In this document: in pieces, positions 1 through 64,000 of the stretch
Layout: every line of letters starts with the position of its first letter
How positions within the stretch are numbered: the first letter of the stretch is position 1
Assembly: GCA_009782875.1 (NCBI GenBank)
Contig: WRIE01000004.1
Coordinates: 1-64,000, forward strand
From: Eubacteriaceae bacterium
GTDB taxonomy: Bacteria; Bacillota; Clostridia; Eubacteriales; Anaerofustaceae
Direction of reading: 5' to 3'
Length of the DNA: 64,000 nucleotides
Notes under the pieces: model-generated
What the model saw: only the letters and a program-made list of their open reading frames with translations
The model's database searches: none
What the model was told of the DNA's origin: nothing
Position numbers and translations under genes: made by a program

Positions 1-57
1 AATCAGGACATCGTAGAGAACCTGAAACAAGACAATTTCGGCATCGACGAGCTCTAA
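1..57 (+). CDS. C-terminal end of an unidentified protein (partial)
   Basis: An open frame enters from the left edge and stops at TAA 55-57. The visible tail is NQDIVENLKQDNFGIDEL, 18 residues, acidic and helix-like. The frame is followed by a hairpin and then a bidirectional terminator, which fits the end of a real gene. The fragment is too short to assign a family, and I do not recognise it. Confidence 0.6.
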   Translation, partial: NQDIVENLKQDNFGIDEL

Positions 58-87
58 GGTGCTTTAGGCGGCTTCCAGCCGCAACAC

Positions 88-122
88 CTGAACCCACCGC
101 CTTCCAGGCGGTGGTGGTTCAG
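88..122 (+). terminator. Stem-loop after the first gene
   Basis: CTGAAC (88-93) pairs with GTTCAG (117-122), and inside it CACCGCC (95-101) pairs with GGCGGTG (107-113) around TTCCA. A short T-rich stretch (TGTATTTTT) follows. It could be an intrinsic terminator for the partial gene, or part of a two-hairpin 3' end. Confidence 0.5.
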
Positions 123-200
123 TGTATTTTTCGACATGTTAATTTCTTCGAGCTCACGTTATTTAGCGTAGCGCTAGGAACGTCGCAGGGCAAAGCTAAT

Positions 201-236
201 AAAAAATACAGGCAACGCAGAGTTTGCCTGTATTTT
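201..236. terminator. Bidirectional intrinsic terminator
   Basis: A nearly perfect inverted repeat: AAAAATACAGGCAA on the left and TTTGCCTGTATTTTT on the right around a short loop. It has an A-tract before it and a T-tract after it, so it can end transcription from both sides. It lies between the rightward partial gene and the end of the leftward beta-propeller gene. Confidence 0.85.
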
Positions 237-266
237 TGCATTAGACCAAGCTAGTTACAAGCCAAC

Positions 267-2267
267 TTAAAACTTGATGCTGCCTATGGGGCGGAATGTC
301 AAAAGATCAAATATTGACATTCCTTTGGTTGAGCAAATATATAACTCATCTCCAATAATGACACCTCTGCTGTCATAAGCGTTCGATACATCCATTTCAG
401 CTTTCTTTTCGAAGCCGTATGTTGTGTATTCATACACAACATAACCGTTTCCCGCTGGGAATGCGATGATTCCTCGCTCAACCATTATCAGAATAGCTTT
501 GTGGTTGTACAGCGCTTGCGAATAGGACGCGTCTACTGCCAGCTTGTGTTTTTCCCATATGTCAAATGGGTCTGACACATCAAACATGGATAATTTCATG
601 CCGTTTGTCCTGCCTGTCAGCGGATCGGCCTCCATTCCCAAGCCGAACAGCAAACCATCGCCGAAAACATGGAGGTACTGGGAAAACCCCGGAATCTTCA
701 ACTCGCTGAGCACTTTTGGGTTTTTCGGGTCAGACAAGTCTACAGCAAACAACGGGTCAACCTGCCTAAATGTCACAAAATACCCGACATCGCCTGAAAA
801 CCGCACAGAGTACACCCGCTCATCTTCTGCAAGCCCAGTGATGGAGCCAACAAGGTTTCCGTCCAAATCGTAAGTGTAAAGCGCGTTTGTTTGGGAGGTG
901 TCGATATATTCGTAGTTTTGGAATCCATGCGCTTCATCGGTGTATGTCTTGAATTCATGGGAGTAAACAGTCGTGACAAACCTGAAATAGCCATTATGCT
1001 CGTCAAAAGAAAACTGGTTTAGCAGCTCGCCTGGCGCTACAAACTCGCCCGCCAGCTCCAGCTTGCCTTCATCGAGAGCAAACCGCACAAAATGTGTGTT
1101 GGTCACATTAGCATGGTGCTCAATCTTGTAAGGGGTTTCAAAGGATTCTTCTACAAGCTTTTGTTCAGACACACTCTGCGCCACAACCAAGCTTCCATGG
1201 CTCATGAACACGGTTGAGGTGTACCCAAGCAAGCTTTTCTTGTCGATATGCTTTCCAGTTTGCCCATCCATTGAGGTTAGCACAATATAAGCCGTGCTTG
1301 TTGGTATTTCCGGAATGACTATGCAATCTGCCTTCATCGCTTCCCTTGAACTATCCTCGATATAGAGATTGGGGACAAAAGTGCTTGGGTTAGACAGGTT
1401 TGGCTGGCCATAAATGAAATGGGTGGTTGCAAGGTAGACATTGCCGCCAAGCATCCTTGATGTCAAATACGTCCCGTCTTGTCCTGTCCGTGATATTTCA
1501 GTTGGTTTTGCTGGATCTGAGACATCGAAGATGGCAACCATTGTCCGGCTTCCTGTCCAATCCGCCTTTTCCCGGGCTAGCGGGTTTGACGGGTAGGCAA
1601 CCCAGTTATGCTCGGCTAGGAATAGAACCAACTTGCCTTCTGACAAGAACATTTCAACTGGATAAGAAGACTCGTTTGCCAGGTAGGCTTTGACTTTTGA
1701 TACCACTTTGCTGTCTTTTCCTCTAGCGCTTGCAATAACCAATTCCCCGTCAGTGATCATGTAGATATATTTTCCGTCAGTCTTTATTATGTCGGCTTCG
1801 TCAACACCTTGCACTTGGACATTTGTCTCAGAGAAATCTGATGATTTTTCTGCTTCTGTCATAGCCTGGAAATCTCTCCGCTCATCACTCGCCTTAGGTG
1901 CTGGAAATATTGATACATCCTCACTAATAAGCATGCCGCCGCCAGTGTTATATCCATAATTTACAGCCAAACTATCGATTATCTTGTAAATTTCTTTATA
2001 TGATGCGTTGGCAACTGGTTGTGGACTGCCATTTGAGCTCTCTGATTGATCAATTTTTTCGGTTGGTGTATTGAACATGGGCAATATTGCCCAGATCCCC
2101 ACCATAAACGCTATGGAAAGGGCAACAGCATGGCTGAATCTAAAAGCGGTAGATTTGGCAATCTTGCCGTTTTCTTCCTCTGCTAGTTTTGAAGCGATTT
2201 TTTTGCGCGCCCCTTCACTTAGTTTCATGTCATCATTATCTTTTTTATAGTTTTTAGCAAACATCAT
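267..2267 (-). CDS. Membrane-anchored beta-propeller protein, probable anti-sigma partner
   Basis: 666 residues. About 45 charged cytoplasmic residues (ARKKIASKLAEEENGK) are followed by one hydrophobic segment at roughly 47-65 (AVALSIAFMVGIWAIL). A large extracytoplasmic region follows, resembling the 'secreted C-terminal beta-propeller' family (Beta_propel): VQVQGVDEADIIKTDGKYIY, then repeated blades with VFDVSDP-type motifs. Its start overlaps the end of the ECF sigma gene upstream by 14 bases, so the two are translationally coupled. Inference: the short cytoplasmic N-terminus binds the sigma factor and the propeller senses something outside. No catalytic residues are evident. A second ATG sits 14 codons in (MKLSEG). 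The gene ends 30 bases before a bidirectional terminator. Confidence 0.85.
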   Translation of the reverse strand: MMFAKNYKKDNDDMKLSEGARKKIASKLAEEENGKIAKSTAFRFSHAVALSIAFMVGIWAILPMFNTPTEKIDQSESSNGSPQPVANASYKEIYKIIDSLAVNYGYNTGGGMLISEDVSIFPAPKASDERRDFQAMTEAEKSSDFSETNVQVQGVDEADIIKTDGKYIYMITDGELVIASARGKDSKVVSKVKAYLANESSYPVEMFLSEGKLVLFLAEHNWVAYPSNPLAREKADWTGSRTMVAIFDVSDPAKPTEISRTGQDGTYLTSRMLGGNVYLATTHFIYGQPNLSNPSTFVPNLYIEDSSREAMKADCIVIPEIPTSTAYIVLTSMDGQTGKHIDKKSLLGYTSTVFMSHGSLVVAQSVSEQKLVEESFETPYKIEHHANVTNTHFVRFALDEGKLELAGEFVAPGELLNQFSFDEHNGYFRFVTTVYSHEFKTYTDEAHGFQNYEYIDTSQTNALYTYDLDGNLVGSITGLAEDERVYSVRFSGDVGYFVTFRQVDPLFAVDLSDPKNPKVLSELKIPGFSQYLHVFGDGLLFGLGMEADPLTGRTNGMKLSMFDVSDPFDIWEKHKLAVDASYSQALYNHKAILIMVERGIIAFPAGNGYVVYEYTTYGFEKKAEMDVSNAYDSRGVIIGDELYICSTKGMSIFDLLTFRPIGSIKF

Positions 2268-2763
2268 CTAATACCTCATCATCCATTTCAATTGATTTGC
2301 GCAGAATTTCCCTGCCCCGGCTCAGCCATGACCGCACAGTTGCCTCTTTTGCCAGCAACAGTCCGGCAATTTGAGAGGTTGTGTAGCCTTCATAATAATA
2401 AAGGTGAATTGCTGTCCGGTATTTTTGAGGCAAGCCCATGACCGCCATGTAGACTTCGCTCGGCAAACCATCTTCCCCACTGCCAGCCAAGGCTATGTCA
2501 GACAGCGCTACTTTTCGGTTCCATGCCAGGGTTGCGAGGGATTTCGTACGGTTGACTGCTACCTTGATCAGCCAAGCCTTCTCATGTTCCGGATCCATCT
2601 TGTCTGGAGCAGATTTAAGATATCGCAAAAAAACATCTTGTACGATGTCTTCAGCATCAACTTGTTTGCGTGTGCGCACCAACGCCAAACGGTAAACCAT
2701 ATCTCCATACAATTCAAATGCGCGCCTTGCATCTTTGTAGATTTCTTTATTGTTTTCTCCCAT
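2254..2763 (-). CDS. ECF-family RNA polymerase sigma factor
   Basis: 169 residues, a normal length for a sigma-70 family ECF protein. Region 2 shows DAEDIVQDVFLRYL (about 36-49). Region 4 shows LPQKYRTAIHLYYYEGYTTSQIAGLL with the recognition helix ATVRSWLSRGREILR near the C-terminus. It recruits RNA polymerase to a stress or envelope regulon. The ribosome site AAAGGA lies upstream of ATG 2763. The downstream gene overlaps it by 14 bases and encodes a one-pass membrane protein, the usual sigma/anti-sigma arrangement. It is probably autoregulated. The nearest gene on its 5' side is about 900 bp away. Confidence 0.92.
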   Translation of the reverse strand: MGENNKEIYKDARRAFELYGDMVYRLALVRTRKQVDAEDIVQDVFLRYLKSAPDKMDPEHEKAWLIKVAVNRTKSLATLAWNRKVALSDIALAGSGEDGLPSEVYMAVMGLPQKYRTAIHLYYYEGYTTSQIAGLLLAKEATVRSWLSRGREILRKSIEMDDEVLDDVC

Positions 2764-3665
2764 ATGGAATCCTTTCTGATACTAATACCCCGCCTGGCGC
2801 AGTTTTGTTGCATCTTTGTAATTATTTTTTTTGAAATGCTGATGAATTTCGCATATTGTAATGGTTCAATAATTTTGGATGTACGCATAGGTTGTTTCAA
2901 TGTTATTATAGCACGAGGCATATTTCCATGAATATAAACCTCAATTATTGGCATTCAGGTGTGAAACGCGTCTGTTTTCATAAAATGCATGTTGACAATG
3001 CAACTTATCCTCCGTTTGGTTTTTAGCTTATTGCAAACAAGAATAAACACTGCAATTGATAACGAATGCTGGTGAATTACTACCAGGCATCGACCAATAG
3101 CGTTAGGACCAGCATATCTGGCATAAATTGGAGGGCTTCAAAACACTTTACCCAAATTCTGTAGGCAACGATACACTTGGAGCCCTGCTATATGGCCAGC
3201 AAGCCTGGCAAACTCTTTTTTTTTTCATTAATTGCAAGCTGGTTTGTGTTAGCGCATTAAATTTTGCGGTTAAATTTGCTGGATTCATGCGATATTCGCT
3301 ATGTTGCCATAATATAATAGGTTGTTGTGAAAAGTTGTCTGGGCAGTGTCAAGTTTTATTTGAATGGGGATGGATGAAACCATGTTAAAATATCTCAAGA
3401 TATTTGTTGCCATGATTAATATCAATGGTAGTTAAGCCGTATGACAAAATCCTGGATGCAGAATTTTTATTGGTGCCCACTATCCTGCGGACCAAAAGCG
3501 CTATTCGCAAAACCTATATCCAGATTTTTTACAAGCGGTTTTTGCTAATTGGTAACAGCTTCGACGCGAGGTTGTCACAGCATCACGCAAGAAACAACTC
3601 AAAGGGGGAAAGCGCATAGCTCTATATCGTATCTTTGATGTGGAGGTATGCTGCGCTAAGATGAG
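2764..3665. other. Gene-poor spacer
   Basis: About 900 bases between the divergent sigma factor and flavoprotein genes. It must hold the sigma operon promoter near its left side. The short open frames inside have no family signature and no good ribosome sites. I see no repeats or RNA genes. Confidence 0.5.
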
Positions 3666-4466
3666 ATGGTGCTACTTGTCATTCACGGCAGTATGCGGAA
3701 AGGCAACACATATGCGTTGACAAAGGAAATTATTGATAGGCTATTATCAAAGCCAGATATTGAAATAGTTGAATATAGTGTTGCTGGCTTGAACCTGCCA
3801 TTTTGCTTGTCATGCCATAATTGTTTTATGAAAGGGGAGGAGTTTTGCCCCCATTATGCCATTTTGAAGGATATTTCATTAAAAATGGCTGAATGTGACG
3901 GGGTAATATTCAGCGGCGTGGCTTATATGTGGGCTCTAAATGGCGCCATGAAGAATTTTTTAGACCACTATGCTTACTTGTTCCACCGGCCAGCCTTGTT
4001 TGGCAAAATTGGCATGGTGATTTCAACTTCAGCCGGGGTAGGGGAGAAGGCTGTCACAAAATATATGAGGAGTGTCCTTGGCCAGTGGGGAATAAACGGG
4101 GCAATAGCTGTCACTGCAAATGCAAAACAAAAGGATTTGGATCCTCCGAAAAAGCTGGCAGCGAAGTTGGATTCTGCCGCAGAGCGGTATTACCATATGC
4201 TGTTGAAAAAAAAGCCAATTGCCCCCAGCATCAAAAACTTGGCTATACACAACGCATTTCGCGCCATTTCTCTAAGCGAATTTTCTGGAAGCGAACTTGA
4301 TACTCAATACTGGAGCCAAAAGGGATTTGCGAATAGTACATATCCGACCAAGCTAAGTGTAGCCAGAAACATTATTGGCTCTGTTATCCATGGCGTGGTC
4401 AAGCATTCTGCAAAGGCATTGGACAAGGCCTATAAAAACAACCAAAGGCAAACGGGCAACACATGA
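3666..4466 (+). CDS. NADPH-dependent FMN reductase / iron-sulfur flavoprotein-like protein
   Basis: 266 residues with a flavodoxin-like fold. The N-terminal VIHGSMRKGNTYALTKEII is the FMN-phosphate binding loop of the FMN_red family. CLSCHNCFMKGEEFC (about 48-62) is the cysteine cluster seen in many of these flavoproteins. Next come CDGVIFSGVAYMW and STSAGVGEKAV (flavin contacts). The last 90 residues are a basic tail less typical of the family. An in-frame TAA at 3657 forces the start to ATG 3666. The GGAGG at 3642-3646 is 19 bases away, so initiation looks weak. The next gene, now broken, was also a redox protein. Confidence 0.82.
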   Translation: MVLLVIHGSMRKGNTYALTKEIIDRLLSKPDIEIVEYSVAGLNLPFCLSCHNCFMKGEEFCPHYAILKDISLKMAECDGVIFSGVAYMWALNGAMKNFLDHYAYLFHRPALFGKIGMVISTSAGVGEKAVTKYMRSVLGQWGINGAIAVTANAKQKDLDPPKKLAAKLDSAAERYYHMLLKKKPIAPSIKNLAIHNAFRAISLSEFSGSELDTQYWSQKGFANSTYPTKLSVARNIIGSVIHGVVKHSAKALDKAYKNNQRQTGNT

Positions 4467-4487
4467 CAAAGTGTTGCTGAGCAGTCT

Positions 4488-5378
4488 ATGCCAACAGTAT
4501 GTGGTGCAATTGTTCCGTTTTATCACATCGAGAACCTAAATAATAACATGCTCGAATTGCTAGATGGAGAAATGCAGACGAAATGGATTGATAAAATGGT
4601 TAACCATATTGCTGGAGACAGGCAAAAATATATTCTATCCAACATCACTTTTGAACCAAAATCATTGATCACGATATTAATGCCAGGCGCAAAAATAATA
4701 ATTGTGTTTGAATATCGTGGCAAATCAATACCATGTGTTGTCCCTGCGCATTATGCCAATTGGAACCAAAAATGCGCATGCGCTGCTACTTCTAACCAGA
4801 TTTTTGTCTTCCCATGGATTTTCAGCAGAAATGGCTGCTACCCTCCCGTATGAAATGCTGGCTGTCCACAATGGCTTGGCTTTATATGGGCGCAACAATA
4901 TTTGTTATAATGCAGAGTTTGGCAGCACATGCAGCTGATGACGTTCATTTCCGATATGCCGTGCACGGATGATACGTGGTTCCCATTAAACCGGATGGAG
5001 ACGTGTGATGAATGCAGAGCGTGCCTATATGCATGCCCAACAGGGGCAATTACCCAGAATAATGACGGTGTATTACCGTTGTAAACGAATTTCCGACTAG
5101 TATCCGCAAAGGTTTCCAGATTGGATAGACTCAAACGCACACAACAGTTTTCAATTTGCCAAGATTGTTGCCATGCCAATGCCCATTCCTCAATGCAAAA
5201 TGTTGTATGCGCGGTTTTTAATGAAGAGGAAACACTAAAAATACTTAACCACAATGGAGAAGCGCCTTACATAGGCAGAGTTGCTATAAGAATGAAACCA
5301 ATTGGTTTGCTTCAGGAGTATACGAACCCCAAAGCGATATCTCGAAATTTGTTTATCTTGATGCAAAAAGAGTTTTAA
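4488..5378 (+). pseudogene. Broken epoxyqueuosine-reductase-like 4Fe-4S protein
   Basis: The pieces lie in two frames. From 4488 the frame reads MPTVCGAIVPFYHIENLN. Then 4750-4938 reads LPYEMLAVHNGLALYGRNNI, the family's LAVRSGLGEYGRNNI-type block. Then 4929-5084 reads MTFISDMPC...ETCDECRACLYACPTGAI, a ferredoxin-type CxxCxxCxxxCP cluster, before a stop. Then 5121-5378 gives the second cluster region (ICQDCC). This order matches the QueG/DUF1730 double-cluster family. At least two frameshifts and a nonsense codon separate the pieces, so no full protein can be made. It follows the flavoprotein gene by 21 bases and may once have been co-transcribed with it. Confidence 0.75.
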
Positions 5379-5516
5379 TAGTTTGTGATGCTTTAGTTAA
5401 TCTGGCGGATACTGTGCTTATTTCATCGAAAGACAAAATCTTTGGAGCAGTTTATTGTCACCATTGTCTATTGAAGAGGGCGAAGATGGTGATACAAAAA
5501 TGCTGTAAAAAAAACA

Positions 5517-5545
5517 TTGCCATTTTAGTAGATTTGTGCTATTAT
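5517..5545 (+). promoter_or_regulatory. Promoter of the tRNA-Leu gene
   Basis: TTGCCA at 5517-5522, exactly 17 bases, then TATTAT at 5540-5545. The expected start is near 5552, about ten bases before the mature tRNA. This is a good housekeeping-type match for a stable RNA. Confidence 0.72.
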
Positions 5546-5562
5546 CAACAACGTCAATAAAT

Positions 5563-5646
5563 GCCGGCGTGATGGAATTGGCAGACGTGCTGGACTCAAA
5601 ATCCAGTCCTGGCAACAGGGTGTGGGTTCGACTCCCACCGCCGGCA
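5563..5646 (+). tRNA. tRNA-Leu (anticodon CAA)
   Basis: The acceptor arm GCCGGCG (5563-5569) pairs with CGCCGGC (5639-5645), with discriminator A at 5646. The anticodon stem CTGGA/TCCAG encloses the loop CTCAAAA, with anticodon CAA at 5597-5599, which reads UUG. The variable arm is long (class II), as in tRNA-Leu, and the T-loop GGTTCGACTCC is intact. CCA is not encoded. Length is 84 bases. Confidence 0.95.
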
Positions 5647-5940
5647 TAATAATAAAAAAGTTGAAAATGTGGTTATCTAGTTTATCATCTATGTTTGGTG
5701 ATAAACCTTTTTTTAATAGCAATACCTCCATCATCAGCCATTTCATATCATTGGCTCAAAATCCTTCTCAAAGCTAAAATGATCTGGTGTCTGGAATCTC
5801 AAAGCCAACAAGAGCCTTAATGTTTGTCGCATGTTTGTCATAATTATGCAATGTATTCCAATTTAATATTGAATGAACCAGCTTTTTATGTTACTATTTT
5901 TGTGTAATATGTAATATCTAACGATTGAGGGTGGTTTGGT

Positions 5941-6876
5941 ATGCAAGATTTTTCGCTAGAACCCATGGGCGTAGGGATGCTCATTGACCGTTCATTTAAA
6001 ATCTATCGCAGCAACTTTAGGTCTGTGATATTCTTTTCTCTGCTCATCGGTGGAACCTTCACTATGATAACATCGCTTATCAACGTTAACAGAATGCAAT
6101 CCACTCAAACACTTTGGAGCATTTTTTCCGAGCTAGTATATAACTTTGAGAATCCGCAAAATCTGATTGAAGAAATATCGAATCTTAATGCAAACACTAT
6201 CTCACCACGATCCTGGGTCGTTTCTTCTCTGAATTCAGTTTTTATACAACCGTTGGTAACAGGCGGGTTGACTTTGCTGGTATTTAACATTTGCACAGGC
6301 AGAGAACGACCAGAAACCCCAGTAGGCTGGTTTAATCTTGTAAAGCCTCTTTACAGCAAGATAATCGGCTCCCAGCTGGCGCTTTCCGTTATCACGTTAG
6401 GGATTTATTTCGCATTGATACTGTTGGTGATTATTCTATCCTTATTATTTGCTTTTTCGTCTCTTCCTGATTTTTTAGTTTTCATTGTGATGTTGGCATT
6501 GCTTCTGCCTTCTGTTTTAGGAACCACAGTTTATTCGATGCTAGCGCTCCCAGTCGCTATCGCAGAAGAACGCTTTGGATTCAAATTTATCAAGCGCGCT
6601 TTCCAGCTTCTGTTTTTACGATTCTGGAAATCACTTGGCTTGATGCTTGCCACTACAACGTTAGTCAGTATTATAAGTTCTGTTTTTAGGATGGCTCTGG
6701 CTTTTTTACCTCCAATTTTCAGAGCTGTGCTGGATGCGATGATTTCCGGTTTAGTGAGTCCAGTTTCTGTAATTGCCTCAGTTCTGCTCTACCTGGACAT
6801 ACGAATATCAAAAGAAGGTTATGATCTGGAGTTGCGCAATGCAATGCTTAATAACCAAACGGTCGGGCCACTATGA
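5941..6876 (+). CDS. Multi-spanning membrane protein (GPDPase membrane-domain-like)
   Basis: 311 residues with about six hydrophobic segments. It starts SLEPMGVGMLIDRSFKIYRSNFRSV, the motif that opens proteins with a 'glycerophosphoryl diester phosphodiesterase membrane domain' but here has no catalytic domain. GAGGGTGG lies shortly upstream of ATG 5941. It is the first gene of a six-gene set; its stop overlaps the next start by 4 bases (ATGA). In M. tuberculosis, as I recall, a membrane protein (Rv3689) holds the same place in front of the MoxR2 locus. Inference: a scaffold or export component of that locus. Confidence 0.8.
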   Translation: MQDFSLEPMGVGMLIDRSFKIYRSNFRSVIFFSLLIGGTFTMITSLINVNRMQSTQTLWSIFSELVYNFENPQNLIEEISNLNANTISPRSWVVSSLNSVFIQPLVTGGLTLLVFNICTGRERPETPVGWFNLVKPLYSKIIGSQLALSVITLGIYFALILLVIILSLLFAFSSLPDFLVFIVMLALLLPSVLGTTVYSMLALPVAIAEERFGFKFIKRAFQLLFLRFWKSLGLMLATTTLVSIISSVFRMALAFLPPIFRAVLDAMISGLVSPVSVIASVLLYLDIRISKEGYDLELRNAMLNNQTVGPL

Positions 6877-7451
6877 CAGATCTGCCCTCCGAAACCTATG
6901 TGCAAGCAGCCATTGACAGAATTCTAGGATATAACGAAACTGATTCTGTTTTTGACAGGGTTGTAAACGCCCTAATTGACTGGATTAATAGTATTGAAGT
7001 GAGTGTCTTCGGCTCTGGAAATCTTCCTCAAGTTGTCATTTTTCTTTTCACAGCCGCTCTCGTGTCGGGGACGGTTTTGATTGCCGTTCGTCTATTGCGT
7101 ACCCGGAGCCTGGCCGCTGGCATGGTAGTGGTTTCTTGTGAAACCGACCCATGGCAGGAAGCCGCAATATACGCTGCCCGTGGTGATTTTAGGAGGGCGT
7201 TACAATTTCTTTTTGTATATCATTTACAGGCTTTGGCTTCCCAGGGTTTAATTGAAGTCCATGGGAGCAAAACCAATGCACAGTACGAGCTTGAGTTGCG
7301 ACGACAAGGATATGGCCACATTAGGCAATTTCATGATTTTAAGAACACTTTCAATGCTTCCCGCTATGGCCACAGGGATGTAGACTATCATACTTTCGCT
7401 AACTGGCGAGACTACTGTGTAAAACATGCAGGTGGCGAGGGGCGCATATGA
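6873..7451 (+). CDS. DUF4129 domain membrane protein
   Basis: 192 residues. The N-terminal helix region (about 1-45) is followed by one membrane span at about 50-72 (VVIFLFTAALVSGTVLIAV). The C-terminal DUF4129 domain reads PWQEAAIYAARGDFRRALQFLFVYHLQAL, then a final FHDFKNTFNASRYG and FANWRDYC. In transglutaminase-like proteins DUF4129 is the C-terminal module; here it stands alone, as usual in MoxR/DUF4350 loci. It overlaps both neighbours by 4 bases, so translation is coupled. Confidence 0.88.
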   Translation: MTDLPSETYVQAAIDRILGYNETDSVFDRVVNALIDWINSIEVSVFGSGNLPQVVIFLFTAALVSGTVLIAVRLLRTRSLAAGMVVVSCETDPWQEAAIYAARGDFRRALQFLFVYHLQALASQGLIEVHGSKTNAQYELELRRQGYGHIRQFHDFKNTFNASRYGHRDVDYHTFANWRDYCVKHAGGEGRI

Positions 7452-8206
7452 ACAAAAATAGAGTCATTTATCTGGTTCTTGGGTTGTTGTTTTCCGCATC
7501 AATAATATTGGTGATTCTTCGTCCCTCCGATAAGCCATTTTCAAGCTACAGCAGCAAACCAGATGGCACAAAAGCCGCATATTTACTGCTTGATAAGCTG
7601 GGATTTCGTGTTTTCAGGAAAACAAACCGTGAGTGGAGCGGGGAAGGCGTCCTTCTAGCGCTGGGTTCCCAGTATGTGGATGTCAATTCCAGATCTTTGG
7701 TATTTGATAATGACCAGAAGTTCACAAACCAGCACATCCGGGAAAACGCCTTTGAGTTTGTAGTGATGATGTGGCCATACCGGGACCAGGCGATCTATTT
7801 CGAAGAATATAGGCGCGCTCCGTTTCCCGTCAACTCGGTTGGAGTGGAAGCAAGCCTTGCCACCATAAGCCCTCTCTGGTTGCAAATACTCTTCTGGAAT
7901 TGTATATCCGGCGTGATATTCATAATGTTTTTTTATCGGCAGCGGCTTGGAGAGCCTCAGCTTGCCCCCGAATTTGCCGGACGCATGCCTCTTGAGGGCG
8001 TATATGCGATGGCTGGGGCTCTGCAAAAGGCTCGCCTCTACACCGATAGTGTACGCTTTTACTACCGCTGCCAAACCAGTAATGGCAGCCACTGGGATGA
8101 TATTGGATTTGCAGAAAAAACAATGGTAAAATCTGAGAGCGAAGCTCTGGAGCTCATGGCAGAAATGGACGAAAAGATAATGGAGTATAAATATGGAAGT
8201 AAATGA
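7448..8206 (+). CDS. DUF4350 domain membrane protein
   Basis: 252 residues. N-terminal membrane span at about 5-23 (VIYLVLGLLFSASIILVIL). Then SSYSSKPDGTKAAYLLLDKLGFRV, the typical opening of DUF4350, a fold related to periplasmic or glutamine-amidotransferase-like sensors. A second span lies at about 143-160, followed by a cytoplasmic tail. The region between 65 and 130 is shorter than in many relatives. It overlaps the upstream gene by 4 bases and the MoxR ATPase by 14 bases. The extracytoplasmic domain could report to the ATPase, which is an inference. Confidence 0.85.
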   Translation: MNKNRVIYLVLGLLFSASIILVILRPSDKPFSSYSSKPDGTKAAYLLLDKLGFRVFRKTNREWSGEGVLLALGSQYVDVNSRSLVFDNDQKFTNQHIRENAFEFVVMMWPYRDQAIYFEEYRRAPFPVNSVGVEASLATISPLWLQILFWNCISGVIFIMFFYRQRLGEPQLAPEFAGRMPLEGVYAMAGALQKARLYTDSVRFYYRCQTSNGSHWDDIGFAEKTMVKSESEALELMAEMDEKIMEYKYGSK

Positions 8207-9134
8207 TATCATCCTCGATTTGCTCGAGGAGATGGAAAAAGTAGTGGTAGGACAATCGGAACTCTGCCGTATGCTATCCGTGTGCATGATTGCAGGCGGG
8301 CATGTGCTGATTGAAGGTGTACCAGGGGTCGGGAAAACTTTGGCTGCCCGCACCATGGCTAAAGCAGTTGATGTGCATTTCAAACGCGTGCAATTCACTC
8401 CTGACTTAATGCCTTCAGATATTTTAGGCACTAATGTATTCGACGCTCAGAGCAGTGCATTTAAGCTGCACAGAGGACCCATTTTCACAAACTTTTTGCT
8501 CGCAGACGAGATCAACCGTACTCCGCCCAAGACTCAGAGCGCCCTCTTAGAGGCCATGGAAGAGGGGCGCGTCACCATAGACGGCACCGAATACAGGATG
8601 GCTCAGCCGTTCATGGTATTCGCCACCCAGAACCCCATTGAGTATGAGGGGACTTACCCATTGCCGGAGGCTCAATTGGATCGATTTATGATGAAACTCA
8701 TCGTTTCTTATCCACTGCGGGAAGAGGAGATACGTCTGTACAACAACATTCAACAGGGATTTGACTCTCAGGCTATAACCGAAATAAAACCTGTGCTAAA
8801 CGGAGAGAAGGTGTTAGCTGCCAGGGAAGAAATGCAGAGAGTACGGGTAGATGCCTCCTTGCTTAGCTACATATATGAAATACTAGATGCCACTCGCCGG
8901 GATCCAGGCACTTTGTTGGGAGCGTCACCTCGGGCGGGGGTAGCAGTTTTATCAGCGGGGAAAGCCCTGGCATTAATTGAAGGGCGCGATTTTTGCATCC
9001 CCGAAGATTTTCGGGGCATTGCAAACGCAGTTTTGCGCCATCGCCTCATTTTAACGCCCGACGCAGAAATTGACGGTTCTACCCCGGATGCCATCGTTAG
9101 CCGCGCGCTAGGCAGCGTAACCGTACCCAGATGA
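8193..9134 (+). CDS. MoxR-family AAA+ ATPase
   Basis: 313 residues, full length for the family. Walker A GVPGVGKT (42-49), Walker B LLADEIN (102-108), sensor-1 FATQNPIEYEGTYPLPEAQLDRF (about 147-169), arginine finger region and lid ASPRAGVAVLSAGKAL. MoxR proteins are chaperone-like ATPases that act with VWA-type partners. Here the partner is the DUF58 protein encoded next, whose start overlaps this stop by 4 bases. Cytoplasmic. All ATPase motifs look intact. Confidence 0.95.
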   Translation: MEVNDIILDLLEEMEKVVVGQSELCRMLSVCMIAGGHVLIEGVPGVGKTLAARTMAKAVDVHFKRVQFTPDLMPSDILGTNVFDAQSSAFKLHRGPIFTNFLLADEINRTPPKTQSALLEAMEEGRVTIDGTEYRMAQPFMVFATQNPIEYEGTYPLPEAQLDRFMMKLIVSYPLREEEIRLYNNIQQGFDSQAITEIKPVLNGEKVLAAREEMQRVRVDASLLSYIYEILDATRRDPGTLLGASPRAGVAVLSAGKALALIEGRDFCIPEDFRGIANAVLRHRLILTPDAEIDGSTPDAIVSRALGSVTVPR

Positions 9135-10444
9135 ATAGATTTGGCGTCACTTCAAAATTTATCACTTTGCTGATCGCTGCGGTCTGCGCCACTTTATTTT
9201 GTGGTGTTTTCTTGGGCGCAGGATTGGGGGTGGCGGTGTTGCTGAATGGGATGGCGCTGCTCCTGACGGCGATAGATTTTTTCGCCGCGACAGGCGCAAA
9301 GCACTTTAAAGCAGAGCGTATTCTCCCAAACAGTTTTGAGCAAAAGGTTGAGGCTCTGGTGGAATTGCAAGTATATTGCAACTTGCCTCGCAGGCAAAAA
9401 ATCCGCATTGCAGACAGTCCGCCCAAAAATTTCAGGTTTCAAGAATCAATAAACGGTGAAGCCAAAGAGACGCCTGCGACCATCAGCTATACAGTGACAC
9501 CCAGCCAACGCGGCGCTTTCCACTTTGGCAATTGCTACATTGAGGTAGTGGGTCCATGTGGTTTTAGTGTCAAACGGCTCACTTTGGAGTGTCCGGGCGA
9601 AGCTCGTGTGTATCCCAACTTGGAACCGATGCGCCATTACCGTTTGCTTGCATCACGCAAACAGCTGAGCAGAGATGACTTGTCTGTGCACCACATCCGG
9701 GGCATCGGCACGGATTTTGCGGGACTAAGAGAATACACTCCGGACGACGATTGGCGTAAAATCAATTGGAAAGCTACTGCACGGGCAGCAAAACTGATGA
9801 CTAATGTCTACGATGTGGAGAAAAACCGCGATGTGATTATTGCTGTGGATACTGGGCGCTGGATGCAAAGCCCCATGGGAGATGTAACCCGCCTCGACCG
9901 CGCGCTGGAGCTGGCTGCAGTTTTGATGCAGGTAGCCCTGAGCGCAGGCGATCGGGTCGGCCTAGCCCTTTTCGATACAACGGTGAATTACTATCTCCCC
10001 CCAGGCAAAGGTGTAGCCCAGATGCGTCACTTCCTTCAGGGGCTATATGGAGCACACACCCAGCTAGTGCAATCCAGCCTGCCCGCTATGAGCGGAGCTT
10101 TGAGGCAGCGATTGTCTAAACGCGCTTTTATTTGTGTGCTGACATATTTGGACAGCCCTGCGGAAGCAGCTCAAGCCGTCGCCGATTTATTGCCGGTTTC
10201 AAAAAGGCATTCGCTATTTATCGCTTCACTTACCGATTTGGGCTTGGATGCGCTCATCAACACAAAAGCCACCGAGCCCCAGGACTTATATCTGAAGGCG
10301 GCAGCGGCTTATCGAAAAATGGCTGGATTGGGAGCTGTGGAAACTCTTGTCCGCAATGGCATCGGGGCTTGTGCTGCTGAGCCAGGTGAGCTTTTGACTC
10401 GTTCGGTGCGATACTATTTAACGGTCAAGCAGAAGCCCTGGTGA
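9131..10444 (+). CDS. DUF58 / VWA-like protein partner of MoxR
   Basis: 437 residues. Two hydrophobic N-terminal segments (about 10-50) anchor it in the membrane. A beta-rich middle region precedes the DUF58 signature IRGIGTDFAGLREYTPDDD and RKINWKATARAAKLMTNVYD, then a VWA-like fold beginning VIIAVDTGRWM. DUF58 proteins are the standard partners of MoxR ATPases. The gene ends 20 bases inside the 3' end of the oppositely transcribed spoIIM-like gene. Confidence 0.93.
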   Translation: MNRFGVTSKFITLLIAAVCATLFCGVFLGAGLGVAVLLNGMALLLTAIDFFAATGAKHFKAERILPNSFEQKVEALVELQVYCNLPRRQKIRIADSPPKNFRFQESINGEAKETPATISYTVTPSQRGAFHFGNCYIEVVGPCGFSVKRLTLECPGEARVYPNLEPMRHYRLLASRKQLSRDDLSVHHIRGIGTDFAGLREYTPDDDWRKINWKATARAAKLMTNVYDVEKNRDVIIAVDTGRWMQSPMGDVTRLDRALELAAVLMQVALSAGDRVGLALFDTTVNYYLPPGKGVAQMRHFLQGLYGAHTQLVQSSLPAMSGALRQRLSKRAFICVLTYLDSPAEAAQAVADLLPVSKRHSLFIASLTDLGLDALINTKATEPQDLYLKAAAAYRKMAGLGAVETLVRNGIGACAAEPGELLTRSVRYYLTVKQKPW

Positions 10445-11354
10445 CGCGTTTGATCCAGATTAAGGACAATGCCAAGAGAATGGCGGTACCCGCTGCGAAT
10501 ATAAGTTTTAGTTCTGGAATCAAGGAGGAAGGGGTGAAATATCCCTCTATAAAAGCCGCCAAAACAAGTAAAATACCCACAGGCGCAAGAAGCACAAGAG
10601 AGCTTCTTGCCACATGAAGGAGAGAGTCGGCGCGACGGTAAACTCCTGGTCGTATCAAACTGTAGCCTATTCTCAACCCCGCGCCCCCGGCGATAAATAT
10701 CGCTGCCAGTTCCCACACGCCATGAGGCAAAATCAGCGACCAGAAAAATAGTGATTTTCTTGCAGCTGTGAAAAGTGCCGCCATGGCTCCAAGCATCGCG
10801 CCATTGTAAGCTACAACATACAACGTGCCAATGCCGCATGTTAGCCCCAAGCCAAAAGCCATCACAGAGACTTTGATATTCTGCACCATGATTGAGTTTG
10901 ACATTATCGCTGGGCTCCAATTGCCGCTTTCGCTGCTTTCGACATCGACATTTGAATACTCTGATGGCAAAAAGGCAGCGGCATATGCTGGTTGGGCAAG
11001 AATGATAGCAAAACTTAAAATTGCGGCTAGCAGGAATATTCCTGCCGCAGCTATAATAAATGCTCTGTTTCTGTATAATTGTGAGGGAAGTGTTTGTGAA
11101 AAGAATGTGCTGATATTTCGTTTACCGTTATTTTCGTAAACCGCAGAATGTGCCTCAGCGGTAAGTTTTCCCAAATACTCGCAAAGGCTGCTGCCTCCAA
11201 AATAAGTCTGTGCATATCCGTAATGCCCACTCACTAAACGATACAGCCGCATCAGGTTTTCAACCTCGACAAAACTGCGTATTGGGTTATGCAACGCGTT
11301 TTCAAGCATACTCCAGTCGGTGCTGTTTTTTTCAATAAAGGCAGCTTCTGTCAT
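10425..11354 (-). CDS. SpoIIM / DUF95 family integral membrane protein
   Basis: 309 residues. A soluble N-terminus of about 95 residues (FIEKNSTDWSMLENALHN, then RLYRLVSGHYGYAQTYF) is followed by about six membrane spans with the DUF95 core (ILPHGVWELAAIFIAGGAGLRIG). This is the only leftward gene in the locus. Its 3' end overlaps the DUF58 gene by 20 bases, and its start is 27 bases from the RDD gene start. The ribosome site AGGAG lies 7-8 bases before ATG 11354. Same family as sporulation protein SpoIIM, but the context points to the MoxR system rather than to engulfment. Confidence 0.9.
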   Translation of the reverse strand: MTEAAFIEKNSTDWSMLENALHNPIRSFVEVENLMRLYRLVSGHYGYAQTYFGGSSLCEYLGKLTAEAHSAVYENNGKRNISTFFSQTLPSQLYRNRAFIIAAAGIFLLAAILSFAIILAQPAYAAAFLPSEYSNVDVESSESGNWSPAIMSNSIMVQNIKVSVMAFGLGLTCGIGTLYVVAYNGAMLGAMAALFTAARKSLFFWSLILPHGVWELAAIFIAGGAGLRIGYSLIRPGVYRRADSLLHVARSSLVLLAPVGILLVLAAFIEGYFTPSSLIPELKLIFAAGTAILLALSLIWIKRVTRASA

Positions 11355-11381
11355 TACAATTCACTCCTAAAAGGTGATTAT

Positions 11382-12083
11382 ATGGACGATTATGTCATAT
11401 CCACACCAGAACAATTAAACCTAACCTACAAAATGGCTGGGCTTGGCTCCCGTTTTTTAGCTTTTGCTGTGGATACTGCAATTCAACTTTTTCTCAGTGT
11501 TGTCATTGTCATCTCTTTATCCCAGCTATCTACATGGAATCATAACACTGAATCGTATCTTGCTTTAATTATAGTGCTATATGCCCTTGTTTTTCATGGT
11601 TATTACATGATTTTTGAGATACTAATGAAAGGGCGGACACCAGGAAAAGCCTTGGTAAAAATTCGGGTTGTACTAAAAGACGGCAGGGCAGCCGATCTGT
11701 CCGGGTTGGTGCTCCGCAATTTGATCCGCTTAGTTGACTCGCTCCCTTTTTTCTATATAGTGGGCATACTTTGCATGTTTATAAACAAAGATAGCCGTCG
11801 GCTGGGGGATATAGCTGCTGGAACCATTGTTATTATCGACAAGAAACGCGCCACCCTCGACTCTATTTTGAGCAGGAATACAGCGGAGCACAATAGCAGG
11901 CTCACTGACCACGAAACCGCAATTATACGGGACTTTTTAGCTCGCAAAGCGCAATTGTCTGGAAAAGCGCGTTTTGCTTTAGCTGAGCAGATTGCTTTGC
12001 CGCTCTATGAGCGATATGGGATACCTGAGTCTCAAAGGGAGAATCCGGAATCCTTTTTGGAAGACATATATTTAGGTCGATAA
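11382..12083 (+). CDS. RDD family membrane protein
   Basis: 233 residues from ATG 11382, chosen because AAAAGGTGA lies just before it and family members begin this way (ISTPEQLNLTYKMAGLGSRF). RDD core: LGSRFLAFAVDTAIQ with Arg and Asp, then a second span and KGRTPGKALVKIRVV, then DSLPFFYIVGIL. Three to four membrane spans and a soluble C-terminal tail of about 65 residues. It probably completes the MoxR locus. Its promoter must lie inside the opposing spoIIM-like gene, because only 27 bases separate the two starts. Confidence 0.9.
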   Translation: MDDYVISTPEQLNLTYKMAGLGSRFLAFAVDTAIQLFLSVVIVISLSQLSTWNHNTESYLALIIVLYALVFHGYYMIFEILMKGRTPGKALVKIRVVLKDGRAADLSGLVLRNLIRLVDSLPFFYIVGILCMFINKDSRRLGDIAAGTIVIIDKKRATLDSILSRNTAEHNSRLTDHETAIIRDFLARKAQLSGKARFALAEQIALPLYERYGIPESQRENPESFLEDIYLGR

Positions 12084-13161
12084 TATGGCTGCGATAAATC
12101 CATTCATGCATATATAGATTGCAAAGCTAGAGATATTTATATCAGCGTGACATTTATAATACACATTAAGGTTGATATATCCAAGCAATTATAATGTTGG
12201 CATCGTTTGTCTGGAGCATCAGGAATATCCGCGTTTTTTTTTTGGAAGCACTGCATGCATAAGCTGCATATCACCTGCACGGGTGCTTTGAACGTGCCTA
12301 TCTCAAGCTTCTCTGTGTCCCTGGCATCACTGGCTATCAGCCTAGGTTGAGCCAGTACGCTTACAGCGACGTTCTGCCTTCAAACGCGACAAAAACAGGA
12401 CAGTGTCATGGAGCTCGAGAAACAAAACGTGGCAATAGCCGGCAAAAGAGAGGCAGTTGACAGGCAGGTTCGCAAGATGCAAGGTCACTGTGCAGCAAGC
12501 AGTTGTTTATATTCTAGTGTCGTAAGTCGAACAATTAACCATATGCGCTTTCAAATACGATCAGTGGTGTTGGGCTGCGGGTTCGGAGATGATCGGAGAA
12601 CTCGAGGCTTGAGCAAATTGAGGGCGCTATGGTTTTTGATTATGCTGGGATTAAAAGCATTGTCAATGTAGCGCCTCCGGTTGCACAACGCTATGGCGCT
12701 TCTGGAGGCGTAGCTGCAAATACGGTTAAAAGGATGGCAGGCAACTTAGCAGTTTTTATCGCCGTTATTATCGCAATAAGTGGCTTTGAGTACAATTGAG
12801 AGTTATAAGTTCTAGAAAACGGTGGCTCTTTTGAGGAGAGCTCTGTGCTTGAGTTGTAGGGCGAGATGAAAACATGGTTCAGCCAACCAACACAAATTTA
12901 TCGGAGCCTCAAGGTTAGATCAGCTATTTTGGAGCTCTAAACGCATTGTCTATGTTGCGCATTTTAGGTTAAGCCTATCCTGAACTGTATCAAGTGCCAT
13001 GACTATTGATGTTCTAAGAGACTGTTTAATATGTCTATTAATGTCAATAAATGGTACAATAACAATGAAAAGGCTATTTGCCTTTATATGAAAAGACTAT
13101 GGGCTCGCATACCATCTCCAATATGGCTCAACTTTGCCAAGCTAGGAAGAGGACACTTCAG
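12084..13161. other. Degenerate spacer
   Basis: Apart from the membrane-protein relic at 12611-12799, this kilobase holds no supported gene. Stop-interrupted coding-like stretches suggest decayed accessory DNA. Confidence 0.45.
12611..12799 (+). pseudogene. C-terminal relic of an unidentified membrane protein
   Basis: A 62-codon frame ending at TGA 12797-12799 reads EGAMVFDYAGIKSIVNVAPP, then AANTVKRMAGNLAVFIAVII. It has a clear terminal membrane helix and coding-like composition, but the frame is blocked by a stop at 12590 and has no start. It looks like the end of a transporter or permease whose body is lost. Family not recognised. Confidence 0.45.
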
Positions 13162-13226
13162 CGTCGCACACATACCGTCGCTTAGCCGAAGGATAGGTTC
13201 TCAAGCGCACGGTATGTGAAGCGACG
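13162..13226. repeat. Imperfect inverted repeat before the IS5 relic
   Basis: CGTCGCACACATACCGT (13162-13178) is matched by the reverse complement of ACGGTATGTGAAGCGACG (13209-13226). The arms are 17-18 bases around a 30-base loop. It lies 15 bases before the first recognisable transposase codon, so it could be a decayed end of the element or an older palindromic repeat. Confidence 0.5.
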
Positions 13227-13241
13227 CGAATTGCGCATAAT

Positions 13242-14039
13242 TTGGTGGGAAAAAAATATCCAAGCGACATAACTAGAGACCAGTTCGAGATTATCAAGCC
13301 ATTTTTAGAGTCAGCCGCCAAAGCAACAAGGCCATACACATATGATCTGTATGATATTTTTTGCGCAAAACTTTATGTTTTACGCGAAGGTGCAGATGGA
13401 GGGCATTGCCCCTCGGCTTTCCAAAATTGGATGATGTGCTGCCATTATCGAAAATGGGGCAAAAAAAACTACACAGGACACGATGTGCGCAGCGCTTTTT
13501 GAGGAAGCTTTAGAAGAGCCAGCTATGCCAGAGCGGACCATAAACGGAGAAGCCCTGGCCCGTCGATGCTGGCCATCGACTCAAAAAGCATTAAAAACGC
13601 ATTCACAGCAAGCGTGAAAGGCTATGATGCGGGGAAAAAAAATATCAGGGGCGGAAGTGCGCTTGGGGACTGGCATTTTAGGGCTGCCCCATGGCATACA
13701 TATCACGGCAGCTGGTTTTGCGGACAGGGATGGGGCAATAGGGCTGGCTGCAATTAATGCCGGCAAATACGAGAGCGTTGACACTGTTTTAGCCGACAGC
13801 GCTTCTAATGGAGAGAGCTTTGCAAAAGCGATAAAAGGGCTGGTCGACGCAAAAGTCGAAGTTGCCAGACGCAACGAGGCCCATATGTTCATAGCCCTTC
13901 CCAAAAGATGGATTGTTGAAAACCATTCGGATAGGCCGACAATTGCCGGAGGCTGTGGAAGGTTTGCGAAAGGCGCTTGGGCACATTTTGCCAAATGTTT
14001 GTATTGTAATTCATTTCAGTTCTTTTGAGGAGATACTAA
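13242..14039 (+). pseudogene. Decayed IS5-family transposase
   Basis: The N-terminal piece at 13242-13450 reads KYPSDITRDQFEIIKPFLES and DLYDIFCAKLYVLREG, typical of the IS5 N-terminal domain. After frameshifts, 13566-13640 reads IDSKSIKNAF...KGYDAGKKN (DDE region). Then 13690-13920 in another frame reads GLPHGIHITAAGFADRDGAI, then VARRNEAHMFIALPKRWIVE. The end reads WKVCERRLGTFCQMFVL, a stop, then FISVLLRRY before TAA 14037-14039. The element is inactive and clearly old. Confidence 0.85.
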
Positions 14040-14237
14040 ACATCCTCGAAGAGCGCCAAATACAAACCAGGCAGGCAATCATTTAACTTGGCTGTGTAGA
14101 ATGCCTGAAAAATCAACAAATTTAGTCGATCTCGACCACCTATATGCAGGATCATGTAGGATATAATTATGTTAATCGGACTATTCAGCCCTGTTAGCCA
14201 AATTTGAAAGCGAGGTTGTCTGGAACTTCAGAGATTT

Positions 14238-16199
14238 ATGAAACGTAAAATAAGCACCATACTATTAACCCTTATATTGTGTGCCATAATAATTTCTCCA
14301 GTAAGCGCGGCAGGTCCGATAATAGAAGCAGGGCACTATGACATTGAAATACTTGAAAACGGCAATGCCCAAGTTACTGAGTCTTGGTCTGTGAGTTTCG
14401 ACACAGAGCGCACTTATCAAGTGTATTTTCGCAAGTACCAGAAACCAGGCAGCTATAGCCTAGCCAATTGGAAGGCATCCATTGATGGCAGGCCCTTGGA
14501 AAGAATGCCTGTCGCAAGTGATTCAAACCCTGAATACAGTTTTTCTATTATTGAATCTGCCAATGAATATATGATTGAGATATACCACAAGTCAAATGAT
14601 GTCAAACGAGATTTTGTTATTGGATACACAATCGAAAATGCGGTAAAGATTTATAGCGATGCCGCAGATTTCGTATGGGATTTGACAGGCTCAAACGAAG
14701 CGACAACCATTGGGGTCTTGACCGCAACAGTCACACTGCCATCTGGGCTAGAAAGTGAAGAAAGCTATCGCATTTGGGCGCATGGCCCCGAGCATGGAAC
14801 ATTTGTAAAAGACAACGCAGTTCAAGCTTCATTGCAAGTCGCAAATGTTTACACCTACCAGATTGTTGATATACGTGTTGTCCTTGATCCAATCTTGTTT
14901 AGCGGCGGCGCTTACATAGGTGGAAATAAGCTTGAGGAGATCCTAAGCTATGAGAAAGAGCTTGCTGACCAGGCGAATCTGGAAAGGGAGAGGCAGCAGG
15001 CTGAGTATGAGCAATTGGCTCAGGAAAGAAGGGAATGGGAAGCAAGAAATCCAATATTGAGCTGGTTAAGATACAGTCGTTTGTCAGGTGTTATTTGGTT
15101 TTTGTCGTTTTCGTTTGGCCTTCTAATGCCAATTATTATCCCTGTAAAAGCTATCTTGAAATTCGAGAAGGATTCAAAACCGTTGTATATTCCAGCAAAT
15201 AGCCCAGATTATTTTAGGCAGCTGCCTGATGATACTCCTCCAGCGATACTTAACCACATGTTTGTTAATTATAACTTGCCAAAAATAAAATCCCTGAATA
15301 ACCAGCATGCATTTTCTGCTACGATGCTTGATCTGTTTACCGAAGGCTACTTGGAAATGATAAGTATTGGAGGGGATGAAATTGAAATCTCTGTCAATCG
15401 CGGCAAAACGCCAGGACATGATTTTGAGCGAACGCTAATATCCTTGATATCAAGTGTGGCAGCCGATAAAAATAGCAATGCGCCTGTGGCACTGAAGGAA
15501 ATCCAAAGTTATATTTCTAAGCATAGAAAAGTTGTATCTGAAATAAGGCGAAAATTCGAAAAAGAAATAGCAGAAAGCGCAAAGGAGTCTCAATACCTCG
15601 AAGAGTATACTAGGCGTAAAACAGGTTTGGGAAAGATGTTTTTGTCAATCGGAGGTGTTGGAATCATGCTGGGGACAGTGTTGGGCCTAGGTTTTGCCGC
15701 TGAAAGTATGGAAGAAAGTTTACTGTTCACTGGTTATTTAATTGCATTTGTTCTGATTGGAATCGGAGCTTTGCCAATTCTCTTAATGAAAGAAAAGAAA
15801 GGTTTTGCCGCGACACAACTGGGCACTGACAGGTCTGCATTGTGGATGGCATTTAAAAAATTTCTTGACGATTTTACTACATTTCGAGAAAAGCAGTTTC
15901 CAGAGTTCAGGCTCTGGGAAAAATATCTGGTTTATGCCACAGCCTTAGGCGCAAGCAAGAAACTAATCCAAGAGCTGGCGCTGCAATACCCCGCCTCTAG
16001 CCTCAGCGATGAGAGCGATTATCTTCGCCATAGAATGTTTTCAGAAACGGTGTCTTCAGGGGTTTTGCTCGACGCCGTAGATACGATCCAAAATATAGCT
16101 TACCCTTCATCAGATTCTTCCGGATCGGGGGATGGGGGAGGGTTTTCATCTTCTGACAGCGGCTCAGGCAGTGGTTCCAGTGGCAGCGGATTTAGATAG
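14238..16199 (+). CDS. DUF2207 domain membrane protein
   Basis: 653 residues. Signal peptide at 1-25 (STILLTLILCAIIISPVSAA). Extracytoplasmic beta-rich DUF2207 domain at about 27-220 (GHYDIEILENGNAQVTESWS). A coiled-coil-like stretch (QANLERERQQAEYEQLAQE) precedes a membrane span at about 282-308. The cytoplasmic middle begins DTPPAILNHMF. Two more spans lie at about 472-520. It ends in a Gly/Ser-rich tail (GGGFSSSDSGSGSGSSGSGF), as in many DUF2207 proteins. Function unknown; probably envelope-related. It is a single gene with spacers on both sides. Confidence 0.9.
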   Translation: MKRKISTILLTLILCAIIISPVSAAGPIIEAGHYDIEILENGNAQVTESWSVSFDTERTYQVYFRKYQKPGSYSLANWKASIDGRPLERMPVASDSNPEYSFSIIESANEYMIEIYHKSNDVKRDFVIGYTIENAVKIYSDAADFVWDLTGSNEATTIGVLTATVTLPSGLESEESYRIWAHGPEHGTFVKDNAVQASLQVANVYTYQIVDIRVVLDPILFSGGAYIGGNKLEEILSYEKELADQANLERERQQAEYEQLAQERREWEARNPILSWLRYSRLSGVIWFLSFSFGLLMPIIIPVKAILKFEKDSKPLYIPANSPDYFRQLPDDTPPAILNHMFVNYNLPKIKSLNNQHAFSATMLDLFTEGYLEMISIGGDEIEISVNRGKTPGHDFERTLISLISSVAADKNSNAPVALKEIQSYISKHRKVVSEIRRKFEKEIAESAKESQYLEEYTRRKTGLGKMFLSIGGVGIMLGTVLGLGFAAESMEESLLFTGYLIAFVLIGIGALPILLMKEKKGFAATQLGTDRSALWMAFKKFLDDFTTFREKQFPEFRLWEKYLVYATALGASKKLIQELALQYPASSLSDESDYLRHRMFSETVSSGVLLDAVDTIQNIAYPSSDSSGSGDGGGFSSSDSGSGSGSSGSGFR

Positions 16200-16524
16200 G
16201 CAGACGGTTGACTCCCGCTACCCAAAGTGGCTGAGCTTGGAGGCTGGAGCGAGGGGAAACGATTGGCGCTTCTGTTTGCCGCCAGATGTAATGGCAGTTT
16301 GACTAATATGGATTGGTATTGCGGAAAGTGATGATGGGCATATTTTATCAATATTCGACACTGCCAAATTATGTGCGGCGTTGAAGTGTCTTGTATCGAG
16401 TAGGTATTAATGCCAAATAAAAAGCGATAATCGGCAACAGTGTTGATTTATACAGAAAATCTGATGTAATATTTGCAGAATATTTGGATAGGGATACGGC
16501 TAGCAAAATGGGAAAAACACTTAA

Positions 16525-16686
16525 AGATTCGCGACCAAATACTTGAACCGGTATTGCTCACTTTTCTCGTTTGTGTTTGGAAACGTTGAGGATGCCGTCG
16601 ACAAGATATTTGGCTTGGTTACAGCATGCGATGGCTCTTCTGCGACCAATGCTGAAGTCGAGTCTATCGGGCTGCTTGACATCTAA
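16525..16686 (+). pseudogene. Orphan C-terminal fragment, family unknown
   Basis: The open frame between TAA 16522-16524 and TAA 16684-16686 reads ATKYLNRYCSLFSFVFGNVE, then GLVTACDGSSATNAEVESIG and LLDI. Composition is protein-like, but no start or family is visible. It is probably the last 50 codons of a lost gene. Confidence 0.35.
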
Positions 16687-16772
16687 AGATTAATACTCTT
16701 TCAGGCTATTATCAACAATAAAAAAGCCAGTAATTATACTACTAGCTTGGATCTATCGCATCTATGAAATTG

Positions 16773-16807
16773 TTTGATCTGCCATCCATAAGAAATGGCA
16801 GATCAAA
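16773..16807. terminator. Perfect 13-bp inverted repeat
   Basis: TTTGATCTGCCAT (16773-16785) and ATGGCAGATCAAA (16795-16807) around a 9-base loop. It lies downstream of the leftward ywbE-like gene. The following T-tract is weak, so it is a possible terminator rather than a certain one. Confidence 0.5.
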
Positions 16808-16957
16808 ATTACACAGCTTTATTCTTTATCAGGTTTTATTATATAATTAATAGCATGCCAGGCGATGAAGCTACAAGCTCTATCGGCAAACAAACAAGTG
16901 GTTTGGCTCGCCTATGCAGTTATTTTTATTTACGAGTTTACAGGCTTTTTAAACCAA

Positions 16958-17164
16958 CTACACCAAATTTGCAATGATAATAGCTTGAATGCGCCCTACT
17001 GTGCCATCGTCAAGCATTACTTTTATCCCATGGGGATGTGTTGCGCTGTTTGTCAAAATCCGCTTCACCTTTCCCCGGGTGAGAGCTCCAGTTCTTTGGT
17101 CTTTCTTTTGGACAATATCTACAATAAGCCCAATCTTCACATTTGACCGTTTTTTCCCGTCCAT
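16958..17164 (-). CDS. ywbE: YwbE family (DUF2196) small protein
   Basis: 68 residues, the usual length of this family. Diagnostic residues: GLIVDIVQKKDQRTGALTRG and KRILTNSATHPHGIKVMLDD, then GTVGRIQ. GAAGGTGA lies 7 bases before ATG 17164. The fold is probably a small KOW/SH3-like barrel. Function is not established. It is divergent from recQ across a 300-base spacer. Confidence 0.92.
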   Translation of the reverse strand: MDGKKRSNVKIGLIVDIVQKKDQRTGALTRGKVKRILTNSATHPHGIKVMLDDGTVGRIQAIIIANLV

Positions 17165-17467
17165 TTTTTTTCACCTTCACTTTGCTTGCCAATGCGGATT
17201 GATGCCATAAGCTGGTGTGCCAAAAAAGGCGTGCAATGTCTGCTAGCACATCCAACATGGCATATGCCAAAGCATTGGCTATATGTTATTATATTATACA
17301 GCAGTAACACCAGATTTTCGTCTTTTTTAAAATGGGATGTTTATTGCTTTTCTTTGAAAAGCGGGTATTGCATGTTGCAGTGCAATTACAGTTGCTTAAG
17401 AGTCGCTTATAAGGGTATTCTTTCCATAAATAAACAATAACACACTTTCGAGGGATGTAATCAAGCA
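17165..17467. other. Divergent spacer between ywbE-like gene and recQ
   Basis: About 300 bases, AT-rich, which must contain both promoters. No gene, repeat or clear promoter pair can be singled out. Confidence 0.4.
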
Positions 17468-19564
17468 GTGGATCCAACAACAATTCTTAAACAGTATTTT
17501 GGCTACGACTCCTTTCGCGAGGGGCAATTAGAGCTGGTCAATGCCCTTGCCAGTAAAAAAGATGTGCTGGCGATAATGCCCACAGGCGCAGGGAAGTCTC
17601 TTTGTTTCCAAATTCCAGCCATGATGCTTCCTGGAACGACTTTGGTTGTATCCCCGCTGATTTCCCTCATGCGAGACCAGATCCAAGCCCTTGCAGCCTG
17701 TGGCATTCCAGCAGCGTTTATAAACAGCTCGCTCCAGGATGGGGAAATCCGGCAAACCTTTTCTAACGCATACAAGGGCCTGTATAAGATCATATACATA
17801 GCGCCTGAGCGCCTTCTGACCCCTTCAATGCTGAGACTTGCAGCCAGCTTGGATATTTCCTTCATTGCAGTTGATGTAGCGCATTGTGTGTCCCACTGGG
17901 GACCGGATTTTCGAAAAAGCTACTTGGATATTCCCAAGTTTGTGGATTGCCTTCAAGCTAGGCCAGTCATTGGGGCTTTCACGGCAACAGCTACCCCTTG
18001 GGTGCGTGATGATATGTTAAAAAACCTTAAGCTAAAGAAGCCTCTTGTAAAAGTGACAGGTTTTGACAGGCCTAACTTGTACTTTGAAGTGCTTGAGCCA
18101 AAAGACAAGAATTATACACTTCGCCAGTACCTGAAAGAGAATGGCGGCAATGGAATCGTCTATTGCTCTACCCGCAAACAAGTGGAAAAAGTCACTGATA
18201 TGCTGTTGTCAAATGGCTTTTCTGCTGTGCGATACCATGCGGGGCTAACGCGAAATGAGCGCATAGAGTCCCAAGATGATTTCTTGAATGACAAGGCAAG
18301 AGTAATAGTAGCAACAAACGCCTTCGGAATGGGCATAGATAAATCAAACGTCAGGTTTGTAATCCATTATAACCTTCCGATGAGTGTGGAAAGCTATTTC
18401 CAAGAAGCGGGCAGGGCAGGAAGGGATGGATTGCCAAGCGACTGCATTTTATATTTTGCGAAGAACGATATTAATATTGCCCGTTTTTTGATCAACAAAA
18501 GCTATAACAAGATTGAAATTGCCCGCAATATGAAGTTATTGGACCAAATGGTGGGTTATTTCAATACTAAAGGCTGCTTAAGAAAATATATGCTTAATTA
18601 TTTCGGCGAACAGCCACCTGAGAGTTGCAGTGGTTGTGCAAATTGCGCACGCAGCGTTGGAAAAAAATACTTGTCAACAGACGCCAGCGAAATCCTCTCC
18701 CATATCATGTTATTAAACAATATGGGCAAACAGCTAGCATTCTCCCAAGCCTGCGATATACTGCTCGGCAAATCAGAAGCTTATTTCGAGTTGCCTACTT
18801 ATGATTCAATGAGGGGATATGCATCCCGCTATATCCAGCAATTAGTTATGTGCTTGAAAGAGGCAGGGTATTTGAAGAATACTGCTAAGCTGGCATTGAC
18901 ACAAAAGGCGGTCAAAGAGCTTAATTTCCAAGTTGTGCAAAAGCCTGATGGGGCAACAACACGAAGCGCAACATCGAAGGGTAAAGTTGATCTGCATAAA
19001 TACCTATTCTCCGAGGAATTGTTCACCAAACTCCAATCCCTTCGCCATGTGATAGCAAATGAAGAAAATGTGCATCCCCACAATATCTTTTCTGATGCCA
19101 CTTTAGTGGACATGTGCTACAAGCATCCATATAGCGATGTGGAGTTTTTATCAGTCAAAGGTGTAGGGGAGTTCAAGCTGAAACAGTATGGCGCACGGTT
19201 TTTAGGGTTGCTTGCCCAAGAAGAGCGGATGGCTCAAGGAAAGGCTTGCGCTTTCACGTATGGTTTTTTACACAAGCATATGAAAGTAGAAGAAACTCCA
19301 GTGCAGATTCTAGGGGTGGTTAACAATATCAATGCTGTTTTGGCCAAATTTAACCAGCCAAGGACCAGCTCACAGAGGCTTAGCAGCCTGCTGGTGGATG
19401 CCGGCTACTTGAGACAGTCCCAAGGCGCGCTCATGCCAACATTCGGGGGGCAAAAAATTGGGATTGCACCAAATGCAAATACACAAATGTTTGATCCAGC
19501 TGCCCAGGAAGTTTGCTTGGAGTTGGCAGTGGAAGATCTAAACAACCAGTTGAGCACCCAATGA
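17468..19564 (+). CDS. recQ: RecQ-family DNA helicase with altered DEAH box
   Basis: 698 residues, GTG start, GAGGG about 13 bases upstream. RecQ motif 0 FREGQLELV, Walker A MPTGAGKS (37-44), motif Ia SPLISLMRDQ, motif III GAFTATAT, motif IV IVYCSTRK, motif V VATNAFGMGIDKSNVRFVIH, motif VI QEAGRAGRDG. Zinc domain: CLRKYMLNYFGE then CSGCANC. HRDC domain near 515-590 and a C-terminal extension of about 100 residues. The Walker B box reads D-V-A-H (136-139) where the family has D-E-A-H. Codon 137 is GTA (17876-17878), one base from GAA. Loss of this glutamate would be expected to cripple ATP hydrolysis. Everything else is intact. Confidence 0.93.
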   Translation: MDPTTILKQYFGYDSFREGQLELVNALASKKDVLAIMPTGAGKSLCFQIPAMMLPGTTLVVSPLISLMRDQIQALAACGIPAAFINSSLQDGEIRQTFSNAYKGLYKIIYIAPERLLTPSMLRLAASLDISFIAVDVAHCVSHWGPDFRKSYLDIPKFVDCLQARPVIGAFTATATPWVRDDMLKNLKLKKPLVKVTGFDRPNLYFEVLEPKDKNYTLRQYLKENGGNGIVYCSTRKQVEKVTDMLLSNGFSAVRYHAGLTRNERIESQDDFLNDKARVIVATNAFGMGIDKSNVRFVIHYNLPMSVESYFQEAGRAGRDGLPSDCILYFAKNDINIARFLINKSYNKIEIARNMKLLDQMVGYFNTKGCLRKYMLNYFGEQPPESCSGCANCARSVGKKYLSTDASEILSHIMLLNNMGKQLAFSQACDILLGKSEAYFELPTYDSMRGYASRYIQQLVMCLKEAGYLKNTAKLALTQKAVKELNFQVVQKPDGATTRSATSKGKVDLHKYLFSEELFTKLQSLRHVIANEENVHPHNIFSDATLVDMCYKHPYSDVEFLSVKGVGEFKLKQYGARFLGLLAQEERMAQGKACAFTYGFLHKHMKVEETPVQILGVVNNINAVLAKFNQPRTSSQRLSSLLVDAGYLRQSQGALMPTFGGQKIGIAPNANTQMFDPAAQEVCLELAVEDLNNQLSTQ

Positions 19565-19569
19565 AAAAA

Positions 19570-19635
19570 AATAAAAAAGCAGCTTGAAGTATCGAGTGGC
19601 AGCAAGAGTTGCTTCACAGATACTTCAGGCTGCTT
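19570..19635 (-). terminator. Intrinsic terminator for hflX
   Basis: AAGCAGCTTGAAGTATC (19577-19593) pairs with GATACTTCAGGCTGCTT (19619-19635), 17 bases with one mismatch. On the leftward strand the stem is followed by a T-tract (complement of the A-run at 19564-19578). It ends the leftward hflX transcript and abuts the recQ stop. Confidence 0.78.
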
Positions 19636-19708
19636 GCTTCTTTTGCCACTGAAATAACTCAAAAAAATTCTTGCTTAAGAAGCTAAATGGCGCTTGGTTA
19701 TTGTGAAA

Positions 19709-21508
19709 TCAGCTGTATACTTTCAATGCAACTGCCCGAAGTTTTGAAGCGTCTTCCAAGCTCACTAAAGCTTGGAGGTATATCCCATCCTCTTGGTATT
19801 TGCTGTCGATAACTTGGCCTGTGGTATATATCTTTGAGACCAGTGAGCCGGAGTCAAATGGCAACAGGACTGCCAGCACACTGCGCATCTCGGAAAGCTT
19901 TTGGGTGATGGCATCTGCTAGCTGTTCCATGCCCTGGCCTGTCAAAGCTGACACGGAAAGGCTGTCCTTGGATTGGAATGTTTCTCCTGAAATATCAGCT
20001 TTATTATATACAGTCAAGATAGGTTTGTCATCTGCCCCCAGGAAAGAAAGCACATCATTGACAACCTGGATTTGCTGCAACCGGTCATCTGCTGAAGAAT
20101 CCACCACCAAAACAAGCAAGTCGGCATACTTAACTTCTTCAAGGGTTGCTCGAAAAGCGTCCACAAGATCGTGGGATAATTTGTTGATAAACCCTACAGT
20201 ATCGACAAGCAAAAAATCCCCGCTGCCAACATTGACCTTCCGGGACACAGGATCCAAAGTAGCAAACAGTTTGTCTGCGACTAGCACATCACTGCCGGAC
20301 AGGTAATTCAAGATTGTCGATTTTCCGGAATTTGTATAACCTACGAGCGCTACAATCGGCACATTTATGCGCTCCCTTGAAACTCTGTTGACATCCCGTT
20401 GCTTCTTGATTTTGTCTATCTCTTTCTCCAGCTCATTCAACCGCCGCCTAAGCAGGCGCCTATCAACTTCCAGCTGGGTTTCGCCTTCGCCCCTGCGGGC
20501 GCCGCCGCCACCACCTCCGCTTCCACCTCCGCCCATGCGGGAGAAGTGGGTCCAATAACCAGCCATTCGCGGAAGCAAGTACTTCATTTGTGCCAGCTCA
20601 ACTTGAAGCCGGCCTTCATGGGTTAGCGCGCGGTCAGCAAAGATGTCTAGTATCAGCGAGGTCCTATCTAAAATATCGATCTTTTCGCCCAGCTCTTTTT
20701 GTATATTGCGTATCTGTGCCGGGGACAATTCATCGTCGAATATGACTGTGTCTGCGTTAAGGGCTTGTGCCTCCAGCGATAAATCGTGGAGCCTGCCAAA
20801 ACCCAGATAGTAAGCCCTGTCAGGTCTCGAGCGTGATTGCAGCACAGATCCTATCGTTATATAGCCTGCAGTTTTTGCCAACTGGTACAGCTCCTCAAAT
20901 GGCTGGGGGGCATCCCGGTCTCCCTCAAGGCCAACCAGGATGGCTTTGGCAATCTCTGATTCCGATTTGATTGTGTCAGCTGGTGAAATACTGGCGTCAG
21001 CTATAAAAATTTCGTCCCAAAGCAAGTCATCAGGTATTGAGCTGGCCTTGTAAGGACCGAATAAACGCGCTTCAATCTTGTCGTTTGAAACAGCTTCCAA
21101 TATTCCAACCTGCATGGAGACCGCTTTCCCGCCCAACACGCCCACGGCCGCCATTGCGTCAAGCCGGATGTTGATTAGCGCTTGGATGTCAGCGTCAGAC
21201 AATGAAGGATTGCCCCCAGGGTGGGTATGGATGCAGCGGATTCCGCTCAGCCGCGATTTAGAGCGCCGCTTGCGGATAACCGGAATTTCCACCCTGTCGG
21301 TTTCTCCCACAGCGACTTTAAGCACATATCCTGAACGGTCGATATAAACCATGGCTTCCCGGCTGGTGGCTTCAGTGAAAGAAGCCAGCAAATCCAGCAT
21401 TTCTTCTGTGGCAAATTGGTTTCTGTTTATTTCTATTTCGTAAATGCCTTTTAACCGCTCGATATAAGATTTTCGGATTCCGTCTAGGTTTCCATTAATT
21501 TCACTCAT
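19709..21508 (-). CDS. hflX: HflX ribosome-associated GTPase with JAMM-like N-terminal domain
   Basis: 599 residues; the bacterial core is about 400. Residues 1-185 are an extension containing HTHPGGNPSLSDAD (94-107), which fits the metal-binding pattern H-x-H-x7-S-x2-D of JAB1/MPN (JAMM) domains, with a possible upstream Glu51. Then comes the HflX N-domain (YYLGFGRLHDLSLEAQALNA; IFDDELSPAQIRNIQ), the glycine-rich loop (326-336), RGEGETQLEVDRRLLRRR, and the G domain: G1 GYTNSGKST (390-398), G3 DTVGF (436-440), G4 NKAD (502-505). HflX splits stalled ribosomes. The extension could be catalytic or structural. Single gene with its own terminator. Confidence 0.93.
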   Translation of the reverse strand: MSEINGNLDGIRKSYIERLKGIYEIEINRNQFATEEMLDLLASFTEATSREAMVYIDRSGYVLKVAVGETDRVEIPVIRKRRSKSRLSGIRCIHTHPGGNPSLSDADIQALINIRLDAMAAVGVLGGKAVSMQVGILEAVSNDKIEARLFGPYKASSIPDDLLWDEIFIADASISPADTIKSESEIAKAILVGLEGDRDAPQPFEELYQLAKTAGYITIGSVLQSRSRPDRAYYLGFGRLHDLSLEAQALNADTVIFDDELSPAQIRNIQKELGEKIDILDRTSLILDIFADRALTHEGRLQVELAQMKYLLPRMAGYWTHFSRMGGGGSGGGGGGARRGEGETQLEVDRRLLRRRLNELEKEIDKIKKQRDVNRVSRERINVPIVALVGYTNSGKSTILNYLSGSDVLVADKLFATLDPVSRKVNVGSGDFLLVDTVGFINKLSHDLVDAFRATLEEVKYADLLVLVVDSSADDRLQQIQVVNDVLSFLGADDKPILTVYNKADISGETFQSKDSLSVSALTGQGMEQLADAITQKLSEMRSVLAVLLPFDSGSLVSKIYTTGQVIDSKYQEDGIYLQALVSLEDASKLRAVALKVYS

Positions 21509-21611
21509 CTATTAGTATTTATCCTCTCTATGTTAAAAGAATACTATATCAAGGTGTAGAAGTCCACTAGAGAACCTATCAAAATATGCGTGGTAGGGTT
21601 CTTTCAACAAT

Positions 21612-21645
21612 AAAAAAAGGCAAGTGTGCCATTAACACACTTGCC
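21612..21645 (-). terminator. Intrinsic terminator of UROD unit 1
   Basis: GGCAAGTGTG (21619-21628) pairs with CACACTTGCC (21636-21645). On the leftward strand the stem is followed directly by seven T residues. It closes the leftward UROD1-microprotein operon, 16 bases beyond the microprotein stop. Confidence 0.88.
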
Positions 21646-21660
21646 TGAAACATTTAGAAT

Positions 21661-21786
21661 TTAGATGCTTTGGAATACTTGACAATATCTTCTGATGAGT
21701 GCATCGCGCTCATTGCCTTCGGCATCTGGATGGTTCTCAGCTACATACCTGAGAATTAAATTATAGATTTTATATTCGTCTGCCAT
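21661..21786 (-). CDS. Microprotein 1, conserved partner of UROD-type methyltransferase
   Basis: 41 codons starting MADEYKIYNLILRYVAEN and ending RRYCQVFQSI, with the core HPDAEGNERDALI. It follows UROD1 by 34 bases with an AGGAGA ribosome site. It is the most divergent of five related small proteins, each directly downstream of a UROD-like gene. Shared features: aromatic-rich N-terminal helix (Y-N-L-x-x-R-Y-V-x-E), P-D-x-E-G turn, second helix with one Cys. No known family recognised. Coding status is supported by conservation across five sites. Confidence 0.75.
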   Translation of the reverse strand: MADEYKIYNLILRYVAENHPDAEGNERDALIRRYCQVFQSI

Positions 21787-21820
21787 AATGTCTCCTTTTA
21801 TTTAAGTGCAAGCCTTTAGC

Positions 21821-22987
21821 TTAATAAGTTGCGTTGTTGTGAACCCACTCATGCACTACACGGAGTTTGTCTGGGTCTACGTCGCCAGGAGCAATAAATG
21901 ACCTGTCATTTCCAAAGACCAAGCCGCCGCCCGGTGCAAACAAATCGATGACTTTTTTAGCTTCTTCAATGCCTTCTTCTGCACTGATGAACCTGAGTGT
22001 GGATGATGGCACACCAGCGATAACGGAGAATTGGCCGTTGAAGCGGCGGTTGAACTCTTCATACTCTCTGGGTTCGAGGAGCGCTACGAGGCTTGATTTT
22101 GGAAGATCTTGCAGATAGTCATAATGCTGTGCCCATGGTCCTTCAAAGTTGGACAGATATTTTGTTCCTGCGTTGAAATATGATTCAACACATTTTCTGT
22201 AGTGTGGCCAATAAACCATGCCGAAGAATTTTGCGTTGAGGAATGTTGGAACGTGGTGCTGTTTTGCTGCCCATGGGAAAGGTGGAAGCGTGGTGCCTGG
22301 TTTTGGCAGCCCTGCTTCAGTGTATGGCAACATTACTTCAATGGCTTTGAGAACTTTCTCTGGATAGCGGCGAAGGTCTGCCAAAGCAGCTGTGAAACCG
22401 CGGTAATAATCGAAGAAGCTGTCCATGAACACTGTGCCGCCGCCTGCGCCTTGTACGCATGGAAGGCCAAGTTGCTCTTTAACTGCGCGGATGGCATATG
22501 TCTCGCGAGTATTGATCTCGCGTTGTTTGATGATGTGTGACAATGTCGCATAAGATGCTTCTTCATCATTCTCTTGGAAATAATCTAATTTCCTCAATGC
22601 CATTTTTGTAATTAATTTGTACGGGTCCTCATAAAATTCCTCGTACTCTTCAACGGTCATGTTTGAATGGTCTTTGTGCTGTGGTGTGACACCGTTTGGT
22701 GATACGTAATGCTCTTTGCTGTTGATCATGACACTCAGTTTTGTTCCGTGGCTGGCGGCAGCTGCCCTTATGCCATCATAGAAGAAATCTGTGTTTGCTT
22801 TCACAAAGCATTCAGCTTCAAGATCAAAGTTCTCCCATACGTCTTCAAGCTTTAGTCCACAGTAGGCGATGGCCCAGTGGGATACTTGGCTTAGAATTGG
22901 AACCCTGTCAGGCTCCTGCACTAAGTCAGTTGCTGTGTTGAAACGGTTTACCCGCTCATCATAGAGTTTCTGCATTTCTTCAGTCAT
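21821..22987 (-). CDS. UROD-superfamily methyltransferase-like protein, copy 1
   Basis: 388 residues, a (beta/alpha)8 UROD fold. QEPDRVPILS (23-32) is the N-terminal arginine motif of this superfamily; next are YVSPNGVTPQHKDHSNM and FDYYRGFTAALADLRRYPEK. At the place where MtaA/MtbA-type enzymes carry the zinc motif H-x-C-G, this protein reads NFEGPWAQHYDYLQDLPKSS. It ends APGGGLVFGNDR...APGD. By family it may transfer a methyl group to or from a corrinoid protein; the substrate is unknown. It is the most divergent of the five copies and the only leftward one. GGAGGA sits 3 bases from a hairpin. Confidence 0.82.
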   Translation of the reverse strand: MTEEMQKLYDERVNRFNTATDLVQEPDRVPILSQVSHWAIAYCGLKLEDVWENFDLEAECFVKANTDFFYDGIRAAAASHGTKLSVMINSKEHYVSPNGVTPQHKDHSNMTVEEYEEFYEDPYKLITKMALRKLDYFQENDEEASYATLSHIIKQREINTRETYAIRAVKEQLGLPCVQGAGGGTVFMDSFFDYYRGFTAALADLRRYPEKVLKAIEVMLPYTEAGLPKPGTTLPPFPWAAKQHHVPTFLNAKFFGMVYWPHYRKCVESYFNAGTKYLSNFEGPWAQHYDYLQDLPKSSLVALLEPREYEEFNRRFNGQFSVIAGVPSSTLRFISAEEGIEEAKKVIDLFAPGGGLVFGNDRSFIAPGDVDPDKLRVVHEWVHNNATY

Positions 22988-22997
22988 TGTTCCTCCA

Positions 22998-23019
22998 GAA
23001 AACCCGTAAATCGGTTTTC
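22998..23019 (-). promoter_or_regulatory. Hairpin next to the ribosome site of UROD copy 1
   Basis: GAAAACC (22998-23004) and GGTTTTC (23013-23019) form a 7-bp stem one base from the ribosome site (TCCTCC on the plus strand, 22991-22996). A second stem lies further upstream at 23055-23084 (CACAA-TGGCG with CGCCA-TTGTG). These leader structures could control translation. Confidence 0.5.
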
Positions 23020-24222
23020 AAAAAATATTTTTGGGGCTTTAAATATGCCTAAAACACAATTGGCGAAGATATCGCGCCATTGTGCAAAGGTGCAAAAAGA
23101 AGACTGGCACTTGGAAATTTCAATTAGTTATGCGCAAGCCAAATCAAGCTTGTACATAATAAAAGGATCAATAGCGATTTTCCAATTAAAAGCGCAATAC
23201 TCAAAATCACTCTAAGAAATATGCGAGATATTTTTATAATGCTAAATCATAGAATATATGAAAATTTACTATTTGTCAATAAAATTGCCAGAACCTCACT
23301 GATTTTTGTAGATGTGTGAATATAAATCGTATATTTATTTGTATATTAGCGGAAGCAGACATGTTTGTGCTATTAAAATATTCAGAATTATAGTTAAGCA
23401 AGCCTTTTAAATTGCCAAAACTATTAAAAAAGGCTTGATAGCAGCCCTGTTAATATTTTTTGCTGGACAACAAGCATATTTTATGTAATATTTTGGCTAT
23501 CAAGCGGCAACTGGCAAAAAAAAAAATCGAATAGCTACACATCTAAAGTTATCACATATTATCAATCTAATTGCAAAAAAACCTTCATAAATTGTACACA
23601 AAGAAATTTTACTAAAGTATTCGACCAATTCAATTTCATCGAAGCCATACTTTAAATTTATAGAGTAATCACCTTCTTTTCTAATCCATCTATAGCAAAA
23701 ATTAGACTCCCTTTCAAAAAAGAAACACTAGCTGCAACATGCGGATTGTGTCCAATGGCTGCTTTATGCTAGCGTCTGCCTATGCCTTATTTTTGTATAA
23801 AATAGGACTGTTAAGTGTTGGATCACACTATGTCCTAGCGCCATATGTCCACAGCTTAACCTTCACCTCTTGATACAGTAAGTTTTTAAGTTAGAGTATA
23901 GTATCCAAAGCTGATAGTCCTTTTGATAAACAACCAAGAAAGGCGACAACTAAGCCAGTTCTTGCTTATGTGCGTTTTACAGCAAAAAAAGGTTTCTTTC
24001 TTGAATAAATGACTATGCTGATAATACTGAAAAAAAACATTTATGTTATAATTAGGTAGGACAAAGTTGCATCAACTAAAACCAATACGAAATCAATCGC
24101 AAATGTGTGTTTTGTATTCAATTAACCGCCAATACTCGACAAAACTGTCAATAACGGACACAACGCTCCTTGCCAAAGCGAAATGATAAACAGACAAAAC
24201 AAGAAAAAGAGGCAAAAAAGAG

Positions 24223-24257
24223 CCGGCAGTTAATAAAAATGCCGGAAACAAGGAGGG
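24223..24257 (+). promoter_or_regulatory. Hairpin plus Shine-Dalgarno before UROD copy 2
   Basis: CCGGCA (24223-24228) and TGCCGG (24240-24245) form a small stem ending 5 bases before AGGAGGG (24251-24257), which is 3 bases from ATG 24261. The position resembles the hairpin in front of copy 1, but the sequence differs. Confidence 0.5.
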
Positions 24258-24260
24258 ATA

Positions 24261-25424
24261 ATGACCGAAGAAATTAAAAAACTGTACGATGAGCGAGTCA
24301 ACCGTTTTATTACCACATCAAACCTGAATGAGCCTGACAGGGTTCCGATTATGAACTCCACAGGAGTTTGGGCGATTGCTTACTCAGGCTACACTTATGC
24401 AGACCTGTACGAGAACTTCGATTTAGAGACCGAAGTCTTTTTAAAATCCCATGAAGGTTTCAACTACGATGGAACCAGAACCGGAGGCGGAATCAACCAC
24501 ATGGTCAAGTTCCATAACGAACTTGGCAGTTTCCAAAACTTTATCTCGCCCAATGCAGTCACACTGCAGCATGCAGAAACTTCCAGCATGGAAGCAGACG
24601 AGTATGACGAGTTTATCGCAGACCCCTTCCGTTTCATCGCCAATAAAATTGCTGTAAGGAAGATTACTGCTTTCCAGCAGGATGATGAAGAGGAAGTTTA
24701 CAGGCTGATGAGCGAGCTTTTCCAGAAACCCGCCCAAGTAAGAGCTAAAACCACCGTTGCAGATGCTATCAAAAACAAACTTGGCATACCCGCGATTTCA
24801 GGCGGCAGCAATATAGTGAACCCGATCGACCAGATATTCGACTTCGTTCGTGGATTCAAAAACACAATGACTGATATCCGCCGCAGGCCGGAAAAACTTC
24901 TTGCAGCTGTCGAAGCGATGATTCCATATGCTGAGCGCAACATACCAAAAGGGCCATTGCCTGAGTTCCCATGGATTACTGACAACCACCATATCGCCAA
25001 ATTCCTGACAAGCGAATTGTTTGGCAAATTCTACTGGCCTTACTACAAGACATCAGTCGAAGGAGTATTCAACGCTGGGACAAAATTCCTCTCACACTTT
25101 GAAGGATCCTGGGAGCAGCATTATGACTATCTACAAGACCTGCCAAAGAAGAGCTTGATATGCATCCTTGAGGATGACGAAGTAGAAGTTTTCAAAAACC
25201 GTTTTGCCAACCAATTCACAATTTATGCCGGCATCCACAGCAGCACATTAAGGTCCGGCGATATCGATAAGTGCAAAGACGAAGCTAAGAAAATAATCGA
25301 CATCGCTGCGCCGGGCGGAGGATACATATATGGCCTTAGAAACGGCCTGCTTGCCCCTGGGGATGGAGATGCTGAAGTTATCCGCGCTTTGAACAAATTC
25401 ATACTAGAATACGCAGTCTATTAG
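24261..25424 (+). CDS. UROD-superfamily methyltransferase-like protein, copy 2
   Basis: 387 residues. LNEPDRVPIMNS (22-33), FISPNAVTLQHAETSSMEAD (94-113), FVRGFKNTMTDIRRRPEKLL, then DNHHIAKFL (241-249) and SHFEGSWEQHYDYLQDLPKK (278-297), where the classical zinc motif would be H-x-C-G and is here H-F-E-G. It ends IAAPGGGYIYGLRNGLLAPG and a final Tyr. Very close to copy 3; a 56-base block is identical. Strong AGGAGGG site. The partner microprotein begins 9 bases after the stop. The reaction is probably methyl transfer, but the substrate cannot be read from the sequence. Confidence 0.85.
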   Translation: MTEEIKKLYDERVNRFITTSNLNEPDRVPIMNSTGVWAIAYSGYTYADLYENFDLETEVFLKSHEGFNYDGTRTGGGINHMVKFHNELGSFQNFISPNAVTLQHAETSSMEADEYDEFIADPFRFIANKIAVRKITAFQQDDEEEVYRLMSELFQKPAQVRAKTTVADAIKNKLGIPAISGGSNIVNPIDQIFDFVRGFKNTMTDIRRRPEKLLAAVEAMIPYAERNIPKGPLPEFPWITDNHHIAKFLTSELFGKFYWPYYKTSVEGVFNAGTKFLSHFEGSWEQHYDYLQDLPKKSLICILEDDEVEVFKNRFANQFTIYAGIHSSTLRSGDIDKCKDEAKKIIDIAAPGGGYIYGLRNGLLAPGDGDAEVIRALNKFILEYAVY

Positions 25425-25433
25425 GAGGCTCAA

Positions 25434-25556
25434 ATGAGGGAAAGAGATATCTACAAGCTAGTTGAAAGGTATGTCACAGAGTTTTTTCCTGACCTCGAAG
25501 GAGAAGCGCGCCAACATCGCATAGAAGCATTATGCGCTTCGTTTATGAATGTATAA
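25434..25556 (+). CDS. Microprotein 2, conserved partner of UROD-type methyltransferase
   Basis: 40 codons: MRERDIYKLVERYVTEFF, then PDLEGEARQHRIEALC and ASFMNV. TTAGGAGG overlaps the UROD2 stop and gives a strong ribosome site 9 bases before ATG. It differs from microprotein 3 at only a few positions, while third-codon changes occur, so the protein appears to be selected. It is soluble, charged, with two predicted helices and one cysteine. Function unknown. Confidence 0.8.
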   Translation: MRERDIYKLVERYVTEFFPDLEGEARQHRIEALCASFMNV

Positions 25557-25820
25557 ATCCCTATAAGCCATAGTTCGCAAACTGTATAGCCTATATACGG
25601 GCAATAATCAAGCAAACGGCTCAGGCCAGCACTTAAGCGCAAGCCTTTGTTGGCCCGATTGGCCTTTGATTGTCTAAGTCAGGCGCATGTGGGCGAACAC
25701 TCATGCCTGCCGCCCTGCAACATTGCACAAATCAAGCCTTTGGGCACAATAATGGCAAATGGCATTTAACCCTTGCGGGCGGGGTATATTCACTTATGCC
25801 CGCTTTAGTCAGTTTGACAA
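25557..25820. other. Spacer between UROD units 2 and 3
   Basis: About 260 bases with no supportable gene and no obvious terminator, in contrast to the spacers after units 1, 3, 4 and 5. Units 2 and 3 may be co-transcribed. Confidence 0.4.
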
Positions 25821-25874
25821 GGAGGCAAGGCCGCTTTATTGCCATAGCTGGCGCTATGGGTATAACGCGGCTAT
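25821..25874 (+). promoter_or_regulatory. Shine-Dalgarno separated from start codon by a long hairpin
   Basis: GGAGG lies at 25821-25825, 49 bases before ATG 25875. Between them, GCCGC (25830-25834) pairs with GCGGC (25867-25871), and CCATAGC (25842-25848) pairs with GCTATGG (25853-25859). If folded, only CAAG plus TAT (7 bases) remain between the ribosome site and ATG 25875, an optimal distance. Confidence 0.55.
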
Positions 25875-27044
25875 ATGAGGATGACTGAAGATATTAAAAA
25901 ACTATATAATGAAAGAGTTGAGCGGTTCATCACCACATCTAACTTGAAAGAGCCCGACAGGGTTCCGATCATGAACTCCACAAGTGTATGGGCGATATCC
26001 TACTCGGGCTACACATATGCCGATTTGTATGAGAACTTTGATTTGGAGGCAGAAGTTTTTGTAAAGGCCCATGAAGGATTTTTCTATGATGGGACCAGGA
26101 CCGGTGGCGGCATCAACCACATGGTCAAGTTCCATAACCAATTGGGCAGTTTCCAGAATTTTATCTCCCCAAATGCTGTCACGCTGCAGCACTCGGAGAC
26201 TTCCAGCATGGAAGCAGACGAGTATGACGAGTTTATCGCAGATCCTTTCCGCTTCATCGCCAACAAGATTGCCATCAGGAAGATTACGGCATTCCAAGAC
26301 GAAGATGAGGAAAAAGTTTACCAGCTAATGGCTGAGCTGTTCCAAAAACCAGCCGAGATCAGGGCTAAAACTACCGTAAACGAAGCCATCAAGAATAGGC
26401 TTGGCATTCCTGCAATTTCGGGCGGAGGCAACATTGTGAATCCAATCGACCAGATTTTCGACTATGTCCGCGGATTTAAAAACACGATGACAGATATCCG
26501 CCGCAGGCCTGAAAAACTGCTTGCTGCTGTCGAAGCGATGATTCCATATGCTGAGCGCAACATACCAAAAGGGCCATTGCCGGAGTTCCCATGGATTACG
26601 GACAACCACCATATCGCCAAGTTCCTTACAGGCGAGTTGTTTGGAAAATTCTATTGGCCATACTACAAGACATCAGTGGAAGGCGTATTCAACGCAGGAA
26701 CAAAATTCCTCTCCCACTTTGAAGGGTCCTGGGAGCAGCATTATGACTATCTGCAAGATTTGCCAAAGACAAGCTTGATTTGCATACTTGAAGATGACGA
26801 AGTAGAAGTGTTCAAAAAACGCTTTGCTGGCCAATTCTGCATTTATGCAGGGATACATAGCAGCACGCTTAGATCTGGCGATATTGAAAAGTGCAAAGAA
26901 GAAGCCAAGAGGATCATCGATATCGCCGCTCCGGGCGGAGGGTACATCTACGGCCTTAGAAACGGCCTGCTTGCCCCTGGAGACGCAGATGCCGAAGTGA
27001 TCCGCGCCATCAACCAATTCATACTTGAATATGCTGTCTATTAG
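25875..27044 (+). CDS. UROD-superfamily methyltransferase-like protein, copy 3
   Basis: 389 residues from ATG 25875; an internal ATG at 25881 would align with the other copies (MTEDIKKLY). It contains KEPDRVPIMNS, FISPNAVTLQHSETSSMEAD, DNHHIAKFL, SHFEGSWEQHYDYLQDLPKT and APGGGYIYGLRNGLLAPGD. It is nearly the same protein as copy 2 and probably arose from it by tandem duplication. The classical H-x-C-G metal motif is again H-F-E-G. Its start region contains an unusual hairpin between the ribosome site and the ATG. The partner microprotein starts 8 bases after the stop. Confidence 0.85.
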   Translation: MRMTEDIKKLYNERVERFITTSNLKEPDRVPIMNSTSVWAISYSGYTYADLYENFDLEAEVFVKAHEGFFYDGTRTGGGINHMVKFHNQLGSFQNFISPNAVTLQHSETSSMEADEYDEFIADPFRFIANKIAIRKITAFQDEDEEKVYQLMAELFQKPAEIRAKTTVNEAIKNRLGIPAISGGGNIVNPIDQIFDYVRGFKNTMTDIRRRPEKLLAAVEAMIPYAERNIPKGPLPEFPWITDNHHIAKFLTGELFGKFYWPYYKTSVEGVFNAGTKFLSHFEGSWEQHYDYLQDLPKTSLICILEDDEVEVFKKRFAGQFCIYAGIHSSTLRSGDIEKCKEEAKRIIDIAAPGGGYIYGLRNGLLAPGDADAEVIRAINQFILEYAVY

Positions 27045-27052
27045 GAGGCGAC

Positions 27053-27175
27053 ATGAGGGAAAGAGATATTTATAAACTGGTTGAAAGATATGTGGAAGAG
27101 TATTTTCCTGATCTAGAAGGTGAAGCGCGCCAACAACGGATTGAAGCGTTATGCGCTTCCTTTATGAACGTCTAG
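27053..27175 (+). CDS. Microprotein 3, conserved partner of UROD-type methyltransferase
   Basis: 40 codons: MRERDIYKLVERYVEEYF, then PDLEGEARQQRIEALC and ASFMNV. TTAGGAGG overlapping the UROD3 stop is the ribosome site. Close paralog of microprotein 2. It is followed 25 bases later by a strong terminator, so the operon is just the methyltransferase (perhaps with unit 2) and this gene. Confidence 0.8.
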   Translation: MRERDIYKLVERYVEEYFPDLEGEARQQRIEALCASFMNV

Positions 27176-27200
27176 CGAGGCTAACCCTAATTGCTTGAGC

Positions 27201-27240
27201 AAAGCAGCAACAAGCCATTATGTTGCTGCTTTGCCTTTTA
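27201..27240 (+). terminator. Intrinsic terminator of UROD unit 3
   Basis: AAAGCAGCAACA (27201-27212) pairs perfectly with TGTTGCTGCTTT (27221-27232), followed by GCCTTTTA. Confidence 0.8.
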
Positions 27241-27297
27241 ACAGGCTGGAAACTGCGCTAAAAAATTAACCGCAGCTGTGATTTGTATAAACAGTTA

Positions 27298-27326
27298 TTG
27301 CATATCCTGTCCAATTGATTTAAAAT
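27298..27326 (+). promoter_or_regulatory. Promoter of UROD unit 4
   Basis: TTGCAT (27298-27303), 17 bases, TAAAAT (27321-27326). The same hexamers with the same spacing, and the same ATTGATT or GTTGATT just before the -10, occur upstream of UROD copy 5. It leaves a leader of about 140 bases that also shares a TTGCTGCAAA block and ATTGGAGGC with copy 5. Confidence 0.7.
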
Positions 27327-27474
27327 TTTATATGAGACGAAATGAGCAATTTAAATAGGCCAGAGTCGCAATCAAAAAGTTCCACACATGCCCCACATAA
27401 ACTCAAGTGAAAAAGCGCTATTGCTGCAAACATGAGGCGATAAAATATGCGCTAATTGGAGGCTAAAAGAAAAA

Positions 27475-28656
27475 ATGACTGAAGATGTGAAGAAACTGTA
27501 TGATGAAAGAGTCAACAGGTTTGTGACAACCGCAAACCTAAACGAGCCCGACCGTGTTCCGATAGTCGGCAGCTCAGGATCCGGGGCAATCCACTATGCC
27601 GGTTTAAATTTTGCCGATCTGCTAGAGAATTACGAGCTGGAAGAAAAGCTGTATATGGCGGAAGCTGTCCAGCAGAATCCGTACATAGACGCTTTTGGCG
27701 GCTCAGGGATCAACCACCAGATGAAAATAGCAACAGCCCTTGGCAGCAAGACATTCTTCATCTCCCCCAACGGGATCAATGTCCAGCACCATGAGACATC
27801 GAGCATGAAGGTAGAGGAATATGACGAGTTTATCGCCGACCCCATGAAATTCCTCGCAGACAAGATTGCAGTCAGAAAAGTCACCGGATTTAGGGATGGC
27901 ACTGATGAAGAAGTCTATGCAAACTTGGCGTCGCTCTTTGACAAGGCAGCCGAAATCCGCAGAGGGAGCTATGCAAACAAGCTCATCATGGAAACCCTAG
28001 GCCTGCCGAGCCTCACTGGCGGCGCAGGCAGCGGGCTCGGAGGGTCAATAACACACCCGACTGATGTTTTCTTCGATTTTATCCGCGGTTTCAAAGAGAC
28101 AATGACAGACATGCGCCGTAGGCCGGAAATGGTTGATGCTGCAATAGCCGCGCTTAGCCCATTCTACGAGAGGAATTTCCCAACTAAATACGTGGGGCCA
28201 TTCCCATGGATGAATGACACACACCATATTGCAACATTCCTTACAGGCCCCCTCTTTGAGCGCTACTACTGGCCGTTCTACAAAAAATCAGTTGAAGCTT
28301 GCCATAATGCGGGAATCAAGTTGATATCAGTCTTTGAAGGGCGATGGGAGCAGCACTTTGACCTTCTTGACGAGCTGCCAAAGGGAAGCATGATTGCCCA
28401 GCTTGAAAAATTTGAGCAAGTTGTGAACTTCAAAGAACGCTACGCCGGCCAATTCGCTATTTATGGGGGCATGACCGGTTTGCTAAGGCTCAATACCTTA
28501 GAGGATAGCATTGACAGGATCAAGAAGACCCTTGATGTCGCAGCACCTGGCGGAGGCTACATTTTCAGCTCTGGAGGAATCTCTGCCCCTGGCGATGGAA
28601 CCCCAGAGAGGCAAGAAGCAGTCACCATTTGGGTCTATGAGAACGCAAAATACTAA
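27475..28656 (+). CDS. UROD-superfamily methyltransferase-like protein, copy 4
   Basis: 393 residues. LNEPDRVPIVGSSGSGAIHY, GINHQMKIATALGSKTFFIS, NGINVQHHETSSMKVEEYDE, FIRGFKETMTDMRRRPEMVD, DTHHIATFL and SVFEGRWEQHFDLLDELPKG. The classical H-x-C-G zinc motif reads V-F-E-G. It ends APGGGYIFSSGGISAPGDG and a final Tyr. It groups with copy 5 rather than with copies 2 and 3, with a 59-base identical block. GGAGG lies 13 bases before ATG. It has its own promoter, microprotein and terminator. Confidence 0.85.
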   Translation: MTEDVKKLYDERVNRFVTTANLNEPDRVPIVGSSGSGAIHYAGLNFADLLENYELEEKLYMAEAVQQNPYIDAFGGSGINHQMKIATALGSKTFFISPNGINVQHHETSSMKVEEYDEFIADPMKFLADKIAVRKVTGFRDGTDEEVYANLASLFDKAAEIRRGSYANKLIMETLGLPSLTGGAGSGLGGSITHPTDVFFDFIRGFKETMTDMRRRPEMVDAAIAALSPFYERNFPTKYVGPFPWMNDTHHIATFLTGPLFERYYWPFYKKSVEACHNAGIKLISVFEGRWEQHFDLLDELPKGSMIAQLEKFEQVVNFKERYAGQFAIYGGMTGLLRLNTLEDSIDRIKKTLDVAAPGGGYIFSSGGISAPGDGTPERQEAVTIWVYENAKY

Positions 28657-28679
28657 ATAAACATTAGGAGAATAATGGC

Positions 28680-28799
28680 ATGGAAGATAGGCTATATAAC
28701 CTGGTAGTTAGATATGTCGACGAGCGCTTTCCAGATTTGGAGGGAGAGGCCCGCCAGAGGCAAATTGATGCGTATTGCATCTCATTCTTAAGAGTCTAG
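28680..28799 (+). CDS. Microprotein 4, conserved partner of UROD-type methyltransferase
   Basis: 39 codons: MEDRLYNLVVRYVDERF, then PDLEGEARQRQIDAYC and ISFLRV. AGGAG lies 10 bases before ATG 28680; another ATG at 28675 is in a different, quickly closed frame. It differs from microprotein 5 by one residue (Ser to Ala), although the two DNA copies differ at several third positions. That is direct evidence of protein-level constraint. Confidence 0.8.
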   Translation: MEDRLYNLVVRYVDERFPDLEGEARQRQIDAYCISFLRV

Positions 28800-28816
28800 C
28801 GACAATGTATAAATCC

Positions 28817-28853
28817 AAGCCTTGTGGAAACCAGGTTTCCACAAGGCTTTTTG
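28817..28853 (+). terminator. Intrinsic terminator of UROD unit 4
   Basis: AAGCCTTGTGGAAA (28817-28830) pairs perfectly with TTTCCACAAGGCTT (28836-28849), followed by a short T-run. It separates the rightward UROD unit 4 from the leftward phoR. A further inverted repeat (TTTAAAGAGC/GCCCTTTAAA, 28910-28932) may serve phoR. Confidence 0.87.
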
Positions 28854-28948
28854 GGGTGTTTGCACTGCAGGGCAGCGCGGCAAAACTTCCGGGCGAACGT
28901 AAACGGCACTTTAAAGAGCCAAGCCCTTTAAAAAGCAGTTATCGCAGG

Positions 28949-30676
28949 TCAAGTCGCATTTCTTGTCGTAGAAAGCTCTTGGCTTAAGGGGGGAGCTTTT
29001 GCTTTTTCTACAATATAACAGTCAACTGTCGTTCCTTTTCCCTCATCGCTAGCCAGCTCCACATGCCCGTCATGGTATTCTACAATGCGCTTTATTATTG
29101 CCAACCCAAGCCCTGTCCCGCCTGTCTTTTTGGACCGGGATTTGTCTATCCTATAGAAGCGCTCAAATACACGGTCTTGGTGTTGGACAGGTATCCCTAT
29201 GCCTGTGTCGGCCACTGAGATTTTGCACACTCCATTGTCTTTTGACAGCGTGGCAACTACTTCCCCTCCGGGATTGTTATATTTAATTCCATTGTCAATC
29301 AAGTTATAGAGCAACTCGTCAATCATTTGCCGGTTCGCAGTGATATTGAAGGGCTCTCCGATTATTTTGACGCCAACTTGTTTTTCCTCTGCGTTTCCCT
29401 GCAGGGCGCCGGCTACAGACTGGGCTAGCTCCAGCAGGTCGAACTCTGTGTTCTCAGCCACTATGACCCCCTCGTCAAATTCAGAAAGCTTGATGATATC
29501 TTCAATGATGTTAATAAGCCGCTGTGACTGGGCGAATATTTTTTGCGAGAATTCTTTTGTATCATTTTCCTTTGCAATGCCGTTTGCCATCATCTCTGAC
29601 AATGCCGAGATCGTGGTCAGCGGAGTTTTTAGCTCGTGGGACACATTTGCAGAAAACTCCTTGCGCTGGATCTCTGCTTGGTGTTTGTATGAAATATCCA
29701 GCAAAAAAACAACCCCGCCTGTGATCTGGCTGCTATCGCCTACATAGCTGAAGTATACTTCATAGATCTTTTCGCCCCGCTCAAGGATGATTTGGGAGCT
29801 CGTTCCGGACAAGCAGCCTGCCACACATTCCCGAAACTCAATTTCACGGCAAATGTGCATGATATTGCTGCCTTCCAACTCTGTATAGCCAAAAATATCA
29901 AGGGCGCTTTTGTTAGCCGCGAGAATGGTTGCTGCTTTGTTGAACAATATAAACCCTTCAGGCATGTTGCGGGTTATCGCCTCAATGGTGTCAGCCCTGT
30001 CTGCGAGCAGCACCATCTGCTCTGCCAGCTCTTTCTTTTGGGTGTTGATCTTCTTTGCGTAAGGCGCAAGCTCCTCATAAACATACTGGTTTTCCCCGTC
30101 AAAATCTATATTCTCCAAAGGTTGCAGAATATACTTGGAAAGCCTATTGGTTGCCATATTCGCTATTGCCAACACCAGCACAGTCACACCCGCTATTGCC
30201 GGCAAAACTGCAAAGAAAACACTTGAAATACGGCTCATTGTCTTGGAGACGCGAAGCACATTGCCATCTTTGAGCCTCAAAGCATAGTAATAAGTGTCTT
30301 TGCGCAAGGTGTCTGAGTAGCGTGTCGCTTCCCCCCAGCCATCCCGCAACGCTGCTTGGAACTCTCTTCGCTCCATGTGGTTCTCAAGGGAAGCATAGCT
30401 GGCCTTGTTGTCTGCTATTACAGACCCGTTTGGCGCAATAAGGGTTATCCTCGCTACTTCAGGCTCATAGTCAATATAGCTGGAAAGAAGGTTGTAATCA
30501 ACCTCAGACATGTCCAGGATTTTCCCGATTAGCCCTGCCTGCTCTTTAATCTCGGCTATTTCCCGGTTGCGAAAAGCGACATACACAATTCTGCTGACAG
30601 ATGCAGACAAAAGCAAAGAGCTCAATATAATCAATGCGAGAAAAATAACATAAATTCTTTTTCTCATATCATTCAC
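28949..30676 (-). CDS. phoR: PhoR-type sensor histidine kinase
   Basis: 575 residues. First membrane span at about 9-30, extracytoplasmic loop to about 165 (DNKASYASLENHMERREFQA), second span at about 165-185, then a linker and PAS domain (GFILFNKAATILAANKSALD). HisKA: FSANVSHELKTPLTTISALS with the phospho-accepting His. HATPase: NLIDNGIKYNNPGG, ADTGIGIP, GGTGLGLAIIKRIVEYHDG. The start overlaps the phoB stop by 8 bases. It is the last gene of the pst-pho block and should sense phosphate limitation through the Pst transporter. No phoU is present here. Confidence 0.9.
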   Translation of the reverse strand: MNDMRKRIYVIFLALIILSSLLLSASVSRIVYVAFRNREIAEIKEQAGLIGKILDMSEVDYNLLSSYIDYEPEVARITLIAPNGSVIADNKASYASLENHMERREFQAALRDGWGEATRYSDTLRKDTYYYALRLKDGNVLRVSKTMSRISSVFFAVLPAIAGVTVLVLAIANMATNRLSKYILQPLENIDFDGENQYVYEELAPYAKKINTQKKELAEQMVLLADRADTIEAITRNMPEGFILFNKAATILAANKSALDIFGYTELEGSNIMHICREIEFRECVAGCLSGTSSQIILERGEKIYEVYFSYVGDSSQITGGVVFLLDISYKHQAEIQRKEFSANVSHELKTPLTTISALSEMMANGIAKENDTKEFSQKIFAQSQRLINIIEDIIKLSEFDEGVIVAENTEFDLLELAQSVAGALQGNAEEKQVGVKIIGEPFNITANRQMIDELLYNLIDNGIKYNNPGGEVVATLSKDNGVCKISVADTGIGIPVQHQDRVFERFYRIDKSRSKKTGGTGLGLAIIKRIVEYHDGHVELASDEGKGTTVDCYIVEKAKAPPLSQELSTTRNAT

Positions 30677-31346
30677 CGAGCTTGTAGCCTACATTGCGGA
30701 TTGTTTTGATGCAGCTTCCACTGTCTCCAAGTTTTTGGCGCAAGGTGCGGATATGCATGTCGAGAGTTCGGCTTTCGCCTTCATAATCTATGCCCCAGAC
30801 CGCGTCCATGATTTTATCCCGTTCCAAGGCAAGCCCTGTATTTAAAAGCAGGTAGCTTAACAGCTCGTATTCTTTATAAGTCAAGACAATAGTTTTACCA
30901 TCCACACTGACTGACCTGCGGGCATTGTCAATTTCTATGCCTCCATAACGCAAATTGCCAGCAGCTGCTGAGACCATATCGCTTCTGCGCATCAAGGCGT
31001 TGACACGTGAAATCAATTCCAAGACCCCAAAAGGCTTCGTTATGTAGTCATCAGCTCCCCAATCCAACCCCTTGACTTTATCCATCTCGCTGCCCTTTGC
31101 TGTGAGCATTATTATTGGAAGCGTTTTTGTCTCCAGCCTGTCTCGAAGCTGTTTTAAAATAACGAGCCCATCCTCGCGCGGGAGCATAATATCGAGAATA
31201 GCCAGGGAAGGCAGTTCATTTTGGATTGCATTAAAGAACCCGCTGCCGCTCTCAAACCCTATGGTTTCAAATCCAGCTGATTCGAGGGAATACGCTACAG
31301 CTTCGCGGATATCTTCATCATCCTCTACGATATAAATTTTATTCAT
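30669..31346 (-). CDS. phoB: PhoB/PhoP-type response regulator
   Basis: 225 residues: receiver domain with acidic pair DD (9-10), phospho-acceptor D52 (LAILDIMLP) and Lys in TAKG; OmpR-type winged helix at about 130-225 (LTYKEYELLSYLLLNTG; YEGESRTLDMHIRTLRQKLG; TIRNVGYKLG). Translationally coupled to phoR. It is separated from pstB by 341 bases. The Shine-Dalgarno site is weak. It presumably binds the 11-base-periodic TTACA elements in front of pstS. Confidence 0.93.
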   Translation of the reverse strand: MNKIYIVEDDEDIREAVAYSLESAGFETIGFESGSGFFNAIQNELPSLAILDIMLPREDGLVILKQLRDRLETKTLPIIMLTAKGSEMDKVKGLDWGADDYITKPFGVLELISRVNALMRRSDMVSAAAGNLRYGGIEIDNARRSVSVDGKTIVLTYKEYELLSYLLLNTGLALERDKIMDAVWGIDYEGESRTLDMHIRTLRQKLGDSGSCIKTIRNVGYKLGE

Positions 31347-31687
31347 TGGCTAGCCCTGCTTTCTGGCGTTTGCCTGTTATTAGCAGTATTGTCAACATGC
31401 CGCTATGCGGCCACATCGCTCTTGTTTTATGGCAGCTAGCGATGGCGCCAAGCCTTTTTTCACACACGCGCCGAAATCAAATGTGCCTATTTCCATTGCA
31501 GCTTCTGCCATCATATGCCCATCGGAATGGAAGATGCGGCATGCAGCCCACAGCTTTTTTTAAGCAAGCCAAATATTTTCTTGGCGAAGAGTAGTGGGCG
31601 CCAATGTTATATGCCCTGCAATTGGTTCTGGTAACGTAAAAATATGCTGTTGGAACCGCCAAACTGCACATAAAATCCTAAAGTGGC
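31347..31687. other. Gap between pstB and phoB
   Basis: 341 bases. phoU often sits here in related loci, but no PhoU-like frame is present on either strand. A leftward TTGACA lies at about 31390-31400 with no convincing -10. No other features seen. Confidence 0.45.
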
Positions 31688-32437
31688 TCATCCAAACCTG
31701 CCAGTGATATAATCTTCACAGCGTTTGTCCTTCGGCATTGAGAATATCTGCTCGCTGTCTCCAAACTCGACCATTTCCCCTAAAAGGAAAAATGCGGTTT
31801 TGTCGGAAATCCGTGTTGCTTGCTGCATATTGTGGGTGACAATGACCACTGTATATGTTTTTTTTAGTTCTGACACCAAATCCTCTATCTTAGATGTGGA
31901 GATCGGATCCAGCGCAGAAGTGGGTTCGTCCATTAAAAGCACATCGGGCGATACTGACAGCGCCCTGGCGATGCACAAACGTTGTTGTTGGCCGCCAGAT
32001 AAAGACAATGCGCTCTTTTTCAGCCTGTCTTTGACCTCATCCCATATCGCGGCATCCTTAAGGGCTTCTTCCACAATTTCATCCAGTTTGTGCCGCGCTT
32101 TGATTCCATGGGTCCTAGGTCCAAAGGCTATGTTGTCGTAGATGCTCATAGGAAAAGGGTTTGGTTTTTGGAACACCATCCCCACGCGTTTTCGCAGCAA
32201 GTTGATGTCAATGTCGCCGTATATGTCCTCTCCGTCCAACAATATTTCCCCTGTTATCCTGCAGCCTTCTATCAAGTCGTTCATCCTGTTCAAGGATTTC
32301 AGGAGTGTGGATTTGCCGCATCCAGAAGGGCCGATGAGCGCTGTTATAGCGTTTGCTTCAATATCCATGGTGACATTCTTAAGCGCTTTGAAATCGGTAT
32401 ACCACAGTTCAACATTGCGCAGTGTAAATTTATGCAT
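31688..32437 (-). CDS. pstB: Phosphate ABC transporter ATP-binding protein
   Basis: 249 residues, full length. Walker [30 protein letters not shown] (Q-loop region typical of PstB), signature [15 protein letters not shown], Walker [17 protein letters not shown], and H-loop [13 protein letters not shown]. It drives phosphate import through PstA/PstC. Sixteen bases separate it from pstA, in the same transcript. Confidence 0.97.
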
Positions 32438-32453
32438 TTGCCTAACCTTTTTA

Positions 32454-33284
32454 CTATTTTACTATTTTATTTGCCAAATACTCAGATAGCAAGTTGATTC
32501 CTATAACCATGGCCAACAGAACGACTGCCGTGGCGTATGCTTGGCCTGTATATAATCCTTCGCTAGACAATGCATACATATGTATTGCAAGGGTTCTTGC
32601 TGAGGCCATTGGGGTAGTTGGTATCCTGGCGATAGACCCTGCTGTGTATAACAACGCAGCTGTCTCACCGACTATTCTCCCGACTGAGAGAATTATCCCC
32701 GCTAAAATCCCAGGCGAGGCTGATGGCAGCACGATATAAAATACAGTCCGCAACTTGCCTGCGCCCAGCCCAAACGCCCCCTCCCGGTAGCTGTCTGGCA
32801 CAGCCTTCAAGCTTTCCTCAGTGGTGCGCATTATCAGCGGTAAAATCATAATAGACAATGTGAATGCGCCAGAGAGAATAGACATGCCCCATTCAAGCCG
32901 GATAACAAAGAACAGCATTCCAAACAGCCCATAGACGATTGATGGGATGCCTGACAATGTTTCCGCGGTAACCCTGACAACTTTCACAAGGCGGCTGCCC
33001 CGCTTTGCGTATTCAACAAGGTAGATAGCAGAAAATACCCCGATCGGAACCGCAATAAGCAGTGAAAGGACAACCAAGATGAATGTCGAAATTAAGGCAG
33101 GGAACAAAGAAACATTTTCACTGTTGTATTTTAACGCAAAAATGGAAGGTTTCAAATATGGCAAACCTCTGGTTATGATATGGCTGATTATAAAAACTAA
33201 CACCAAAAAAGTTGTCCCTGCGCATAGCCATGTGAATACACATAGGAACAAATCAAATGGTTTCTTTTTAGATAGTTGTTTCAA
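32454..33284 (-). CDS. pstA: Phosphate ABC transporter permease PstA
   Basis: 276 residues, six membrane spans. It has the permease loop [20 protein letters not shown] (EAA-type, contacts PstB) and [16 protein letters not shown], characteristic of PstA/PstC. The start overlaps the end of pstC by 4 bases. It ends shortly before pstB. Confidence 0.96.
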
Positions 33285-34162
33285 AGTGCACTCCTCCGGT
33301 TCAAAAGCGAAAACACTAAGTTTATTAGTAGAATGAAGACGAACAAGACAACCCCGGTAGCGACCAGCGCATCCCTGTGCAATCCCTCAGCATAACCCAT
33401 CTCTATCACTACATTTGCGGTAAGTGTCCTCAAGCCCTTTAAAAACTCCTTTGGCATCCTCAATAAAGCCTGGTTCCCGGCAACCATCTTCACTGCCATT
33501 GTTTCGCCAATCGCCCTGCCAATCCCAAGGACCACTGCCGCCATCACACCGGATTTGGCAGCAGGGATGACAATGAAAAAAACTGCGCGCTCATGGCTGG
33601 CTCCTAGCGCCACCGCACCTTCGTACAATTCTTCAGGCACAGCCCTCAATGATGTCTCTGCAATGCCGATGACAGTGGGCAAAATCATTATTCCAAGCAG
33701 CAAAGAAGCAGTAAGCATACTGCTGCCGTTCCCTCCAAACCACGTGCGGACCAAGGGGACCAAAACCACCATGCCAAAAAAACCGTATACAACAGAAGGT
33801 ATGCCCGCAAGGAGGCTTATTGTTGGCTTCAAAAACGCATATAGCCGCTTCGGGCATATTTTTGCCATAAAAGCAGCTGTAAATATGCCGATCGGCACTC
33901 CGAACAGGATTGCGCCAGTTGTCACATAAATGCTGGCGATTATCATCGGAAATATCTCAAAAGACGCAGGTGTATCAGTAGGAGACCAGTCTTTGCCTAG
34001 AAGGAATTTCAAAACCCCTATCTCCAGCATTGCAGGAACGCCCCCCGCAAATAAAAATACACATATCAGCCCTACCGCCACGATGGCGGTTAAGGCTGAA
34101 AGCGTAAACACAATATGCATAATTTGTTCTCTGTGCTTTCCAGAGTTAGTTGATGTGGTCAT
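33281..34162 (-). CDS. pstC: Phosphate ABC transporter permease PstC
   Basis: 293 residues, six membrane spans. LLAGIPSVVYGFFGMVVLVP and the coupling loop EGAVALGASHERAVFFIVIP are intact. Overlaps of 4 bases with both pstS and pstA show a tightly packed operon. Confidence 0.96.
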   Translation of the reverse strand: MTTSTNSGKHREQIMHIVFTLSALTAIVAVGLICVFLFAGGVPAMLEIGVLKFLLGKDWSPTDTPASFEIFPMIIASIYVTTGAILFGVPIGIFTAAFMAKICPKRLYAFLKPTISLLAGIPSVVYGFFGMVVLVPLVRTWFGGNGSSMLTASLLLGIMILPTVIGIAETSLRAVPEELYEGAVALGASHERAVFFIVIPAAKSGVMAAVVLGIGRAIGETMAVKMVAGNQALLRMPKEFLKGLRTLTANVVIEMGYAEGLHRDALVATGVVLFVFILLINLVFSLLNRRSAL

Positions 34163-35037
34163 TCAACGCTCCAAATCGAAACTTCACCTGTGAAGATAGC
34201 CCTGACTTCTTCTTTTGTCATTCCGGTCGCCGGATTTTCTTTGTTTACAATAACGGCAATTCCGTCAATGGCAATAGATTCGTCGGTGAGTTGTTCCAAC
34301 TCGGATTCTTTAAGGTCGCGGCTAGCCATGCCGATATCGCATGTGCCGTTGATCGCTGCTGCCATTCCGGCAGACGAGTCTGTCATGTGGACTTCGATGT
34401 CCGCGACCTCATTGATCTTCAAGTAAGCTTCGACAAGCTTTTCCATCAATGGGAAGACTGAAGATGATCCGTTGATAACGAGTTTGCCTTCAGGCCTTTG
34501 CGACTCGAATGGACCGGTGTCCTGCATTGTCACACAGCTTTTGGCTACAATGTCTTGGCCGTCTTTTGAGAAAATAAAGGCTACAAAGTCAGCAGCGACT
34601 CCTTCAAGCTCGCCTTTATAAGCAATCTTGAATGGGCGTGCTATTGGATAAGCGCCGTTTTTTATGTTTTCGATTGTCGGTGCTGCCCCTTCAATTTGAA
34701 GGGCTTTGACTGTGTCATTCAACGAGCCTGTTGAAATATAGCCAATGGCATTGGCATCATTTGCGACACTTGTAAGAACGATGTCAGTGCCATCGGCGAT
34801 GATGGCTTCTTTTGTTGTCATGTCTTTTGTCACGTCGCCTTCTTTGACTTGGATTCCCATCAATTCGATAAACGCCCCTCGGGTTCCGCTTCCGTCTTCG
34901 CGAGATATGACAGTGATGTCATTTCCCCCAGTGTTGTCCCCGCCTCCGCCAGTTCCAGTTGTGGGATTGCTTGCGCATCCGGCAATTATAGCGCCAAGGA
35001 AAATCGCAGCAAGCAGTAATGTCAGTGATTTCTTCAT
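34159..35037 (-). CDS. pstS: Phosphate-binding lipoprotein PstS
   Basis: 292 residues. Lipoprotein signal ending LGAIIAGC (Cys21) and a Gly/Asn/Thr linker. Phosphate-binding motifs: ISREDGSGTRGAF (about 44-56) and a later NGSSSVFPLMEKLVEAY segment. In this version the SREDGSGTR domain comes before the GSSSVFP domain, whereas in many PstS proteins the GSSTV-type loop comes first, so the lobes look circularly swapped or two segments are fused. It is the first gene of the operon, with Pho-type elements in front. Confidence 0.92.
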   Translation of the reverse strand: MKKSLTLLLAAIFLGAIIAGCASNPTTGTGGGGDNTGGNDITVISREDGSGTRGAFIELMGIQVKEGDVTKDMTTKEAIIADGTDIVLTSVANDANAIGYISTGSLNDTVKALQIEGAAPTIENIKNGAYPIARPFKIAYKGELEGVAADFVAFIFSKDGQDIVAKSCVTMQDTGPFESQRPEGKLVINGSSSVFPLMEKLVEAYLKINEVADIEVHMTDSSAGMAAAINGTCDIGMASRDLKESELEQLTDESIAIDGIAVIVNKENPATGMTKEEVRAIFTGEVSIWSVE

Positions 35038-35071
35038 AATTTACCCCAAATTTATTTAAGTTTATATAAAG

Positions 35072-35126
35072 ATTATATGAAGGGCTTGTAAAAAACAAAC
35101 GCAGCTCAATGTAAGGGCTGTGTAAG
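35072..35126 (-). promoter_or_regulatory. Pho-type operator and promoter of pstS
   Basis: Read leftward: TTACACAGCCC then TTACATTGAGC, a middle degenerate unit, then TTTACAAGCCC. This is an 11-base periodic series of TTACA-like hexamers, as in Bacillus PhoP boxes. The TATAAT -10 (plus strand ATTATA 35072-35077) follows. PhoB encoded in this operon is the expected regulator. Confidence 0.68.
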
Positions 35127-35349
35127 TATTTAAATTGATTTTAATCAAAAAAATAGGCATTTGGCCAAGACCATCATTTTTAGTGGTGCCAGCATGTATA
35201 GTGGTTGTTGTATTATTATGGAAAGCATGGCTTGAATTATGATTCTATTTTGGGCATACTGGCTTGGGAAATGTTATTCGAAAGAAAAATCAGCCAAATT
35301 CCATTTCTAGTCAAAAAAAGGAACGATTGGGCAATTTTGGAGGTCGACT
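35127..35349. other. Spacer between pstS and the DUF3781-GNAT gene
   Basis: About 220 bases, AT-rich, no gene. The rightward promoter for the GNAT fusion should be here. No strong match found. Confidence 0.4.
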
Positions 35350-36048
35350 ATAGAGCTATTAGGCAATATTGAAAAAATCCAAACTACAGCGCAAGGCATC
35401 CAGCGGATCAAGCGAAACATGGCTTTAGAGGAAGATCCCATACAATGGTGCCACGCAGCCAAAAGGCAGGCGCATACTATCAGCAAAAGGGGCAAGAATT
35501 GGTATGTTTACACGGGCAGCGCAGCTATCACAATCAATGCCAATAACTTGTGTGTGATAACAGCGCATAAAATAAACCCAAAGGTGCGTTATATGGGCGA
35601 AGCAGACTATGGATGCCTGCCTGAACAGCTCTATTACGCGATATATGTGCCTGAAGACGGCAGCCAGCCTCCAAGGGAAGTGGTAAACGCGCCGGAGATA
35701 TTCATCTATATTGAAGATTTTGGGGCAAGCCCTGCAGACACAGGGGTTGTTGCAGAGCAGAACGGGCAAATCATCGGAGCGGCATGGACCCGGATTATCC
35801 AGGGGTATGGCCACATTGACAATGAGACGCCAGAGTTGGCTATCTCAGTATTGCCTGGATTCCGCGGGCTAGGCATTGGAACCAAGATGATGGCCATGTT
35901 ATTTGGAGTGCTAAAAAAGAAGGGGTATTTGCGCACATCCCTTTCTGTGCATAAAGACAACCTGGCAGTCGCGTTTTATGAGCGCCTTGGGTATGAAACA
36001 GTTAAAGAGCGGGATGATGATTTATTAATGGTTAAAAGGCTTGTGTAG
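35350..36048 (+). CDS. DUF3781-GNAT fusion protein with an apparent ATA start
   Basis: The open frame runs from after TAG 35308 to 36048. Residues from 35350 read IELLGNIEKIQTTAQGIQRI, then KRN...DPIQWCH and RRGKNWYV-like SKRGKNWYVYTGSAAITINA, which match DUF3781. After ITAHK comes an acetyltransferase (GNAT) domain: VVAEQNGQIIGAAWTRI, LAISVLPGFRGLGIGTKMM (acetyl-CoA loop), NLAVAFYERLGYE. The only ATG is at 35419, inside DUF3781 and without a ribosome site. A perfect GGAGG (35339-35343) stands 6 bases before ATA 35350. The gene has either lost its ATG or uses a rare start. The GNAT part is intact. Confidence 0.75.
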   Translation: MELLGNIEKIQTTAQGIQRIKRNMALEEDPIQWCHAAKRQAHTISKRGKNWYVYTGSAAITINANNLCVITAHKINPKVRYMGEADYGCLPEQLYYAIYVPEDGSQPPREVVNAPEIFIYIEDFGASPADTGVVAEQNGQIIGAAWTRIIQGYGHIDNETPELAISVLPGFRGLGIGTKMMAMLFGVLKKKGYLRTSLSVHKDNLAVAFYERLGYETVKERDDDLLMVKRLV

Positions 36049-36156
36049 CATTAAACCTGGTTTGATCTATCTAGTTGGATAAAACTGTTTTATAGATTGC
36101 TGTGGTCCATATTTATGCTGGTGTTGTCTAGAAGAATAATTCTTTAACGATGCCAG

Positions 36157-36501
36157 TTAATTCCAGAAAAGCGCTATAATGCCCCAAGCTATAAACGCCA
36201 ATATAACCAGCAAGGCTACAACTGCGATCGTCTTGTGCATATTTTTTTGGATTTGCGCTTCGTTTCGGTACTCGTCAAACATTTCCTTCGGTATCAAGCT
36301 CATGGAAATGGAGAAAAGGGCAGTTAATATCAACACATCGTCAAGAATGCCTAAAAGGGGAATGAAATCAGATACCAGGTCAATTGGGGACAATGCATAC
36401 CCTATTGAGAATATAGTTAAGATTTTGGCTAAAACAGGGGTCTGTTTCTTTTTTAGGGCTACCAGCAATATAGGGAAGTTCGTTGCAAATCGGTTTATCA
36501 T
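36157..36501 (-). CDS. DUF1232 (YkvA-like) membrane protein
   Basis: 114 residues from ATG 36501, chosen because GAGGG lies 7 bases upstream; an upstream in-frame ATG at 36696 would add 65 residues unlike the family. DUF1232 core: IGYALSPIDLVSDFIPLLGI, then LDDVLILTALFSISM. A C-terminal membrane span (VVALLVILAFIAWGIIALF) ends the protein. Function unknown. It is a single gene. Confidence 0.85.
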   Translation of the reverse strand: MINRFATNFPILLVALKKKQTPVLAKILTIFSIGYALSPIDLVSDFIPLLGILDDVLILTALFSISMSLIPKEMFDEYRNEAQIQKNMHKTIAVVALLVILAFIAWGIIALFWN

Positions 36502-37032
36502 CACAATGCCCTCACTTTCAGTTCCATTATGATTATGCCATATTTGCCATCGATTGATCATAATTAAATCGTAAAGATGCCATATAATAGGTGATGCTTT
36601 CCTCAAGGGCAAATCATCCAAAAAAAAGGGCAGTTGTCCAGAGAAATCCTTGTGTGACCGCCCATTTTCAGCATTGCTCTGATATAATGTGTCCATGAAG
36701 AAAACTTGTTGATATTAAGCTTGGCCAAAAAAAGTGCTGCAAAATACTTTTTTTTTGCTTGTTTTTCTGTACAAGCCTTTCCAGGTGGTCAATTAGGCTT
36801 TGCCGCTTTTTTGATGCAGAGAACACTGGCTATTGGCAAAGTGGAATAGCCACGGCGCAACAGACTGTTTTGCCAGGCTAGGCAAGCAGCATTTTTTGAT
36901 ACATTAAAAAAAGGCAAGCTTATATGCTTAATCAGCAAAAAAATCAATGCCAAGTTAAAAAACAAACAGAAAGGCAGGTGGGCTGCAGCATTGCTCCTAT
37001 AGCTTATACAAGAGCACCCTGCGGCGAATATC
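36502..37032. other. Spacer before the methyl-THF methyltransferase gene
   Basis: 530 bases with no supported gene. Runs of T near 36750 and A near 36905 are noted, but there is no clear terminator or promoter. Confidence 0.4.
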
Positions 37033-37851
37033 ATGATAATAATTGGCGAAAAACTAAACGGTTCTATCCCATCCTGTGCAAAAGCGATTGCAAACAAGGA
37101 CGAGGACTATATTAAAAAAATGGCTCGTAGGCAGGCGCAAGCGGGATCTGCATTTATTGATGTGTGCGCATCCCTGAAAGACGGCGAATTAGAGGCGATG
37201 GAATGGATGGTTAAACTAGTCCAATCGGTGACAGATTGTCCAATAAGCCTGGACTCCCCTGATGTGAATGTTATCTTGGATGCTATGGCTTTTTGTGATA
37301 GGCCAGGGCTACTCAACTCCGTGTCTGGCGAAGGCGACAAACTTGATTTGGCTCTGCCTGTGCTGGCAAACCCAGAGAACGAGGACTGGGAGGTTATGGC
37401 ATTGCTTTGTGACGATACCGGGATACCCAAAAGCGCCGCGAAGCGCATAGAGATCTTCGACAAAATTATGGAGAAGGCAAAAGAGTTTGGAATCGAAGAC
37501 AAGCGCATCCACATTGACCCGCTAGTCGAAATGTTATGCACAGCAGATGAAGGCGAAGGCATATCAATGCTCCTGGAAGTGATGGCGCATATCAAAGCCA
37601 CCCATCCAAATGTTCATATATCAGGCGCAATCTCAAATATCTCTTTCCATCTTCCAGAGCGCAAGCTGGTGAACCAAGCCTTTGCCGCCCTTGCAATTAA
37701 CGCTGGCATGGACAGCGCAGTCATGGATCCCTTGGAGAAAGACCTAAGGGGGGTAGTATACGCCATAGAAGCTATGCTAGGCCTTGACGACTACTGTATG
37801 GAATACACCCAAGCATATAGGGCAGGGATCTTTGGCAAAATAAAGAAATAA
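37033..37851 (+). CDS. Methyltetrahydrofolate:corrinoid methyltransferase
   Basis: 272 residues, the pterin-binding (DHPS-like) TIM barrel of the MtvA/AcsE/MetH-domain family. MIIIGEKLNGSIPSCAKAI (family opening), AGSAFIDVCAS, CPISLDSPDVNVILDAMAF, LLNSVSGEGDKLD, HIDPLVEMLCTADEGEG and HISGAISNISFHLPERKLVN. It would move methyl groups between corrinoid protein and tetrahydrofolate. The gene lies between UROD copies 4 and 5, consistent with an MT1/MT2 methyltransferase system. The ribosome site is poor. A perfect AT-rich palindrome overlaps its stop codon. Confidence 0.9.
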   Translation: MIIIGEKLNGSIPSCAKAIANKDEDYIKKMARRQAQAGSAFIDVCASLKDGELEAMEWMVKLVQSVTDCPISLDSPDVNVILDAMAFCDRPGLLNSVSGEGDKLDLALPVLANPENEDWEVMALLCDDTGIPKSAAKRIEIFDKIMEKAKEFGIEDKRIHIDPLVEMLCTADEGEGISMLLEVMAHIKATHPNVHISGAISNISFHLPERKLVNQAFAALAINAGMDSAVMDPLEKDLRGVVYAIEAMLGLDDYCMEYTQAYRAGIFGKIKK

Positions 37852-37876
37852 AAAATTGTTTTTATTTCTTTATTTT
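37837..37876 (+). terminator. 18-bp AT-only palindrome overlapping the stop codon
   Basis: AAAATAAAGAAATAAAAA (37837-37854) and TTTTTATTTCTTTATTTT (37859-37876) are perfect complements around ATTG. The TAA stop of the methyltransferase (37849-37851) is inside the left arm. Only one of 18 pairs is G-C. It may act as a terminator or 3' stability element. Confidence 0.6.
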
Positions 37877-37946
37877 AAAATTATACTAGTCCACTCATAA
37901 AATTTGATGAAAATATCAGAAAAATGAGGCAATATGCAAATGTTTC

Positions 37947-37975
37947 TTGCATATATCTTTAAGTTGATTTAAAAT
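37947..37975 (+). promoter_or_regulatory. Promoter of UROD unit 5
   Basis: TTGCAT (37947-37952), 17 bases, TAAAAT (37970-37975), with GTTGATT before the -10: the same design as the promoter of unit 4. The leader of about 130 bases contains GCCGA...CTCGGC, a TTGCTGCAAA block and ATTGGAGGC shared with unit 4. Confidence 0.7.
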
Positions 37976-38111
37976 TCTATATAAAGATCCTTAAGCAATC
38001 AGATAGATGCCGATCACCTTTCTCGGCGTCCGATTCAACTCAAGGACAAAAACATTGCGCAGTTGCTGCAAATAGGCAGTAAAAACTTGCGCGCATTGGA
38101 GGCGACAATTC

Positions 38112-39293
38112 ATGACTGAAGATGTTCAAAAACTACATGATGAAAGAGTCAACCGGTTCGTAACCACAGCAAACCTCAACGAGCCGGACAGGGTTCCAGT
38201 TGTTGGAGCCGCAGGATCCGGAGTTATTTATTTGGCTGGCTATGGCTTTGCTGACCTTTTAGAGAACTATGAGCTAGAAGAGAAGCTTTATGTTGCAGAA
38301 GCAGCTAAACAAAATGAATACGTGGATTCATTCGGCGGCTCAGGAATCAACCACCAGATGAAAATTGCCACAGCCCTTGGAAGCAAGACATTCTTTATCT
38401 CCCCCAACGGGATCAATGTCCAGCACCATGAGACATCGAGCATGAAGGTAGAGGAGTATGATGAGTTTATCGCCGACCCAATGAAGTTCATCGCCGATAA
38501 AATTGCAACCAGGAAAGTAACTGGATTCCAGCTTGAATCTGATGAAGAAGTCTATGCCAATTTGGCATCCCTATTTGACAAAGCAGCCGAGATCCGCAGA
38601 GGCGGCACTGCCAATAGGATCATTAGAGAGCGATTTGGTCTGCCAGGCCTTACAGGCGGCGGCGGAAACCCGCTAGGCGGGTCAATAGCCCATCCCTGCG
38701 ATGTTTTTTTCGATTTTATCCGCGGCTTCAAAGAGACAATGACAGACATGCGCCGCCGCCCAGAGCGTGTGGATGCTGCAATCGCTGCCATTAGCCCGTT
38801 CTACGAAAGGAATATCCCTACCCAGTATGTAGGTCCTTTCCCATGGATGAATGACACCCACCACATTGCAACATTCTTGACAGGCCCCCTTTTTGAGCGC
38901 TACTATTGGCCGTTTTACAAAAAATCCGTTGAAGGTTGCTATAATGCGGGAATCAAGTTGATATCAGTTTTCGAAGGGCCATGGGAGCAACATTTTGACC
39001 TCCTTGACGAGCTGCCGAAAACAAGCATGATCGCCCAACTGGAAAAATTTGAGCAAGTAGTAAACTTCAAAAAGCGCTATGCAAACCAATTTGCCATCTA
39101 CGGAGGCATGACAGGCATGTTAAGGCTCAACACCTTTGAAGACAGCCTTGAGCGTGTAAAGAAGACCTTGGATATTGCAGCGCCAGGAGGCGGATATATC
39201 TTTAGCCCAGGAGGCATTTCAGCGCCTGGCGATGGAACCCCGGAAAGGCAAGAGCAAATCTGCCGCTGGGTTTTCGAGAATGCGAATTATTAA
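38112..39293 (+). CDS. UROD-superfamily methyltransferase-like protein, copy 5
   Basis: 393 residues. LNEPDRVPVVGAAGSGVIYL, GINHQMKIATALGSKTFFIS, FIRGFKETMTDMRRRPERVD, DTHHIATFL, SVFEGPWEQHFDLLDELPKT. The usual H-x-C-G motif is V-F-E-G. It ends APGGGYIFSPGGISAPGDG and a final Tyr. Closest relative in the window is copy 4, about 10 kb away. TTGGAGGCG is the ribosome site, 9 bases before ATG. It has its own promoter, microprotein and terminator. It lies downstream of the methyl-THF methyltransferase but in a separate transcript. Confidence 0.85.
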   Translation: MTEDVQKLHDERVNRFVTTANLNEPDRVPVVGAAGSGVIYLAGYGFADLLENYELEEKLYVAEAAKQNEYVDSFGGSGINHQMKIATALGSKTFFISPNGINVQHHETSSMKVEEYDEFIADPMKFIADKIATRKVTGFQLESDEEVYANLASLFDKAAEIRRGGTANRIIRERFGLPGLTGGGGNPLGGSIAHPCDVFFDFIRGFKETMTDMRRRPERVDAAIAAISPFYERNIPTQYVGPFPWMNDTHHIATFLTGPLFERYYWPFYKKSVEGCYNAGIKLISVFEGPWEQHFDLLDELPKTSMIAQLEKFEQVVNFKKRYANQFAIYGGMTGMLRLNTFEDSLERVKKTLDIAAPGGGYIFSPGGISAPGDGTPERQEQICRWVFENANY

Positions 39294-39317
39294 TTAGGAA
39301 ACAAGGAGAATATAAGC

Positions 39318-39437
39318 ATGGAAGACAGGCTATATAACTTGGTGGTTAGATATGTTGACGAGCGTTTTCCGGACTTGGAAGGCGAAGCCCGCCAAAGACA
39401 GATTGATGCGTATTGTATTGCATTCTTGAGAGTCTAA
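39318..39437 (+). CDS. Microprotein 5, conserved partner of UROD-type methyltransferase
   Basis: 39 codons: MEDRLYNLVVRYVDERF, then PDLEGEARQRQIDAYC and IAFLRV. AAGGAG is 8-9 bases before ATG; 24 bases separate it from the UROD5 stop. It is almost identical in protein sequence to microprotein 4 despite synonymous DNA differences. Function unknown; the invariant pairing with UROD genes suggests a subunit, activator or stability factor. Confidence 0.8.
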   Translation: MEDRLYNLVVRYVDERFPDLEGEARQRQIDAYCIAFLRV

Positions 39438-39490
39438 TCGCCAATGGGCAGCTTGCCCCAAACCAATATTATGGCATGAGACATATGGGA

Positions 39491-39532
39491 CCTTGCAAGA
39501 AAACTTGAATTTTTGCAAGGCTTTTTTTTTTT
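39491..39532 (+). terminator. Intrinsic terminator of UROD unit 5
   Basis: CCTTGCAA (39491-39498) pairs with TTGCAAGG (39513-39520), followed by C and a run of about 12 T. Confidence 0.85.
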
Positions 39533-39916
39533 TGCTGTGCTGCTTTTGCATTTTCGTAAAAACTGTCGATTTTATCTGATATAATACGGATTGCCGCAAA
39601 TATTGGCAGCTTTTCTGCATTGACCGGCAATTAAGCCGCCGCATGGATTTCTGTTAAAAAATAAGCATTGGCTATAATGGTAAGCAAAGCCAATAGTGGA
39701 GCGTTGCACGGTAATGTGTGCTTGCTTCACCAAGCAGTTGGCAAGCCAAGCCGCATGGGAAAGCCAAGAATGCTTTGTTTGGGCTGCTCTTGCTTGCAGT
39801 TGCCAGGTGATCTGCTATTGCGCGACTGTTTGAGCCTGTTGGGAACATTGTTTACAGAGGAGGAGGCGCATTCCTCCACCGCTTTTTTGAAGCGGAGGTT
39901 TCCTGCGCCAAAATTG

Positions 39917-41992
39917 ATGAAAAGAATTAAAGAATGGGTCAGCGTCAAAAGAATAATGGCCCCTAGACTAATTGTGCTTCTATCAGTTATCATCGCAAAT
40001 GTGGTATTTATTGCTATCGCAGCGCTTGTCATGTCTTTGCTGGCGCCCGCTTCATTGGAAAACAGGAGCGTTGGCAACATCGCCTTCAACTTGATAGCCA
40101 TGATTTTAGGGGTAGGCGGGACAGAGACCGTAATTGAGGATATCGGCACCGCTGATTTTGTCCTTGTGGTAGCTTGCATCACAAGTGTAATTATTGGCCT
40201 TGTAGTGTTTACCGGGACAATAATAGGATATATGTCGGAACTGATTTCAAACTTTATTGAAAATGCCAGCTCAAGCTCGCTGCAAATCCTTGTCTCGGAC
40301 CATGTGATCATATTGAATTGGAACAACCGGGCGGCTGAGCTGATAGCAGAGCTGTACTATAAAAACAAACATGAAACCGTTATTATCCTTGCTGATGAAG
40401 ACCGGGAGGAAATCCAGCGTGATATCGATGAGCGCCTCGATGTCGCTATTGAAGACGGGATTTGGGAAGCCCAAAAAGCCAGTGCGCATATGGGCTGGTT
40501 TGGGAGGCGCCGATACATCGCCAAGAATGTGATAAAAAACAAGCTGGATGTCATCGTAAGGGAGGGGGAGCCTTGGTCATCAAAGCAGCTGTACGATATT
40601 TCATTGGAGATGGCTAAAACCGTTTTTCTCCTTGGAAGGGATTATGCGGATAGCGAGGAGAGCCCCAAGCTTTCCAGCAGCAGCTCTACCGCCAGCTTGA
40701 TCAAGACGTTGGCTTTGGTCGCCCAAATCAGGGAAGAAGAGCAAGTGGGCAATGACCAACAGGTTATCGTGGAAATTGATGATAAGTGGACCGATTCTCT
40801 GGTGGGCATGGTTATCAAGCATAAAGTCCAGCTGGGAACAGGGTATATTGTGCCTGTGGACATCAACCAGCTGCTGGGCCAAATTTTTTCCCAATTTTCG
40901 ATAATGCCAGAGCTTAATGTTGTGTACAACTCGTTGATTTCGAATAAAAGTGCCACTTTCTTTACTCGGCCAATTGATTCGCAACAAAGCGAACACGAAC
41001 TGGTTGCCAGCTATCTTGGAACCCATTTAAACTCAATACCCCTTGGAGTTTTGGATGACACTGAAGGCGAGCGCTATCTCTACATAATGGCAAACGACGA
41101 AACTGGGCTAAAGCCAAGCGCGCTTGTGCCTGCCCCCTCGGGGCATTCCGTGTCTATCAATCCCGAATACTACATGAAAGAGAAGCATGTGGTTATTTTT
41201 GGCAGTAACAGCAAAAGCAACGCAATTATGGAAGGCTACAGCTATTTCTGCAGTGAATGGAGCAATTGCAACGGCTATGAGCCATTGGAGGTCACCATAA
41301 TCGACACAGTTGACAACTTGTCACAAATGGGCAATTATAGCGAGTACTCTTTTGTCAAGAAAGTGGTCGCCACTGATGCATTCGACAAAAGCTTTATCGC
41401 TGGGGTTCTCGATGAAATGATTGACAGCCATACCGGGGACAAATGCATTCTGATCTTGTCTGACGACACAGTGCCTGACGAAGACATTGACTCAAACGCG
41501 ATTACATATTTAATACTTGTCCAGGATGTCTTGTATAGCCGCCAAAAAGCAGACCCGGATTTCGATATAAGGAGCATCGACATGGTTGTCGAAATCTTGG
41601 ATCCCCAAAATTTCGATGCCGCATCAAACTACTCTGTCGAAAATATTATTGTCAGCAACCGCTATTTGTCCAAGACAATGATGCAAATCGGAGAGAAGAG
41701 AGCCCTGTTTGAATTCTATTTTGATATTTTCACATACGATGAGGATGACGAATTCAACACAAAAGAAATATATATAAAACGGGTAGACGAGTTTTTCACT
41801 GAACTTCCAAAACCATCATCGGCAGCAGATTTGATCAGGTCAGTTTACTATGCGACGCCAGATAGCAATAAAGCTATACTTTTGGGATACTTTACTGGGC
41901 AAGGGCAAATGGTTTTGTTTTCCGGCGACCAGTCAAAAACCAATGTCGCTTTCACTGGGGATGAAAAGGTTGTCGTGTATATGAACCACTAG
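39917..41992 (+). CDS. CASTOR/POLLUX-type ion channel protein
   Basis: 691 residues from ATG 39917. Two membrane segments (LIVLLSVIIANVVFIAIAAL at about 13-37; FVLVVACITSVIIGLVVFTG) flank a short loop, GVGGTETVIEDIG, that could be the pore region. Then RCK-like Rossmann domains: SDHVIILNWNNRAAELIAEL, TVIILADEDREEIQRDI, and a second set from HVVIFGSNSKSNAIMEGYSY. This matches the plant CASTOR/POLLUX and bacterial SYM8-like family (DUF1012). The open frame extends back to 39668, but those 83 codons look non-coding and include a hairpin, so the shorter start is preferred. GGAGG is 18 bases upstream, so the start is not secure. Confidence 0.82.
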   Translation: MKRIKEWVSVKRIMAPRLIVLLSVIIANVVFIAIAALVMSLLAPASLENRSVGNIAFNLIAMILGVGGTETVIEDIGTADFVLVVACITSVIIGLVVFTGTIIGYMSELISNFIENASSSSLQILVSDHVIILNWNNRAAELIAELYYKNKHETVIILADEDREEIQRDIDERLDVAIEDGIWEAQKASAHMGWFGRRRYIAKNVIKNKLDVIVREGEPWSSKQLYDISLEMAKTVFLLGRDYADSEESPKLSSSSSTASLIKTLALVAQIREEEQVGNDQQVIVEIDDKWTDSLVGMVIKHKVQLGTGYIVPVDINQLLGQIFSQFSIMPELNVVYNSLISNKSATFFTRPIDSQQSEHELVASYLGTHLNSIPLGVLDDTEGERYLYIMANDETGLKPSALVPAPSGHSVSINPEYYMKEKHVVIFGSNSKSNAIMEGYSYFCSEWSNCNGYEPLEVTIIDTVDNLSQMGNYSEYSFVKKVVATDAFDKSFIAGVLDEMIDSHTGDKCILILSDDTVPDEDIDSNAITYLILVQDVLYSRQKADPDFDIRSIDMVVEILDPQNFDAASNYSVENIIVSNRYLSKTMMQIGEKRALFEFYFDIFTYDEDDEFNTKEIYIKRVDEFFTELPKPSSAADLIRSVYYATPDSNKAILLGYFTGQGQMVLFSGDQSKTNVAFTGDEKVVVYMNH

Positions 41993-42372
41993 AGTTTTAG
42001 GGGCAAGCAACGAATACCAGCCAAAGCCGATAGATTGGAAAAAGCCGTATGCCGCTATTAGTGTCCAACACAATAGCTGTTTGGCCATATCGCAAAGATA
42101 TACTAATCTATAATTTGTCCAATGATAGTTGCGCTATGCAAGAATAATAGCTAGAGAGCTTGGATATATTACATTATGGGTGGAAATTCCCATCCCACAA
42201 ATAGTTTGCATTGCCTTCAAACTTGTGTGATAGCCACAACATACGAAACTTGCGTTGACAAAATAGCCAAGGTATGACATACTTTAGCTTGTTACACTTT
42301 AGCGACAATGGGTTTTTCGATGTTTTATTGACAATATTGGCCCGCTAGAGTAAATGTAGTCAAGGAGACAAA
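41993..42372. other. Spacer before the DegV gene
   Basis: 380 bases with no gene. The only feature seen is the promoter at 42328-42356. Confidence 0.4.
42328..42356 (+). promoter_or_regulatory. Probable promoter of the degV-like gene
   Basis: TTGACA (42328-42333), 17 bases, TAAATG (42351-42356). The -35 is perfect, the -10 weak. AAGGAGA and ATG 42373 follow closely, implying a very short leader. Confidence 0.5.
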
Positions 42373-43251
42373 ATGGGTATTACTATCGTTAGCGACACAA
42401 CTTCCTACCTGAGCCCTGAATTGCAACAGGAGTTCAACATAAAACTTGTGCCATTAAGTGTGCATTTTCCCGATGAGTCTTTCCAGGAAGACCAAGTGGA
42501 TTACGACTATTTCTACAATAAAATCATTAAACAAAATGTGATACCAACTTCTTCACAGCCATCATCATCAGAGCTCAAAGCCTTTTTTAAAGAGATCATC
42601 GCCAGCGGCAATGATGTTATCGCAGTTTTCATCTCTTCTACTATGAGCGGAACATACAACAACGCGATGAATATGAAAGCAGAGCTTCTAAGTGAATTCC
42701 CAAACTCAAAAATAGAAATAATCGACTCGCGAACAAACTGTATGGCTTTGGGCACTATTGCTTTGGCTGCCGCCAAAGCTGTGAAAGCTGGAATGTCATT
42801 TGATTGGGCTCTTGAGGCTGCTTACCAGGCAAGAGACAGAGTGCATTTCTACTTTACCCCCAAAACCCTTGAGTTTTTGCGAAAGGGTGGAAGGATAGGC
42901 ACAGCTTCAGCCCTCTTTGGCAATGTGCTGAATATCAATACTATCCTTTCTGTAGACATGGACAAAGGCATGACCCATTTGTATGCAAAAACCCGGGGCG
43001 CGGCCAGGGCTTTAAATAAAATATATGAAACCTTGGAGAATGACTATAATAAGCTGGGGATAAAGGAAATTATTATCCACCATATCAGTGCAGAAGAGCA
43101 GGCGGCGCAGATCAAGGACTACCTAGAAGGCAAATACCCTGGAATCCCCCTTGATATCTGCAACATCGGTCCTGTGATCGGTTTGCATGTGGGACCGGGA
43201 ACTGTGGGCATAGTATACTATACAATTAATACAGATCATAAAATTGAATGA
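42373..43251 (+). CDS. DegV family fatty-acid-binding protein
   Basis: 292 residues. DTTSYLSPELQQEFNIKLVP (domain opening), TSQPSSSELKAFF, FISSTMSGTYNNA, DSRTNCMALGTIALAAAKAV, LEFLRKGGRIG, and ends IGPVIGLHVGPGTVGIVYY. All are diagnostic of DegV, a lipid-binding protein in the FakB group that presents fatty acids to a kinase. AAGGAGA is 5-8 bases before ATG. Monocistronic, with a terminator after it. Confidence 0.93.
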   Translation: MGITIVSDTTSYLSPELQQEFNIKLVPLSVHFPDESFQEDQVDYDYFYNKIIKQNVIPTSSQPSSSELKAFFKEIIASGNDVIAVFISSTMSGTYNNAMNMKAELLSEFPNSKIEIIDSRTNCMALGTIALAAAKAVKAGMSFDWALEAAYQARDRVHFYFTPKTLEFLRKGGRIGTASALFGNVLNINTILSVDMDKGMTHLYAKTRGAARALNKIYETLENDYNKLGIKEIIIHHISAEEQAAQIKDYLEGKYPGIPLDICNIGPVIGLHVGPGTVGIVYYTINTDHKIE

Positions 43252-43269
43252 AAGCAGTAATTGACCTTA

Positions 43270-43297
43270 AAATGCCGGCGCAAACGCGCCGGCATTT
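43270..43297. terminator. Bidirectional terminator
   Basis: AAATGCCGGCG (43270-43280) and CGCCGGCATTT (43287-43297) around CAAACG. It lies between the ends of the convergent degV-like and enolase-superfamily genes. Confidence 0.85.
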
Positions 43298-43340
43298 CCA
43301 TAAACAATCATATTTATCAAAGCTGCGGACAAAGTGGCAG

Positions 43341-44552
43341 CTACAGGCTGATTGTTTCTATAGTCGCTTTGCTCAGGGCAAAATCTGAGAGCTCTTGGCC
43401 GATTCCCGGGATCTCTGGTATTTCTATATACCCGTCTACAGGCTGGTAGTTGTACTTGCATAAAGCGATATTTCCTGGCCTAGTATTTGTGACGTGGTGC
43501 TCGTGGATGACAAAGTTCGGTATTGCAGCTTCAAGATGCAGAGAAACGGCAACACTGATTGGACTCGAGCAAACATGTGTTTGCACCCCAACATCGTACA
43601 CGTGCGCCATATCGCAAATCTTCTTGCACTCTGTGATGCCTCCGCAGTTCCCGATATCGGGCTGGATTACAGACAAGCTCTGGTTCTCCAGGAAAGGCAA
43701 AAAACCCCACCGGGTAAAGGTCCGCTCACCGGTTGCCAAGGGGATATCTGTGTTGTCAGCGATTTTGCGCATGACGTTTGCATTCAGAGGGGTGCAAGGC
43801 TCCTCAAAAAACATGATATCGAATTCTCTTGCCATTTTGGCGAATTGTATTGCTGACGAAGCATCAGTCATTGCATGGTTTTCAAGAATGATCTCCACAT
43901 TTGGTCCAACAGCCTCCCGGGTCGCTTCAAGGCGCTCCCTTGCGAGGTTCATCATCTCTTTCGACAAGTGGCCAGTGACATCCTGGCTTCTTAAGCCTTT
44001 GCCTTGGCGGTCATTGCGAATGAAATTTGTTTTAATAGCGTTGTATCCTTGGTTAATGGCTCTCATGGCAGAGTCCCTATAAAAAGCGGGGTCTCCGCTT
44101 GGCGATTGTCCAGGCGAAGAGGCGTTGCCCATATCCCACCCAAATTGGATCTGGCTGGCGTATGCCCAAAGCTTGTCCCTGTGTTTTCCACCCAAGAGCG
44201 CGTATAGCGGCAAATCCGCTGCTTTGGCTTTGATGTCCCATATCGCAGTATCGATCGCGCTTATAGCTGCCATCATAATCGCTCCATTGCCCTGTGCCCA
44301 AAATGACTGTTTGTACAGCTTTTCCCAAATTACTTCGTTGTGCCTTGGATCCATTCCCAGAACCAAAGGTGCCAAATCTTTTATCATCGCGAAAGCTGCC
44401 GGCGAACCCCGCCCAATAGCCACTCCGGCTTCGCCATAACCAAATATACCTTCGTCTGTGTTTATGCGGCAAATAATTGGCCGCTCTCCGCTTCCTTCAA
44501 TAGGCATCGTAATAACATCAATGCTTGTGATTTTCATCCTCTTTCGCCACAT
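43341..44552 (-). CDS. Mandelate racemase / muconate lactonizing (enolase) superfamily enzyme
   Basis: 403 residues; ATG 44537 five codons in is an alternative start. The N-terminal capping domain begins ITSIDVITMPIEGSGERPII. Barrel: AISAIDTAIWDIKAKAADLP, YNAIKTNFIRNDRQGKG, then the three metal-ligand strands IILENHAMTD (Glu-Asn-His), FFEEPCTP and ATGERTFTRWGF, then QPDIGNCGGITECKKICD and VGVQTHVCSSPIS with a catalytic-type His. It resembles the D-galactonate dehydratase group. The exact sugar acid or other substrate cannot be assigned. It stands alone, without sugar transport genes nearby. Confidence 0.87.
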   Translation of the reverse strand: MWRKRMKITSIDVITMPIEGSGERPIICRINTDEGIFGYGEAGVAIGRGSPAAFAMIKDLAPLVLGMDPRHNEVIWEKLYKQSFWAQGNGAIMMAAISAIDTAIWDIKAKAADLPLYALLGGKHRDKLWAYASQIQFGWDMGNASSPGQSPSGDPAFYRDSAMRAINQGYNAIKTNFIRNDRQGKGLRSQDVTGHLSKEMMNLARERLEATREAVGPNVEIILENHAMTDASSAIQFAKMAREFDIMFFEEPCTPLNANVMRKIADNTDIPLATGERTFTRWGFLPFLENQSLSVIQPDIGNCGGITECKKICDMAHVYDVGVQTHVCSSPISVAVSLHLEAAIPNFVIHEHHVTNTRPGNIALCKYNYQPVDGYIEIPEIPGIGQELSDFALSKATIETISL

Positions 44553-44878
44553 GGCGCCTTAAGCTTTTGCTATGGCATAGATGCGGCTTGCCTCCTTATA
44601 TTATTAAATAGAGTACGGGCAAACGTTTTTTAAAACTGGCTAATGCTTTTAGTTAGAGATTTTTTCCTTATTTACCGCCATGCAAAGCCAGCTACGGTTT
44701 TGCAAAGGCGTAGCAAAGGTTTGAGTTCCAGTGTGGCGAACAGTTCTTCATGCGATTTGTAAGCTACATATCCAGCAATAATTGCTTGCCTATCTTGTGT
44801 GGTTAGAATATGTATTTTTACCCACATTATAGCAAGAATAGCTGGAAAACGCTATGATTATATGAGAATAGTGCTATT
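44553..44878. other. Spacer upstream of the enolase-superfamily gene
   Basis: About 330 bases holding the leftward promoter region. No gene seen. Confidence 0.35.
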
Positions 44879-45373
44879 TTAGGATATTTTTAACTGATAT
44901 TTTAAACAAACAATTGGTATAATTTCAAATAATTTGTAGTGGACAGCAGCTGGCACGGCTTTTCGTCTAAACATAGTACGCATCTTGCTCTTTTGGGAAA
45001 ACCCGGCGCCTGTCCAATGAGTCTTTAGCTGGTTGCTGTTTAATATCAAGCCAATCGTTGTGCGGGAAACTGTGGCCACATACTTGTTTTCAAGAACCTC
45101 CTCTTGCAGAAGGCGCAGCGTCCACACACACCTGCCTTGCGAGGCTTGCCTGTGGCTAGCGCGATCAGCTTTGCTTCAAACATGCCGTCGATATCCTTGT
45201 TTTTCTTTCAAGCACTGCTGCCAAGCTTTATTCCGAGTAACGCTTCCGGCATTGTTGCCGTGTTGTACGAAATCCCAAAGTTTCTTGCCAGCTCTTCGTT
45301 AGTTAGCCTGTCGGTTCGCAGCTCGTTCGGGCGCAACAGTGTGTTCGAGTGCATGACTTCCCTCGCTGCTTGG
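44879..45373 (-). pseudogene. Decayed IS630-family transposase (N-terminal half)
   Basis: Leftward pieces read LTNEELARNFGISYNTAT (helix-turn-helix), a stop, FEAKLIALATGKPRKAG, then after a one-base frameshift WTLRLLQEEVLENKYVATVS and TTIGLILNSNQLKTHW. This is the winged-helix part typical of IS630/Tc1-type transposases (IALA...GRWTLRLLADEL...SHETV..TLKKNELK). The DDE catalytic half is missing. An inactive remnant. Confidence 0.75.
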
Positions 45374-45390
45374 ACATTTTCGAGCTAATT

Positions 45391-46122
45391 AGCTCATTCA
45401 GGTTCTTTCTAGCAGCGAAATTGCATAAAATACCTGCTGATTCAAGGAAAGCTATCCTGATACTATCCTTGCCCAAAATAGTGTCAAATATTTAAGGTTG
45501 AGCCCTTGAGTGGATATTATCTCTATTATTGATAATTGTCAAGATAGATTCAAAATTTGTGGCTGCTTCATTATTGGGCCTAGGGCTCAAACCGAAAACT
45601 TTAAAAAAATGAGACCTATAAAAGCAGCTGGGATGGTAGGGGGCATAGGTGGAAAGGCAAAGGTACACTTTCAAGTTTGCTAGGATTTGTTTTATGATGA
45701 TAGCCTAGGAACGCGTGCCAACAGGTAATCTCAGGCGGGATAGAGTGCGGGGGATATGCCGTATTGTCAAAGAGGGGCAAAGCTATTTATATGTGGGGAT
45801 GTTGCAGGGCAAAACCGGTTATCATGTCTTTGGACAATGCCAGCTACACAAAAGAGCTGCCCGCGGCGGCCAAAGAGCCCGTTAGATGGCTTGGCTTCCA
45901 CCGTGGCCACGAAGTCGGTGGGCTGCATGCAGTTTTGCTAATTCCTTGTGCGCACACCAGTTCACACATGGTGCGCAAAGTGCAGGATTCCGTTTTTGTT
46001 TGAGTAATAAAACGAATCCCGCACTTTTATTAGTTTCTCCTTGCGTGCGCGAAGCAAATCCTAGTGGCATTTTTTATGCACTGTCTTGCTGCTTATCCTG
46101 GAGCCTTCGCGCGCCTGCTCTG
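45391..46122. other. Spacer with a strong stem-loop
   Basis: 730 bases without a supported gene. An imperfect stem (AAAGTGC-GGATTC-GTTTT with AAAACGAATCC-GCACTTT) spans 45977-46027 and is followed by TTATTAG on the plus strand. It may end the leftward rhodanese transcript or a lost rightward gene. Confidence 0.5.
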
Positions 46123-46908
46123 CTATTCTGAAACCAGGGCTTCCGGCCAGAAGTCAATGGATTGCATATTAAAGACATTGGAATAACCATTTCTTGTTAA
46201 AATATCGTATGCAGTAGATGACCGGGCTCCTGCTTTGCAGTATACAATAATCACTCTTTCTTTTCCAGGCAGCAAAGACAAGGAAAATTCAAGCTCGCTT
46301 ACAGGTATTAGCAATGATTCTTTGATATGGCCAGCATCATACTCATTTTTGTTCCTTACATCCAGAAGGATCGCGCCAGGGTCTAAATCATATATTTTTT
46401 TTGCTGCTGGTCCAGAGACTATGGTTTGGGCGCTTTCGGGGAAAACAGAATCCCCCTCATAATTCCAGTTATTCCCTGGGTCTGTGTAGAAGACGTTTGT
46501 ATATCCATCGCCCGCCATCAATTCACAGGCAGACAAAGCTGGCCCGCCTTGGTCGCCGCAAAAACAGTAGAAGACAATAGTTGTCGCTTTGTCCGGGATA
46601 TTGGCTGTGGCATAGTCTCTGAGATCCTCTGAAGGGACGTTGATTGCCCCGGCTACATGCCTGTCTTGATAACTAGCTTGGGAGCGCACATCGATAAGCA
46701 ATGCGGAGCTATCAGAAGCAACTATGCCAAATGCTTCCTCTGAGCTAAGATTCATGGGGTTGAATCTCGAGTTGTATAGCTCCATCGTCGAGAACTGGCC
46801 GTTGTTGCCACTGGCCTCTTCGTTGCTTTGTTTTTGTGCTGAGCAGCCGGCAATGCAACCCAAGGCTAGAATCAAAGCCAAAATTACACGAAAAAACTTC
46901 TTAGGCAT
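46123..46908 (-). CDS. Lipoprotein with two rhodanese domains
   Basis: 261 residues. Lipobox LGCIAGC with Cys22, then a short linker. First rhodanese domain at about 55-150: ALLIDVRSQASYQDRHVAGA and IVFYCFCGDQGGPAL with candidate active Cys residues. Second at about 165-258: ILLDVRNKNEYDAGHIKESL and IIVYCKAGARSSTAYDIL with the CxxGxRS-type loop. It is outside the membrane and may handle sulfur transfer or thiol oxidation. It is 23 bases downstream of livF on the same strand and could be the last gene of the liv operon. Confidence 0.88.
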   Translation of the reverse strand: MPKKFFRVILALILALGCIAGCSAQKQSNEEASGNNGQFSTMELYNSRFNPMNLSSEEAFGIVASDSSALLIDVRSQASYQDRHVAGAINVPSEDLRDYATANIPDKATTIVFYCFCGDQGGPALSACELMAGDGYTNVFYTDPGNNWNYEGDSVFPESAQTIVSGPAAKKIYDLDPGAILLDVRNKNEYDAGHIKESLLIPVSELEFSLSLLPGKERVIIVYCKAGARSSTAYDILTRNGYSNVFNMQSIDFWPEALVSE

Positions 46909-46931
46909 ATTGCCCCTTTCATTCCGGGCAG

Positions 46932-47648
46932 CTATATGCCCAGATACGCTTTAACGACTTTCTCGTCTTTCCTCAAGTCTTTAGCATCCCCCTCTAGGAC
47001 AATACTGCCATTGTCCAACACATACCCGTAATTTGCCAATCCAAGAGCCATTTTTGCATTTTGCTCAACCAGCAGTATAGTGGTGCCGTCACTGTGGAGG
47101 CTTTTTATTATGTTTGTAATGTCTTTGACAATCAATGGGGCAATGCCCATTGACGGTTCATCCATCAATAATAGTTTTGGGGAAGACATAAGCCCCCGCC
47201 CAATTGCCAGCATTTGCTGCTCCCCTCCTGAAAGGGTGCCGCCAAGCTGCTTGCGGCGGGTTCCCAGTATGGGGAAACGCTCGAAAACGGAATCCATACG
47301 CTTCTGGCGCTCTTTATTGTCTTTGAGCATGTATGATCCAAGCTCAAGATTCTCAATAACGCTCAAAGCCTTGAATATTCGCCTGCCTTCAGGCAAATGC
47401 ACAAGGCCTCTTTCTACGATGCTATGGGCAGGCAAGTTTGTGATATCTTCTCCACAAAAGGTCACTTTTCCTGCAACCGTAGGTATCAACCCGGAAATAG
47501 CCCTCAAGGTTGTGCTCTTGCCTGCGCCATTGCTTCCCAGCAGCGTCACAATTTGCCCTTCGCCAACGGAAAAACTCACTGACCTGAGGGCAGCTACTTT
47601 TCCATAAAATGTTTCCAGTGACTGGACTTCAAGAAGCGGCATGTTCAC
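46932..47648 (-). CDS. livF: Branched-chain amino-acid type ABC transporter ATP-binding protein LivF
   Basis: 238 residues. Walker A GSNGAGKST, Q-loop region GLVHLPEGRRIFKALSVIEN (LivF-specific PEGR-F), signature LSGGEQQMLAIGRGL, Walker B LLLMDEPSMGIAPLI, H-loop VEQNAK. The start overlaps livG by 4 bases. Confidence 0.95.
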   Translation of the reverse strand: MNMPLLEVQSLETFYGKVAALRSVSFSVGEGQIVTLLGSNGAGKSTTLRAISGLIPTVAGKVTFCGEDITNLPAHSIVERGLVHLPEGRRIFKALSVIENLELGSYMLKDNKERQKRMDSVFERFPILGTRRKQLGGTLSGGEQQMLAIGRGLMSSPKLLLMDEPSMGIAPLIVKDITNIIKSLHSDGTTILLVEQNAKMALGLANYGYVLDNGSIVLEGDAKDLRKDEKVVKAYLGI

Positions 47649-48436
47649 GAAATAAAACCATCCTCATCCTCTTCTTCCTCGCTGCCGAGGTAAGCCTCAA
47701 TTACTTGCGGGTTGGTTTGCACTTGGTTTGGGGTCCCCTCAGCAATCTTTACTCCAAAATTTACTACAATCACTTTCTCGGAAACCTTCATAACTAGGTC
47801 CATATCGTGCTCAATTAGAAAGACAGTAATCGAGAAGTCACTCCGCAATTTTCTGATAAGCTCGATAAGGCTGTCTTTTTCACCCCGGTTGAGCCCGGCA
47901 GCCGGCTCGTCAAGGAGCAGCAGCTTCGGTTGGGATGCCAATGCGCGCGCCCATTCGGTGCGCCTCTGGTCGCCATAAGACAAATTCCTTGCAAGCTCGT
48001 GCCTTTTGTTATAGATGCCAGTATACTCTAGGAAATACTCTGCGCTTTCGAGAACCGCCTTTTCCTCCAATCGGGCGGCAGAGTGCCTAGCAAGCGCCCC
48101 AAAAATAGATTGTTTGCTGACAGAGTGTGTGCCGCTAAGCACATTTTCAAGAACAGTCATGTTCTTGAAAAGGCGCACATTTTGAAATGTCCTAATGATG
48201 CCCCTGTATGTGATCTGGTATGGCTTAAGATTAATCAATGATTGGCCATCAAAGACAATGTCTCCTGATGTCGCTTTGTAAAATCCTGTTATGCAATTGA
48301 ACACTGATGTTTTGCCTGCGCCATTTGGGCCTATAAGTGAAGTGATAGAACCCTCTTGCACATCCAAAGTCAACCTTTCGATTGCAGTGATGCCTGAAAA
48401 ACGCATTGTCAAATCATCAACATGCATTAGGGCCAT
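47645..48436 (-). CDS. livG: Branched-chain amino-acid type ABC transporter ATP-binding protein LivG
   Basis: 263 residues from ATG 48436, chosen because GGAGG lies 5 bases upstream and just overlaps the livM stop. Walker A GPNGAGKTS, TYRGIIRTFQNVRLFKNMTV (LivG-specific), signature LSYGDQRRTEWARAL, Walker B LLLLDEPAAGL, H-loop IEHDMDLVMKV. The acidic tail EEEDEDGFIS is unusual. Confidence 0.94.
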   Translation of the reverse strand: MALMHVDDLTMRFSGITAIERLTLDVQEGSITSLIGPNGAGKTSVFNCITGFYKATSGDIVFDGQSLINLKPYQITYRGIIRTFQNVRLFKNMTVLENVLSGTHSVSKQSIFGALARHSAARLEEKAVLESAEYFLEYTGIYNKRHELARNLSYGDQRRTEWARALASQPKLLLLDEPAAGLNRGEKDSLIELIRKLRSDFSITVFLIEHDMDLVMKVSEKVIVVNFGVKIAEGTPNQVQTNPQVIEAYLGSEEEEDEDGFIS

Positions 48437-48438
48437 AT

Positions 48439-49461
48439 CTACCTCCGCCCCACAGTGTTTATATCTCCAGGCAACCCGCCAGGCTCGCTGCCAAGTTTGT
48501 CTGGCCATAACCCTTGGGGCCTGTTAAGCATAACTGCTATCAATAGAATTCCGAAAAAAAGCATCCTCATATCCCCAATGACTGGTATGTCGCGGAATAA
48601 TTCGGGAAAGATCGCAAAAAAAGCCGCGCCAACAATTACCCCAGGTATTTTCCCCATTCCTCCGAGTATCACTGCAAGCAATATGTTAACTGATTGTGTG
48701 AAATCAAAGGAGCTGGGAGAGATTGAAGTCATCTTCACAGCATAAAAGCTCCCGGTGATACCACCCATAGCTGCTCCGATTGTGTATGCCAATAGTTTGT
48801 ATGAAGTTGTGTTGACACCCATCGCTTGGGCTGCATCCTCGTCTTCGCGGATAAACGCCAATGCCCTTCCGACACGGGAGTTTCGAATCCTCCCGGATAT
48901 AATAATAAATATAATTACGAGAACCAAAAAAACATAGTACCAATGGTTTGGCTTGACCAGCCTTATGCCAAAAAAGCTTGGCCTGGGGATAGCGCTGATG
49001 CCTGTGGCAGATCCGGTAATGTTCGAATTGCGTGCTGTGATCCGCACTATTTCTGCAAATCCCAATGTCACAATAGCTAGGTAATCGGACCTTAGTTTTA
49101 ATGTCGGCCCTCCAATGAGCAGGGCTGCTATAATCGATACGGCTAATGAAGCTGGAAGGGTTAGCCAAAAATTCCAATGGTAGGTTTTAATCAAAATTCC
49201 TGTAGTGTAGGCGCCAATGGCAAACTTTGCCGCATATCCCAAATCACAGAGCCCGCAGTAGCCAACAATTATATTCAACCCCATGGCTAGGAGCATGTAG
49301 AAAAACGCATTCCAGAGCACATTTAGGACATAATTGTTAAGAAAAAGAGGCAAAAGAGCCATTATCACACAAAGCGCAGCAAGAATAGCCCGTGTGGCAA
49401 ATTTATTATCCAATAACTGGCGTATTTTTGTAAAATATTGCATACCTTCACATCCTCTCAA
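48439..49461 (-). CDS. livM: Branched-chain amino-acid type ABC transporter permease LivM
   Basis: 340 residues with eight or nine spans. GYCGLCDLGYAAKFAIGAYT, GGPTLKLRSDYLAIVTLGFA and AFIREDEDAAQAMGVNTTSY (coupling loop) are LivM hallmarks. ATG 49461 overlaps livH by 14 bases; ATG 49443 (MQYFTK) is the alternative start. The end carries a short basic tail. Confidence 0.93.
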   Translation of the reverse strand: MRGCEGMQYFTKIRQLLDNKFATRAILAALCVIMALLPLFLNNYVLNVLWNAFFYMLLAMGLNIIVGYCGLCDLGYAAKFAIGAYTTGILIKTYHWNFWLTLPASLAVSIIAALLIGGPTLKLRSDYLAIVTLGFAEIVRITARNSNITGSATGISAIPRPSFFGIRLVKPNHWYYVFLVLVIIFIIISGRIRNSRVGRALAFIREDEDAAQAMGVNTTSYKLLAYTIGAAMGGITGSFYAVKMTSISPSSFDFTQSVNILLAVILGGMGKIPGVIVGAAFFAIFPELFRDIPVIGDMRMLFFGILLIAVMLNRPQGLWPDKLGSEPGGLPGDINTVGRR

Positions 49462-50377
49462 CGTCAGTTTTGCCCATCAAGCCGTTAGGCCTAAGTATCA
49501 GCATAACAATTAGTATCCCAAACGCGAATACGTCCTTCCATGCTGAGCCTGACATTCCCATGGAAGTCATCACTTGGGTGCCAATAGCCTCCAGCAGCCC
49601 AAGAAGCAATCCGCCGAGCATTGCGCCGGGCATTGACCCGATTCCCCCAATGACAGCAGATGTGAAAGCCTTGATTCCGATTGTATAGCCCATGTTGTAT
49701 TGCACATTGCCATAATACACACAAGCCATTCCGCCGGCTATAGCCGCAAGCATGGATCCGATAATAAAAGTGGACCCAATAATTTTGTTCACATTTATAC
49801 CCATCAACCTGCATGCGTCTTGGTCGAGCGCAATGGCACGCATAGCTTTTCCCATCATTGTGCGGCTGATAAAGAAGCTCAAAGCGAGCATTGTTGTGGC
49901 TGAAAGCGCCAGCATAAAGATTTGCACATATGTAATGCGGATATTGCCAAAGCTAAAGCCCGCAGAATTGTCAATTCCGCTGAAGAAAAACAAAGGTTGG
50001 CCGTTGGTCATTAGCATAACTGTGTTGTAAATGACCAAAGAAACGCCGATTGCTGTGATCAAAAGGGAGAGCCTTGGCGCTTCAAGCATTGGCCTGTAAG
50101 CGACCCGTTGGACAAGGTACCCAATAATCCCAGCAAGGACCATAGCGGCTGCGATCGAAAGGCCGATTCCAGCAAGACCCGGAATCTCTTTTGAGATAAC
50201 ACCAAAAACTGACAGGCACGCAAAGGCGCCTATCATATATATGTCGCCATGGGCAAAATTCAATAGCTTGATTATTCCGTATACCATTGAATACCCCAGT
50301 GCAACCAGTGCATAAAACGAGCCAAGGATCAAACCGTTGATAAGCTGCTGCAGGACTACTTCACTAAATGAAAACAC
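49448..50377 (-). CDS. livH: Branched-chain amino-acid type ABC transporter permease LivH
   Basis: 309 residues from GTG 50377 (VFSFSEVVLQQLINGLILGS); an upstream TTG at 50401 is possible but lacks a ribosome site. LVALGYSMVYGIIKLLNFAHGD is the LivH signature; AIALDQDACRLMGINVNKII is the coupling loop. Seven to eight spans. The gap of about 130 bases to livK contains a hairpin. Confidence 0.92.
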   Translation of the reverse strand: MFSFSEVVLQQLINGLILGSFYALVALGYSMVYGIIKLLNFAHGDIYMIGAFACLSVFGVISKEIPGLAGIGLSIAAAMVLAGIIGYLVQRVAYRPMLEAPRLSLLITAIGVSLVIYNTVMLMTNGQPLFFFSGIDNSAGFSFGNIRITYVQIFMLALSATTMLALSFFISRTMMGKAMRAIALDQDACRLMGINVNKIIGSTFIIGSMLAAIAGGMACVYYGNVQYNMGYTIGIKAFTSAVIGGIGSMPGAMLGGLLLGLLEAIGTQVMTSMGMSGSAWKDVFAFGILIVMLILRPNGLMGKTDVERM

Positions 50378-50447
50378 GCACACACCGCCAAGTGCCAGCA
50401 AAAGAAGCTAGCCGTTTTTTTAGATTTGCTTTGCATTAGGGCAGTAA

Positions 50448-50480
50448 AACAGGGAAGCAGCATTCAAGCTTCCCTGTTTG
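50448..50480 (-). terminator. Hairpin between livK and livH
   Basis: AAACAGGGAAGC (50448-50459) and GCTTCCCTGTTT (50469-50480), perfect 12-bp stem. On the leftward strand it follows the livK stop by 29 bases. It probably lowers read-through, giving more binding protein than membrane subunits. Confidence 0.72.
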
Positions 50481-50508
50481 CGCCATACTTTTTGGCAAAA
50501 TACGCCAG

Positions 50509-51684
50509 TTAGTCGATTATCACAAGATCAAAAGTGCCATCGGCTATTTGCAGGATAATAAAGTTTGAAACCTCAAGTTCCCTGTCTTGTGTAAACTTGA
50601 TCAATCCAGACAAGCCCTGGTAGGAAATATTTTGGACAGCATCGCGCACTGCTTCAGTTTCAATGGAATCTGCCTGCTCAATAGCTGCTTTCAAAACATA
50701 GATTGAATCGTAAGCAAGTGTCGCGTAATTGCCTGGGTTCATGTTGAATTTTGCATTGTAGTCAGCGACAAATTTTTCTCCACCAACTGCGAATTCCACA
50801 AATGGCGGGCTTGTCACATAAACTCCCTCGCCAGCTTCTCCGCAAGCTGTGATCAATTCTGGGGAAGCTGAACCGTCGCCCACAGCTATGTAGCCGGTGT
50901 ATCCGCCTTGCCGGAGTTGTTTTATTACGTTAGAGCCATCGGCGTGGTATCCGCACCAATAAACAAAATCTGCTCCGGAATTGCGGATGGCTGTGACGAT
51001 TGCGGATACATCAGGCGCGCCTTTGTCCATAACTTGCACTGTAGCAATTTCGATGCCTGCCTCAGGCAACCCTGCTTCGCAAAGGTCAGACAAATCCTTT
51101 GTATAAGCATCCCCTTGGTGGATCAGTGCAGCTTTCTTGACATCAAGCGATTTGCATAAATCAATTAATGTCAGTAGCGCATGTGTCCCCGGGCTGTTAA
51201 GCATAAAGCTCTGCTCAAGGCCCAACGCCGTGATTTGTGTGGAGTTTGCCGCTGAAATCAACATTAACAAATCAGCGTCATAAAACAACTGCAACGCTGG
51301 GATTGTTGCGCCAGAGCAGTATCCGCCTACTACAAAGTCGCAGTCCATAGAGATGATTTTCTCGGCGGCAAGGCTCGCCATGTTGGCGTCACAGCCGTCG
51401 TCTGCCGGGTAGAGGGACAATTTGCGCCCTAATACGCCTCCAGCCGCATTAATCTCGTCTACTGCCAGTTCGTAGGATTGGAGCATGTCTTTGCCATAAA
51501 ACGCCTCTGTGCCCGATGTCGGCGTTAAAACGCCGATAGTGATGGTTTCTTCAGCGCCCCCTCCCGATCCGGTATTGCCCCCTCCGCCCGAATTGGAATT
51601 TCCTCCACATCCTGTGAAGACTGATAAGACCATTGCCAATGCAATTAGCAATGACAGGCGCCTAGCTGTTTTTTTCCCTCTCAT
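50509..51684 (-). CDS. livK: Branched-chain amino-acid type binding lipoprotein LivK
   Basis: 391 residues. Lipobox SVFTGC and a Gly/Ser linker of about 20 residues. Periplasmic-binding-protein type I fold: TIGVLTPTSGTEAFYGKDML, LAVDEINAAGGVLGRKLSLY, VVGGYCSGATIPALQLFYDA, YWCGYHADGSNVIKQLRQGG and YATLAYDSIYVLKAAIEQAD. It captures an amino acid, amide or similar small ligand for LivHMGF. GGAGGATC precedes ATG. A palindromic operator candidate lies upstream. Confidence 0.93.
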   Translation of the reverse strand: MRGKKTARRLSLLIALAMVLSVFTGCGGNSNSGGGGNTGSGGGAEETITIGVLTPTSGTEAFYGKDMLQSYELAVDEINAAGGVLGRKLSLYPADDGCDANMASLAAEKIISMDCDFVVGGYCSGATIPALQLFYDADLLMLISAANSTQITALGLEQSFMLNSPGTHALLTLIDLCKSLDVKKAALIHQGDAYTKDLSDLCEAGLPEAGIEIATVQVMDKGAPDVSAIVTAIRNSGADFVYWCGYHADGSNVIKQLRQGGYTGYIAVGDGSASPELITACGEAGEGVYVTSPPFVEFAVGGEKFVADYNAKFNMNPGNYATLAYDSIYVLKAAIEQADSIETEAVRDAVQNISYQGLSGLIKFTQDRELEVSNFIILQIADGTFDLVIID

Positions 51685-51702
51685 AATTGATCCTCCTAAA
51701 CA

Positions 51703-51722
51703 AACGATTTCTTATAATCGTT
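51703..51722. promoter_or_regulatory. Palindromic operator candidate upstream of livK
   Basis: AACGATT (51703-51709) and AATCGTT (51716-51722) form a 7-base inverted repeat with a 6-base spacer, 20 bases before the livK start. The position suits a repressor site near the transcription start. No regulator gene is adjacent. Confidence 0.45.
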
Positions 51723-52202
51723 ATATATACGGCATTTTAACAATAATAAAGGCAATTGTCAATTTTCATATTGGCAACATGCGCTCTATAATATAAATGG
51801 TTTCTTTTGTATATGGTTACGGGTATTTTCCGCTACAAAAAACATATACATTTTAATAAATGATACATTTCTACAATAGCACAGCCTATACCTTTTGGTT
51901 TTCACACTTGCGCATTCCCGCCTCTTGTAGCCAAAAGACTGCTTTGCAAGCCCCGTTTTGCCAAGTCTGCTCTGGTTTGGCGCAGTTATCCGCACATTCG
52001 ATTTTTTATGTTTTCTTGTCCGCCCGAAACGCTGCTATTTGCATGGTATTTTCATGGCAGCGCATGCTGCATCTTGTTCTTCAGGGCTTTTTGCCTACGT
52101 TTCCTGCTTGCCACGCTGAACTATGTTCCCAATTCCGATCCTGTTTGTGATATGTCAAGCAAGCAGTTAAATCGTTTGCATATCAAAAAATCTTCTCTAT
52201 TC
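51723..52202. other. Divergent spacer between livK and the SPFH genes
   Basis: About 480 bases, no supportable gene; promoter regions for both sides. Confidence 0.4.
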
Positions 52203-52232
52203 TTGTACTGGGCATAGATATTTTTGTAAAAT
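52203..52232 (+). promoter_or_regulatory. Possible promoter of the SPFH gene pair
   Basis: TTGTAC (52203-52208), 18 bases, TAAAAT (52227-52232). The gene start is 83 bases downstream. Confidence 0.42.
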
Positions 52233-52314
52233 AGGTATAACAGCATGATTCCAGATGCAGTAGCCAAGAAATTTGGTTGCGCATACATAATAAATATGGA
52301 GGTGAGCTTATAGC

Positions 52315-53286
52315 ATGCCGTTTTTTCTAGGAGTAGCAATATACATACTGTTTAAAGTTCTTTATCGAGGTTTCTATGTAGTTAACCAGAATGAGAGGGC
52401 TGTAATCACAGTGTTTGGCAAAGCCAAACGTGTAAAGGACAGCCTGGAATTTAGGAATGTTTCCAAATCACTCAGGGACGACGAGCGGGAGCGCTACAAC
52501 TATCCTGAGCTGCAGGTCGTTATGCCGGGAGGCCCATATTTCAAATGGCCATGGGAGAAAGTGCACAAAGTCTCGGTCGCCACCCATACATCAAATATGG
52601 CTTTTGACCCTGAGTTCCCTGATGCCAACAAAAACAACACGATTTTGGAAGCAATAACAAAAGACCAGCTCAATATCGAGTTGACCGGCCAGGTGCGCTA
52701 CCAAGTATCTGAGAACAACTTGTATGCATACCTATTTGGCGTTAAAAACCCGATTGCCCACGTTATGGGATATTTTGTTTCAGTTCTCAGGGAGAGGATT
52801 GCAAACTTTGAAGGCAATCCAACTGTAATTGGGGATCTGGAGGGAAGCGCAGAGATTTTCCAAGGAGCAAACATCTCAATTAATGACCTTCGCAAAAACC
52901 TTGCAGACATCAATGACCATATGGACAGCGAATGCGCTGTGTCTGAAGCCCGCTACGGAGTTGTGCTGGAAGCTTCCCTAATCACAGGCATTGACCCGCC
53001 GCCTGAAGTCGAGTCGGCCTTGGCGGCAATCAACACAGCCTACAACCAAGTCTCTTCCGACATCAGTTTGGCGCAAGCTGCTGCTGACCAGAGAATTGTG
53101 CAATCAAAACGTGCAGTTGAAATTGAAATGTTAAAAGCCACAAGCGAGACAGAGCAGCTCAACTTGCTCGCCGGGGAGCTGATGAGCCTGAAGGAGCACG
53201 GTGGAAAGCCAGCCCTGGATGCTTATGTGCGAAATGCCAAACTGGCATTGTATGGCCAAGCCAAAACAATCTACAAATCGGAATAA
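52315..53286 (+). CDS. SPFH (stomatin/flotillin-like) membrane protein 1
   Basis: 323 residues. One N-terminal membrane segment (LGVAIYILFKVLYRGFYVV). SPFH/band-7 domain: QNERAVITVFGKAKRV, MPGGPYFKWPWEKVHKVSVA, TKDQLNIELTGQVRYQVS and VLRERIANFEGNPT. The C-terminal helix is rich in Ala/Gln/Glu (AAADQRIVQSKRAVEIEMLK). GGAGGTGA lies 9 bases before ATG. Such proteins form ring assemblies at the membrane. Sixteen bases before the paralogous next gene. Confidence 0.88.
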   Translation: MPFFLGVAIYILFKVLYRGFYVVNQNERAVITVFGKAKRVKDSLEFRNVSKSLRDDERERYNYPELQVVMPGGPYFKWPWEKVHKVSVATHTSNMAFDPEFPDANKNNTILEAITKDQLNIELTGQVRYQVSENNLYAYLFGVKNPIAHVMGYFVSVLRERIANFEGNPTVIGDLEGSAEIFQGANISINDLRKNLADINDHMDSECAVSEARYGVVLEASLITGIDPPPEVESALAAINTAYNQVSSDISLAQAAADQRIVQSKRAVEIEMLKATSETEQLNLLAGELMSLKEHGGKPALDAYVRNAKLALYGQAKTIYKSE

Positions 53287-53302
53287 TGGAGGATTTAAGA
53301 TA

Positions 53303-54202
53303 ATGAGGATCTTGCCCAGTATATTGTTGAATATACTTATGCTCATCTCTGGAATTGTTTTCACCTTTGTGGCCAGCAATCTGTTGGCACTGTTAATGCG
53401 TTTGCTGGGGTTCTATACAACAGTAAATGAGCGCCAAGCAGTCGTGTACATATTGTTTGGCAATGTTGTTGGTATTTTGGTCGAGCCTGGGATCCATTTT
53501 TTATGGAAAGACCTAGGTCCAAAAGCCCTCTTCATCAACTGGCTTGGAAGAAGGGTCGAGGTTGATATGCGCTTAGACCAGCAGTATTTGCGCAGCCAAG
53601 CAGTCAATTCGGAAGAAGGCGCCCCAATGGGCGTAGGGCTCTGGTATGAGATGTATATAAATGACCCGATAGCATACATTTTCCGCAACACAGACCCAAG
53701 AGGCTCTCTTACAGCAAATGTTGGCAATTCCACTGTGCGTTGCTTGTCAAATTTGCCACTTGAGAGCATGATGGCTAGCCGGCACACGATGAGCAAAACA
53801 GTTCGTGAGGAAGTATCAGAAAAGTCGCAAGAATGGGGATACCGGCTAGGCTCTTGCTACATCAGGAAAGTGCAATTCATGGACAAGAACATGATAACCC
53901 AGATCCAAAACAAAGTAGTTAACCGCCTAAGGCAAGTCACATCTGCTATTATGCAGGAAGGCGCCAACCAAGTCAGCGTTATTAAAAACACTGCAGACAA
54001 GGAAGCAGCTGTCGACTTCGGAAAAGCTTCTGCAATCAGGCCGCAGATCGTTGGCGAGATGTATAGCATGATTTCCGAAGATGATGATGTCTGCGCCGCT
54101 TTGCTTGAGATTTTGGAAGTGAATGAAATCATTGCAAACAAAGCGATTTTGCATCTTCTTCCCAATCAAGTCCAGCTAAACTTGTTGCACAGCGAAGCTT
54201 AG
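53303..54202 (+). CDS. SPFH (stomatin/flotillin-like) membrane protein 2
   Basis: 299 residues from ATG 53303, preceded by GGAGG at 53288-53292. N-terminal hydrophobic region of about 45 residues (ILLNILMLISGIVFTFVASN). SPFH domain: VNERQAVVYILFGNVVGILV, EPGIHFLWKDLGPKALFINW, then GYRLGSCYIRKVQFMDKNMI. C-terminal helix NTADKEAAVDFGKASAIRPQ. Paralogous to the gene before it; the pair probably forms a mixed assembly. Confidence 0.87.
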   Translation: MRILPSILLNILMLISGIVFTFVASNLLALLMRLLGFYTTVNERQAVVYILFGNVVGILVEPGIHFLWKDLGPKALFINWLGRRVEVDMRLDQQYLRSQAVNSEEGAPMGVGLWYEMYINDPIAYIFRNTDPRGSLTANVGNSTVRCLSNLPLESMMASRHTMSKTVREEVSEKSQEWGYRLGSCYIRKVQFMDKNMITQIQNKVVNRLRQVTSAIMQEGANQVSVIKNTADKEAAVDFGKASAIRPQIVGEMYSMISEDDDVCAALLEILEVNEIIANKAILHLLPNQVQLNLLHSEA

Positions 54203-54619
54203 CGGATTCATCAATATCAAATAGATCCAAGCCGCCACATAAAAATGGGCCAAGGGAGTGATCCTTTGGCTCGTTATCTTGAGCAATTCATTACCTTTAA
54301 GTTTAGTGCATTTCTCTATTCGAATAACAATGCCTTTCATAAATTCCAAATTATTGTGTGTTAACCGGGCGGTTTGCTTTTTGGCTTCAGTACGGCCGAT
54401 GGGCAGCTTTATTTCCAAGTTTAAGTCGATCGCGCAGATGAGGGCGTCTCACATCGCATTAGGCTGGCTTACGCGCCACACGTCTATGTGGCCAGCCTCC
54501 ATCCAGTTGTGTTTTCAAGCAGCTGTTGCCAAGCGCTTAGACGAAATCATAGCGTGGGTGTTTTATGCCCTTTATGTATACGTAAATTGCTTTTTAACTT
54601 TGCCCCTGGCGCGCCCTTC
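54203..54619. other. Spacer after the SPFH genes
   Basis: 417 bases. A leftward 80-codon frame (54176-54418) has one hydrophobic segment but no recognisable family and overlaps the SPFH stop. I do not call it a gene. Confidence 0.4.
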
Positions 54620-55153
54620 TTATCCGAACACTTCACAAGCGGCGATAAGATGCAGCATTTCCTCATCGGCTTTGTCTCGACCGTATGCATCAAAGAACAG
54701 TTGGCGGTATCTATCTGTTTTGAGGTTAAAACCTAACGACCAAGCTCCCCAAAAGAGGTCAATGTGCTTGTCGCCAACACCACCGCTGCAAGGTCAACGA
54801 AGCCGTAGTCAACGTTATGCAATAGGGCGAGCCTCTGGCCAAGCATCTCCGACAATCGCTCCGGTTGTTCAAGATATTTAATTTTCGGTGAGCAAATAAT
54901 CATGGCTGATATCAAAACAATATATAGCGACTTTTGCTGCCAGTCCCTTGCTGATGAAAAAGCGTGTCAACTCATACTCTCGGCTTAAATCCCCGACAGA
55001 GCCAATTTTCAGAAAATATCCACCGTCTTTGTCTATGAATATTACTTTGGCATTCTCTGGACAGCTACTGTCAAATAGCTTTGCCTCGAACAAGCAAGGA
55101 TGCAAAATATCCGGGTATTCAGCTATATTCACGGTTAGATGAGTCAAGGCCAT
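54620..55153 (-). pseudogene. Broken aminoglycoside phosphotransferase-like gene
   Basis: Leftward pieces: MALTHLTVNIAEYPDILHPC, VIFIDKDGGYFLKIGSVGDL, SREYELTRFFISKGLAAKVA, then after a frameshift YLEQPERLSEMLGQRLALLH, then GDKHIDLFWGAWSLGFNLKT and DEEMLHLIAACEVFG before a TAA at 54622-54620. This is the APH(3')-type kinase order. The middle, about 100 codons including the catalytic H-G-D loop, is deleted around 54801-54810, where NVDY joins GFVDL. The start overlaps the end of the NUDIX relic by 10 bases. Confidence 0.82.
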
Positions 55154-55745
55154 GCTGGTTTCTCCCATTCATTTGAAACAACATGCGACACTCCGTACTG
55201 TAAGCGAGATATGTCGGTTTTCAGCGCTTCAGGGTATAGCGCAAGGCCATCAAGGTTGTCAAATTGGTAGCCATGCGAGATCAACCAAGCCACTGCCAGT
55301 TGTTTGATCGAAACGCAAAACGGCTTCATCCGACAAATCCACGAAGTAAGACAGAGCAGTCTTGTGGTTTGATGCCCCGTTCCCCAAAAAGATTTTTGTG
55401 GATAAGCGCCAGCTCTCCAATCGTACAATCAATATCTATCTCCTCGGATAGTTCGCGCTTTAGAGCGGCTTTGGTTGTTTCGCCGAAACGCACCTGCCGC
55501 CGGCAGCATAATAGTAGTGGTCATGGCTGTTTGTAGCCATGAGATTTGCCGTCATGCTGGATAATTACGCCGACGCGAGAATTGAACACGCCACCATCAG
55601 TATTATAGCTGCAGTCTCCCGATTGTCCCATCCTGTTCCATTCGCCCGGCTTTACAGAACAATCCTTGGCAAGATTCGCGAATTCCACTCCGCCATCCAT
55701 TTTCTTCACGGTCTCTGGATATTGGAACACAGGTATCCTCGCCAT
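55144..55745 (-). pseudogene. Broken NUDIX hydrolase gene
   Basis: Leftward pieces: FNSRVGVIIQHDGK, then HYYYAAGGR with VSAKQPKPL in shifted frames (the NUDIX box region, normally GGRVxxGE...REExxEE), then MKPF, then LDGLALYPEALKTDISRLQY and GVSHVVSNEWE before TGA. Frame changes interrupt the NUDIX box. It was translationally coupled to the aminoglycoside-kinase-like gene that follows, so both decayed as one operon. Confidence 0.7.
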
Positions 55746-55924
55746 TCTACATTACAATTACAACTTAAACTCAAATCAATAAACATGTCAACCCATTATC
55801 CGGCTGCCGCCAACCGTTTCTGGAGCTGGCATATCACAAATGAAAAAAGAATAATGACACGAGTTAGGCCAACTCTTGAATTCTACTAAAGAGCTGGACA
55901 TTGCTTTTCCCATATCATTAATAC

Positions 55925-56752
55925 CTACTTGCTGCTGTAAAGCGCGCCTGCCTCCAACGATCTTTCAGTAGCGCCTAAGAGCTCGCTGACAGTGACCAGC
56001 TGGTAGCCTTGCCTCACCAGCTCCGGTATAACCCGCTCCATTGCTTCCGCCGTGAAACTGTGCAGGTCATGGCATAGGATGATGCTTCCATCCTTTACGG
56101 AGCTTATAATTATATTATAAATTATATCTGCGTTCCTTGTTTGCCAGTCTCGAGTATCAATTGACCAACTAATCAAGGATAACCCTTCTTCACGGGCAAT
56201 CTTCCGGACTTTCTCGTTAACTGAGCCATACGGCACACGGGCTGCAGCCGGTTTTACTCCTGTCAAGCGATATATTGCCTCGTTAGTGTCGTTGAATTCT
56301 TTTCTAATCCTGCTTTCAGAAAGTTTGGTTAAATAGTCATGGCTCCATGAATGCCCCATGACTTCAGAACCTTGCGCACAGATATCTTGGATAATTTTCG
56401 CATTGTTGCCCACCCGGTTGCCGACTACAAAGAATGTTGCCCGGCTGTTATATTTCTTTAGCAGCTCAAGTATCTTTGGGGTGACTTGGCTAGGGCCGTC
56501 ATCGAAAGTCAAGGCCACCATCGGCTTGTTTGGGTCAAATGAGCTTTTTTGGGCTAAAACCGCTTGTTCCGGATTTACTATAAATAAGTCTGAAAGTTCT
56601 ACATTCACTCTAAAGAATGTTGGGAACTGGGTGTTGTTTACCCTGAATTCACTTACTTCCATAGGTCTAATAGCAAAAAAAGCGAAAAATGCCATAATAA
56701 TAGATACAAATACCGACGCCAAGTATAGATCATTCGATTGTTTTTTTTTCAT
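55925..56752 (-). CDS. Polysaccharide deacetylase (NodB domain), membrane-anchored
   Basis: 275 residues. N-terminal anchor (YLASVFVSIIMAFFAFFAI), stalk of about 45 residues, NodB domain: VALTFDDGPSQVTPKILELL (TFDDGP at 82-87, catalytic Asp and metal Asp), HSWSH (134-138, metal His pair), RVPYGSVNEKVRKIAREEGL (motif 3, usually RPPYG), WSIDTRDW, and IILCHDLH with the catalytic His. It would deacetylate peptidoglycan or another cell-surface glycan outside the membrane. Monocistronic. Confidence 0.92.
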   Translation of the reverse strand: MKKKQSNDLYLASVFVSIIMAFFAFFAIRPMEVSEFRVNNTQFPTFFRVNVELSDLFIVNPEQAVLAQKSSFDPNKPMVALTFDDGPSQVTPKILELLKKYNSRATFFVVGNRVGNNAKIIQDICAQGSEVMGHSWSHDYLTKLSESRIRKEFNDTNEAIYRLTGVKPAAARVPYGSVNEKVRKIAREEGLSLISWSIDTRDWQTRNADIIYNIIISSVKDGSIILCHDLHSFTAEAMERVIPELVRQGYQLVTVSELLGATERSLEAGALYSSK

Positions 56753-56785
56753 TTGATTCCCCTTTGCCGCACAATAATCTACTGC

Positions 56786-56811
56786 GATTTGCGGCTACAT
56801 AGCCGCAAATC
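56786..56811. repeat. Perfect 11-bp stem upstream of the deacetylase gene
   Basis: GATTTGCGGCT (56786-56796), ACAT loop, AGCCGCAAATC (56801-56811). It lies 34 bases before the deacetylase start, in its leader or promoter. Leader structure or operator. Confidence 0.5.
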
Positions 56812-57223
56812 TTTAAGCTTGATAATAGTTTGTCCAGCCTAATATGAAATTAATAAGCTGCCTGGAATAATATGAGCTTTAATGATTGCTTAATCAAAAC
56901 ACCCATTTATCCAGGACACCCATCATTTCTAATGCTAATAGCATCCGGGCACCCAGCTAGCAGTTTGTTCCAATGCTTGTCTAGCTTCCCAAAGCATTTT
57001 CTAGAGGTTGAGCATGCCGTAAATATTTGGCGTGAATTTTGGCATAAAATATTTGAAGTGATTGACAAATCACTTCTAAATATGCGAGCTTGCTAATATA
57101 AATCAGCAAAGAAGCTGAGGGCTCCGGTTCCCCAGCGTTTTCTGTTTTTACAGGTAAACCGTTTGTAATGAGCAGCAGGCCAAAAGCCGCAGTGCGGCGT
57201 GTTACAAAAGCAATATTCATAGC

Positions 57224-57263
57224 AATGGCGCTGTGGTCGACAAACCACAGCGCCATTTTTTTA
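57224..57263 (+). terminator. Strong intrinsic terminator with no clear gene upstream
   Basis: AATGGCGCTGTGGT (57224-57237) pairs perfectly with ACCACAGCGCCATT (57244-57257), followed by TTTTTT. It is an excellent rightward terminator, but the preceding 450 bases hold no recognised gene. It lies inside a 35-codon frame (57168-57275, MSSRPKAAVRRVTKAIFIAM...). Confidence 0.75.
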
Positions 57264-57596
57264 GAAACGGAATGATAAATGTTGGCAAGAATTATTTTAC
57301 TTAAAGGATGCCACCGAATTGTCCGTGTGTGAATCCCAGGCATTCGAGAGCGATCAACAATGTTTGCGCATAAGGCTACAAAGCCGATGGAATTCACTAT
57401 GTGGCGCTTGCGTACATTGACAAATGGCACTATTGAACATACAATAGTACTTACAATGATTTTTTATAGAATAAATCATTGCCTATTATCAAATAAACCA
57501 CATAATACATCCTTTGGCATCATATTCCTTATAATCTGTTGCCAAGGATTGCGCTAGAAGTTATTATAAATCCAACTTAAAAGGCAAATTATTGAT

Positions 57597-59162
57597 ATGA
57601 TTGGCGACCAAGTCCCCACAGACACTAAATACGATATTATCATCAAAAGCGGCTTTGTTTTTGATGGATTGGGCAATGGTGGCATAATGGCAGATATTGG
57701 CATAACAAATGGAAAGATCGCTTATATCGGCAGCCTTTCCAATGCTAAAGCGCGACGCTTTATTGATGCCAGCGGCAAAATCGTTGCCCCTGGCTTTATC
57801 GACATCCATACCCATGCAGACAGGGATATTGAAAGAATCCCATCTGCTGGAAACTACTTGCTTCAAGGTGTCACAACAGTCCTTGGAGGCAATTGTGGAG
57901 CCAGCCTTGCCGGTGTTGATGTGGGAAGATTCCTAGGAGGCTTGACAGGGCTTGCCATAAATTTTGGAACGCTTGTAGGTTTTGGCGATATTCGTACAGC
58001 AGCCCTTGCGGATCCCACTATAAAATACCCTTCGGCTGACGAGCTTGCCAAAATGCAAGCTTTGGCTGGACAAGCCATGGAAGAGGGCGCCTTCGGATTG
58101 TCAATGGGGCTAGAGTACGTGCCCGACAGGTTCGCATCTACAGATGAAATAGTCCAAATCGCAAAAGTAGCAAGCTCTTTTGGAGGGTTTTGCGCAATAC
58201 ATAGCAGAGACGAGCAGACAGGAGTGTTGGCTTCCATTGCAGAAACGGTCCAAATAGCCCGTGAAGCCAGAGCGCCTGTGCAAATCTCCCATTTGAAGGC
58301 ATGCGGGAAAGAGGTTTGGGGATACTCTTCCTCAATTTTAAGCATGGTCTTTCTCGCGCGCTCAATGGGTATTGACATCACAGCCGATGTCTATCCTTAC
58401 ACAGCCTCAAGGACATATTTGTCCCAGCTTTACCCGGCTTGGGCGCTTGAAGGCGGCAAAAGCGGGCTAGAGGAGAGATGGGCAGACCCTTTGCTCAAAA
58501 AGCGTATACGCTCGTATAGCGCCAGCCAAATCCAGATAAGGGTAGGGGAGGATTTCTCACTGATCCAGATTTCTGTTTGCCCTTCCAACCGCGAGTGGGA
58601 GGGGTTGGCAATGAGCGAAGTCTTGTCTGGCCTTGGCAAAGAACAATCAATGGACAACCTGTTGGATTTAGTCCATATGCTCTACACTGCGACTGGCGAT
58701 GTTTTCATAATCTACCATTACATTAATGAGCAAGATATTAACGCTTTCATCCGCGCCCCCTTTGTTATGGTCGCCTCTGATGGCGAAATTCATGCATACC
58801 AAGAGGGTTCCCCCCATCCAAGGAGCTATGGGGCTTTTCCAAGGGTTCTTTCCCGGTATGTCAATAACGCAAACGTGCTGTCTGCAGAGGAAGCTGTCTA
58901 TAAGATGTCAGCAATGCCGGCTGCAAGGATGGGGCTTGTTGACAGGGGCCTTGTCAAAGAAGGCTTTTGGGCGGATCTGGCAATATATGATGAAAACGGG
59001 ATAAGCGACAGGGCAAGCTTCCAAAATCCCCACCAATATCCCACTGGAATAGAATATGTGCTGGTCAATGGCGAAGTCGCTGTCGAAGAAAGCAAACTGG
59101 CGAATGCAGCAAGCGGCATGGCTTTGTTTGGGCCAGGCTGCAAGGCTTTGACGGATGCTTGA
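57597..59162 (+). CDS. N-acyl-D-amino-acid deacylase (D-aminoacylase) family amidohydrolase
   Basis: 521 residues. DIIIKSGFVFDGLGNGG opening, APGFIDIHTHADRDIERIPS with metal His71/His73, TTVLGGNCGASLAGVD with bridging Cys100, FCAIHSRDE and VQISHLKACGKEVWG (two further His ligands), VASDGEIHAYQEGSPHPRSY (Asp). This is the set known for zinc-dependent D-aminoacylases, which split N-acyl-D-amino acids or act on N-acyl-D-Glu/D-Asp. It leads directly into a peptide-type ABC importer, suggesting uptake and cleavage of D-amino-acid conjugates, for example from peptidoglycan turnover. Confidence 0.9.
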   Translation: MIGDQVPTDTKYDIIIKSGFVFDGLGNGGIMADIGITNGKIAYIGSLSNAKARRFIDASGKIVAPGFIDIHTHADRDIERIPSAGNYLLQGVTTVLGGNCGASLAGVDVGRFLGGLTGLAINFGTLVGFGDIRTAALADPTIKYPSADELAKMQALAGQAMEEGAFGLSMGLEYVPDRFASTDEIVQIAKVASSFGGFCAIHSRDEQTGVLASIAETVQIAREARAPVQISHLKACGKEVWGYSSSILSMVFLARSMGIDITADVYPYTASRTYLSQLYPAWALEGGKSGLEERWADPLLKKRIRSYSASQIQIRVGEDFSLIQISVCPSNREWEGLAMSEVLSGLGKEQSMDNLLDLVHMLYTATGDVFIIYHYINEQDINAFIRAPFVMVASDGEIHAYQEGSPHPRSYGAFPRVLSRYVNNANVLSAEEAVYKMSAMPAARMGLVDRGLVKEGFWADLAIYDENGISDRASFQNPHQYPTGIEYVLVNGEVAVEESKLANAASGMALFGPGCKALTDA

Positions 59163-59218
59163 TATAATTTTATATCGGTTTAAACAAATTTAAACATAAA
59201 AAAGAAGGGGAATTTCTT

Positions 59219-60814
59219 ATGAAAAAAGCATTGCTCATCATTTTGGCGTCAGCCATGGCATTGAGTTTTTTGGCTGGTTGCGGAAACTCAAACAACCAAA
59301 ACCAGCAAAGCGGCGGAAGCGAGGGCGGGGTCAAGAACCCTGGGATCGTCGTTATTGCTTCTGACAGCGAGCCTACTCTGCTCGATCCACACATCGCATA
59401 TGACCCTATGTCTTCCAATGCGATTTTGCAAACATACGAGACACTGGTCGTTTATGAAGGTGAAACCTCAGAAATAGTCCCGTTCTTGGCAAAAGATTGG
59501 GAAATCACAGAAGAAGGCAAAGTATGGACTTTTTATTTGAGGGATGATGTCAACTTTTCAGATGGGACGCCTTTCAACGCAGAAGCAGTAAAGGTGAATT
59601 TTGAAAGAATTCTTGATATCAACCAAGGCCCTGCATGGATCTTCGATATGGTCGTTGATGTGGAGGCTGTAGATGAATTCACAGCCCGTTTCACTTTGGA
59701 ATATCCATATGCGTCATTCCTTCACGGCCTGGCCTCGGGCAACGGCGGAGTGTTTATCAGCCCAAAGGCAATCCATGACAATGCTGTTGATGGAGACTGG
59801 GCCCAAGCTTGGCTTCGCGACAACATGGTTGGCACAGGCCCTTATATGTTGGAAAGCTGGGTAATAGGGCAAGGTTGGAGCATGGTCCAAAACCCTGGCT
59901 ACTGGCGAGGATGGGAAGGGGAGCATGTAGAAAAGATTGAGCTTCGGGTAATCAAGGAGTCAGCCTCCCGCATGCTGATGCTGGAAAACGGCGATGCGGA
60001 TTTTGCAGAGAATATAACAAGGGACACATTGGACCAGCTCTTTGACAATCCCGATGTTGTAGTTTTGCAAAAACCATCCATCAACGTTTTGAACATCTGC
60101 TTTAACAACACACGTGGCGCTTTGCAAGACAAGCTTGTGCGCCAAGCGATGAGCTACGCGTTTTCTTATGATGATGCCGTGTTTGGCATTTACACAGGCA
60201 GGGCCTCATACCAGACTGGCGCCATGGCTAACGGGGTCTGGGGATTCAACCCGTCCTTGGAGCGCTATGAGACCAACTTGGAGAAAGCAAAAGAGCTTCT
60301 TGAGCAAGCCGGTTATCCCGGTGGGGGCGGCTTGAGGTTCACTTGCCAGACAGAGACAGGCGCTGACGATTATGGCAAAGTAGTAGAATTGTTCCAATCT
60401 GACATGGCAAAAATCGGCATTACAATCGATATCCAAGTATTGTCTTGGGCGACAATAGCTGACATGTTGCAAACCCCTGAGGGCGCTGCTGACATGTTTA
60501 TCACTGGGGTGTATCCGGACTTCCCGGATCCTGACAATGCGCTTTATGCCCAATTCCATACATCAGGAATCGGCAACATCAACCAATCATTCTATATGAA
60601 TGAAGAAGTCGACAAACTGCTTGACCAAGCCAGGCGCACAATTGACGATACTGAGCGGGAAGCTTTGTATTATGAGATCCAGACAATAGTCAATGAAGAC
60701 GCGCCTTGCCTCTTTGTCTTGGTTAGGGATATGATGCAAACCTACAGGGCATGGGTTAATGGATATGTGTATAACCCATTTGTAACACGGACCTACTATC
60801 CGATCTCCAAGTAA
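59219..60814 (+). CDS. Peptide/nickel-type ABC transporter binding lipoprotein
   Basis: 531 residues. Lipobox SFLAGC, then a Gln/Gly/Ser linker. SBP family 5 fold: EPTLLDPHIAYDPMSSNAIL, FLAKDWEITEEGKVWTFYLR, VNFSDGTPFNAEAVKVNFER, GTGPYMLESW, ALQDKLVRQAMSYAFSYDDA, and a C-terminal YEIQTIVNEDAPCLFV. It collects peptides or acylated amino acids outside the membrane. AAGAAGGGG is its ribosome site. It is 56 bases after the deacylase gene. Confidence 0.93.
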   Translation: MKKALLIILASAMALSFLAGCGNSNNQNQQSGGSEGGVKNPGIVVIASDSEPTLLDPHIAYDPMSSNAILQTYETLVVYEGETSEIVPFLAKDWEITEEGKVWTFYLRDDVNFSDGTPFNAEAVKVNFERILDINQGPAWIFDMVVDVEAVDEFTARFTLEYPYASFLHGLASGNGGVFISPKAIHDNAVDGDWAQAWLRDNMVGTGPYMLESWVIGQGWSMVQNPGYWRGWEGEHVEKIELRVIKESASRMLMLENGDADFAENITRDTLDQLFDNPDVVVLQKPSINVLNICFNNTRGALQDKLVRQAMSYAFSYDDAVFGIYTGRASYQTGAMANGVWGFNPSLERYETNLEKAKELLEQAGYPGGGGLRFTCQTETGADDYGKVVELFQSDMAKIGITIDIQVLSWATIADMLQTPEGAADMFITGVYPDFPDPDNALYAQFHTSGIGNINQSFYMNEEVDKLLDQARRTIDDTEREALYYEIQTIVNEDAPCLFVLVRDMMQTYRAWVNGYVYNPFVTRTYYPISK

Positions 60815-60904
60815 GTATAACGAAAATTAAGCCATCACTATTGAATCCGGCGCGTCTCCTTTAAGTGGATGCGCCGGAAAGCCTTGCTAAGGAGGGAAAA
60901 CGAT

Positions 60905-61912
60905 ATGGTTGCCTATACCGCAAGAAGGTTGATGCTCGCCATTGTAGTGCTCATTGGCATGTCCCTGATGACTTTCTATATATCCCATGCCATCCCTGGA
61001 GATCCTGCGCGCTTGGCCTCAGGCGCCCATGCCAAAGCGGAGCAAGTTGAAAGCTTGCGGGTGCAAATGGGGTTGGACAAGCCTTTGCCGGTCCAGTATA
61101 TGATATACATGAAAGGCATCATAAGCGGGGATTTAGGGACATCTGTCAGCACAAGAAGGCCTGTGGCAGACGAGCTGAAGGAGTACTTGCCTGCGACTAT
61201 AGAGCTATCTGTTTTCGCGCTGATAATTAGCGTTGTGGCAGGGGTGTTTTTTGGCATAGTCTCTGCTGTTAGGCGCAATAGCGCCCTTGACCATTTTCTG
61301 AGGGTTTTCAGCCTGGTTGGGGCTTCCATACCTGTTTTCTGGCTGGGGCTGCTTTTCTTGATTTTTTTCTACAAACAACTAAATGTGCTGCCGATTGGCG
61401 GCAGGATAGGCATTGGAATCAATCCTCCTACAAAAGCGACGGGCCTATATATCATTGACAGCATTTTAAGCGGCGATGGGATAGCCCTAAAAAGCAGCAT
61501 ATCCCATTTGGTATTGCCTTCAATAACCCTTGGCTACTCTTCAATGGGAGTATTTACCCGCATGGCCAGGTCTTGTGTGCTTGAAGTGCTCTCCGCTGAC
61601 TATATCCGCACTGCAAGGGCAAAGGGCCTCAAGGAGACAATTGTCGTATACAAGCATGCTCTGCGCAACGCTATTTTGCCTTTGATCACACTGGTGGGAT
61701 TGCAATTCGCATACTTGCTGGGGGGCACTGTCTTAACAGAAACCATATTCTCTTGGCCTGGGCTTGGTAGCTACAGCGTTACAGCCATAACCAACCTGAA
61801 CTTCCCTGCAATAATGGGTGTCACACTAACTATAACCACGTTGTTTGTTGTGATAAACTTGATAACTGATCTTTGCTATGCAATAGCAGACCCCCGAATT
61901 GTTTATAAGTAA
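60905..61912 (+). CDS. Peptide-type ABC transporter permease DppB
   Basis: 335 residues from ATG 60905, chosen because AGGAGGG lies 7-8 bases upstream. Six spans. VAYTARRLMLAIVVLIGMSL opening, HAIPGDPARLASGAHAKAEQ, LGLDKPLPVQY-like MGLDKPLPVQYMIY, and the coupling loop YIRTARAKGLKETIVVYKHA. Partner of DppC. Confidence 0.93.
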   Translation: MVAYTARRLMLAIVVLIGMSLMTFYISHAIPGDPARLASGAHAKAEQVESLRVQMGLDKPLPVQYMIYMKGIISGDLGTSVSTRRPVADELKEYLPATIELSVFALIISVVAGVFFGIVSAVRRNSALDHFLRVFSLVGASIPVFWLGLLFLIFFYKQLNVLPIGGRIGIGINPPTKATGLYIIDSILSGDGIALKSSISHLVLPSITLGYSSMGVFTRMARSCVLEVLSADYIRTARAKGLKETIVVYKHALRNAILPLITLVGLQFAYLLGGTVLTETIFSWPGLGSYSVTAITNLNFPAIMGVTLTITTLFVVINLITDLCYAIADPRIVYK

Positions 61913-61925
61913 GGAAAACGTTTGT

Positions 61926-62768
61926 ATGGCTGATATAAAAAGTTTTGTCAAATTCTTTAAAAACCCCTTGTCTGTCATTGGGGCACTCATCATATCGGCA
62001 CTTGTTATGGCAGCTATATTTGCGCCGGTTTTGGCGACGCATCCCCCAAATGAGATTGTTATGGCAGACAAGCTAGCGCAGCCTAGCCCTGCCCACTATT
62101 TTGGGACAGACGAGATGGGCAGGGATATTTATTCGCGCATAGTGTACGGATCAAGAATATCCTTGCAAGTGGGCATGCAAGTGGTAGGCATTGCCATAAG
62201 CATCGGAGTATTCACTGGCGCGGTCAGCGGCTACTATGGAGGCTGGATTGACGAGATCATAATGAGGATTACTGACATGTTCCTGGCTTTCCCTTCCATG
62301 ATCCTGGCTATGGCGATCGCGGCCGCTTTGGGGCCTTCTTTGAGCAATGCGGTCATCGCTTCCAGCATTACATGGTGGCCTTGGTATACCCGCATGGTCC
62401 GCTCGCAGATTCTTGCCCTAAGGGAAGCGGAGTTTGTAGAGGCAGCCAGGGCTTCGGGGAATACGATGTTTGGGGTTATCATTAAGTATATACTGCCAAA
62501 CTGCCTGTCCCCATTGATAGTGCAGGCAACGATGGATGTGGGGTTTGCAATCCAGCTGACCGCAGGCTTGAGTTTTATTGGGCTAGGCGCACAGCCGCCT
62601 ACGGCCGATTGGGGTTCCATGCTGTCTACAGGCAGGAAGTACATGCTCACCCACTGGTGGTATGTAACTTTCCCCGGGCTGTTTATATTTTTGGTGGTGC
62701 TGGGTTTCAACCTGTTAGGCGATGGCTTGAGGGACCACTTGGATCCTAAACTGAAGAATACGGCATGA
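61926..62768 (+). CDS. Peptide-type ABC transporter permease DppC
   Basis: 280 residues from ATG 61926. FFKNPLSVIGALIISALVMA (first span), HYFGTDEMGRDIYSRIVYGS (family signature), FLAFPSMILAMAIAAALGPS, FVEAARASGNTMFGVIIKYI (coupling loop), LSFIGLGAQPPTADWGSML. Thirteen bases after dppB. The ribosome site AAGGAAAA overlaps the dppB end. Confidence 0.93.
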   Translation: MADIKSFVKFFKNPLSVIGALIISALVMAAIFAPVLATHPPNEIVMADKLAQPSPAHYFGTDEMGRDIYSRIVYGSRISLQVGMQVVGIAISIGVFTGAVSGYYGGWIDEIIMRITDMFLAFPSMILAMAIAAALGPSLSNAVIASSITWWPWYTRMVRSQILALREAEFVEAARASGNTMFGVIIKYILPNCLSPLIVQATMDVGFAIQLTAGLSFIGLGAQPPTADWGSMLSTGRKYMLTHWWYVTFPGLFIFLVVLGFNLLGDGLRDHLDPKLKNTA

Positions 62769-62789
62769 TCCGATGGGGAGGCGATTTTA

Positions 62790-63770
62790 TTGGAAGAAGT
62801 GATTCTTGAAATAAAGGACCTGAAAACGTATTTTTACTCCGACAAGTCGGTGGTTCCTGCTGTAAATGGCATCGACTTGCTGGTGAGGAAAGGGGAAACC
62901 TTGGGCATTGTAGGCGAGTCTGGATGTGGAAAAAGTGTCACATGTTTGTCAATACTCCGGCTCATTCCCGACCCTCCAGGCAAAATCGTAGGCGGCCAGA
63001 TACTCTTCAAGGGGGAGGATCTCTTGGCCAAAACCGAAGCGGAGATGCGGGCGGTGAGAGGCAACTCCATCTCGATGATATTCCAAGAACCAATGACTTC
63101 CCTCAACCCGGTGTTCACGGTGGGCGACCAGCTGTCGGAAGCGATCAGGCTCCACCAGGGGGTGGCAAAAAAGGAAGCCAAGCAAAAGGCTATAGACATG
63201 CTAAAGCAAGTGGGAGTGCCTGCCCCTGAGCAGAGGGCAAGGGAATACCCCCACCAATTGAGCGGCGGCATGCGCCAGAGGGTCATGATTGCAATGGCAA
63301 TATCCTGCAATCCTGATTTGCTACTGGCAGACGAGCCGACAACTGCGCTGGATGTGACTATACAAGCGCAAATTCTTGAGATGATGAGGGATTTGAAAGA
63401 CAGGCTGGGCATGGCGATAATCCTGATCACTCATGACATGGGGGTTGTCGCGGAAATGGCAGACCAAATCCTTGTCATGTACGCAGGCAAAGCTGTGGAG
63501 TGCGCCACAGTAAAAACCATCTACAAAAACCCGATGCATCCATATACTGTAGGGCTGCTAGATTCAATACCTAGGATGGATGTGGATGTGGAAAAACTCC
63601 ACGTAATCGAAGGTGTCCTTCCTGATTTGTCAAATATGCCTGAAGCATGCTGCTTCGAGCCCAGATGCCCAGATGCCCGAAGCATCTGCTCGCAAAAGGA
63701 GCCCGATTTGGAGCAAGTCGGCGACAGCTTGGTACGTTGTTGGAAATACTGTCCGGAGTGGCGCCAATAA
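62790..63770 (+). CDS. Peptide-type ABC transporter ATPase DppD
   Basis: 326 residues, TTG start at 62790 with GGGGAGG 8 bases upstream; no closer ATG fits. Walker [29 protein letters not shown] (Q-loop), signature [15 protein letters not shown], Walker [31 protein letters not shown]. The C-terminal oligopeptide-transporter domain carries a Cys-rich segment ([20 protein letters not shown]), as is common in DppD/OppD. Confidence 0.94.
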
Positions 63771-63789
63771 GCTGGCGAGGGAGGGTGAT

Positions 63790-64000
63790 GTGGAAAAATT
63801 GGAAATGGAGCCTTTAGTCCATACTGTTGGAATAAAAAAATACTATCCCATCAAGCGGGGTGTCTTGCAAAAAACAATTGGGCATGTGAAGGCTGTCGAC
63901 GGGGTTGACTTGTATATAAATAAGGGCGAGGCTCTGGGCATTGTCGGAGAAAGCGGATGCGGAAAGTCCACCCTTGGCAAGGTCATTTTGCAGTTGCAAC
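63790..64000 (+). CDS. Peptide-type ABC transporter ATPase DppF (partial, runs off the edge)
   Basis: The first 70 codons from GTG 63790, with GAGGG 5 bases upstream. [40 protein letters not shown], Walker [10 protein letters not shown]. This is the usual second ATPase of a dpp/opp operon, just after dppD. The remainder lies beyond the window. Confidence 0.9.

Follow-up and report, generated by a model that had tools for sequence, protein, structure and literature searches.

HflX is a widespread GTPase in ribosome rescue and antibiotic resistance, and the JAMM zinc-protease site is otherwise known from ubiquitin-removing enzymes. In the DNA analysed here (the window, a stretch of 64,000 nucleotides from contig WRIE01000004.1 of a Eubacteriaceae bacterium), an hflX gene encodes a long N-terminal extension that carries a motif of the JAMM type. 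This raises the questions whether the extension is a JAMM domain at all, and what such a domain might do when joined to a GTPase that splits ribosomes. The relevant features all lie on the minus strand:

19709..21508 (-): hflX open reading frame, 599 amino acids, JAMM-like domain plus complete HflX GTPase (NCBIfam, structural alignment)
21023..21421 (-): section of the extension that can be aligned with JAMM/MPN structures, residues 30–162 (AlphaFold2 model, structure comparison)
21188..21229 (-): HTHPGGNPSLSDAD, residues 94–107, with predicted ligands His94, His96 and Asp107 and predicted catalytic Ser104 (roles by analogy with AfJAMM, from the accessible part of PMC300881)
21356..21358 (-): Glu51, predicted acid-base residue (Glu in 86 of 88 genomes, aligned with the Glu of RadC)
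19712..20947 (-): HflX core, residues 188–599, comprising N-terminal domain, helical hairpin, GTPase and C-terminal domain (Pfam, NCBIfam, structural alignment)
20315..20341 (-): GTPase P-loop GYTNSGKST, residues 390–398 (most residues invariant in 74 full-length rows)

A complete HflX preceded by a JAMM-like extension

The NCBIfam equivalog model TIGR03156 (GTP_HflX) matches residues 188–538 with 405.6 bits, against a cut-off of 216.75. When an AlphaFold2 model of the full-length protein (pLDDT 86.0, pTM 0.63) was compared with solved HflX chains, 8a57_D (Z = 39.5), 7yla (Z = 38.6) and 5ady (Z = 36.6) aligned at 38–41% identity. These complete chains, starting from their own residues 1–8, match the model from about residue 185 onward, and since both they and TIGR03156 begin at residues ~185–188, residues 1–185 represent an addition placed before a complete HflX. 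Known HflX thus resembles residues 186–599 over its whole length, with the GTPase motifs intact, but lacks the 185 extra residues that form the JAMM-like domain. Invariant in an alignment of 74 full-length rows are G390, Y391, T392, N393, G395, K396 and S397 of G1, D436–F440 of G3 (DTVGF), and N502, K503 and D505 of G4 (NKxD).

The HflX portion shows some variation of its own. Residues 317–349 (20462–20560 of the window, minus strand) form a Gly-rich hairpin loop of low model confidence, which is probably the loop that reaches the peptidyl transferase centre. This expanded loop characterizes the window's clade, unlike known HflX structures, and the hairpin segment counts 31–33 residues in the window protein and its 20 nearest rows compared to 26 in 48 of 55 tallied rows; extended HflX loops are described as largely actinobacterial in the accessible part of PMC12493154. 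Two extension-bearing HflX proteins (L102, L104) have frames of just 535–537 amino acids in which similarity to the query stops at about residue 505, and judging from these sequences they may be without the C-terminal domain. Another locus (L019, 4001–4705) has a Gly/Pro-rich insert of ~40 amino acids past the JAMM motif region of the extension.

A preliminary description of this DNA had pointed to the pattern H-x-H-x7-S-x2-D at residues 94–107 of the extension, where it is present exactly as claimed, and had suggested a comparison with JAB1/MPN folds. The AlphaFold2 model of the extension alone, calculated from 78 sequences (pLDDT 87.3, pTM 0.82), contains helices at residues 35–48, 105–114 and 160–174 and strands at residues 52–57, 62–67, 90–97, 118–125, 128–141 and 144–154. 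A VIA-align 2 search with this model returned PfJAMM1 from Pyrococcus as the top hit (5ld9, Z = 7.8, 113 residues, 3.8 Å); 5lda, RadC (2qlc, Z = 7.2) and Rpn11 (4owp, Z = 6.7) were also among the leaders, as was AF2198 (AfJAMM; 1oi0, Z = 6.5), with Z-scores below 8 throughout, a range that may reflect just a common arrangement. MPN/JAMM chains, judged largely by title, appear to make up 49 of the best 50 rows, the sole other row being a cytidine deaminase (5jfy). The expected fold family therefore gives the best alignments, although Foldseek is more reserved: it listed 789 matches at E ≤ 10 and none at E ≤ 0.001, its best high-probability JAMM match being 5lda (E = 0.0057, probability 0.98).

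Sequence profiles lead to the same families. The domain profile, run against PDB sequences, scored best with AMSH-like JAMM deubiquitinases (E = 0.031) and placed IHTHP..LS.VD in register, while phmmer with the single extension found just two chance-level matches in the PDB. The window protein scores 17.5 bits with Prok-JAB (PF14464), under the curated cut-off of 25, and we therefore call the extension JAMM-like rather than a member of that Pfam family; among its 78 aligned members, 54 match Prok-JAB at E ≤ 1, the best at 5.5e-5. For RadC, the corresponding scores are 17.5 bits with PF04002 (cut-off 22.1; 35 of the 78 members at E ≤ 1) and 13.8 bits with TIGR00608 (cut-off 133.85). At the Pfam and NCBIfam cut-offs the extension of the window protein is thus unnamed, and PHROGs gave no consistent match, the best common family being shared by 7 of the 78. 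An hhalign comparison with 21 RadC rows, which are motif-selected because the motif in a long frame was required of the 30 fetched loci, yielded a score of 27.8 (E = 0.0021, probability 13%), compared to a best score of 21.1 among 24 unrelated neighbour families used as controls. It aligned Glu51 and the HxH/S/D residues with those of RadC, in agreement with the RadC-like motif noted in the preliminary description. RadC (PF04002, JAB fold) is a bacterial JAB protein that differs in its HNHPSG motif and in being encoded by a separate gene, which the window's genome also has (G000:C5:36907-37263).

Each of these lines of fold and sequence evidence is moderate, and all of them run in one direction. 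The extension very probably has a JAMM-like fold with an intact site. It shares the predicted fold and the full E-Xn-H-T-H-X7-S-X2-D site with AfJAMM, PfJAMM1 and AMSH, but differs from these proteins in its fusion to a ribosomal GTPase and in having no known ubiquitin-like partner, and its activity is a predicted one.

Conservation and distribution of the site

Taken by itself the motif is weak evidence. It arose in 9 of 200,000 shuffles of the 187-residue extension and occurs twice within 129,916 residues of neighbouring open reading frames, so that conservation has to carry the case. In a first set of loci, Glu51, His94, His96, Ser104 and Asp107 were present in all 81 rows (the query and 80 loci), a set biased by one of its search peptides, GIRCIHTH, which itself contained HTH. 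T95 and C92 were likewise invariant there, and C92 is found in 57 of the 88 genomes of a wider set. The latter was drawn independently of the motif, by searching genomes, the window's own included, with a profile spanning the entire domain. A phylum-wide draw gave the domain in 28 of 149 genomes and a class draw in 61 of 196, i.e. one third, and combined they contain 88 distinct domain-bearing genomes. All five site residues are kept in 85 of the 88, as found with a profile that was built on motif-bearing rows and may be biased towards such matches, but that still recovered three motif-less members. The Glu51 position holds Glu in 86 genomes. Its proposed partnership with the motif and the conservation of the five residues among HflX homologs, both raised in the preliminary description, are in this way upheld, the catalytic role of Glu51 being predicted.

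The remainder of the domain is far more variable, with a median pairwise identity of ~31%. The columns of lowest entropy among residues 1–189 are G68, E51, H94, T95, H96, S104, D107 and P97, so that the eight least variable columns amount to the JAMM signature and one glycine. The domain alignment of the first set holds 78 of its 81 rows, L019 (insert), L065 (split frame) and L077 (start missing) being excluded. The window protein contains E-Xn-H-S/T-H-X7-S-X2-D, the pattern that defines JAMM/MPN+ in the accessible part of PMC300881.

In the three exceptions, L162 (G285), L105 (G117) and L106 (G039), the domain is present while both histidines, Ser104 and Asp107 are gone; Glu51 is retained in L162 and lost in the other two. 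L105 and L106 belong to one family, and L162 is distant from both on the HflX tree, which indicates that the site residues disappeared together on at least two occasions. Such joint loss is what one expects once a catalytic centre is no longer needed, and the site-less members also show that the domain can be retained for a reason other than catalysis. A 596-residue HflX frame in G175 was considered as a further carrier of a degenerate domain and rejected, as its extra frame bears no resemblance to the domain.

In all 88 genomes the domain and the HflX core share a single reading frame, and the domain was only ever found within HflX, which itself scores above cut-off in 145 of the 196 genomes of the class draw. 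Its holders are mainly Bacillota and, once, Fusobacterium; record titles name Pelosinus, Sporomusa, Propionispora, Caloramator and Phascolarctobacterium. The preliminary description mentioned N-terminal extensions in clostridial HflX; the JAMM-type domain is conserved in clostridial and other HflX proteins. The HflX of Fusobacterium animalis has 600 amino acids and an intact site. Two records of the plasmid collection matched, both from Fusobacterium: one of 218.8 kb, in which hflX was read, and one of 2.1 Mb. Viral contigs, searched with the single peptide IRCIHTH, contained no relatives. The closest relatives of the extension come from metagenome-assembled genomes, at up to 64% identity.

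A tree of HflX cores from 146 of 162 loci, with short or identical rows removed by rule, holds 87 rows with the domain and 59 without. Domain presence requires 8 changes on this unrooted tree, counted by a quick method, versus 46 in shuffles, and at least 3 of the 8 are forced by well-supported branches. An ancient fusion followed by repeated loss fits this distribution, in which an unrooted count does not separate gain from loss. Within the window's family (G000, G341–G352), the HflX N-terminal domain is encoded in 2 of 13 genomes, the window's own and G344 (a 429-residue frame), and the JAMM domain is absent from all 12 other genomes. Given this scarcity of both domains, the window's hflX was possibly acquired from outside, or the contig was mis-binned.

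Proposed activity and rival readings

In AfJAMM, two histidines and an aspartate hold the zinc, a glutamate holds the water and serves as acid-base, and a second serine stabilises the intermediate (PMC300881, accessible part). Counterparts of all these residues exist in the HflX extension. The fold resemblance, the intact and constrained site, the fusion to HflX in every case and the GTPase motifs were computed directly; from them we infer that the domain binds zinc and hydrolyses a substrate at the ribosome. A site kept almost universally across many bacteria probably performs real chemistry at the ribosome, and we consider the predicted domain likely to be catalytically active.

Within HflX, ND1 displaces helix 69 at the 50S interface (PMC12493154, accessible part), and because the extension is attached straight to ND1, its predicted active site should lie at that interface. 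With GTP, HflX binds the 50S subunit at its intersubunit face and splits the ribosome; the fused JAMM domain would thereby be held beside ND1, near helix 69, and could then cleave a nearby protein at a peptide or isopeptide bond, be it a ribosome-bound factor, a flexible ribosomal-protein tail or a conjugate. On balance we favour the reading in which HflX brings a catalytically competent JAMM metallo-(iso)peptidase, the extension, to the 50S face; action of the domain on a protein at the ribosome is, similarly, somewhat favoured. A narrower version, in which a ribosome-bound JAMM isopeptidase trims or removes a protein at the opened 50S interface during ribosome rescue, is tentative, and equally tentative are its candidate targets, namely the tail of a hibernation factor, a ribosomal protein tail or a conjugated tag. 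Counting against an active enzyme are the 3 of 88 genomes that have the domain without the site and the 59 of 146 HflX tree rows that do without the domain.

Those site-less members, persisting in two lineages (L162; L105 with L106), would suit a pseudo-enzyme or scaffold that gives mechanical help in 70S splitting or 50S docking, with catalysis irrelevant. There is a precedent in the N-terminal extension of mycobacterial HflX, an addition at the same end of the protein that is reported to promote splitting and the disordering of H68–H71; it measures 39–58 residues, compared to 185 and a catalytic motif in the window's HflX (PMC12493154, accessible part). However, it is precisely the catalytic set that is kept in 85 of 88 genomes while most columns drift, and the residues disappear together, as a set, which makes a scaffold an unlikely account. 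A RadC-like metalloenzyme that is active but no peptidase, with rRNA, tRNA or a different small substrate as its target, is likewise rather unlikely. The extension does resemble RadC by profile, structure and hhalign, and the function of RadC is given as unknown in the accessible part of PMC300881 (2003), but it has the motif spelling of AMSH-type JAMM peptidases, HTHP..LS.VD, whereas RadC reads HNHPSG.

A metal-sensing or redox switch, in which zinc occupancy gates HflX binding or the GTPase, would agree with a site that is conserved though no partner gene accompanies it. We regard it as improbable, since the Glu and Ser, dispensable for mere metal binding, are conserved as strongly as the ligands. 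As to a chance motif within an unrelated fold, the 2 occurrences per 129,916 residues of other open reading frames illustrate that the pattern can arise fortuitously, but conservation and the fold comparison render this very improbable here.

Candidate substrates and significance

For a metallo-(iso)peptidase at the 50S face, the substrate proposed in the preliminary description, a peptide on stalled ribosomes, is now less favoured. According to the accessible part of PMC12493154, accommodation of HflX ND1 clashes with peptidyl-tRNA, and HflX acts on vacant ribosomes or those with deacylated tRNA; the clash makes the nascent chain a poor candidate, and a ribosome-bound factor or ribosomal protein is the more likely target. 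The title of structure 8uu7 lists HflXr, HPF and E-site tRNA together on one 70S, so a hibernation factor can coexist with HflX and HPF is, to that extent, a possible substrate. Long HPF (PF16321) occurs in 173 of 196 genomes, 55 of the 61 with the domain and 118 of the 135 others (hand count), and its co-occurrence, being similar in both groups, is uninformative about the substrate.

Ribosomal protein bL27 bears a cleavable extension in many Bacillota and reaches the peptidyl transferase centre. As the HflX loop extends to this centre too, JAMM-HflX might process the N-terminal extension of bL27 in place of Prp. The window's genome, however, encodes Prp as well as an extended bL27, and Prp is present in 46 of 61 domain-bearing versus 98 of 135 other genomes (hand count). 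Fifteen domain-bearing genomes are Prp-less, and among the 10 of these with a bL27 match (one start cut by a contig end, one without a clear initiator) none has a Prp-type extension. Co-occurrence with Prp and non-extended bL27 in Prp-less genomes thus speak against JAMM-HflX as a stand-in for Prp, and we give the processing of bL27 almost no credence.

Gene neighbourhood is of little help: no neighbour of hflX is conserved, the commonest being common to 11 of 80 loci, and hence no operon substrate is suggested. In the window, hflX is flanked by a RecQ-like helicase and by an open reading frame resembling a nearby URO-D-like one. The helicase (17468–19561, plus strand) reads DVAH at motif II, from residue 136, with Val encoded by GTA, compared to DEAH in its relatives L264, L265 and L266; it is possibly ATPase-dead, or the codon a sequence error. 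The two similar-looking reading frames beside hflX lie at 24261–25424 (plus strand) and 21821–22987 (minus strand); one is recognised as URO-D (PF01208), whereas Pfam yields nothing for the other at E ≤ 0.001.

N-terminal HflX extensions in several Clostridium and in Paenibacilli are mentioned in the accessible part of PMC12493154, which leaves the domain unnamed, and HflX is absent from the accessible parts of PMC6514570 and PMC1779556. A literature search over partly accessible sources, outside most subscription journals and bioRxiv, turned up no paper that describes HflX with a JAMM domain; an earlier description elsewhere is possible. The fusion of a JAMM-type site to a ribosome-splitting GTPase is real and conserved, and apparently undescribed. 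If the domain is active, it would couple ribosome splitting directly with proteolysis and point to a so-far unrecognised substrate at the subunit interface. Should the isopeptidase reading be true, HflX would offer a bacterial parallel to the JAMM enzymes carried on the proteasome lid.
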